Positions 1 to 33,246 of a DNA stretch of 33,246 nt are shown piece by piece. Origin of the DNA: Candidatus Bathyarchaeia archaeon (GTDB lineage Archaea > Thermoproteota > Bathyarchaeia > Bathyarchaeales > DTEX01); contig JAVZNR010000014.1 of NCBI GenBank assembly GCA_038882715.1, positions 1-33,246 on the forward strand, in the 5' to 3' direction. The stretch's first letter is position 1. Every line of letters starts with the position of its first letter. The notes beneath the pieces were generated by a model that made no database searches, had not been told where the DNA came from, and was given only the letters and a program-made list of their open reading frames with translations. A program made the translations under genes and the position numbers.

Positions 1-342
1 TAGTTTTTCGGATATCTTCCCAAAATTTTCTAAAATCGGAACCAAAGATTCTTTTTCTAGCCGAATCTCCTTTTCCTTTAAAATTTTAGCTGAATCTTTG
101 TCCAAACTTAGAATCGTTGATAAAATATTATAGATCTCATCTAAGGTGACATCTTCATGAACGGACTTAATCCTGGCTAATCTCTCAGCTTCAATTCTAA
201 ATTTTTGAAAATTAAAGGGATCAATTTTGAGGACTCTGCTTCTTTGAAGAGCCTTACCAACAAAATAGAAGAGATCTATCGGTTTATAAACATCTCTGGT
301 AACTATAGTGTCAAATGTATCTAAACTCTCCACAGTTTCCAT
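1..342 (-). CDS. HAD-like hydrolase (COG5610-type), 3' end outside window
   Basis: The first 114 residues of a protein that continues past the left edge. The start of the product carries the HAD motif I in the form DTFDTIVTR (residues 8-16), followed by a segment rich in Tyr/Phe (PIDLFYFVG, residues 21-29). This is the signature of the large HAD-like proteins usually found beside glycosyltransferases and cell-surface polysaccharide genes. A helical cap region follows, as expected. The ATG at 342 is chosen because it is the only standard start after an upstream in-frame stop and sits 9 codons before motif I. The gene is clearly more AT-rich than the rest of the window, hinting at a surface-polysaccharide or transferred region to the left. 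Substrate unknown; the later HAD motifs are not visible. Confidence 0.7.
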   Translation of the reverse strand, partial: METVESLDTFDTIVTRDVYKPIDLFYFVGKALQRSRVLKIDPFNFQKFRIEAERLARIKSVHEDVTLDEIYNILSTILSLDKDSAKILKEKEIRLEKESLVPILENFGKISEKL

Positions 343-471
343 AGCGTCGCCTAAAATACTTATTTTTGGCGATATAAAATATTATCGACATTCTCGTTGA
401 GCATAATTAGAGACGCTAGTTGCCTTATCAATGAGACTAGTGATATGCCAAAGATATGGGGGAAGCGTGAT

Positions 472-891
472 TTAAAGTTTATTTTTGAAGAGTTTTTTGG
501 GAGATTTTTGCTTTATTGCCTTTTTAATCCGCCTGATGATTTCTTGTTTTCCTCCGAGTATTATTCCGTATTCGGCTATTTCATGTATTATTCTGCTTCC
601 GCATCCCATCATGTTCTCGATCTCTTCTAGGGTGTAGACTCTTACATCCACATCTACCGATGTCTTTGTCTCCATGAATTTAGCGATTCTATCCATTGGC
701 CTCTCGCTGCTCTCCTCTACTATGATTATTATGTCCGCATCTGAGAAGGCTGTATAATCTCCTCTCGCCAGCGATCCAACCAATATAACTGAAAGAGCCC
801 CTTTCTCTAGGGCTTTTTTGGCATATTCCCTAAGCTCATTTATTACTGCTTCATAGTTGAGTTTGAAGAATCTTACTTCTGACGAACCCAA
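472..891 (-). CDS. mntA: MNT-type nucleotidyltransferase antitoxin
   Basis: A 139-residue minimal nucleotidyltransferase. The active-site motif is intact: GSLARGDYTAFSDAD (residues 39-53), giving the G-S pair and the two metal-binding Asp residues D51 and D53. In HEPN-MNT systems this partner neutralises the HEPN RNase, in characterised examples by AMPylating it near the active site. The start is a TTG at 891 with GGTGA five bases upstream. It lies inside the end of the HEPN gene (41-base overlap), so the two are co-translated from one minus-strand transcript. Family assignment is firm; antitoxin action is inferred from the pairing. Confidence 0.85.
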   Translation of the reverse strand: MGSSEVRFFKLNYEAVINELREYAKKALEKGALSVILVGSLARGDYTAFSDADIIIIVEESSERPMDRIAKFMETKTSVDVDVRVYTLEEIENMMGCGSRIIHEIAEYGIILGGKQEIIRRIKKAIKQKSPKKLFKNKL

Positions 892-1252
892 TTATTTCAC
901 CAGCATATTTTATGGCTCTTTCCGCATCCGTCCTCGTGTAGTAATCTAGCGGCGCGCCCTCTGGATGGAAGTTTGGGTATCTCGATGGAATATAGTGCCT
1001 ATCCAGCTCCTTAGCCATATCAATCATTTCAGCCGGCGGCTTAAGGTTTTCCGGTAGGCTTTCGAGCATCCTGCTGACTGAGTGCCCCCAAACCTCAATA
1101 TTAACCGCCTGATACAGCGCTTTAACAGCCTTTTCAGCCGCCTGATGCGATGCAAAGCAAGCCCACTCATAATCGCCAGCCTCAAGCGACCTCTTAGCAT
1201 GCTCATAGTCTCTTATAGCCTGCCTAAGCCAGTCCCCAGCCCTCGAAACCAT
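851..1252 (-). CDS. hepT: HEPN-domain toxin (HEPN-MNT pair)
   Basis: A 133-residue all-helical HEPN protein. The N-terminus (DWLRQAIRDYEHAKRSLE) and the segment with HQAAEKAVKAL (about residues 36-46) are typical. The RNase motif R-x4-H is present as R91-Y-P-N-F-H96, just after the family's YIPSRYP sequence. The expected activity is cleavage of RNA when free of its MNT partner. The ATG at 1252 is preferred over a TTG at 1267: the product then begins as family members usually do, and a GGGG stretch lies at suitable distance. It is the first gene of the pair; the antitoxin starts within its last 14 codons. Whether it is still an active toxin cannot be seen from sequence alone. Confidence 0.82.
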   Translation of the reverse strand: MVSRAGDWLRQAIRDYEHAKRSLEAGDYEWACFASHQAAEKAVKALYQAVNIEVWGHSVSRMLESLPENLKPPAEMIDMAKELDRHYIPSRYPNFHPEGAPLDYYTRTDAERAIKYAGEIIGFVRSKILQTQL

Positions 1253-1291
1253 TAAGCTTAGCCCCAAATAATCATTCCATTAATTTAGAAT

Positions 1292-1690
1292 TTAAGCTTG
1301 CCGCACCACCACTAATCTAATCTTATTCCACCTATTATAAAGATAATATCCCTCCTCCCTAATACGCCAATTATTCATAGGATTTTTAGGAAGCCTTTTT
1401 TTCTCAAGGAGCTTTGGTTCTTCTCTTGTTATGAGTTGTATTTCGAAGTGATAACATATTGAGATTCTTCTCTTCTCTATAGCCTTCCATATTCTATCGA
1501 TTAGCCTAACCCTCTCTAAGCCGCTTCTCAGCAGATAATCCATGATAATGAGCGCTCCTACATCGCTGTCAACCGTTAAATTATCCTCCAAAGCCGAGCC
1601 GAAAATGTATACTTAAGCCCCCACAAGAACTTCTCTCACAGCCTCAGTTAAAAATGGTAGATGATTGTATTCATCCTCCTCATGGATAGG
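1292..1690 (-). pseudogene. Broken nucleotidyltransferase with in-frame stop and lost catalytic Asp
   Basis: The frame reads as an N-terminal helix (HEEDEYNHLPFLTEAVREV), then a TAA stop at 1613-1615, and immediately afterwards VYIFGSALEDNLTVDSD, the glycine-serine nucleotidyltransferase motif. The second metal Asp of the SDxD motif is replaced by Gly (SDVG). A residual open frame of up to 99 codons survives downstream from a TTG at 1591, but it begins in the middle of the active site. The two defects together indicate a dead relative of the MNT family. The true upstream start is not identifiable; the upper limit given is approximate. It abuts the vapBC promoter on the opposite strand. Confidence 0.7.
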
Positions 1691-1703
1691 GGGATAAAAG
1701 GTT

Positions 1704-1730
1704 AAATTATAGTTATAGTTATAGTTATTA
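1704..1730 (+). promoter_or_regulatory. vapBC promoter with TTATAG tandem repeat
   Basis: Three exact copies of TTATAG (1707-1724) plus a partial fourth unit (TTATTA, 1725-1730) lie just before the vapB ATG at 1733. The first unit is centred about 25 bases before the ATG, where an archaeal TATA box would sit for a leaderless transcript, so the repeat appears to be the promoter itself. Repeat length changes would alter TATA position or number. Confidence 0.5.
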
Positions 1731-1732
1731 CT

Positions 1733-1933
1733 ATGAAGACAACCATTCAGTTGAGCAGAAAGACCGTTCAGTTATTGAAGGATCTCATGAGGAGGATGAA
1801 TGCCAAAACTTATGATGAAGTTATAAGGGCTATTTTAAGGGAGAAGTATGGGGTTAAGGTCTCCTTATTCGGCTCAAACCCTAGGCTGACACCTTTCAGC
1901 GAGGAGGAGGAAGCGGAGTTTCATGAGCTATGA
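1733..1933 (+). CDS. vapB: VapB-type antitoxin
   Basis: A 66-residue protein with an N-terminal ribbon-helix-helix pattern: a short strand (KTTIQLSRKTVQLL) followed by two helices (residues about 10-48), and a Glu-rich C-terminal tail (EEEEAEF) that would wrap the toxin. It would bind its own promoter as a dimer and inhibit the VapC nuclease. The gene overlaps vapC by 11 bases. There is no clear ribosome binding site; the TATA-like repeat about 25 bases upstream suggests a leaderless message. Function is inferred from the fold pattern and the pairing. Confidence 0.82.
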   Translation: MKTTIQLSRKTVQLLKDLMRRMNAKTYDEVIRAILREKYGVKVSLFGSNPRLTPFSEEEEAEFHEL

Positions 1934-2330
1934 CTTCATAATAGACTCTTATGCTTGGATCGAATATTTTAGGGGCTCATCTAGGGGCTCTCTAGCAAGA
2001 CCATATATTGAAGGGGAGAATTCCGCCACACCAACAATAGTTATTGCAGAGATTAGTAGGAAATTGCTAAATGAGATTTTTGAGGGGAGGGAGACAATGG
2101 AGGGAAGGGAGGAAAAGCTGGACTTTATAAGAACTTCAACGCTCATTGTGGAGCTAACTATGGACATAGCGAAATTTGCTGGAGAGATAGATGTTGAAAG
2201 AAGGAAGATTGTGAGAGATTGGGGTTTATCAGACTCAATTATACTTGCCACAGCCAGAAAGGGAAATGCAAAAGTTGTGACCGGGGATAAGCACTTCGCT
2301 GACTTAAAAGATGACGTAATTCTCATCTAA
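1923..2330 (+). CDS. vapC: VapC-type PIN-domain ribonuclease toxin
   Basis: A 135-residue PIN domain with the acidic metal-binding residues in place: D8 (in FIIDSYAWIEYF), E43 (VIAEI), D104 (GLSDSIILATAR) and D122 (TGDKHF). PIN toxins cleave RNA, often tRNA, using Mg2+ or Mn2+. Length and motif spacing are normal, so the toxin looks intact. The ATG lies within the end of vapB, giving coupled synthesis. Beyond the stop there are about 160 bases without an intact gene. Confidence 0.88.
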   Translation: MSYDFIIDSYAWIEYFRGSSRGSLARPYIEGENSATPTIVIAEISRKLLNEIFEGRETMEGREEKLDFIRTSTLIVELTMDIAKFAGEIDVERRKIVRDWGLSDSIILATARKGNAKVVTGDKHFADLKDDVILI

Positions 2331-2488
2331 AATTTTTAGGAAACATATATACTCTCCTTTTTCCATAACCTCTATTATGAAGCGGTTTCTCTAAGGTATT
2401 TAATTTCATAAGAGTTTTATCTAGACGAGGAAACTCTCCTTAAAATCCGCGATAATAAGAATATCATGTCTGAACCCTTACTTATGTC

Positions 2489-2795
2489 TCAGATAGCGAA
2501 CGAACCAGAGACATAGCCCTCATTATCCCATCTAACCCACTTCTCAATCTTAAAGCCGAACTTCCTCTCGATGAAGACCCTTGAATCCTTGAATCCGTCT
2601 CTAAACTCTTGCTCACTCATCATGCCCCACCTAGCGCCCAAGTCATCGATATACCTCCTGAGAAGGTTTAAAGCCCTAAGCCATATCGGCTCTAAGCTTA
2701 GCCAACTCTTCGTGCCGCTATGCCACAATATAATGTAGCTCTAAGTCCTCGCGAAGCAATTTAAAAATCTTAGCCTTAAGATCACTAATCTCCAT
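2489..2795 (-). pseudogene. Decayed DUF3782-type (PD-(D/E)XK-like) gene
   Basis: The ATG at 2795 opens a frame reading MEISDLKAKIFKLLRED..., a start typical of archaeal DUF3782 proteins, but it meets a TAG after 25 codons. The same frame continues with RHEELAKLRADM, the family's coiled repeat, and then another TAG. A shifted frame carries the core LGARWGMMSEQEFRDGF and FGFKIEKWVRWDNEGYVSG, ending at 2489. The nuclease-like segment expected next (Glu-Ile-Lys region) is missing; a weak trace (SKGSDMIFLL) follows the stop. This is a remnant with two stops, a frameshift and a probable deletion. Similarity is from my reading of family sequences. Confidence 0.65.
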
Positions 2796-2932
2796 AGCTA
2801 ACCCTGCCTAAATACCATTGCGGTTCGACAAAATATATGCCTTACTTTATCTGAGAAAACAAACAGACGCTTCTGATCAAGACTCTTCATCACTGGGTTA
2901 CTTGGTGCTAAATGTTTTTCGATAGCTGAATT

Positions 2933-2957
2933 AATATTCTTGAAATAGAAGAATATT
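2933..2957. promoter_or_regulatory. Perfect 9-bp inverted repeat before URO-D-like gene
   Basis: AATATTCTT (2933-2941) and its exact complement AAGAATATT (2949-2957) flank a 7-base spacer, ending 17 bases before the ATG at 2975. The left arm overlaps a TATA-like ATTAATATTC. This is a plausible operator for a dimeric regulator or a small 5' hairpin. Confidence 0.45.
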
Positions 2958-2974
2958 GAGGGAGATGAAAGCCT

Positions 2975-4252
2975 ATGAATTCGAGGGAGCGCGTGACTCT
3001 TGCATTAAATCATGAGGAGCCGGATAGGGTTCCCCTTGACCTTGGAGGCAGCGCTGTGACTGGTATGCATGTTAGCACTGTTTATGCGTTGCGGCAGGCT
3101 TTTGGTTTAGATACGCCCGGCGCTCCAGTTAAGGTTGTGGAGCCTTTTCAGATGTTGGGTGAGATTAAGCCTGATCTCTGGGATGCATTAGGCATTGACG
3201 TTGCCTGTTTAAGCAGCCATGTAAACTTCTTCGGCTTTAAGAACGAGAACTGGAAGCCTTGGAGGCTTTTTGATGGTACGCCTGTGCTTGTGCCCGAGAA
3301 ATTTAATACTGAGCCTGACCATGAGGGAAACATTTTAATGTATCCGCAAGGAGACCGCGGCGTCCCTCCATGCGCCCGTATGCCTAAGGGCGGGTTCTAC
3401 TTTGACGCCTTGGATCGGCAGGAAAAGCCTATAGATTGGGGTAGGCTTGATCCCAAGGAGAACGTTGAAGAGTTCAGTTCAATCTCAGGCGAGGAGCTTG
3501 AATACTATAGGCGTGAGACTGAGCGGCTATATAATGAAACCGATAAGGCCATATTTGCTAATTTCGGCGGAACGAGTTTCGGGGACATAGCCCTCGTCCC
3601 CGGTCTACAATTAAAGTATCCTAAGGGCGTTAGGGGGGTTAAGGAGTGGTATATGTGCCATGTTAGGCGCCCAGACTACATTTACAAGGTTTTTGAGCTT
3701 CAATGCGAGGTCGCCTTAGAAAACCTGAGAAAGATCTATAGGGTCGTTAAGAACAGGGTTCAAGTGGTTTTCGTCAGCGGAACCGATTTTGGAGGGCAGA
3801 ATGGGCCTCTTATGTCAAGGGAAACCTACAGGAAACTGTATATGCCCTTTCATAAACGCGTCAACGAGTGGATACATGAGAACACTGAATGGAAAACTTT
3901 CATACACTCTTGCGGTTCAATAGAGCCGCTGATAGCGGATTTTATTGAGGCGGGGTTCGACATTTTAAACCCGGTTCAAACGTCGGCGGCAAACATGGAT
4001 CCACGCAGGCTTAAAGCAAAATATGGAGACAAGATGGTTTTCTGGGGAGGCGGAGTGGATACGCAGAGAACCCTGCCCTTCGGCACACCAGTTCAGGTGA
4101 GGGGAGAGGTGCGTGAGCGGATAAAGATCTTTGCCCCTAAAGGCGGTTTCGTCTTCGCCGCCATACATAATGTTCAGCCTAGGGTTCCGGTGGAAAACGT
4201 AATAGCGTTATATGAAGCGGTTAGAGAATACGGCGTGTATCCAATTCAATAG
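2975..4252 (+). CDS. Uroporphyrinogen decarboxylase / MtaA-like family protein
   Basis: A 425-residue member of the URO-D superfamily (PF01208). It starts in the family manner (NSRERVTLALNHEEPDRVP). The motif HSCGSIEPLI (H311, C313) matches the zinc-binding His-x-Cys-Gly of the corrinoid methyltransferases MtaA/CmuA rather than true HemE, and WGGGVDTQ (357-364) is a second family motif. The likely role is methyl or one-carbon transfer, or processing of a small carboxylic or sugar-derived compound; the substrate is unknown. No haem-synthesis genes are nearby. A GGGAG sequence 11 bases upstream supports the ATG. It stands alone on the plus strand, convergent with the glycosidase-like gene. Confidence 0.8.
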   Translation: MNSRERVTLALNHEEPDRVPLDLGGSAVTGMHVSTVYALRQAFGLDTPGAPVKVVEPFQMLGEIKPDLWDALGIDVACLSSHVNFFGFKNENWKPWRLFDGTPVLVPEKFNTEPDHEGNILMYPQGDRGVPPCARMPKGGFYFDALDRQEKPIDWGRLDPKENVEEFSSISGEELEYYRRETERLYNETDKAIFANFGGTSFGDIALVPGLQLKYPKGVRGVKEWYMCHVRRPDYIYKVFELQCEVALENLRKIYRVVKNRVQVVFVSGTDFGGQNGPLMSRETYRKLYMPFHKRVNEWIHENTEWKTFIHSCGSIEPLIADFIEAGFDILNPVQTSAANMDPRRLKAKYGDKMVFWGGGVDTQRTLPFGTPVQVRGEVRERIKIFAPKGGFVFAAIHNVQPRVPVENVIALYEAVREYGVYPIQ

Positions 4253-4294
4253 TTTCCAGCCATTTCTACATGGCGAATATGGCGGGAGCCCTCA

Positions 4295-6391
4295 CTATTC
4301 TAGAACGATGGCTTCGTATTCTTGGATGAATGGAATCGTAAAGTTTAGAGTATCATTGCTTTCTTCTAGATTTAGGCTCTGATTTAACCGAAGTGCTTTA
4401 GCGCTCCTATACTTCCTAAAGCCGTGGAGAGCGACCTTAATGTCTTTCAAGGCGATTGGGGATTCTATTGGTCTGGTCATTTCGCCGGTAAAGTTGACGA
4501 GGTGGACAATTAACCTATCTTTTTTAGGCTGGTATCTAAGGGTGACCTCGACGCTGCTGGGGCAGTTTTCGAGGGTTACTAGAGTTTTAGCCATCCATCT
4601 GACGGAGTTATGGATGATTCTTCTATAATCCGGATTATGATAGTTATAGTAGTGTTCGAAAAAGTTTCCCGCAATATAGAGGCAGCGACCCCTCCCGTAC
4701 TCGTTTACCAGAATAGCGGGGTTTTTAGAAAGCTGCGGGAGCCTCATGTATCTGGCAGCCATCTTTTCATGGTACATACATATAGCCTTTGACGTTGTAG
4801 GCGAAACCTCAATCCCATAGGTTGGACACGGAAGCAGTCTAGCGCTCAAACCATCGGCGATCGGGTGGTCTGATACAACAGACATGTAGTCGATGTTTAA
4901 GGGGCCGAAGACCCCTCTACCCACGTTCACCCCAAATACATCAGCTAGCTCAAATTCTTCGAGCAAATCACCATATTCATCATATCTTGAAGTCTCGAAG
5001 CTGGCGATCAAACAACCACCGTTTTCAACATATTTCTTGATAATCTCAGCCTTATCCTTGCTAAGACACGCGCAGTTGGGGGCTACAAGTAAGCCGTAAT
5101 TGCGCAGAACTTCAGGCCTTATGGCATCCTCATCCAGAACGTTGAAGGGTATATGGGATCTAACGAGAATCTCATAGCACCCCAAGAAGCCTTCATAGAA
5201 GCTTCCAGCCGGCTCCCTTTTAACAGACTCTTCTCTCTGCGGGGTAAAGTCCATGGCTGGGGCTTCAGGCCTATAGAAGTCAGCCGATTTGCTAGACCAG
5301 AAAAGGGCAACGTTTGCTACAGGAATCGTTTCCTCCAGGTACTCGGAGTTTTCAATTATAAATCTGTTCATTTCTCCGGCAGCTAATGCACCGGGTTTGT
5401 CGCTTAGATACCAAGGTATCCCGTACCATGGGTTTGCTCCGTTAGCTATTGAGTCTGCGTAAAGTAGTTTGGTTTCGGTTGGCGTTAGGAGGTACTCGTC
5501 CCAACCCTTGTTAGCGCCCGCTATAAACACCACTGTCGGCTTGCCCTCAGCTTGAGTCTCAAGGAGCTTAGCTGTCATGCCGGCTTTCCATAGCGGTGCT
5601 CTTCTCAAATCATAGTAGAGGAAGCCTCCCTCAGCCCCAAGAATATCTTGGTATCTGATTAGTCGCCTATTGTCTCTAGCAGCAGTCCAACCCGGCCACA
5701 AACCAGTGGAATTCATGTAAATTATAGATTTTGGCTTAATTTCCTTAAGGGTTCTTTCAGCGTCTCTAAGATACTCAGCTATGCTATCGTACCTAAATTC
5801 TATGAAGTCCCTCCAAACAGTTTTTCCCCAATCTTCTTCTCTCGGAAGGTCAAGCCCATATTTACGCTTAAATTTTTCCCGGCAGCTTTCGCAGTAACAT
5901 GCTCTGGGAGCGAATATGGGGCCGTCTAGAAATATTCCATCTATATCGTATGACGCGAGATCCCTTATCCCTTGAAGAGACCATTCTCTCCACGGGGAGT
6001 TTACGCATGGAGCGTTTCCTGAACCATACAGGTCGCTTATAATTCTCCCCTCTACGTCAACCTGCAACCATTCCGGATGTTCTTTGCCGAACTCAACGTT
6101 TATCCAGTGCACATTATAGTAGGCTAAGACTTTAATCCCTCTTTTATGGGCTTCTGGCAGATACTCGCTGAAGAAGTCTCGTGGAACATTCCTCGCGATT
6201 CTAGTCTTAAAGTAAAATATGCCCTTCTCACCGCCATAAATGTCGCTGCAAGTTAGATGCTCGGCGTTAAAGCCAAGGCTTTTCTTAACATCAGCTATCT
6301 TCGCGGGGTCGGCGGCTAGAACCTCGTCGGCGCCAGATATGCTTAGATCCGCTATTGTTAAAGGTTTACGCCACCAAGGCTTCTCATCCAT
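4295..6391 (-). CDS. GHL6-type glycosidase-like protein with beta-galactosidase trimerisation-like domain
   Basis: About 698 residues. The N-terminal half is a (beta/alpha)8-type glycosidase-like domain: AYYNVHWINVEFGKEHPEW, then DIDGIFLDGP with a candidate catalytic Asp at about D156, then the CYCESCREKFKRKYG cysteine motif seen in the 'hypothetical glycosyl hydrolase 6' group. The middle (about 390-610) resembles the beta-galactosidase trimerisation domain (VANVALFWS, GLLVAPNCACLS, KYVENGGCLIAS). The C-terminus is a beta-sandwich-like tail. No signal peptide, so cytosolic. The ATG at 6391 has AGGTG six bases upstream and is preferred over the GTG at 6400. It diverges from the aminotransferase gene across 128 bases containing AT-rich TATA-like stretches in both directions. 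Glycoside substrate not predictable. Confidence 0.75.
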   Translation of the reverse strand: MDEKPWWRKPLTIADLSISGADEVLAADPAKIADVKKSLGFNAEHLTCSDIYGGEKGIFYFKTRIARNVPRDFFSEYLPEAHKRGIKVLAYYNVHWINVEFGKEHPEWLQVDVEGRIISDLYGSGNAPCVNSPWREWSLQGIRDLASYDIDGIFLDGPIFAPRACYCESCREKFKRKYGLDLPREEDWGKTVWRDFIEFRYDSIAEYLRDAERTLKEIKPKSIIYMNSTGLWPGWTAARDNRRLIRYQDILGAEGGFLYYDLRRAPLWKAGMTAKLLETQAEGKPTVVFIAGANKGWDEYLLTPTETKLLYADSIANGANPWYGIPWYLSDKPGALAAGEMNRFIIENSEYLEETIPVANVALFWSSKSADFYRPEAPAMDFTPQREESVKREPAGSFYEGFLGCYEILVRSHIPFNVLDEDAIRPEVLRNYGLLVAPNCACLSKDKAEIIKKYVENGGCLIASFETSRYDEYGDLLEEFELADVFGVNVGRGVFGPLNIDYMSVVSDHPIADGLSARLLPCPTYGIEVSPTTSKAICMYHEKMAARYMRLPQLSKNPAILVNEYGRGRCLYIAGNFFEHYYNYHNPDYRRIIHNSVRWMAKTLVTLENCPSSVEVTLRYQPKKDRLIVHLVNFTGEMTRPIESPIALKDIKVALHGFRKYRSAKALRLNQSLNLEESNDTLNFTIPFIQEYEAIVLE

Positions 6392-6519
6392 AAACCGCAC
6401 CTATCACATTGTTTACCAAAAATCTTATAATTGTTTTTCTCAGGGGAGGAGTCTTAGGATGCTGATGAGGATAAAAGGCTAAAATACGTAGTCTAACAAA
6501 AGATTTCTGGGCGAACATT

Positions 6520-7758
6520 ATGGAAGAATTGGCTATAAATGGGGGTCCTAAAACTAGAACTAGGCCGCTTCCAAGCAGGAGGGATGTAGGGGCTGAGGAG
6601 CTTAAAGAGCTGATAGATGTCATCTGGTCTGGCCAATTAAATAGGGTTGGTGGAACAAAAGTAGCTGCCTTTGAAAAAGAGTTCGCGGCGCTCTATGGGG
6701 TTGAACATGCTATAGCATCCACTTCTGGGACAGCGTCGATACACGTGGCTCTGGGAGCGATAAACCCTGATCCGTGCTCTGAGATTATAACTGGGCCGAT
6801 AAGCGATATCGGCTCAATAATTCCCATACTTTACCAGAATTGTATCCCCATTTTCGCCGACATAGAGTTAAACACTTACGGTTTAGATCCAGATGACGTT
6901 GAAAGAAAGATAACTGATAGAACAGTAGCGGTTATCGCCATACACCTCTTCGGGCAATGCGGCGATATGGATCGATTGGCAAAGATCTGTAGGGAACATG
7001 GCATATATTTGATCGAAGACTGCTCCCAAGCGCATCTAGCGGAATATAAGGGGAAGCTTGCTGGAACAATAGGCGACCTCGGATGCTTCAGTCTCCAACA
7101 GTCAAAGCAAATAACCTGCGGAGACGGTGGGGTAACAATAACAAGCAGCGGCGAGCTCGCCGAGAGAGCGCGGCTATTCGCCGATAAGGCTTGGCCTAGG
7201 GGCAGGGCGGATGATAGAGGATACTTGTTTCTAGCCATGAATTATAGGATGACTGAGCTGCAAGGAGCCGTGGCATTAGCCCAAGTGCGTAAGGCAAGAG
7301 ACATAGTCTCTAGGAGGAGAAGGGTTGGCGACATGCTGACGAAACTTTTAAGTGAGGTTGAAGGAATAAATCCACCTCATGTTCCGTCTTGGTCAGCCCA
7401 CTCCTACTGGCTTTACCCGTTCACCATTAATAGGGAGGTCTTAAAAGTGAGCCCTGAGGAGTTCGCGAGGGCCCTTTCAGCTGAGGGGGTTCCCGCTAGC
7501 TTCGGATACATTAGGAAACCGCTCTACTTGTTTAGGGTGCTTAAAGATCAGGTTACATATGGATCCTCACGTTGCCCATCTGATTGCCCGCGCTACGGTA
7601 AGAGGATTGAATATAAGGAGGGTGATTGCCCTAATGCTGAGAAGTTTCTAAGAGAGTTGATTACGATACCTATAAATGAGTTCTATAATGATGAGGATGT
7701 TAATGACATATTTAGGGCGGTAAGCAAAGTAGCAAGATACTATAGAGAGAAGGTGTGA
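6520..7758 (+). CDS. DegT/DnrJ/EryC1/StrS family PLP aminotransferase
   Basis: A 412-residue aminotransferase of the sugar/AHBA synthase type. It begins with the family's ELAINGGPKTR. It has the PLP-contacting EDCSQAH (D167) and the Schiff-base lysine K196 in FSLQQSKQITCGDGG. The C-terminal third has a Cys-containing stretch (SRCPSDCPRYG ... GDCPNAEKFL) common in the subgroup. It would transfer an amino group to a keto-sugar or a cyclitol-like ketone. There is no strong ribosome binding site; the message may be nearly leaderless. The amidohydrolase gene follows after 6 bases, so the two form an operon. The substrate is not predictable; the neighbours suggest amino-sugar or cyclitol metabolism. 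Confidence 0.88.
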   Translation: MEELAINGGPKTRTRPLPSRRDVGAEELKELIDVIWSGQLNRVGGTKVAAFEKEFAALYGVEHAIASTSGTASIHVALGAINPDPCSEIITGPISDIGSIIPILYQNCIPIFADIELNTYGLDPDDVERKITDRTVAVIAIHLFGQCGDMDRLAKICREHGIYLIEDCSQAHLAEYKGKLAGTIGDLGCFSLQQSKQITCGDGGVTITSSGELAERARLFADKAWPRGRADDRGYLFLAMNYRMTELQGAVALAQVRKARDIVSRRRRVGDMLTKLLSEVEGINPPHVPSWSAHSYWLYPFTINREVLKVSPEEFARALSAEGVPASFGYIRKPLYLFRVLKDQVTYGSSRCPSDCPRYGKRIEYKEGDCPNAEKFLRELITIPINEFYNDEDVNDIFRAVSKVARYYREKV

Positions 7759-7764
7759 ATACTT

Positions 7765-8631
7765 ATGGAGAAGAGTTTTTCAGAGTATAGAATTATTGAT
7801 TGCCACACTCATATCGGAAACTTTATAGACATAAATAACCCGTTTTCACCCCAATGGGATAAAGTGACTCTTGAGGTTTTACTCTCCTTCCTCAATGATA
7901 CTAAGGCTTCAGGAGCGGTTTTACTGGCAATCTACAGCTGGAATAACACTCCAATAATAATGCCAACGCAATACGTGTTAGAGGCCTATAGAATGCATCC
8001 CGACAAATTTATACCGTTCTGCGCGCTGGACGTTAGAGAACCCTTCTTCGAGGAGGAGACACGACTCTACATAGACATGGGGTGCAAGGGTTTTGGAGAA
8101 TATACCTCCAAGGTGCCTTTAGATCACAGAGTAAACTTGAAGCTCTTCAATATTTGCGCAAAATTCGAGGTGCCAGTTTTAATTCACGTAGCTGCCTCGG
8201 AGAACGATCCCTACGGAGCCTTAGACCCCGACCTGATGGGGCTTGAGAGGATCGCGAGAAAATTCGATAACGTGAACTTTATAATGCATGGGCCCGGATG
8301 GTGGCGGCATATATCTGCTGATGTCCCACAGGAAGCTAGTTATCCTCAGGGTCCGGTTGAGAAGGCTGGAAGAGCCGTTCTTCTGCTTGAGAGCTACCCG
8401 AATATATATGGGGATTTATCAGCGTTCTCAGGATACAATGCTCTGCAAAGAGACCTAGATTTCGGCAAAAGGCTCCTAGAGAAACTTAACACGAAGCTTC
8501 TGTACGGCACGGATTTAGAGGCATTTTTCTCATCAAACCATTCGCTCCTAAATCTGCTGAGAAACATGAATCTCGGCGATGAAGCCTACAAGAACATTTT
8601 TCACAGAAACCTAGAGAGATTGCTCCGCTAA
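7765..8631 (+). CDS. Amidohydrolase family 2 (PF04909) metal-dependent hydrolase or decarboxylase
   Basis: A 288-residue TIM-barrel amidohydrolase. The N-terminal metal motif is IIDCHTHIGNF (H-x-H). Further ligands are in LIHVAASE and FIMHGPGWW, and the C-terminal Asp is in LLYGTDLEAFF. Family members hydrolyse C-N or C-O bonds or decarboxylate ring acids. The start has GGTG about 8 bases upstream (AGAAGGTGTGAATACTT). It is the second gene of a two-gene operon with the aminotransferase and ends 3 bases from the convergent sialidase-like locus. The pairing suggests that both act on the same amino-compound, but this is inference. Confidence 0.85.
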   Translation: MEKSFSEYRIIDCHTHIGNFIDINNPFSPQWDKVTLEVLLSFLNDTKASGAVLLAIYSWNNTPIIMPTQYVLEAYRMHPDKFIPFCALDVREPFFEEETRLYIDMGCKGFGEYTSKVPLDHRVNLKLFNICAKFEVPVLIHVAASENDPYGALDPDLMGLERIARKFDNVNFIMHGPGWWRHISADVPQEASYPQGPVEKAGRAVLLLESYPNIYGDLSAFSGYNALQRDLDFGKRLLEKLNTKLLYGTDLEAFFSSNHSLLNLLRNMNLGDEAYKNIFHRNLERLLR

Positions 8632-8634
8632 TGA

Positions 8635-9637
8635 TCATTCAAGAGCTATTTCAGCCACATATATATCGGCTATGTTTAATGGAGCCGAGATATCGCCATC
8701 AATCACGCCGCCCAGATAAGCATGCTGCGAGTAATAACTTATGATGATCCTATCGCGATCGCAGGATATTAAGCCCGGATACGCTGCGTCGCCGCAGGAA
8801 GGCAACGCGAAAAACGGTTCCACAGCTCCATGCGCCTTGACGACGAATATGCCGGTGTTACCGGCCGGCGTGTCTTGCGGTATCCATTGAGCGCTCATAT
8901 GCCTGCGTCCCGCAACAAGTATTTTGTCGCCGCATTTGCAGAAGACTGGGCAGTGGATTGTAATCTTCAAATCTATTCTCCCCCACTCTAGATATGGCGG
9001 CTTAGAGTAATAGAAGAGGCTGTGATCCGGGCTCCTGCCTGAGCGGGCGATACACCATAATTCGCCATCCCCTTGAAAAAGCAGGTCTGCCTCATTGGGT
9101 TTATCCTCCTCCCCCGCGATTCTCGAATGCTTTCTCCAGTTTAAGCCGTCGTCGCTTACAAGCAAATCTAGGAAGGATCTGTGTTTTTCTCTTGGGTCGC
9201 TCCAGCCGTAGGCTGCTGAATAAAAGACCCCAATGATAGCGAACCCTCCATAACCAGCAGTTCCGCCCATATGCTTGGATCGGGTTAGACCAGTTGAATC
9301 CATCGTCCGTAAAAGCCACGTGTGAAATAAGGGGGCCATAATAGTTGTCAAGCCATCCCTCAGGTTTAGGAAGCCATGTGCCGAAGTAAACATACAGCCG
9401 GTCTTCAACAGCGCATAATTTCGGATCCCTATCATCGCCAACAGTCTTTAAGCGGGCAGTCTTCCGCCATCTCTTCAGATCCTCTGAGCGCATAACGATT
9501 ATTTCGCCGTCACGTGATATATGGGCTGACCCACGTCGATAGGTAAGCCAATAGGCGCCGCGCCAAAAGCATAGGTCTGTAAATGCGTTATGCCATCCAT
9601 CGCGCACAACTGTTCGATGAGAAATAATTTTCGTCAT
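8635..9637 (-). pseudogene. Sialidase-like (BNR) beta-propeller protein, single-base frameshift
   Basis: Two overlapping frames join into one protein of about 333 residues. The upstream frame (from the ATG at 9637; another ATG at 9649) gives HNAFTDLCFWRGAYWLTYRRG, SRDGEIIVMRSEDLKRW and DRDPKL, motifs of exo-alpha-sialidase-like six-bladed propellers. The downstream frame resumes with FYSAAYGWSD and LVSDDGLNWRKH (a second Asp-box-like motif) and runs to 8635. The switch falls in a run of four G (complement 9228-9231): removing one G restores a continuous reading frame (…YHWVFYSAAY…). GGTGG precedes the 9637 start. Either a true pseudogene or a sequencing/assembly error. It follows the aldolase gene by about 80 bases on the same strand. 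Real sialidase activity is uncertain; other glycan-binding or lyase roles are possible. Confidence 0.7.
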
Positions 9638-9719
9638 GGCCGCCACCATGCAATAAAAACAGCATGTCTCATTCTATTCGGTTAAAGCATGTTTTAATGT
9701 TTCTAAAAGTCTGCCAGCA

Positions 9720-10502
9720 TTAACCAGCATAGGTTTTCTTAACCTTTCTTAGAGTCTCCCTCACCCCAGCTGCCAGAAAATCTAGGTCGCTTCCAATACA
9801 TATAAGCCTGAATCCCATCTCAAGGTATTTCCCAACATTATTTATGCCGGAGAATATGCCGGGTGTAACGCTTGTTCCCTTATGGGCCTCTAAAACCGTT
9901 TTTATCGCCTCGGCAACAGCAGGGTTTTCAGGATGGCCGAGGAAGCCTAATGAAGCCGATAAATCCGCCGGCCCTATTATTGTCGCGTCTAAGCCTTTAA
10001 CGGAAACTATATCCGTAATTTTTTCCACAGCCTCCTTAGTCTCAATCTGGGCGACTATAACCACCTCTTCATCGGATTTCGTGACATACTCCGTAAAACT
10101 TCTAAACCATGTGGGCCTTCTCGGCCCGCATCCTCTAACCCCCTTCGGCGGATACATGCAATATTTCACGGCGTTTTCAGCCTCAACTCTATTGTTAACC
10201 CATGGGATTATCACGCCATCCGGCCCTAGATCGAGAACCCTTTTTATATACACTGGATCGTTCCACGGGACTCGGACAAGGGACGCAACCCCGGATCCGC
10301 GAATAGCCTGCAGTATTGTCTGCACCGATTTTATCTCTAGCGGGCAGTGCTCCATGTCTATCCAGAACCAGTCGAAACCCAGCGTGCTCATAAACTCCGC
10401 GATATCCGGTTCAGGGGTTGATATGACGGCGCCCAGCAATGGTTCTCCGCTCCTAAGCCTACTCTTAAACTGCCCGAAAAACTCTTCAGAACTGAAATTC
10501 AC
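9720..10502 (-). CDS. HpcH/HpaI family aldolase (class II pyruvate aldolase-like)
   Basis: A 260-residue (beta/alpha)8 aldolase. Family catalytic residues are visible: H52 in WIDMEHCPLE, R77 in LVRVPWND, and the metal ligands E154 (AQIETKEA) and D180 (GPADLSASLG). Enzymes of this type cleave 4-hydroxy-2-oxo acids to pyruvate and an aldehyde, as in sugar-acid or aromatic breakdown. The start is a GTG at 10502 with AGGTGG six bases upstream. It is upstream of, and likely co-transcribed with, the sialidase-like locus, and divergent from the alpha/beta hydrolase. It is the clearest sign that the block handles sugar acids or keto-acids. Confidence 0.87.
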   Translation of the reverse strand: MNFSSEEFFGQFKSRLRSGEPLLGAVISTPEPDIAEFMSTLGFDWFWIDMEHCPLEIKSVQTILQAIRGSGVASLVRVPWNDPVYIKRVLDLGPDGVIIPWVNNRVEAENAVKYCMYPPKGVRGCGPRRPTWFRSFTEYVTKSDEEVVIVAQIETKEAVEKITDIVSVKGLDATIIGPADLSASLGFLGHPENPAVAEAIKTVLEAHKGTSVTPGIFSGINNVGKYLEMGFRLICIGSDLDFLAAGVRETLRKVKKTYAG

Positions 10503-10671
10503 ACCATACCACCTCGCTCTTTAAACTCTAAATTCATCTTAAAGTTAACCTTGAAGCGCTTATATCTCTATGCCGTTTTCGCCGCACTTTTATAAGCCGC
10601 ATGCTATCAACAATGTCTATAAAGATGTCTACTGGAGCGTATGGCTGTTGCTTGAAATTAAGGGAAAATAC

Positions 10672-11448
10672 ATGGTTGAAAAATATCTTGTTGGAGATGA
10701 AAGGATTCCGCTTTTAATTATTTACCGTGAGCGAGAGGAGCCTATGCCCACAATAATATGTCTCCACGGATTTACTGGTAGCAAGGAAGGGTTGCTGACG
10801 CCGTACCTAAAATTTGCGGATGCAGGTTTCTGCTCAGCGGCGATTGATGCGCGGATGCACGGGGAGCGTTTCGACCCCGATTTCTGGTTTAAATTCACTG
10901 AAAACTTCCCAAAAACTTTCTTAACCACTGTCGTGGAGACGGCGAAGGATATTAGCAGGGTCATAGATTTCTTGGGGTCGAGGAGTTTCGTTGACTTAGA
11001 AAGGATTGGGTTGATGGGGATTTCAATGGGCGGCTTTATAACATCGGTTGCAGTAACAATGGAGAAGAGAATAAGAGCTGCGGCTTCGATCATTGGAGCC
11101 GCAAATTTCCCCCATTTAATTAGAAACCTAGCCTCCATAGATATCCTTCCATTTAAATGCTTTAGAAGGGAGGCGATGCTTAATCCCGATGAGGAGACTA
11201 GAAGGCTTTTCGAGCAATACGATCCCTTAAATAATTTGGAGAGGTTTCCGCCAACAGCTCTGCTTCTATTGGGGGGAATTGCGGACAACCTTGTGCCTAA
11301 GGAATGCATCGCTCCCCTATACGAGGCTCTTAAACCCTACTACCGCAATAATCCAGACGATCTTAAACTAGTTATGTACGACGTGGGCCACACATATACC
11401 CTGGAGATGGAGAGCGAGGTAATGCGCTGGTTTAAAGAGAAACTCTAA
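10672..11448 (+). CDS. Alpha/beta hydrolase (YitV/dienelactone hydrolase-like esterase)
   Basis: 258 residues from the preferred ATG. The fold markers are LHGFTGSKEG (oxyanion region, residues 31-40), the nucleophile elbow GISMG with S118, the acid D205 (GGIADNLVP) and the base H240 (DVGHTYTLE). The sequence around AAIDARMHGERF resembles the YitV group of esterases. There is no signal peptide. The ATG at 10672 is preferred because AAGGGA lies 7 bases upstream and homologous proteins begin near here. An in-frame ATG at 10570 would add 34 residues, and a TATA-like TTATATC at 10560 lies only a few bases before it. It is divergent from the aldolase gene. The substrate is not predictable. Confidence 0.82.
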   Translation: MVEKYLVGDERIPLLIIYREREEPMPTIICLHGFTGSKEGLLTPYLKFADAGFCSAAIDARMHGERFDPDFWFKFTENFPKTFLTTVVETAKDISRVIDFLGSRSFVDLERIGLMGISMGGFITSVAVTMEKRIRAAASIIGAANFPHLIRNLASIDILPFKCFRREAMLNPDEETRRLFEQYDPLNNLERFPPTALLLLGGIADNLVPKECIAPLYEALKPYYRNNPDDLKLVMYDVGHTYTLEMESEVMRWFKEKL

Positions 11449-11582
11449 GATTTAGATGAATGTGGCCTGCCTTTCTTCTAGCCTAAACCCGACGCTTCGC
11501 CTCCATCGCTGCCCTAGGTGAAACAACTCTGTCTTAGTTAATTAAATAGGGGAGAGGCGAGGGTTAAGATGCATCAATATGA

Positions 11583-12098
11583 TTAAGCCGGAGTACCTCC
11601 GGGCGTTCTGGATGGCGCCGGTTCCATTCCTAGTGTTGGCCTCTTATCGATCATAAGCCCAAAATACGGTGCCCTCCTCATCCAGTAATTATATAAGCGA
11701 GTGGAGTAGGTTGTGCTCCTATCGATGAGTTTTGCTTGCCAATTGAAAGCGGTTCTCCAGCGCTTCCCGGTTATAAGAATTTTAATGAAGTTGATGAAAT
11801 TCAGAATTCCGGCAGCTATACTGTAGAGAAGAATAATGAGACTGAATGCCAAGCCGTAAACAAAGCCTACTAGACCGGCTAGAAAGCTCCATATTATCCT
11901 CACTATTAATTCTAGGCGCGAAGCCTTTTCATCAAAGAATATGGTTGCCGTCTGAATCTGATAAGATATGGGGACTTCCACCATCACGGGCGGTGGCGGT
12001 GGGGGCGGTGGCGGCACAGCGGTTAAACTTGCCCCGCAATACGAGCAGAAAGCTGCTTCTGGAGGAACTTCCCTACCACAACTTGGACAGATCGACAT
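11583..12098 (-). CDS. Zinc-ribbon membrane protein with DUF4389-like region
   Basis: 171 residues from the ATG at 12098. The start is fixed by GGAGAGGT eight bases upstream and by the N-terminal zinc ribbon that begins at once: MSICPSC...CSYCG, ligands C4, C7, C18 and C21. Then comes a run of nine prolines, then two membrane segments (about residues 65-100), and an Arg-rich cytoplasmic part (FNWQAKLIDRSTTYSTRLYNYW) like DUF4389. An in-frame ATG at 12188 is possible but has no ribosome binding site. It follows the KITE-like gene by about 90 bases on the same strand, so it may be the last gene of the SMC operon. The molecular role is unknown. Confidence 0.72.
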   Translation of the reverse strand: MSICPSCGREVPPEAAFCSYCGASLTAVPPPPPPPPPVMVEVPISYQIQTATIFFDEKASRLELIVRIIWSFLAGLVGFVYGLAFSLIILLYSIAAGILNFINFIKILITGKRWRTAFNWQAKLIDRSTTYSTRLYNYWMRRAPYFGLMIDKRPTLGMEPAPSRTPGGTPA

Positions 12099-12188
12099 TA
12101 AGATTACCTCTCCTATATGTCTGAGCTTCCACGTATAAAGAATTTTCGCCGCCAAACAGCGGTAATTAAAACGGCTTAAAATGGGCAT

Positions 12189-12773
12189 CTACATTTTTGC
12201 TTCTGATTCGAGCAGTAAATCTATTAGTTTCTTCTGATCGACTTCGGCCCTCGTCCTCCACCCCAAATAGATCTGTCCATTCTCGTCCTCAACCATATAT
12301 CCAAGCCTAATAAACTTGCTGAGGTCTATTTCAACCCGCCAATCTGGAATCTTAGCCTTCAACAAATCCTCTAACTCCTTCCTAGGCACTTTCCCGCCCC
12401 TAGATATTATGTACGCTATTGAGGCGCACAGCGCCGCTAAGTCATCTATACGCCATCCAACCAGTTTAGCCTCCTCAACCGTTAAGTCGTCTCTTAAGGT
12501 CACATAGAACCTCGCCTTATCGTAGTGCTCGATTGTTGGGTTTTCAGGCGGGTTCGCTTCCTCAAAGACGATTTTAACTGTGAGCCCCATCTTCGCCAAG
12601 TACTCGTCTAAAAGGTTTACGACTTTGGGGTAATCGGATCCTATTCGCCTCCTCAGCTCCCAACCCTTAGCTCCCGGCGTAGAGTGTCTCCTATAAAGTA
12701 GGAGCTGCGCAGCTTTCCTCATCTTTGAGGCATAGTACGCTTTTCTATCTATGCTCCTCTTTCCTCTCTCCAT
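12189..12773 (-). CDS. Tandem winged-helix (KITE) protein resembling Nse3/MAGE
   Basis: About 194 residues, no recognised enzymatic motif. The layout is two winged-helix-like units (about 18-100 and 107-185). The pattern resembles the MAGE/Nse3 homology domain: an early helix AAQLLLYRRHSTPGAKG, then YPKVVNLLDEYLAKMGL, then FYVTL, then ALCASIAYIISRGGKVPRK, and finally IYLGWRTRAEVD, close to the MAGE ending in which Leu-Trp-Gly-Pro-Arg-Ala precedes an acidic residue. KITE proteins bind the kleisin of SMC complexes; this gene starts inside the kleisin candidate. The ATG at 12773 is chosen; a GTG at 12782 is an alternative, and neither has a clean ribosome binding site. The assignment is from remembered family patterns and needs profile confirmation. 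Confidence 0.6.
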   Translation of the reverse strand: MERGKRSIDRKAYYASKMRKAAQLLLYRRHSTPGAKGWELRRRIGSDYPKVVNLLDEYLAKMGLTVKIVFEEANPPENPTIEHYDKARFYVTLRDDLTVEEAKLVGWRIDDLAALCASIAYIISRGGKVPRKELEDLLKAKIPDWRVEIDLSKFIRLGYMVEDENGQIYLGWRTRAEVDQKKLIDLLLESEAKM

Positions 12774-13576
12774 CTCTCCCACTCTTCAAAGCTTATGGAT
12801 ATTGGGAAAGATATTAACTCGCCTTCACCCTCGTTTAAGGGTTTCTCGTTAGGCAGTATAAATATATCGTTTTCTAGGAAATGTACCTGCAGCCTCGCGT
12901 AGCCGTAGGTTATGAGGAAGCTTGCCAGATAAGCCCTCCTCACGGTCTCCTCATAGGTGTCTGAACCTATGAAATCCCAATACTTAACCCTTCCATTCTT
13001 CGAGGCTAGATCCTTTAACTCAAGCCACATTTTTTCGAGCTCAGCCATGAAGGGTTCGCCTGATAATACGCCTTCCTTAACCATCTCCTCCCTAGTCGCA
13101 AAACCCATATCGGTTTTAGTATAACCGATCTTTTGCCACCTCAAGTTTAGGGGTGGAAGATCGCTCCAATATTTTAAGGCTTCCCGGAAGCCCCTAAGCG
13201 TTAATTGTTCAAGCTCAATTATTGGCCGCCAGACCCTGAGGAAGATTTCAGCCATCCTGTCTATCGGGAGACCGCGGATTTTCTCCTCTATCAGGAAAGG
13301 GTCTCTATAAAGCGCTGTGGCTCTCCGCTTAACCCATTCGCCTTGCATCCTAACAACTGAAGCTATGCTGTTTAACGCTTCGGTGTCTAAGCATAGATCT
13401 TCGGTATCATTCCATAAGGGAAAATAATCTCTTATAGTTTTAATCAAATCATCTACGTCAACGAGATACGGGTCTAAACCCTTAATCTCAACAGTCCTAC
13501 ATGTATCAACTATCCTACGTAGATCTTCCCTAGCCTCCTTAAGCTCCTTTCTTTTTACACTGGCCATAGAGCTCAC
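12749..13576 (-). CDS. Nse4-like kleisin candidate of the SMC operon
   Basis: 275 residues. The C-terminal segment DTYEETVRRAYLASFLITYG (about 206-225), followed by ARLQ and a hydrophobic FILP ending, matches the Nse4 C-terminal winged helix, where a Ser-Phe/Tyr-x-x-Thr-Val pattern precedes Ser-Phe-Leu and a Gly. The N-terminal helix (KRKELKEAREDLRRIVD) could bind the SMC neck, as kleisins do. The middle is mostly helical. The start is a GTG at 13576 with GGGAGGT six bases upstream. It overlaps the SMC stop as GTGA, a strong coupling signal. A kleisin would bridge the two SMC heads and carry the KITE protein. Alternative: an unrelated SMC-neighbour protein; I think this less likely given the gene order. 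Confidence 0.6.
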   Translation of the reverse strand: MSSMASVKRKELKEAREDLRRIVDTCRTVEIKGLDPYLVDVDDLIKTIRDYFPLWNDTEDLCLDTEALNSIASVVRMQGEWVKRRATALYRDPFLIEEKIRGLPIDRMAEIFLRVWRPIIELEQLTLRGFREALKYWSDLPPLNLRWQKIGYTKTDMGFATREEMVKEGVLSGEPFMAELEKMWLELKDLASKNGRVKYWDFIGSDTYEETVRRAYLASFLITYGYARLQVHFLENDIFILPNEKPLNEGEGELISFPISISFEEWERWREERGA

Positions 13577-15588
13577 GAAATAACCTCCCTGATAAGAGAT
13601 TTACCATCAATATTCTGAACCGTGATTATGTGGGCTTCTTTCCCCTCAAAAAACATCTGGTTTGGGGTTATCGCGAGGTACTGTGCGCCCTCATTTTTAA
13701 CAGCCGATATGAGCAGGTTGGCTATTATCTCACGGTTTCTAGGATCCATGTGAACATCGTACTCGTCTATGGCTCTGAACGGGGACTTTATATGCTTTTG
13801 AAGGGCTAATAGAAAAGCCATGGTTGCGGTGCTCCTCTCCCCGCCGCTCTGAGAATATATGTTTAATGGTATTGGCTGAGAACCCTTAAACCCTACGTAA
13901 ATCTCTAAGCCAGCGGCTTCAATATCTTCCTCATTCACTAGGCGCACGAAACCTGAGCCAGCAACCTGAGAGAGAATATTCTGATACTCCGTGTTAACGC
14001 TCTCCAAAATATTTTTAATCACGCTTCTCCACGCCTCCATGCGAACCCTGATCTCCTCCAAGGTTTTCTCACGGTTTTCAGCGGCTATGCGGGCCTTCTC
14101 CTTAAGCTCAAAGTACAGTTTAGAGTAGGACTCATACATTTTTTCAACTTCCTCGGATACCTCTGCCATAGCTAGCAGGCGCCCATCCGTGATGCGGATC
14201 TCATCTAGAATCTCGTTGGGGCTCCTTAAAACAGCTATGCGTGGCCCCTTCTCCTCAGCCTTCTTAATGGCTTCATTGAGACTTAACATTAAATTATCTA
14301 GGCTACTGTTTAAGGCTTGAAGTTCGCTCTGCAATTCGCTTCTTTTGTAGTTTAAGACGGCTGAGCTGACCTTATTGTCGATGAGAGCGTTAACAGAATC
14401 CTCAACCTTCTTCTCAACCCTATATAACTCATCCTTTACATCTAGAAGGCTAACCTCTATGTTGGCGAGCTTTATGCTGGCCAGCTCGCTGAGGTCTCTT
14501 AATTCGCCAATCTTAGACTTAAGCGCGCTAAACCAGCTCTTTAAACCCTCAAAGATTTTCGCTTCGCTGAGTTCTCCCATATTCGTCGCTTCTCTTTTAA
14601 GAGCCGTAGCAGAGAGACCCATGAAGCTTCTCTCCCACTCCCCGAAAAACTCCTCTAGGCTGCTCAGCATGTCTCTGCTCCTAAGAAGGTCAATGTCGTA
14701 TCGGGCTTTCTCCCTCTCGAGGGAGATTCTCTCCTCAAGAAGGCTCCGCCACTTTTCCTTTAAGTTGGCAATGTTCTCTTCAAGCAATTTGATGGAGTTT
14801 TCATGCTCGCTAATAGCATCCTCGATCTTCTTCAGCTCAGCCCTCTTATCCTCAATCTCAACCCGCATTTTATTTACTTCTTCCTCTCTTTTAGCGACCT
14901 CAGCCCAAGCCAGCTCCCGCTCCAAGAAGCGCCTTTTAAGCATGAGCTGCTTTTTCTCTTGATAGCGGTCATACTGCTCACGCCAGTAAGCGAGGGTCTG
15001 CTCAACAGATTCAATCATCTTGTTAAGCGACTCCTCTTGACTAGTTATCCTGCTAAGCTTATTCTGCGCCTCCAGAACGTTTTTCCGATAGGATTCAAGC
15101 CCAACGGCTGACTCCACAAGCCTAAGCTTCTCTTGAGGAGATAGAAGGATGAATTGCTCAGCCATATCTTGATGCATTATTATAAGCATGTTGTCTGGAT
15201 CAACGTTAAAGTGGGAGAGAAGCCTTAAAACTTCGGCTTTACTAGCCGCGACACCGTCAATTTCAAACCAATACTTTCCATCACGCCTTAAAACCCTACT
15301 TAAATAGATTTGATCCTTATTGATTTTTGGAACTGGGCGTTTGCCCTTAACCCTGGAGTTATTTAGGACTAGGGTGACGCGCCCAATATCCTTACCCCAC
15401 CTTATCAGGTCGCTAAGCCTCTTGGAGCGCTCAGTGTAGGATTGACCGAGGGCAACAGATATACCTAAGAGAATCGAGGATTTACCTGCGCCGTTAGGGC
15501 CGCAAATTATGTTGACGCCGGGCTTAAGGGGTACTCTAGCATACTCGTAGGACATGAAGTTCTCCAAGATTATTTCAGATATCAGCAT
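13573..15588 (-). CDS. Compact SMC5/6-like ATPase
   Basis: 671 residues, against roughly 1,000-1,200 for standard SMC proteins. N-terminal head: NFMSYEYARV, Walker A GPNGAGKS (30-37), IMHQDMAEQF (138-146) and LSPQEKLRLVESAVG. Then coiled coil from about 165 to 310, a short non-coil stretch (about 311-365), and a second coil to about 530. C-terminal head: signature SQSGGERSTATM (579-590) and Walker B as SPFRAIDEYDVHMDPRNRE with D608 and E609. The PFRxxDExDVxMDxxNR pattern, the ELAWAEV segment (225-231) and QSGGERS followed by a Thr-Met resemble Smc5/Smc6 more than Smc1-4 or prokaryotic SMC. No Rad50 zinc hook (no Cys pair) and no standard hinge. The ATG has GAGGG seven bases upstream. First gene of a coupled operon. 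Confidence 0.8.
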   Translation of the reverse strand: MLISEIILENFMSYEYARVPLKPGVNIICGPNGAGKSSILLGISVALGQSYTERSKRLSDLIRWGKDIGRVTLVLNNSRVKGKRPVPKINKDQIYLSRVLRRDGKYWFEIDGVAASKAEVLRLLSHFNVDPDNMLIIMHQDMAEQFILLSPQEKLRLVESAVGLESYRKNVLEAQNKLSRITSQEESLNKMIESVEQTLAYWREQYDRYQEKKQLMLKRRFLERELAWAEVAKREEEVNKMRVEIEDKRAELKKIEDAISEHENSIKLLEENIANLKEKWRSLLEERISLEREKARYDIDLLRSRDMLSSLEEFFGEWERSFMGLSATALKREATNMGELSEAKIFEGLKSWFSALKSKIGELRDLSELASIKLANIEVSLLDVKDELYRVEKKVEDSVNALIDNKVSSAVLNYKRSELQSELQALNSSLDNLMLSLNEAIKKAEEKGPRIAVLRSPNEILDEIRITDGRLLAMAEVSEEVEKMYESYSKLYFELKEKARIAAENREKTLEEIRVRMEAWRSVIKNILESVNTEYQNILSQVAGSGFVRLVNEEDIEAAGLEIYVGFKGSQPIPLNIYSQSGGERSTATMAFLLALQKHIKSPFRAIDEYDVHMDPRNREIIANLLISAVKNEGAQYLAITPNQMFFEGKEAHIITVQNIDGKSLIREVIS

Positions 15589-15625
15589 CTGTAGCCCTCT
15601 TGAGACAATATAATGAGCTTGCCCT

Positions 15626-15636
15626 CTTTATTAAGG
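15626..15636 (-). promoter_or_regulatory. Candidate TATA box for the SMC operon
   Basis: On the minus strand CCTTAATAAAG lies about 38-48 bases before the SMC ATG, which would place transcription start near 15607 and leave room for the GAGGG ribosome binding site. A nearer TATA-like ATTATATT (15607-15614) is an alternative. No experimental support. Confidence 0.3.
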
Positions 15637-15705
15637 ATACTCTAAGATCAATAAAAGGTAAGCTCCACCAAACACTTCTATTTTCAACCGTCCGGCGCAC
15701 GTAAA

Positions 15706-15755
15706 TTTAAAGAAAAATTTAAAAGATAAACCAATAGAGCTGGTAATACCGCTCT
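15706..15755 (-). terminator. Hairpin plus T-rich tract after the DUF362 gene
   Basis: On the minus strand AGAGC-GGT pairs with ACC-GCTCT (15736-15755) in an 8-bp stem with a three-base loop and a single bulged base. It is followed by T-rich sequence (TTTTAAATTTTTC) at 15708-15725, as expected for archaeal termination. It lies between the DUF362 stop and the SMC promoter, so it would separate the two units. Confidence 0.45.
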
Positions 15756-15797
15756 TCTTAAAGGCAAATATTTCTAATTAGGGTTTAAAAACTGGCC

Positions 15798-17333
15798 TTA
15801 ACTTAAACTAATTACGTAGATGCTCATGTAGTCTTCATCAACGGTTGCCTGGTATCCGGCTCTCCTTATTTCTTCCATTGAGAGTCTAAGCCAGTAGCCA
15901 AACGATCCCCGCTCAGTATTGTCCGGGTCAATTGAGCTTAATCCGCTGTAGCCCTTCCGCCTCGCAACCTCCAGAAGAATATATTTCGTAGCCCAGTAAT
16001 CTAACGCGACAGGGTCTAGGCTCGCAGCTATAATGTTGACTCTCGTCGCCTCGTTATAAGAGGTGCTTGGCCCACCGCGCGGCACAGCGTTAACCCATAT
16101 CGCATCAATTATATTTAACGTTGGAAACCTTGTCTCAACCATCTGTGTTCCCATTCCACCAGTGCCCACGGAGTCATGTGCCCTAGCGCCAAGCATGGCT
16201 GTAAGCTTGTCTGAGACAACGCCCATATAGTGCTTTACGCATGCTGTGACGCCATATATGCTATGGGTCTTCAAGACTGGAAGATTGATCACCTTAAGCT
16301 TCCCGCCGCTATATGTTTGGTTCGCCGGGTCCCACACCCCATACTTGAAACTTATATACGTGCCGAAAGCGGTCTTAAACTTCGGGTATGAAACCATTAT
16401 TCCGGTTCTAGGGTTCCTAGTAGCGTTAACCACGTATCCGTCATCCATATCGCCCTCAAAGTACTCATTAACCCTCCTCGTGGTGATAGAATCCCAAAGA
16501 TACGTGGAGACCCTATATCCTCTGCCAGCAAAGAAGTCTACAACGCTCTGAATCGACTGCGAAATATTCTCAGCGTTATTTCTGCTCCATGCAAGGCTTC
16601 CACCTCTGCCGGATGAACCATACTGCGCTTGCCCATTATCCGCCACAACTATCTCACCGATAAAACCTTCAGGGTGGCTGAGTATCGCCTGAATAATCGC
16701 CTTAACCAGATCCGTGTTTGTTCCACCCCTCTCATCCCACTGGCTATTAACCTTTACTATTACAACGTCATCCCTTGCGATTAAGCCGCTTGGACCTTTA
16801 TTCACACCGGGTTCAGGAGATTTATAAAAAGGTAAACCACATTTACCCATCAGCTCAATTAACTTGAAGACTCCGTCGTCATTTCCTCTGGTGCCGTTTA
16901 CAACGAAGATGCTTGAGGATGGTTCGAATTTTGCCAGTTTAGCTTCAATTTTTAACCCTGCTTCCCGAACCCCCTCTCGCCTAACGTTTTCATATATGCC
17001 CCACAGTGTCAGTGAAACGCCGACGCCGACAATCGCAAGGGTTATGATGGGGATGAGCCTCTTTAAATTAGTTTTAGTTTTCTTAGAGAACCTCCAGTAA
17101 AACAGGTGTAGAATCGGATAAATGTATGTTGCCAACCAGACGTAGATATTCGCTAGAGCTGCCCTTTGGCAAGGATAAGTTATTCTTGATGGCTTTGTTC
17201 CCGTCCTAAGAATGAACCATAAGAGGCTTAGTAAACCCATTGTAAACGGGTTGCAGCATAATTCACATAACCTCACATATAGTGGAGAGATCTTTTCAAC
17301 CATTTTCGAAGAAAGGCTGCCCCAAAATTTCAT
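15798..17333 (-). CDS. DUF362-family protein with N-terminal membrane segments
   Basis: About 511 residues. The N-terminal part has three hydrophobic segments (roughly residues 29-45, 59-80 and 90-115) around GTKPSRITYPCQRAAL, a sequence common in archaeal relatives. The rest, outside the membrane by inference, is the DUF362 domain (PF04015): DDVVIVKVNSQWDERGGTNT, EIVVADNGQ, KVINLPVLKTHSIYGVTACVKHYMG, and a C-terminal DPVALDYWATKYIL. DUF362 is often linked to ferredoxin domains, but none is seen here. Function is unknown. The ATG at 17333 has GGTG eight bases upstream; an in-frame ATG at 17354 lacks one. It diverges from the DUF369-type gene across a stretch with two inverted repeats. Confidence 0.78.
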   Translation of the reverse strand: MKFWGSLSSKMVEKISPLYVRLCELCCNPFTMGLLSLLWFILRTGTKPSRITYPCQRAALANIYVWLATYIYPILHLFYWRFSKKTKTNLKRLIPIITLAIVGVGVSLTLWGIYENVRREGVREAGLKIEAKLAKFEPSSSIFVVNGTRGNDDGVFKLIELMGKCGLPFYKSPEPGVNKGPSGLIARDDVVIVKVNSQWDERGGTNTDLVKAIIQAILSHPEGFIGEIVVADNGQAQYGSSGRGGSLAWSRNNAENISQSIQSVVDFFAGRGYRVSTYLWDSITTRRVNEYFEGDMDDGYVVNATRNPRTGIMVSYPKFKTAFGTYISFKYGVWDPANQTYSGGKLKVINLPVLKTHSIYGVTACVKHYMGVVSDKLTAMLGARAHDSVGTGGMGTQMVETRFPTLNIIDAIWVNAVPRGGPSTSYNEATRVNIIAASLDPVALDYWATKYILLEVARRKGYSGLSSIDPDNTERGSFGYWLRLSMEEIRRAGYQATVDEDYMSIYVISLS

Positions 17334-17383
17334 CGCCGATACACCATACGCCATGCGATTATTGTGGTTTACTTAGGGCTCCT

Positions 17384-17426
17384 GAAAGATTAAAATCTTT
17401 CCTCTCTGCGGAGAAGAACCCCGCAG
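17384..17426. promoter_or_regulatory. Two inverted repeats between divergent genes
   Basis: GAAAGAT-TAAA-ATCTTTC (17384-17401) is a perfect 7-bp inverted repeat whose centre is a TATA-like TTTTAAT for the minus-strand DUF362 gene. Next to it CTGCGG (17406-17411) pairs with CCGCAG (17421-17426) around a 9-base loop. The first could be an operator overlying a TATA box; the second may form a hairpin. Confidence 0.4.
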
Positions 17427-17492
17427 TCTATGGGCTGAAGGGGTTTTAGCAAGTTTAATATACGTCTCTTGAGAATCTTGCTTTGATGGGTT

Positions 17493-18224
17493 ATGATGCT
17501 TGAAGTTTATTGCGGCGAATCCTCATTCGTAATGGAGATAGATGATAGATTTGAGAATGCTCTCCGCGGTAAAATACCGTTCAACACGAGCTTAAATGTC
17601 TGGAAGGAGGAAATCTACTTTCTAACGCCGATCGAAATAGATGTCTCCGGTCTAAGCGGCCAAATAAGGGTTGAGCCGGGCGGAGTATATTATTGGCCTC
17701 AGGAGAAGGGCTTCTGCGTATTTTATGGGGTTAGCCAACCATACAGCTTAGTGTACCAATTAGGCTCCTACGTGGGCGTTCTAAGCGATCTTATGGAGGT
17801 TGAAGATGGGGCTGAGGCAACAGTTAAACTTCACAGGATCTATGAACCATATTCCGGCGTGGTCTCAACGCTTAAAGCGCTGGGATTTAAGGCTTCAACC
17901 CCCATGTACAATGGAGAACGAATCGTAGAAGCCGTCAAAAATATTGATGGGGAGAGGTTTGCCTTCAAACTTTATGTGGAGGATAACGGCGCGCACATTG
18001 AGAGCGAACCATTATTTCCACGAGATTACGACCCCTTGACGCTAAAAATCATAGAGAAGCTAAAGAGGATTGCAAATCAGGGAAAATGCTCGCGTTTAGA
18101 TTTAAGTGAAGATGGTTGGATAGCTATAACTGGCTTTGTAAGCGGCAAAAATGAGCTGCAGGAAGCCATAAACGAGATGAGCGCGCTCTACTGCAAAATC
18201 ATGAAAATGCTTTTGGCAGACTAA
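17493..18224 (+). CDS. Cyclophilin-like (DUF369/PF04126) protein with extra C-terminal domain
   Basis: 243 residues. The first 115 or so match the archaeal cyclophilin-like DUF369 barrel: KEEIYFLTPIEID, then RVEPGGVYYWPQEKGFCVFYG, then SLVYQLGSYVGVL and VKLHRI at its end. The remaining 125 residues form a separate alpha/beta domain that I do not recognise (ALGFKASTPMYNGERIVEAV ... SEDGWIAITGFVSGKNELQEA). No signal peptide or catalytic motif. A TATA-like TTTAATATAC lies 30-40 bases upstream (17454-17463). A second ATG follows at once, so the start could be three bases later. Proline isomerase activity should not be assumed from the fold. Confidence 0.65.
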   Translation: MMLEVYCGESSFVMEIDDRFENALRGKIPFNTSLNVWKEEIYFLTPIEIDVSGLSGQIRVEPGGVYYWPQEKGFCVFYGVSQPYSLVYQLGSYVGVLSDLMEVEDGAEATVKLHRIYEPYSGVVSTLKALGFKASTPMYNGERIVEAVKNIDGERFAFKLYVEDNGAHIESEPLFPRDYDPLTLKIIEKLKRIANQGKCSRLDLSEDGWIAITGFVSGKNELQEAINEMSALYCKIMKMLLAD

Positions 18225-18255
18225 CCGCCTTACGGCACCCCTTCTAGAATGGGTT

Positions 18256-18267
18256 ACTTTAAAAATT
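18256..18267 (+). promoter_or_regulatory. Candidate TATA box of the MFS locus
   Basis: CTTTAAAAATTA is centred about 28 bases before the first ATG at 18290, the spacing of a leaderless archaeal message. It supports 18290 as the true start of the split transporter gene. Confidence 0.4.
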
Positions 18268-18289
18268 AAGCTTAGACAAAAGATTCGGA

Positions 18290-19533
18290 ATGATGCGGCT
18301 TCAAAAAATTTACAAGATATGCCTTAAAGACTTGGATAAGGATTACGCTCTGCTGATGCTCAGCATGTTTTTAGGCGGGTTGCTCAAGGCTTCCTAGAAG
18401 TCACCCGTACAATCTATCTTGCGCTTATAGGTTTTGACCCTATATCTATAGGTATTATAACGAGCGTGGGGTTCGGAGTAAGCGTCGTTGAATCCACTCT
18501 TTTCGGGGTGCTTTCAGACAAGTACGGTAGAAAAATATTTCTCGCGTTAGGCAACCTTATGGCAGCCATTAGATTCCTACTTTATGCTCTAAGTAAAGAT
18601 TTCTGGGTTCTCACAGTGGCGCAGGGATTAGGTGCTTTAGGTGAAGGGGCTGGCGCAGGTCAACCTGTAGTTTCAGGATATATTTCCGACAGGGAAAGGG
18701 ATGGTGTTAAACGAGCCCATATATTCAGCCTAATAGCTGTCACGAACGCCCTAGCATCCTCTATAGGCTCTCTGCTCGCCGCTCTGCCAGCATACTTGAG
18801 AGAAGCTTTAGGTTTCAGCGATGTCGAGGCGCACATAAGGCTCTTTTGGACTGGTTTCCTACTAAGCGCTTTTTCCCTAGCTCTAACAGCTCTGCTTAGA
18901 GATGTAAGCGGTGGGAAAAAGGTGGGGGAAAACCGAAAATCCGCATCCAGCGTTAAAGAGCCTTCAGCGTTAAGGGAGATAGCCGTTTACTCATTCATTA
19001 GATCAACTGACGGGTTAGCCATGGGTTTCGTATCTTCTCTAGCCCCCCTCTACTTCTATCTAAGGTTTAGCGCCAGCTCCGAGGATTTAGCGCCAGTATA
19101 CGCTTTAGCTAGATTTCTGCCAATACCATTATATTTAGTGGCCCCTCTATTAATATCGAGGCTCGGCTACGTAAAGCCTTTAATAGCGGTGCGCGCGGCT
19201 TCTGGCCTCTGCTCGCTGCTTCTAGCTGTTGCTGAAAACTTTAGCGCCGCAAGCTTGATGTTCATACTTTACATGGTTCTCGTCGAGATCGGCATGCCTT
19301 TAAGGCAGGCGTTCGCGACGGAGATAGCGGACGAGTCAACGGTGGGCTCGCTGGTGGGGGTGAGCAACTCTATTCGAACTCTTGTCAGATCCATCTCGCC
19401 AACCGCGGTAGGACACTTCTTCCAGGTATCGCAGTTTTATACGCCATTCGTTATAGGGGCTTCACTCTTCTTCTTCAACGCTGCTCAATTCCACATTTTC
19501 TACTCAAAAAGATTTCGAAGAAAATTTGTTTAA
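18290..19533 (+). pseudogene. MFS transporter split by a one-base frameshift
   Basis: The frame from the ATG at 18290 (a second ATG at 18293) gives LDKDYALLMLSMFLGG, the start of a first membrane helix, then meets a TAG at 18395. The +2 frame carries on at once with GFLEVTRTIYLALIGFDPIS, then GFGVSVVESTLFGVLSDKYGRK (the MFS loop 2-3 motif GxLSDKYGRK) and the remaining helices. Adding one G to the GGG at 18377-18379 restores a single protein of about 415 residues with about 12 helices. An internal in-frame ATG (18466) leaves 355 codons lacking the first helix and a half. Either a pseudogene or an assembly error. The substrate is unknown. Confidence 0.7.
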
Positions 19534-19608
19534 ACATTTTACGCGGATGAATGGTTAAAGAAAAATATAGGTTTAATCGAACATACCTAGATGTTTGAGG
19601 TGTTTAAA

Positions 19609-20424
19609 ATGCATATACTTTTTCTCGGCACAGGTGCGGCTGAAGGTTGGCCCGCCATATTCTGCAGATGTGATGCTTGCGCGAGGGCTAGGGCTCTTGG
19701 CGGAAGGAATCTGCGGTCTAGAAGCTCCATTCACATTAATGGGGCATATAAGGTTGACTGGCCCCCGGACACATACCTACACATGCTACGGTACAACCTC
19801 AACTTTGCCGACATCAAATACCTTTTTATAACCCATGGGCACTACGATCACCTTCACTCAGACGATCTATTTATGAGGCGTCCCCCCTTCGCCCATATGC
19901 GGGATGGAGGCGATCTACATGTATATGGCAGCCGAGAAGTTATAGGGTACATTACAAGATCTGTGGGAGAACAATCAAATTTAGGCTTAATTCTCCACGA
20001 TTTAAGGCCTTTCGAAACCGTAAAAGCGGGGGAGTTTAAGGTCACAGCCCTCCTAGCCGATCATGATCCTAACCAAACATGTTTCCTCTACCTATTTGAA
20101 TCTGGAGGCAAGGTCTTCCTGCATGGATATGATTCAGGATGGTTTCCGGAAGAGACTTGGAGGGCGCTGGAAGGCTATAGGCTGAATCTAGCTGTTCTAG
20201 ACTGCACAATGGGAGCCGCTTCATCGATGAAATATCATATGGGTTTAAAGGAGGTTATAGAGGTGAAGAGGAAAATGGTTTTAAAAGGCATTGCTGATAG
20301 AGACACGATATTTATAGCTACGCATTTCTCCCACAACGGCCTCCTACTACATGACGAGTTGACCGCTAAACTACTTCCAGAGGGAATAGAGGTCGCGTAC
20401 GATGGGCTATCAATAGAAATTTAA
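19609..20424 (+). CDS. PhnP-like metallo-beta-lactamase-fold hydrolase
   Basis: 271 residues from the ATG at 19609, chosen because GAGGTG lies seven bases before it and MHILFLGTGAAEG is the usual start of the family. The metal motif is THGHYDH (H76, H78, D80, H81). Further ligands are likely in LLADHDPNQ and THFSHNG. Three N-terminal Cys residues (C19, C21, C24, in FCRCDAC) match the cysteines that bind a structural zinc in PhnP, a cyclic phosphodiesterase. A phosphodiesterase role is therefore a reasonable guess. Gap to the DUF72 gene is 23 bases, suggesting an operon with the two genes that follow. Confidence 0.82.
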   Translation: MHILFLGTGAAEGWPAIFCRCDACARARALGGRNLRSRSSIHINGAYKVDWPPDTYLHMLRYNLNFADIKYLFITHGHYDHLHSDDLFMRRPPFAHMRDGGDLHVYGSREVIGYITRSVGEQSNLGLILHDLRPFETVKAGEFKVTALLADHDPNQTCFLYLFESGGKVFLHGYDSGWFPEETWRALEGYRLNLAVLDCTMGAASSMKYHMGLKEVIEVKRKMVLKGIADRDTIFIATHFSHNGLLLHDELTAKLLPEGIEVAYDGLSIEI

Positions 20425-20447
20425 GAATTGCATGTGGGGTGCTGGAA

Positions 20448-21362
20448 ATGATTAAGGTTGGATGTTGCGGTTACCCAGTTTCCCAGAAAAAATATTATGA
20501 AACATTCAGCTTAGTTGAGTTGAACAGCACTTTCTACACTTATCCATCGCCCATAACCGTTAGCAGGTGGCGGAAAAACGCTCCCAAAGATTTTGAGTTC
20601 ACCGTAAAGGCCCATCAGGACATAAGCCACAAATACAGGCTGAAAGTGGATCAGGCCGCTGAACCCTTTGAGAAAATTAAGCAGATATGCCGCGTACTGG
20701 AGGCAAAGATAATAGTTATACAGACCCCAGCATCCTTCATAGTAGATCACCTCAATGAGGCGAAAGAGTTCTTTAAGGGCATAAACCGCGAAGACTTCAC
20801 AATTGTCTGGGAAACACGTGGGCCTTCTTGGGAGAGCGAAGATGGATTTAAAAGGCTTAGGGATGTTTTAAGCGAGCTAGCGGTTACGCATGTGACCGAC
20901 CCGTTGAGGCTTATGCCGGCCTATGTGTCTAATGTAGCCTACTTTCGCCTTCACGGGTTGGGTGAACGCATGTATTACTATCAGTACACGAACGATGAGC
21001 TGCGAGCCTTATATGAGGTAGTTAAGGGGTTCGAGGGTTCAGAGAGAAGCGTCTATGTTCTCTTCAATAATTTATCGATGTTTGAGGACGCTAGACGATT
21101 TGTATCATTTATTAAAGAAGGATGTTTTCCGCGGTTACATGAGAGCTTCGGCGTCAACTCCATAAAATCCATTATTAGCAGGGTACGTTACCCTGCAACG
21201 AAAAACTCTTTAGCCGATAAGGTCGGTTGGAGATTAATCGAGTTTGAGGATGGGCGGCAGATTAGGCTTAAAGAATTATTGGCAAGTATACCGGCGAAAA
21301 CCTATAAAAGCCCGGAGAATGTTCTCGAAGAGATAAAAATAAATAATGAGTTTTCCATATAG
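20448..21362 (+). CDS. DUF72-family protein with C-terminal DUF2795-like extension
   Basis: 304 residues from the ATG at 20448 (GGGGTG six bases upstream; a GTG at 20439 is the alternative). Residues 1-235 are the DUF72 TIM-barrel: KVGCCGYPVSQKKYYETF, VELNSTFYTYPS, VIQTPASF, VWETRGPSW, and YFRLHG near the end. Its function is unknown. From about 250 the sequence SIISRVRYPATKNSLADKV ... LKELLASIPAKTYKSPENVLEEI looks like a DUF2795-type helical domain, a fusion I have not seen described. A CBS gene follows after 16 bases. Confidence 0.8.
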   Translation: MIKVGCCGYPVSQKKYYETFSLVELNSTFYTYPSPITVSRWRKNAPKDFEFTVKAHQDISHKYRLKVDQAAEPFEKIKQICRVLEAKIIVIQTPASFIVDHLNEAKEFFKGINREDFTIVWETRGPSWESEDGFKRLRDVLSELAVTHVTDPLRLMPAYVSNVAYFRLHGLGERMYYYQYTNDELRALYEVVKGFEGSERSVYVLFNNLSMFEDARRFVSFIKEGCFPRLHESFGVNSIKSIISRVRYPATKNSLADKVGWRLIEFEDGRQIRLKELLASIPAKTYKSPENVLEEIKINNEFSI

Positions 21363-21378
21363 TAAATTGTGATGGGTT

Positions 21379-21765
21379 TTGGGATTGAAGGATTCTGTTG
21401 AAACCATAATGAGGAGCCCTCCAGTTACCGCGCTCTTCTCGGATAGCGTTTCATCGGTTATCGAGAAAATGATTACGAACAATATTGGTGCGGTCATAGT
21501 TATGAGCGGCGGCAATCCCGTTGGTATAATAACTGAAAGAGATATAGTTGAAAAGATTGCTAGATCCAATAGGGATCCAAATAAAATCCGGGCTGAGGAG
21601 ATAATGTCCTCGCCCCTAATATCGATTGAAGCAGATAAAACCGTGAGAGACGCTCTGGCTCTTATGCGCGATAAGAAGATAAGGAGGCTGGGTGTCACAA
21701 GGAAGGGTAGACTTGTAGGCATAGTAACTGAGAGGAGAGTTCTCGACGCGCTAGCATCTCGATGA
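21379..21765 (+). CDS. Two-CBS-domain protein
   Basis: 128 residues made of two CBS motifs, about 5-65 and 70-128: IMRSPPVTALFSDSVSSVIE with PVGIITERDIVEKI, then IMSSPLISIEADKTVRDAL with LVGIVTERRVLDAL. Such stand-alone pairs bind adenine nucleotides and regulate a partner protein. The start is a TTG at 21379 (another TTG at 21385); no ATG is in frame. It lies between the DUF72 gene (16 bases away) and the nucleotidyltransferase gene (63 bases), and could regulate either. Confidence 0.85.
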   Translation: MGLKDSVETIMRSPPVTALFSDSVSSVIEKMITNNIGAVIVMSGGNPVGIITERDIVEKIARSNRDPNKIRAEEIMSSPLISIEADKTVRDALALMRDKKIRRLGVTRKGRLVGIVTERRVLDALASR

Positions 21766-21828
21766 GCAGCGCTCTCATCAGATTTCAACCTTCCATTATT
21801 TTTTAATGCTTAGGGTAGGTGAGAGACG

Positions 21829-23100
21829 ATGGTGGTCGGATCTACGTTCTCTCCGGGAGAATTAAGGGTTATAATTCCCGTGGGCGGCGTGGCGAAAAGG
21901 CTGCTACCATTAACTGCGGAGGTGTCTAAGGCCTGCGTTAGGCTTGTTAATGTTCCGCTTGTAGAGATATCGCTGTTAACGCTGGCTAAGCAGGGTGTTA
22001 GAAACTTCATTTTTGGGGTTAAAGGCTACACGAATTACAGGAGTCTGTATGATCACTTTGAGTCGGGCGTGGGCTTCTCGGCAAAGTATGGTATTGCTCC
22101 AAGGGTTCACATAAAGTATCAGCCCAATATAGATGATTATGGGAGCGCCGACTCAGTCCGCATAAACATAGAGTACTATGATATTAAAGACCCTATATTC
22201 GCGGTTCAGGGAGACAACATATTTGACATAGATTTAGAGAGTATGCTTAGGTTTCATCAGGAGAAGAAGGCATTTTTAACGGTTGGTCTTATGCCAGTTT
22301 CAGATGTAACTGGCTACGGGGTCGCTAAAATCGATAATGATCTGCGGATCTCAAAGTTTGTTGAGAAGCCAAGCCCAAAAGAAGCGCCGTCAAACCTAGC
22401 TAACACCGGGCTCTACTTATTCAGCCCCGAGGTCAAAGAGGTCTTTAAGGAAAGCGGGGTTCAAGAGATCATGCATAAAAATAAGCGGCTAGATTTCGGC
22501 TACGACTTCATACCATACCTCATAGAGACAGGTCGACCCGTTTACGGCTACGTTTTAAGCGGGGTCTGGTACGATGTCGGAACCCCGGAAAGGTATTTAG
22601 AGGCTATGAGGGGGATCCTAGACGGCAAGTTAAGGGCTCTGCAAGACTTTGGGGGTAGGATTTCAGAAGGCGAGAGGATATGGATACAGGGTGAGAGCCC
22701 GGAGGCTCTACGTAGGAGGGAAGAGATAATAAGGAGGATAAGGGAGGGAAGAATAGAGGTTGAGGGCTCGGTTCTGATTGGGAGGCACTGCGAGATATCT
22801 GACGGCGCCAGAATAGTTAACTCATGCATAGATAACTATGTTAGAATTGGCAGAAACGCCGTGATAGAGAATTCAGCGGTAATGGATAGATCGGCTATAG
22901 GCGAGAGCGCGGAAATAAAGGATAGTATAGTTGGGAGACATGTTACAGTGAACTCGAGTCAGGTCGAGAAAACTAGAATCCTCAACGTGTCGGTTATCGC
23001 GGACGATGCGTTTATTGATGCCGGATGCGAAGTGGTGTCCACAAAGATTTATCCATATAAGCATATAACTAAACAATCGCTCTACAACTCGATCATTTAA
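21829..23100 (+). CDS. Sugar-phosphate nucleotidyltransferase with left-handed beta-helix domain
   Basis: 423 residues. The N-terminal Rossmann-like domain has a GGVAKRLLPLT signature (19-29), VSKACVRLVNVPL, a metal-binding FAVQGDNIFDID, FVEKP and GVWYDVGTPERYLEA. The C-terminal part has hexapeptide-type repeats (GRHCEISDGARI, GRNAVIENSAVM, GESAEIKDSIVG), a left-handed beta-helix. It would form an NDP-sugar from a sugar-1-phosphate; the bound sugar is uncertain (glucose or mannose most likely). Residues about 262-310 form an Arg/Glu-rich linker (RRREEIIRRIREG) that is longer than usual. The ATG has GGTGAG five bases upstream. Confidence 0.87.
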   Translation: MVVGSTFSPGELRVIIPVGGVAKRLLPLTAEVSKACVRLVNVPLVEISLLTLAKQGVRNFIFGVKGYTNYRSLYDHFESGVGFSAKYGIAPRVHIKYQPNIDDYGSADSVRINIEYYDIKDPIFAVQGDNIFDIDLESMLRFHQEKKAFLTVGLMPVSDVTGYGVAKIDNDLRISKFVEKPSPKEAPSNLANTGLYLFSPEVKEVFKESGVQEIMHKNKRLDFGYDFIPYLIETGRPVYGYVLSGVWYDVGTPERYLEAMRGILDGKLRALQDFGGRISEGERIWIQGESPEALRRREEIIRRIREGRIEVEGSVLIGRHCEISDGARIVNSCIDNYVRIGRNAVIENSAVMDRSAIGESAEIKDSIVGRHVTVNSSQVEKTRILNVSVIADDAFIDAGCEVVSTKIYPYKHITKQSLYNSII

Positions 23101-23148
23101 ATTCTTTACATAAAAATATTGGGCTTTACATGTCTATTGGCTTATTCG

Positions 23149-23361
23149 CTAGAGCAGATAAGCATATATGAGGCAGCATACTATCGCCAGAATTGCGCCC
23201 ACAATACCCCAAGCAGCCCACTCGGATGAAAAAATTTGCGGGAAGACCTCAATCAATACTGGGAAAGCTTTAGAGTATACTATATTGGCGATGGCCCCCA
23301 GCATGAATCCTGTAATACCTATAGCTAATAGTGTGAGCACCACCCTAGATCTATGCCCCAT
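23149..23361 (-). CDS. Small two-helix membrane protein after cdvB
   Basis: About 70 residues, no recognised family. Helix 1 is about residues 7-27 (VVLTLLAIGITGFMLGAIAN) and helix 2 about 48-69 (AAWGIVGAILAIVCCLIYAYLL), with a short loop of about 20 residues between. The ATG at 23361 has GGAGG nine bases upstream; the in-frame ATG at 23370 has the same GGAGG directly abutting it, too close. It lies 25 bases after the CdvB-like gene on the same strand and so is probably co-transcribed. A membrane-anchoring or remodelling partner is possible but unproved. Confidence 0.65.
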   Translation of the reverse strand: MGHRSRVVLTLLAIGITGFMLGAIANIVYSKAFPVLIEVFPQIFSSEWAAWGIVGAILAIVCCLIYAYLL

Positions 23362-23386
23362 GCGGCTCATCCTCCAATATCAGTTT

Positions 23387-24031
23387 TTAGCCGAATTTTT
23401 CCCGCTCAGCTTCAGCGGGCTTTGAAGCCACCAATTCTGGGAACCTCTCCTTCGTTTTCTCCTCAGCAATCAAGGCGGCCTCTTCAAGTATCTTCCGCGC
23501 CTCTTCGCTTGTAGCCTCTAGGCCTAAGCTTACCCCGGAGACCTGCCCTGACTCAATCATCACTTCATCAAGTACACCTATTATCGCGTCTATTTCTCGC
23601 TCGGCGCTTGGAAGAACGCTTGCTATGCCGGATCGAATGTCCTTTAAGATTTCTATAGCCGGTGCTATGGCGGCTGCCACATTGCCGACAAATGTTATCG
23701 TGTTGAGGCGCAGAGAAACCCTTTCAAGGGCTAGCTTAGCGTTAAGCATGAGATTCATGGTTTTCCTCAGCTCAGCGAGCTCATTAGCGTACATTGTCGC
23801 CCTTCTCATATCGTGATTTGAGTAGGCGTCAACAATCTTGGAGAAAAGGGATTTATCCCTCTGGCTCATGCCGTTTATGGCGCCTTCAAGCGCCTGAATC
23901 TGCGCGTCTATACGCTTAGTGGCCAGCGAAATCTTGTATTTAAGCGGCTGGCTCGGTTTAACCGCACCTACAATCTTATCCACTACGTTGTCTTCCGCTC
24001 TTCCTTCCCACTCCTTACTAAATTCCGACAT
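23387..24031 (-). CDS. cdvB: ESCRT-III/CdvB-family protein
   Basis: A 214-residue, highly helical protein with the Snf7/CdvB pattern: a basic N-terminal region (about 30-45: LKYKISLATKRIDAQIQALE), then RDKSLFSKIVDAYSNHDMRRATMYANELAELRK, then a long helix (LMLNAKLALERVSLRLNTI), then a more acidic C-terminal part (EEARKILEEAALIAEEKTKERFPEL). In TACK archaea these polymers drive membrane scission in cell division. The length is that of CdvB1/B2-type paralogues, without an obvious winged-helix end. No cdvA or cdvC is in the window, so the main division operon lies elsewhere. A small membrane protein follows at once. Confidence 0.85.
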   Translation of the reverse strand: MSEFSKEWEGRAEDNVVDKIVGAVKPSQPLKYKISLATKRIDAQIQALEGAINGMSQRDKSLFSKIVDAYSNHDMRRATMYANELAELRKTMNLMLNAKLALERVSLRLNTITFVGNVAAAIAPAIEILKDIRSGIASVLPSAEREIDAIIGVLDEVMIESGQVSGVSLGLEATSEEARKILEEAALIAEEKTKERFPELVASKPAEAEREKFG

Positions 24032-24158
24032 TTACAATCACGAAAAGTGGTGGAGCGCTGAGAATATTTGAGCCTTATTATCATTGCGGTATCTATATGC
24101 TTAACATGCGCTTCATCTCAACAATAAATATGATGGAGAATTAAGTAAACATATGGGC

Positions 24159-25541
24159 TTAACTCCTCAGTATCCCCTCAGATTTAAGTTCTCTTAAAGC
24201 CTCATCAAACTTCTCTACTGTTGTCTCAATGTCTCTCCGCGTATGCGCGATTGAGAGAATGAACCTTGAGCCCATTGGATGAATACCCCTATTTATTAAA
24301 GCCTTCTCTAAAACGCTCATAATCTTCTGGCTTTCCTCCCTTTTCTTCTGGAACCTCACGTAGCTCTCAATGTCCGATACATTGAGGTCTTCCGGACTAA
24401 ATCCAAAGCCAACGTAGATTATTGATGGGGTTGTACCCCAAACCACTCCATCAACACGACTATCTTCAATAGCATCACTCAGGCCACGCCTCAACATATT
24501 GCCTTTCCTATTGATCTGCGGGTGAACCTTACCATCAAGTATTAGACCCAAACAAGCGTTGCCAGCAGCCGCAGAGATCGGGTTAGCGTTAAATGTTCCC
24601 GGATGACTTATCCGCCTTAGGTCGCGCCTGCCCTCAACCCTAAACTCAAGCATACTCAAGTACTCCCTACCCCCAGTAACGGCTCCGCCCGGATAGCCGC
24701 CGGCGAGAATTTTACCTAGCGTAGATATGTCTGGCGTCACACCGTAACGCTCCTGTGCGCCGCCGGGAGAATCCCTAAACCCTGTGACGACCTCGTCGAA
24801 AATTAGGATGACGCCGCTATCCTTAGTTATTTTTCTTAGGTCTCTAAGAAACTTTTCGTTGATCGGTATAAGCCCCATAGATGCTCCCCCGGGCTCAAGT
24901 ATGACGCACGCGACGTCGCCGCCCTCGATGGTTTTCTCAACAGCCTCAATATTGTTTGGTGGCAGAGCAACAGTATATTTGCATATTTCTGGCGGAATGC
25001 CGGCTGGGTAACCTCCTGAGAGAGGAGGCGAGTAATCTGGATTGTAATCGATTATAGTGTAGTCAAACCAGCCGTGGAAGTGGGATAGAAACTTTATAAT
25101 TTTATGTTTACCCGTATATGCCCTTGCTATCCGTATCGCCATCATGGTTGCCTCGGTGCCTGAACTTGTGAACTCAACTAGCCCGCCGCGTGCGCAGGGA
25201 ATTAGCCGCGTTACTTTCTCAGCCCATTGGATCTCAAGCTCATGGGATGCCCCCAAATGCGTTCCTCTTCGAGCCTGATTTATAACCGCTCTGGTCACGG
25301 CTGGGTGGGCGTGGCCTAATATGAGGGCTCCGTGGCCCATCCAATAATCAATGTACTCGTTTCCGTCAACATCCCATTTCCTAGAACCCTTAGCTTTAAA
25401 ACAGTAGATTGGCATAGGCTCAAAGTATCGGGCGTCGTGCGTTACACCTCTGGCGAAAACAGCTTTAGCCCTACTGTATAGATCCCTAGACTTCGAATGT
25501 TTTTCCAAATATGTTAAATCTATCCTGCTTTCAGAGAACAT
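24159..25541 (-). CDS. Class III PLP aminotransferase (glutamate-1-semialdehyde mutase-like)
   Basis: About 461 residues. The fold-type I class III motifs are clear: WDVDGNEYIDYWMGHGALILGHAHP, the phosphate-binding SSGTEA (127-131), FHGWFDY, FDEVVTGFR (D249, E250) and the Schiff-base lysine K277 in STLGKILAGGYPGG. It resembles glutamate-1-semialdehyde aminomutases, yet there are no haem genes nearby, so an amino-acid or amino-sugar transaminase role is as likely. The ATG at 25541 is preferred to a TTG at 25547; GTGAT lies a few bases upstream. It is separate from the CdvB gene by 127 bases and stands alone on its strand. Confidence 0.88.
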   Translation of the reverse strand: MFSESRIDLTYLEKHSKSRDLYSRAKAVFARGVTHDARYFEPMPIYCFKAKGSRKWDVDGNEYIDYWMGHGALILGHAHPAVTRAVINQARRGTHLGASHELEIQWAEKVTRLIPCARGGLVEFTSSGTEATMMAIRIARAYTGKHKIIKFLSHFHGWFDYTIIDYNPDYSPPLSGGYPAGIPPEICKYTVALPPNNIEAVEKTIEGGDVACVILEPGGASMGLIPINEKFLRDLRKITKDSGVILIFDEVVTGFRDSPGGAQERYGVTPDISTLGKILAGGYPGGAVTGGREYLSMLEFRVEGRRDLRRISHPGTFNANPISAAAGNACLGLILDGKVHPQINRKGNMLRRGLSDAIEDSRVDGVVWGTTPSIIYVGFGFSPEDLNVSDIESYVRFQKKREESQKIMSVLEKALINRGIHPMGSRFILSIAHTRRDIETTVEKFDEALRELKSEGILRS

Positions 25542-25716
25542 TTTCAATCACTCAAATATGCTTCTCCACAATATCACCATGTTATGTAACTTTTTAAGGC
25601 TTACTCGAAGTCTCGAAAATATTGTGTGAAGGCGAAAATGAACTATGCGCGTGAAGATAAAGCGTGATTAAACCGTTTGGAATTGGAAAACCGAGGAGCA
25701 AGTGGGATTGTAAAGT

Positions 25717-26652
25717 ATGATTGATGGGATATTCTTCGTGGGCCACGTTTCAGTAGATAGAGTTCAGAACATTAATGGGTCAAATGTGCAGCCGGGTGGA
25801 GCTGCGCTGTACGCTGCCGTAGCCGCTAAAACCCTTCTAGAAAACATCTATTTGATCTCTGTTGTCGGCAGAGATTACCCGTTTCTAAACATATTAGACA
25901 TGTTTTCGAGACGCTACTTAAAGGTCTCTAAAGCCCCCTCAACAAGATTCAGCATTAAGTACAACGAGGCTTGGGAGGCAAAATATTTAGAGGCGAAATA
26001 CGGGTCTGGCCTCAAAATATCGCCTTCGCTAATACCGGTAGAATCTCTAAGTCAAGAGAGCATACTGCATATTTCGCCCATATCGCCGATTAAAGTGAAG
26101 AGGATTGTGGAATTAATTAGGGAGAAGAAGCCTAAAACAAAGGTCTCCGTTAACACTTGGATAGGGTATATTAGGGGAGAGAATAAAAGGATCCTCAGAG
26201 AAGTCGCCCAAGAAGCCGATTTCTTCATATTAAATGACTCTGAGGCGAAGGCTCTCGCAGATACGAGGAGCCTCTCGGCAGCCCTAAAAACCTTAAGGTC
26301 GAGGATGCTTGTAGTGACGCTGGGGGAGCTAGGCGCAATAATAAGCAAGGATAATGGTGAAATCCAAGTTGTGCCCGCTTTAAGGATGCCGGTTGAGAAA
26401 GTAATAGATACTACTGGCGCCGGAGACACGTGGTGCGGCTCCTTCCTAGCCGCCTACAAGCAAACCAATGATTTAATGAAGTCCGTTATAGCGGCCTCCA
26501 TAATCTCTAGCATAAAGTGCACTGGTTGGGGTTTCAGCAAGCTTCTAAATCTAAAGTTTAGGAAAGTGGACGACATAATAGAGTACGTTATCGGGTTAAA
26601 GGAGGGAGGAGTGCAGAAAAAAATTTTAGATTACATAGTTAAGCAAAAATGA
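25717..26652 (+). CDS. PfkB-family carbohydrate kinase
   Basis: 311 residues. The N-terminal substrate region has GHVSVDRV and NVQPGGAALYAAVAAK, and the C-terminal ATP/anion-hole motif is DTTGAGDTWCGSFLAAY with the catalytic base D237. Family members phosphorylate sugars, nucleosides or related alcohols; the substrate here cannot be read from the sequence. The start is an ATG at 25717; GGGATTG is upstream, a weak ribosome binding site. About 170 bases before it hold no gene. It converges with the MFS gene 22 bases away. Confidence 0.87.
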   Translation: MIDGIFFVGHVSVDRVQNINGSNVQPGGAALYAAVAAKTLLENIYLISVVGRDYPFLNILDMFSRRYLKVSKAPSTRFSIKYNEAWEAKYLEAKYGSGLKISPSLIPVESLSQESILHISPISPIKVKRIVELIREKKPKTKVSVNTWIGYIRGENKRILREVAQEADFFILNDSEAKALADTRSLSAALKTLRSRMLVVTLGELGAIISKDNGEIQVVPALRMPVEKVIDTTGAGDTWCGSFLAAYKQTNDLMKSVIAASIISSIKCTGWGFSKLLNLKFRKVDDIIEYVIGLKEGGVQKKILDYIVKQK

Positions 26653-26674
26653 AACCTTTATGATGACCATCAAT

Positions 26675-27919
26675 CTATGTTTTGTTCAATCCTTCCGGTA
26701 TACGCATAAAGACCGGGACTAGAATCAAGAGGTCTGCTAGAAGCGGCAGGATGATAACCATCTCCCTGTAACCCATGCTCCAGAGAAGACCGCCAAGCAA
26801 AGATGCCAAGGATCCTATGAAATCCAGCAGACCGCTTATTCCCTGAACCATCCCCCTCTTCTCGGCCGGAAAATTCTCCCAATACATGGTTATAAATGGT
26901 ATGAAACTTATGCCGCCAACTCCGCTCAACCCACCTGGCCCCATCAGCCCTACCGCCCCCAATATTCCAGCCAAGGCTAAAACCGCGTGGTTTGGAGCCC
27001 ATATCAGCATTAACGTTCCAGCGTAAAGTATGGGGCGGAGGATCAAGAAGACTTTTTTGCGTCCGATTCTGTCGGCTAAACTACCCATTGGAATCTGCAG
27101 CAGGATCTGAGCTAACACGCTTAAGGTGCCCATTAGCCCTAAAAACTGCTGGTCAGCACCCTTCACCTGAACAATCCATAATGGGATGAAGGGCGCCGAC
27201 ATGCCTCCTAAACGCATAACTGCTAAAGCCGCTAACCAATGCTTAAGCCATCTCTCGCTTCTCAGAAGATCCCTGTAGCCTCTTATGAGGTCAAGCTTTA
27301 GCGATATGTGATGCGAAAAAGTTTTTTGGACTGGTAGGGGCTCAAGCATAATTAGGATCAGCGTTACCGCTATTAGGGAGGCGGCTAACTGTATAAAGTA
27401 GAGGGGTCTTATGCCCTCCGAATTTATTCCGCCGAAAATGGATACAACTGTCGCCGCAAAGTATGGGGCGAATAGGGCTGGTATAGCCCATATCACGCGT
27501 GAGAGGCTCATTGCTAAGGCTCTTCTCCCAGAGGAGGTTACACCAACTATTATTATGTCGGTTAGCGGCATTATGAGAAGCATACTGATCCTCATCAAAA
27601 TTATAGCTGGGATCAGCATCCACCAGTTTAACGCGCAGCCGTAGAGGAGGGCGACGAGCGCTGAGAAAATCAGTCCAAGGAGAAGCATCCTCTTAACGCC
27701 AAACCTGTCTATAAGATAACCTGCAGGGGCCGAGAAAGCTGAGCTAACCACCCCGCCCACACTTTCAAGCGAACCCAGCTCTACGGGGTTTGCCCCCAAA
27801 GCCACAGCGTAAAGCTGATTGTACTGCGCCGAGAGGCCTGATGACCATGTCTGCAAGCCTATGGAGAAGAGTAGAACTTTAAACCTCCTGTCCAAACGTC
27901 TAAGGAAATCTGAGATCAT
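26675..27919 (-). CDS. MFS transporter
   Basis: About 414 residues with some twelve hydrophobic helices. The loop 2-3 motif appears as GYLIDRFGVKRM and the loop 8-9 counterpart as GSLADRIGRKKVF, a typical MFS duplication. The ATG at 27919 has GAGGAA about eight bases upstream; a TTG at 27940 is an alternative. Motifs for a particular substrate are lacking; a sugar or drug exporter is possible. It lies on the opposite strand to the PfkB kinase and about 170 bases beyond the sufB stop. Confidence 0.85.
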   Translation of the reverse strand: MISDFLRRLDRRFKVLLFSIGLQTWSSGLSAQYNQLYAVALGANPVELGSLESVGGVVSSAFSAPAGYLIDRFGVKRMLLLGLIFSALVALLYGCALNWWMLIPAIILMRISMLLIMPLTDIIIVGVTSSGRRALAMSLSRVIWAIPALFAPYFAATVVSIFGGINSEGIRPLYFIQLAASLIAVTLILIMLEPLPVQKTFSHHISLKLDLIRGYRDLLRSERWLKHWLAALAVMRLGGMSAPFIPLWIVQVKGADQQFLGLMGTLSVLAQILLQIPMGSLADRIGRKKVFLILRPILYAGTLMLIWAPNHAVLALAGILGAVGLMGPGGLSGVGGISFIPFITMYWENFPAEKRGMVQGISGLLDFIGSLASLLGGLLWSMGYREMVIILPLLADLLILVPVFMRIPEGLNKT

Positions 27920-28090
27920 CGCTAATATTCCTCGCAGCAAGCGTATTGCCGCTCTTCTAGAGCCTAAAGCATCTTAAATCTTAAACCCTACACTTATTTA
28001 AGGTTGAGGTTAAAAACCCTGTGAAATTATGCGGCCCCATTAAGCAATAAATAAGCGATAGGGAGACGAAGCCTTCTTCCCATAGGAGAC

Positions 28091-29314
28091 TTAAAATGCG
28101 CGTTCAGCTGTCATGTCAACCATCCTCTGAATCTCCTCCTCGAGATCTTTTGGCAGCCCGAATATGCTTACGTCCATGAATCCCCTTACAATTAGGGCCT
28201 CGGCCTCGCTTTTTGAGAATCCTCTAGCCATTAAATATTGAATTTGTTCTTCAGATATTTTTCCGACGGCAGCCTCATGCGACAGCTCAGCGCCTTTAGC
28301 CTTAGCCACAAGCTCCGGCACAGCGTAGATCATGGCTTCATCTGAAAGTAGAAGCCCCCTGCACTCTAAGTGGGCTCTTGTGTCACTATGCTCTCCCTGC
28401 AGTAGGCCTCTAGCATATATTTGCGCCTTGTCGGCCGCTATGGTTCTGGATATCACCTCGCCCCTGCAGCCCTCGTTCTGCAAAACTATCTTTGAGCCAA
28501 CATCGATGTATGAGTTGCCTACCCCATAAATTATTGTATTGAATCTGGCGCGCGCATTAACGCCCCTACAATACGCTACTGGATACATTTGTAGGCTCTT
28601 AAGGGGCTTGAAGCACATATAATTGCTCACGAACACGCCGTTATCCTCTATCATCGCTCCGGATCTAGGCCTAGAGTCGAAATTTTGAGCCCAATTATGA
28701 ATCATGGTGAATGTTAGTTTTGCTTCCTCCTTAATATAGAACTCCGTTATGCCGACGTGGAGGCCGCGTTGAACGCTGGAGTGGAGGGTGCAGCCGGTTA
28801 TTATCTGCGCCTCTGAGCCGGGTTCAGCGATTATTATGTTATGAACATTCTGGTTTAAATTGTCGGTTGAGATGAATAGGCATGCTTGTAGCGGTATTAT
28901 GACTTTCTGGTCTTCAAGTATTCTAATAAAATATCCTTGATCCCAGTAAAGCTCGGCTAAGGCCGTATACTTATCCGTATCAACGCTCACGAGCTTCCAC
29001 CAATAGTCTTTCAACCAATCATACTTTCTAAGAGCCTCCTTAGCGCTCATAATTTCAATTTTATCCTCAAAGATCTTCTGGACGGCTCTAAATATAACTG
29101 AGTGATCTATTTGGAAAAAGGTTGCAGCCCTGCTCTCCTGCTCTGGTAGAACGCCCACCTCGACAGCTCTTTCCAGAATCTCCTTTGGAAGGCTTGATAC
29201 TGGACATGGCTCCCAGTTTTTAGGCTGCCTAGAGTACTGGCTTATATCCAGATCCGGCCCGAACGCTGACGGTTTATTTATAGCTCGCAGCGCAGCGTCC
29301 TTACTTTCAGGCAT
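28091..29314 (-). CDS. sufB: SufB/SufD-type Fe-S scaffold subunit
   Basis: A 407-residue SufB/D family protein (FeS assembly scaffold). The beta-helix core with repeated IIIAEPGSEAQIITGC and GSKIVLQNEGCRGEVISRT is typical. The C-terminal HLECRGLL (C318) and AELSHEAAVGKI (H346) contain the cysteine and histidine expected to hold the cluster at the dimer interface. It starts inside sufC (37-base overlap). There is a single SufB/D gene and no sufD, sufS or sufE next to it, as in the minimal two-gene SufBC systems of archaea. It is last in the minus-strand run speB - GH2 - sufC - sufB. Confidence 0.9.
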   Translation of the reverse strand: MPESKDAALRAINKPSAFGPDLDISQYSRQPKNWEPCPVSSLPKEILERAVEVGVLPEQESRAATFFQIDHSVIFRAVQKIFEDKIEIMSAKEALRKYDWLKDYWWKLVSVDTDKYTALAELYWDQGYFIRILEDQKVIIPLQACLFISTDNLNQNVHNIIIAEPGSEAQIITGCTLHSSVQRGLHVGITEFYIKEEAKLTFTMIHNWAQNFDSRPRSGAMIEDNGVFVSNYMCFKPLKSLQMYPVAYCRGVNARARFNTIIYGVGNSYIDVGSKIVLQNEGCRGEVISRTIAADKAQIYARGLLQGEHSDTRAHLECRGLLLSDEAMIYAVPELVAKAKGAELSHEAAVGKISEEQIQYLMARGFSKSEAEALIVRGFMDVSIFGLPKDLEEEIQRMVDMTAERAF

Positions 29315-30018
29315 TTCTCACACCACGCGTAACCCTCATTTAATATTTGACCCAGTATCTTTGTTGGGTGACCTGAGCAAACTATTGTGCCATTCATCAA
29401 TACATGCGCAACATTAGCGTTAATATACTGCAATATAACGCCAAGATGCGTAATTATCAGGGCGGATCGCCCCTGCAGCGCCTCGTTAATCACCGTCCCC
29501 AAAATCCTTAGGTTTTCAACATCGACCCCGGAATCCGGCTCATCAAGTATTAGAAAATCGCTGTTTTGGGCTAAAACCTGAAGCACCTCAGACTTCTTAA
29601 TCTCCCCGCCGGAAAAACCTAGATTTATGTCTCTTTCAAGAAAACTGCTTGGAAGCTTAACCTTCCTGAGGATCTCATTTATTTTCTCTTCGTTTGGCGT
29701 CATGCGCCTTAAGATCCCGCCGAGCTTTACACCTCTTATTGCTGGCGGGTTCTGAAAGGCTACGCCTATACCCATCCTAACCCGTCCATCGGTTGAAAGG
29801 CTGGTTATATCTTTCCCCTTAAACAATATCTTTCCCGAAACAATCTTATATGCTGGAAAACCCAGGATAGCCATTATCAGCGAGCTTTTCCCAGACCCAT
29901 TCGGCCCAAATAAAACGTGGGCTTCGCCCTCAGGTATCTGCAGGTTTACGTCGTTCAGTACTCTTCTTCCGGAAACCTCGACGCTTAGATGCCGTACCTC
30001 AAGTATAGGCGCACTCAT
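29278..30018 (-). CDS. sufC: SufC-type ABC ATPase for Fe-S cluster assembly
   Basis: A 246-residue ABC ATPase without a membrane domain. Motifs are in order: Walker A GPNGSGKS, Q-loop VAFQNPPAIRG, signature GFSGGEIKKSEVLQ, Walker B LILDEPDSGVDV and the H-loop ITHLG. It drives conformational changes of the SufB dimer. The C-terminus ends in GYAWCEKCLKVRTLRCEL, with a Cys-x-x-Cys pair similar to the endings of other archaeal SufC proteins. The ATG has GAGG about ten bases upstream. It precedes sufB with a 37-base overlap and follows the GH2 gene by 49 bases. Confidence 0.92.
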   Translation of the reverse strand: MSAPILEVRHLSVEVSGRRVLNDVNLQIPEGEAHVLFGPNGSGKSSLIMAILGFPAYKIVSGKILFKGKDITSLSTDGRVRMGIGVAFQNPPAIRGVKLGGILRRMTPNEEKINEILRKVKLPSSFLERDINLGFSGGEIKKSEVLQVLAQNSDFLILDEPDSGVDVENLRILGTVINEALQGRSALIITHLGVILQYINANVAHVLMNGTIVCSGHPTKILGQILNEGYAWCEKCLKVRTLRCEL

Positions 30019-30067
30019 AAGGAATCATCCTCAAATAGTTGGGGGCGGCGGCTAATTAACGTTTCCC

Positions 30068-31846
30068 TTAACTCACAGCGGAATCTTCCTCTATGCTGGC
30101 CTTCTGCCTATTAATGCCCCATATCATCTTCGGATCCACTTTCGGTCTTCTATCAAAGGTGTATAGACCGTTCGTTTCCTGCTCTATATCGTATAGCTGC
30201 GTATAGCAGAAGCCTGAAACATCCCTATTGAAGAGTAAACTCTCAGTTAAAGCCTTATACCGCTCAACGTACTCCTCAATTGTTTTAGGCCTTTCGCCGT
30301 AACCCCAGCTCTCGCCGGGTTTCGCCTCTAATGGGTTCCACCATATCCCACCGTACTCGCTCACGATGAAAGGCTGGCCTTTATAGGGCAGGTTCCTCAA
30401 AAAATTCATTTGTGATCCTCTAAGGTCGAGAGGCTCTGAAGTCTTCTTAGGTAGATCCGCGTAATGGCTCCTGAATATTTCAGGTTTCTGCTCGTAGTCG
30501 TGAACATCATATATGTCTATTTCTTCGCTGACATGTGTCCAACCGCTGCAATCGATAACCAGCCTAGTTGGATCAATAACCTTAGTTAAGTGCACAACCC
30601 TTCGAATAAACTCGACGCATGTATGATCGTTTACGTCAATAGATCTCTCATTAAATGGTGTCCATATGATGATGGATGGGTGATTGAAATCTCTCCTAAC
30701 AATGCTGATCCACTCGTCTAATAAGGCGTCTCTAGCCGACGCATTAGATAAATCGGCGCCCCAGTCCGGAAACTCTCCGGCCGCAAGATAGCCGAGCCTA
30801 TCAGCCCAGTAAAGGAAGCGCGGCTCAAAGACCTTTTGATGAAGCCTAGCGCCGTCGAACCCCATGTTCTTCGCTAGCTCTATGTCGCGTCTCAAAGCGT
30901 CGTCTGATGGCGCAGTGTAAATGCCGTCGGGATAATATCCTTGGTCTAGAACGAGCCTTAGGAAGCGCACTTGATTATTAAATAAAATTTTGTTTTTTGA
31001 TACTCGTATCTCACGAAAACCTACGTAAGAGCTGACCTCGTCTGTTAAGCCGTCTGCGGAGGTAAGTTTGAGGAGCAGCCTATATAGGTATGGGTCTTCC
31101 GGAGACCATGAACGCGCGTCCGGAACACTCATATAAATGTGGCTTAATGGCTTAAATGAGGATGTCTGGGCCTCAGCTACCATTTTGCCCCCATCATATA
31201 TTTCAGCTGAAACAGCATACTTGCCCCCATCACCCCCAACATGAAGCTCCACGAAGACGCTTCCGCTGCCCGGCTCCGCCACAACTTTAAAGTAGTCTAT
31301 GTATTGGCGTGGGACGGCTTCAAGCCAAACGGTCTGCCAAATACCCGTTACCCGAGTATATAGGCATCCGTAAGATTTTAGGCGGTGGCTTTGTTTACCA
31401 GTTGGCTGGAGACCACTCCTACAGTCATCTAGGGCCCAGACGACTAGCTCGTTGTCGCCGGGCTTCACTAGACCAGTTATATCGAATGTGAAGGGCGAGT
31501 ATCCACCTTTATGAGCGCCGGCTAAATGACCGTTAACCCAAACAGTCGCCTTATAATCTACCGCGCCAAAGTGGAGCAGTATGCGGCCATCAAGCCACTC
31601 ATCCGGGACGCTGAAAAATCGCCTATACCAGACGGATTCCATGAAGTCTTTCTCCCCAACACCCGAGAGAGCGCTTTCAGGCGGGAAAGGCACAATTATT
31701 CTTCTTGAGAAATCTTTTCCGCTGCTCCAGCCTTTCTCAAGACCGCTTTTAGCGTTATCTATCTCAAACTGCCATTCGCCGTTAAGGTTTATCCACGTCT
31801 TTCTCTCGAAGTCGGGTCTAGGGTGCTCCGGCCTAGGGATGCTCAA
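30068..31846 (-). CDS. Glycoside hydrolase family 2 (beta-glucuronidase/galactosidase-like)
   Basis: About 592 residues with the GH2 layout: N-terminal jelly-roll (LNGEWQFEIDNA, VWYRRFFSVPDEW, VNGHLAGAHKGGYSPF), an immunoglobulin-like domain (about 180-280), and a TIM barrel. The acid/base Glu is in IIIWTPFNERS (about E400) and the nucleophile in FIVSEYGG (about E497). No signal peptide, hence probably cytosolic. The start is uncertain: a TTG at 31846 has AGGGG eight bases upstream, while a TTG at 31855 overlaps the stop of the agmatinase gene (TTGA) but has AGGGG abutting it. I take 31846. No neighbour specifies the glycoside. Confidence 0.85.
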   Translation of the reverse strand: MSIPRPEHPRPDFERKTWINLNGEWQFEIDNAKSGLEKGWSSGKDFSRRIIVPFPPESALSGVGEKDFMESVWYRRFFSVPDEWLDGRILLHFGAVDYKATVWVNGHLAGAHKGGYSPFTFDITGLVKPGDNELVVWALDDCRSGLQPTGKQSHRLKSYGCLYTRVTGIWQTVWLEAVPRQYIDYFKVVAEPGSGSVFVELHVGGDGGKYAVSAEIYDGGKMVAEAQTSSFKPLSHIYMSVPDARSWSPEDPYLYRLLLKLTSADGLTDEVSSYVGFREIRVSKNKILFNNQVRFLRLVLDQGYYPDGIYTAPSDDALRRDIELAKNMGFDGARLHQKVFEPRFLYWADRLGYLAAGEFPDWGADLSNASARDALLDEWISIVRRDFNHPSIIIWTPFNERSIDVNDHTCVEFIRRVVHLTKVIDPTRLVIDCSGWTHVSEEIDIYDVHDYEQKPEIFRSHYADLPKKTSEPLDLRGSQMNFLRNLPYKGQPFIVSEYGGIWWNPLEAKPGESWGYGERPKTIEEYVERYKALTESLLFNRDVSGFCYTQLYDIEQETNGLYTFDRRPKVDPKMIWGINRQKASIEEDSAVS

Positions 31847-31851
31847 ATAAT

Positions 31852-32754
31852 TCAACCCCTGTTCTCCAAGTTCAGTCTATGTAGATGTGAGAGAACCTCA
31901 AATATAATCTTGGCGGCTTGTAGGGCTGTTATGCCGTAGTCGTAGTGTGGTGTCACCTCGACGAGGTCAAAGGCAACTAGACGTTGATCGCATACTCCAA
32001 GCAAAATGTCTAGAAGCATGCTTATAGATAATCCTTCGGGCTCCGGGTTTTGAACCGCTGGCGCAAACGCCGGGTCTAAAACATCCATGTCAAGCGTAAC
32101 ATAGATTTTGCTGCAGTCGGACAGCGCGCCTCTAATCTCCCGCAAAATGTTCTCAAGATTATCCTTTATAATCCTCTGAGAGGTCACGTACTTAATGTTG
32201 TCGGCCTCAGACAGATAATTAAGTTCTTCTTTGCAGACGGCTCTCGTTCCAACCTCAATGATTCTCTTGGGCTTAACTTCCTCATGTATTCTGCGCATAA
32301 ACGTGGCGTGGCACACTCTCTCATCCATGTACTTATCTCTTAAATCTAAATGTGCATCAAAGCTAACCAGCGCGAATTCTCCGTCAATGCTTCTAGATGC
32401 GCCGAGGGTTATGGTGTGTTCGCCGCCAATAATTATGGGAATCTTATCCAAACCCATTATGTCCCGGCAGACAAGATCCAATCTCTTCAATGTTTCCTCC
32501 AAATTTCCACTTACATGCAAGTCCCCAGAGTCATGAAGCCCTAAATCCTCAATGTCGACGTTAGACCTAAAGCTGTATGTTTCTATGTTAAGCGAAGCCT
32601 CCCTGATAGCTGCTGGCGCAAACCTAGCTCCTGAACGATACGTGCTTGTGGCGTCGAAGGGTACGCCGAATACAACGTATCTCGATTCTTCGAGGCTCTT
32701 CTGATAGCCACTAAAATACATTGTTATCGAAGTAAACAGATTTAGGTAGCTCAT
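31852..32754 (-). CDS. speB: Agmatinase/ureohydrolase
   Basis: A 300-residue arginase/agmatinase-family enzyme. The binuclear Mn ligands are all present: H113 (GGEHTIT), D133, H135 and D137 (SFDAHLDLRD), and D222 and D224 (LDMDVLDPAFAP). The sequence FGVPFDATSTYRSGARFAP is typical of archaeal agmatinases. It would release urea from agmatine to give putrescine; guanidino-acid substrates are a second option. The ATG has a TATA-like box (32776-32785) centred 26 bases upstream, so the message may be leaderless. Its stop abuts the GH2 start region, so the two are co-transcribed although they share no obvious pathway. Confidence 0.88.
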   Translation of the reverse strand: MSYLNLFTSITMYFSGYQKSLEESRYVVFGVPFDATSTYRSGARFAPAAIREASLNIETYSFRSNVDIEDLGLHDSGDLHVSGNLEETLKRLDLVCRDIMGLDKIPIIIGGEHTITLGASRSIDGEFALVSFDAHLDLRDKYMDERVCHATFMRRIHEEVKPKRIIEVGTRAVCKEELNYLSEADNIKYVTSQRIIKDNLENILREIRGALSDCSKIYVTLDMDVLDPAFAPAVQNPEPEGLSISMLLDILLGVCDQRLVAFDLVEVTPHYDYGITALQAAKIIFEVLSHLHRLNLENRG

Positions 32755-32775
32755 GTCTTACAATTCCATGTTAAT

Positions 32776-32785
32776 ACTTATAAGT
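32776..32785 (-). promoter_or_regulatory. Palindromic TATA box of the speB operon
   Basis: ACTTATAAGT is a perfect 10-base palindrome centred about 26 bases before the speB ATG at 32754, the expected place for a leaderless archaeal transcript. Being palindromic it could also serve the divergent gene at 32833, although that gene has its own TATA-like CATATATC at 32797. Confidence 0.5.
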
Positions 32786-32832
32786 CGTTTGGGCATCATA
32801 TATCTACTCCCTGAAAACAGCGGTGTTTCAAA

Positions 32833-33213
32833 ATGGGCGAAAAGAATGAGAAGCCGATAATGTCTAAGCGCTTATATTTGATGTCAATTTCATGCTTTAT
32901 TGCGGGCGTAGCGTTGTTGATCGTAATGGTGCAATCAAAATATATGCCATATCACTTAGCGCTCATCGGAGCGCTTAATATGCTTACTTCCTATGGGATA
33001 ACAGTTATGAGGAGATGGGCTTTCTACTTGGCGCTCTTTACGTCGCTGATAAGCCTTATATTCGGCTCTATCACGTTAGCCGCGATACTGATGCTCTTCA
33101 ATATGGGCTTAGACCTCATGAGCACGTTAATGTTACTGGCTATGGCCCTCTACACGGCTCTCTTCGCAGCCATACTAATACATGTTTTCTTAAACAGGAA
33201 CAAGTTTCTATAA
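32833..33213 (+). CDS. Small integral membrane protein, unknown
   Basis: 126 residues with four hydrophobic segments: about 15-34 (LMSISCFIAGVALLIVMV), 41-58, 62-88 and 94-121, and a charged N-terminus (MGEKNEKPIMSKR). I do not recognise a family and see no conserved polar motif in the helices. GGTG lies seven bases before the ATG. It is divergent from speB and complete inside the window. A T-rich stretch (ATTTATTTTTG, 33231-33241) follows the stop and may end transcription. Confidence 0.6.
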   Translation: MGEKNEKPIMSKRLYLMSISCFIAGVALLIVMVQSKYMPYHLALIGALNMLTSYGITVMRRWAFYLALFTSLISLIFGSITLAAILMLFNMGLDLMSTLMLLAMALYTALFAAILIHVFLNRNKFL

Positions 33214-33246
33214 CGTCCCTACGCCAAAACCAATTTATTTTTGAAA

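Follow-up and report, generated by a model that had tools for sequence, protein, structure and literature searches.

The SMC5/6 complex is regarded as eukaryotic, and its core consists of SMC5, SMC6, the Nse4 kleisin and the Nse1/Nse3 pair of KITE proteins. To our knowledge neither its kleisin nor its KITE subunits have a described counterpart in prokaryotes, though related archaeal SMC ATPases are known: archaeal "SMC5/6-related" SMCs, which fall together with SMC5 and SMC6 in phylogenies, had been described before (Yoshinaga and Inagaki 2021, as cited in PMC9389158). In the literature searched, which did not include Yoshinaga and Inagaki 2021 itself, we found no description of kleisin and KITE partners, of an operon or of hinge loss for these SMCs. 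Among the other described archaeal systems, SMC-ScpA was reported to function without a KITE protein (PMC7055376), and the archaea-specific SMC-related proteins (ASRPs, coalescin) were reported mostly to have a zinc hook (PMC9389158).

Here we analyze an operon of three genes, termed the trio below, in a stretch of 33,246 nucleotides (the window) from a Candidatus Bathyarchaeia archaeon. Our main reading is that the operon very likely (probability about 0.86) encodes a second, non-canonical SMC-kleisin-KITE complex of the SMC5/6 clade, which stands beside the canonical SMC and whose assembly, stoichiometry and function are inferred.

Gene layout and inheritance of the operon

The preliminary description of the locus had reported three coupled genes on the minus strand, and this was confirmed by a check of the open reading frames and the sequence (Table 1). 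If p3 begins at its first internal ATG, the p2/p3 overlap is 25 bases instead of 34; the 34-base overlap was found again in many relatives, e.g. loci L032, L035-L038, L041, L043, L046-L048 and L050.

Table 1. Features of the trio locus, in positions of the window
Feature	Position	Strand	Properties or basis
Trio SMC gene	13573..15588	minus	671 aa, ATG start, SMC5/6-like head, no hinge domain
p2, Nse4-like kleisin gene	12749..13576	minus	275 aa, GTG start
p3, KITE subunit gene	12189..12782	minus	197 aa, GTG start
GTGA overlap of SMC stop and kleisin start, 4 bases	13573..13576	minus	sequence
Overlap of kleisin end and KITE start, 34 bases	12749..12782	minus	sequence; same length in many orthologs
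SMC coiled-coil arms and unconserved tip (approximate)	13960..14926	minus	ortholog conservation

Coupling and joint inheritance of the genes are shown. Orthologs of p2 occur in 48 of 61 relatives, a phylum-wide sample of 300 genomes has p3 orthologs in 125, and the order SMC-p2-p3 is preserved in nearly all loci retrieved, thus the arrangement is not due to chance. This order was found in Thermoproteota, in one Hadesarchaea record and, diverged, in Asgard archaea; a survey of TACK and Asgard genomes had been proposed in the preliminary description, and the order proved conserved in it. In genomes G000-G040 the presence of the trio is all-or-none, six of the seven genomes that lack p2 lacking the trio SMC as well and the apparent exceptions being contig ends. 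One of these, G028, was rejected as a genome having the SMC without its partners, since the SMC is cut there by the contig end. In G020, the other apparent exception, p2 lies near a contig end. The genes are separated in a few genomes (L045, L109, L117 and L122), and the gapped SMCs seen in L037 and L048 are runs of N in the assembly, without biological meaning.

In most genomes the trio genes are single-copy, and they are common to most of an archaeal order. Their recurrent neighbours are an Lhr-type helicase, which adjoins the trio in many families, and an unknown protein. The source genome also encodes a canonical SMC of 1185 aa as a separate gene (G000:C5).

Affinities of the three proteins

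The three protein types and their closest relatives are shown by comparisons of sequence and fold. Yeast SMC5 is the top PDB sequence match of the trio SMC (1e-34), and SMC6 and SMC5 fill the first ten ranks when a profile of 33 trio SMC orthologs is used. With head-only profiles, for which the trio and the canonical SMC were taken from the same taxonomic order, the trio scores 119-145 bits against SMC5 (yeast SMC5 143-145), 102-120 against SMC6 (yeast SMC6 117-120) and 45-81 against SMC1-4, while the canonical profile gives the reverse pattern, with 139-211 bits for SMC1-4, 53-60 for SMC5 and SMC6 not on the list; canonical archaeal Smc constructs reach 103-116 bits with the trio head profile. 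In SMC trees, a check of the kind that the preliminary description had suggested for the heads, the trio groups with SMC5 and SMC6 while canonical SMC stands apart, with support of 97/84, and of 96/97 after the Asgard type B SMCs are added. The first of these trees is limited by long branches and contains no SMC1-4 rows; it does not reject SMC5 plus SMC6 as a clade (p 0.21), and it disfavours the grouping of trio with canonical SMC only weakly (p-AU 0.075). The SMC5/SMC6-type affinity of the head is hence shown at the level of the clade, and not for SMC5 or SMC6 itself, and we consider it very likely that the trio SMC belongs to the reported "SMC5/6-related" group.

The trio SMC carries Walker A GPNGAGKSS, signature SGGERS, Walker B FRAIDE and D-loop MDP, with the ATPase motifs split over the two ends of the coiled coil and the residues GPNG.GKS, SGGER and DE invariant in the 33 orthologs. 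The SGGER signature alone was rejected as an SMC5/6 marker, since the canonical SMCs of these archaea carry GERS too. No Pfam match to SMC_hinge (PF06470) was obtained for the trio SMC. At the tip (residues 301-360) identity among the 33 orthologs drops to 10-19% and occupancy to 34-55%, the stretch W228-Y485 varies from 146 to 272 aa, and in the shortest orthologs (the length range is 555-699 aa) the tip is too short to hold a hinge. A CxxC zinc hook is found in none of the 33 orthologs; Rad50 models are among the NCBIfam matches, and the ASRP model is matched at 2e-20. As to a second SMC subunit for a heterodimer, the operon has one SMC gene, and a search of the source genome with the SMC model adds the canonical SMC alone. 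The hinge domain that SMC5/6 carries at the arm tip is absent, and with it the hinge-mediated dimerisation typical of SMC-kleisin-KITE complexes; dimerisation by another route remains possible.

For p2 and p3 the statistical significance comes from family members and not from the window's own sequences: PDB searches with the single sequences of both gave nothing useful, and family profiles were required. Nse4_C is the sole recurrent Pfam family of p2; 36 of 44 members match it (best 3.5e-7), as do 19 of 19 in a smaller set. One genome passes the Pfam cut-off (26.2 vs 26 bits), and the window's own p2 stays under it (12.5 vs 26). A six-frame search with Nse4_C yields a single match per genome, which is the p2 gene, and none in 14 control genomes. 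Yeast Nse4 is the best match of p2 by profile, and it also takes ranks 1-2 in Foldseek with the AlphaFold2 model of p2, followed with weaker E-values by the winged helices of ScpA and Scc1. The model consists of an N-terminal helical domain, a flexible middle or linker of low confidence and a C-terminal winged helix. By the Nse4_C family matches and Foldseek, p2 is shown to be an Nse4-type kleisin, and the SMC5/6 criterion of an Nse4 kleisin is met.

The AlphaFold2 model of p3 (pLDDT 87.7) was also compared with the PDB by Foldseek, and all seven matches at E<=0.001 are MAGE-G1, Nse1, Nse3 or Smc5/6 entries; ScpB and MukE are matched too, with weaker E-values. The most frequent Pfam families of p3 are MAGE (10 of 43 members, best 2.8e-4) and Nse1 (4 of 43, best 6.5e-4). 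The window's own p3 has no MAGE match in Pfam, and in the PDB a MAGE chain is matched only weakly by the profile of p3 (E 0.59). Six-frame genome matches of MAGE were dropped as evidence, being near chance and mostly other genes. Model, Foldseek and Pfam together show that p3 is a tandem winged-helix KITE resembling both Nse3/MAGE and Nse1. There is one KITE per locus and no second KITE gene, and neither a RING domain nor an Nse2 SUMO ligase is present in the window trio.

In the homologous Asgard operons, the KITE is matched by profile with a probability of 96-97% and the kleisin with 97%. One Asgard relative has an SMC with a hinge, and one Asgard KITE has MksE as its best match. The Asgard type B operon comprises four genes and adds a zinc-binding subunit, whose relation to RING is not clear; its kleisin gave no match to p2 in profile comparison and is called a kleisin by gene position only.

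Proposed complex and competing explanations

The preliminary description had read the locus as encoding an archaeal equivalent of SMC5/6, in which a single SMC is joined by an Nse4-type kleisin and a single KITE of the Nse3/MAGE type. This held in all tests run, and of the findings which it named as refuting, neither absent family matches nor an unconserved gene order was met, while the predicted interface is outside these tests. The mechanism is inferred by homology from SMC5/6 and SMC-ScpAB complexes of solved structure. The single SMC ATPase would probably form a homodimer and act with the Nse4-like kleisin and an Nse1/Nse3-type KITE, which is probably homodimeric too. On ATP binding the two SMC heads would engage; the C-terminal winged helix of the kleisin would sit on one head and its N-terminal helices on the neck of the other SMC, with its middle holding the KITE dimer. 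DNA would be clamped on the engaged heads, and ATP hydrolysis would lead to release or movement. Because the arms are short and hingeless, the complex would probably act as a clamp centred on the heads, with kleisin and KITE closing it, rather than as a long ring closed by a hinge. Without interaction data, a multimer model or experiment, the assembly and stoichiometry of the complex, the clamping of DNA and its function in DNA repair or in replication-linked maintenance are all inferred.

It may be objected that the trio is a generic SMC-kleisin-KITE machine (SMC-ScpAB, MukBEF or Wadjet-like) without specific kinship to SMC5/6, its likeness to Nse4 and Nse3 reflecting shared folds. The weaker matches to ScpA/Scc1 winged helices, ScpB and MukE, the 103-116 bits of the canonical Smc constructs and the MksE match of the Asgard KITE speak for this. 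However, independent sequence libraries place Nse4_C (with p2) and MAGE and Nse1 (with p3) ahead of all ScpA, ScpB and MukE families, and the reciprocal head scores and the trees favour SMC5/6, so we regard this explanation as unlikely. A defence system against plasmids or phages, of Wadjet, Lamassu or MADS type on an SMC-like ATPase, is less likely still. The SMC head does match the PADLOC models of SMC-like ATPases mad3 (1.5e-29), LmuB and JetC, and Wadjet likewise combines kleisin, KITE and SMC; but these are generic ATPase-head matches, PADLOC gives none for p2 and a negligible one for p3 (0.028), no JetD-like nuclease is among the recurrent neighbours, and the genes, of which most genomes have a single copy, are spread over most of an order. 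As for a Rad50/RecN-like repair ATPase accompanied by unrelated small DNA-binding winged-helix proteins, the hingeless SMC of 671 aa with short arms and the Rad50 models would suit it, but the zinc hook is absent, no Mre11 adjoins, p2 has a kleisin layout with Nse4 as best fold match, and the head is much nearer to SMC5/6 than to Rad50, which all but excludes it. A coalescin reading was rejected as well, since the SMC has no zinc hook.

Beyond the SMC5/6-clade reading itself, a bolder scenario may be put forward tentatively, which we would not favour over its denial: SMC5/6 would derive from a complete SMC-kleisin-KITE complex in an archaeal ancestor common to TACK and Asgard, of which Asgard archaea kept the hinged SMC or a fourth, zinc-binding subunit prefiguring the Nse1 RING, while TACK archaea lost the hinge and arrived at a minimal hinge-free clamp. 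That the trio is perhaps close to the ancestral form, as was supposed in the preliminary description, is not shown and is doubtful for the Bathyarchaeia lineage, because a hinge, which the trio SMC lacks, is present in one Asgard relative and in eukaryotic SMC5/6.

On our main reading, the SMC5/6 core appears to predate eukaryotes and becomes accessible to study in simpler form, archaea are shown to have another SMC complex in addition to the canonical one, and with a complete three-subunit version the origin of SMC5/6 becomes directly testable. The trio also offers a minimal system for biochemistry and structure, in which the missing hinge would test what parts of an SMC ring DNA clamping or loop extrusion requires.

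Comparison with known systems

Coalescin/ASRP proteins are likewise archaeal ATPases of the SMC superfamily with similar length, but the trio SMC lacks CxxC and is partnered by a kleisin and a KITE. Wadjet JetABC(D) and MukBEF/MksBEF also co-encode SMC, kleisin and KITE; the trio SMC, however, is of another subfamily, its small KITE and kleisin are Nse-related, and the JetD Toprim nuclease was not found in the three-gene operon, whose recurrent neighbours are the helicase and the unknown protein. SMC and kleisin are shared with archaeal SMC-ScpA and bacterial SMC-ScpAB, and in bacteria a KITE dimer as well, whereas the canonical SMC of these genomes is the separate gene of 1185 aa, nearer to SMC1-4. 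In comparison with eukaryotic SMC5/6, the archaeal trio has one SMC and one KITE instead of two each; its KITE is without a RING, its SMC is hingeless with short arms, and its operon contains no Nse2, Nse5 or Nse6 gene. The archaeal complex is therefore not eukaryotic SMC5/6 proper, by its single SMC and KITE and its lack of RING and hinge, yet it shares with that core the affinity of the SMC head, the Nse4-type kleisin with a C-terminal winged helix and the Nse1/MAGE-type tandem winged-helix KITE.

SMC head affinity and the missing hinge

The three genes of the trio overlap one another, the SMC ATPase and p2 by GTGA, p2 and p3 by 34 bases.

Coordinates of the trio, its neighbour and a canonical SMC
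Feature	Position	Strand	Length	Source
SMC ATPase	13573-15588	minus	671 aa	ORF in window sequence
p2	12749-13576	minus	275 aa	ORF in window sequence
p3	12189-12782	minus	197 aa	ORF in window sequence
Zinc-ribbon membrane protein ORF, directly past the KITE stop	11583-12188	minus		sequence
Canonical SMC of relative G000 (L163)	C5:56395-59925		1185 aa	

Searched as a single sequence, the window SMC finds yeast SMC5 as its best PDB match (1e-34), and for a 33-member profile the first ten places are taken by SMC6 and SMC5 chains (194-240 bits), ahead of other SMCs. Since coiled coils can inflate full-length profile scores, we built head-only profiles, one from the trio SMC and one from the canonical SMC, the separate, ordinary gene, of the same order. 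The trio heads score 143-145 bits with yeast SMC5, 119 with human SMC5, 117-120 with yeast SMC6 and 102 with human SMC6, followed by SMC2 (79-81), SMC3 (57-80), SMC1 (45-80) and SMC4 (50-56); the canonical heads score 139-211 with SMC1-4 and 53-60 with SMC5, and SMC6 is absent from their list.

In maximum-likelihood head trees, which took in no SMC1-4 sequences, the trio groups with SMC5 and SMC6 and separately from canonical SMC (support 97/84), and the same grouping is obtained with ten rows added from type B, one of two Asgard operon kinds (96/97). The rival grouping of the trio with canonical SMC is only weakly disfavoured (p 0.075). The trees do not settle how SMC5, SMC6 and the trio branch relative to one another: an SMC5+SMC6 group is not rejected (p 0.21).

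No SMC_hinge was found by Pfam search of the window SMC. Among 33 trio SMC orthologs (555-699 aa) the span between conserved arm residues runs from 146 to 272 aa, tip identity falls to 10-19%, and none has a CxxC motif. The SMC of an Asgard relative, L143, has a hinge (PF06470, 2.8e-13).

Canonical SMC is also present in nearly all trio-bearing relatives; the trio SMC is seen alone in G012 (85-86% complete) and G035 (69% complete). Several canonical Bathyarchaeial SMCs (L163, L156, L166, L167) carry the ATPase signature motif SSGERS instead of SGGE.

Identity of p2 and p3

All 19 p2 members from the order give an Nse4_C match, the best at 3.1e-5; in a wider set 36 of 44 do, the best at 3.5e-7, and no other family recurs among p2 members. 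Six-frame Nse4_C searches matched 16 of 41 genomes, always at the p2 gene alone, exceeding the Pfam cut-off once, and none of 14 control genomes. Against PDB, Nse4-family chains of yeast and human rank first for the p2 profile (E 0.007-0.075). In the AlphaFold2 model, helices at the N-terminus and a winged helix at the C-terminus are joined by a middle part of low confidence. Its two best Foldseek hits are both Nse4 from the yeast Smc5/6 complex, and winged helices of ScpA and Scc1 come next (target TM 0.72-0.78). We identify p2 as a kleisin of Nse4 type.

AlphaFold2 models p3 with confidence (pLDDT 87.7). Seven Foldseek matches reach E<=0.001, every one of them a MAGE-G1, Nse1, Nse3 or Smc5/6 entry and the best with TM about 0.6; ScpB and MukE rank lower. 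The sequence signal is weaker than the fold signal and points in the same direction: the commonest families over 43 members are MAGE (10, best 2.8e-4) and SMC_Nse1 (4, best 6.5e-4), and a MAGE-domain chain stands at rank 4 in a profile search of PDB, without significance (E 0.59). We identify p3 as a KITE of Nse1/Nse3 type.

Conservation and genomic neighbours

Of 61 relatives, 48 have a p2 ortholog; p3 is present in 125 of 300 genomes from across the phylum. The order SMC-p2-p3 is kept in distant families, also in named Bathyarchaeota, Hadesarchaea, Thermofilales/Thermofilaceae, Methanodesulfokora and Thaumarchaeota records. Among G000-G040, the trio SMC is absent from six of seven genomes without p2, and the remaining exceptions to joint presence, G020 and G028, are both contig ends. 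Within the order, the SMC, p2 and p3 each show a mean column identity of 61%.

G048, of the same order, has two kleisin-KITE loci (C1:446884-447684, its SMC broken by an assembly gap, and C1:955428-956246), a duplicated complex. At L045, L109, L117 and L122 kleisin and KITE lack an adjoining SMC, or the genes are split or divergently oriented.

Two genes flank the trio in many distant families: a convergent one for a Lhr-type helicase, and a divergent one for a conserved unknown protein of ~225 aa that has no significant Pfam match (L084, L085, L089, L108, L111, L113, L114, L118, L121). This context points to work linked to DNA repair or replication, by inference only. The zinc-ribbon ORF (N-terminal ribbon, proline run, membrane segment, weak DUF4389 match) does not recur beside the trio in relatives' loci.

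Asgard relatives and known SMC complexes

Genes resembling p3 occur in the phylum to which a Lokiarchaeota record belongs, where they sit in two kinds of SMC-kleisin-KITE operon. In type A, an SMC of 832-1161 aa, in which Pfam finds a hinge in both of the two tested, is followed by kleisin and KITE; an AAA+ ATPase gene precedes it (L143 2919-4310, L142, L144). Type B comprises four genes: an SMC (about 960-1000 aa), a kleisin, a KITE and a small protein of 147-180 aa in which Cys13, Cys33, Cys36, Cys44, Cys53 and His62 are invariant. The small protein gives only weak half-RING-like matches and is conceivably a counterpart of the Nse1 RING. This small zinc-binding protein also has a conserved C-terminal block, REExWxxFGxVLVKR, and four-gene operons with a kleisin-like gene are seen at L145 (3959-8761), L146 and L205-L213. 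Profile comparison links the trio KITE to each of the two Asgard KITE families with 96-97% probability, the match covering most of the trio protein. For p2 there is a match to the type A kleisin (97%) and none to that of type B; unrelated families compared as a control gave 1.2%.

SMC5/6-related SMCs of archaea were already reported (cited in PMC9389158), and KITE is reported to be generally absent from archaeal SMC-ScpA (PMC7055376). No description of kleisin and KITE partners of the former was met in the literature searched; they are likely new, which is unproven because coverage was incomplete. Heterodimeric SMCs, two KITEs, hinge and RING were looked for in the trio and not met, so it is not filed as eukaryotic SMC5/6. 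The preliminary description, which proposed an archaeal SMC5/6 counterpart with a single SMC and a single KITE, is supported: the trio is very likely (about 0.86) an SMC-kleisin-KITE complex of the SMC5/6 clade, whose working mode is inferred from solved relatives.
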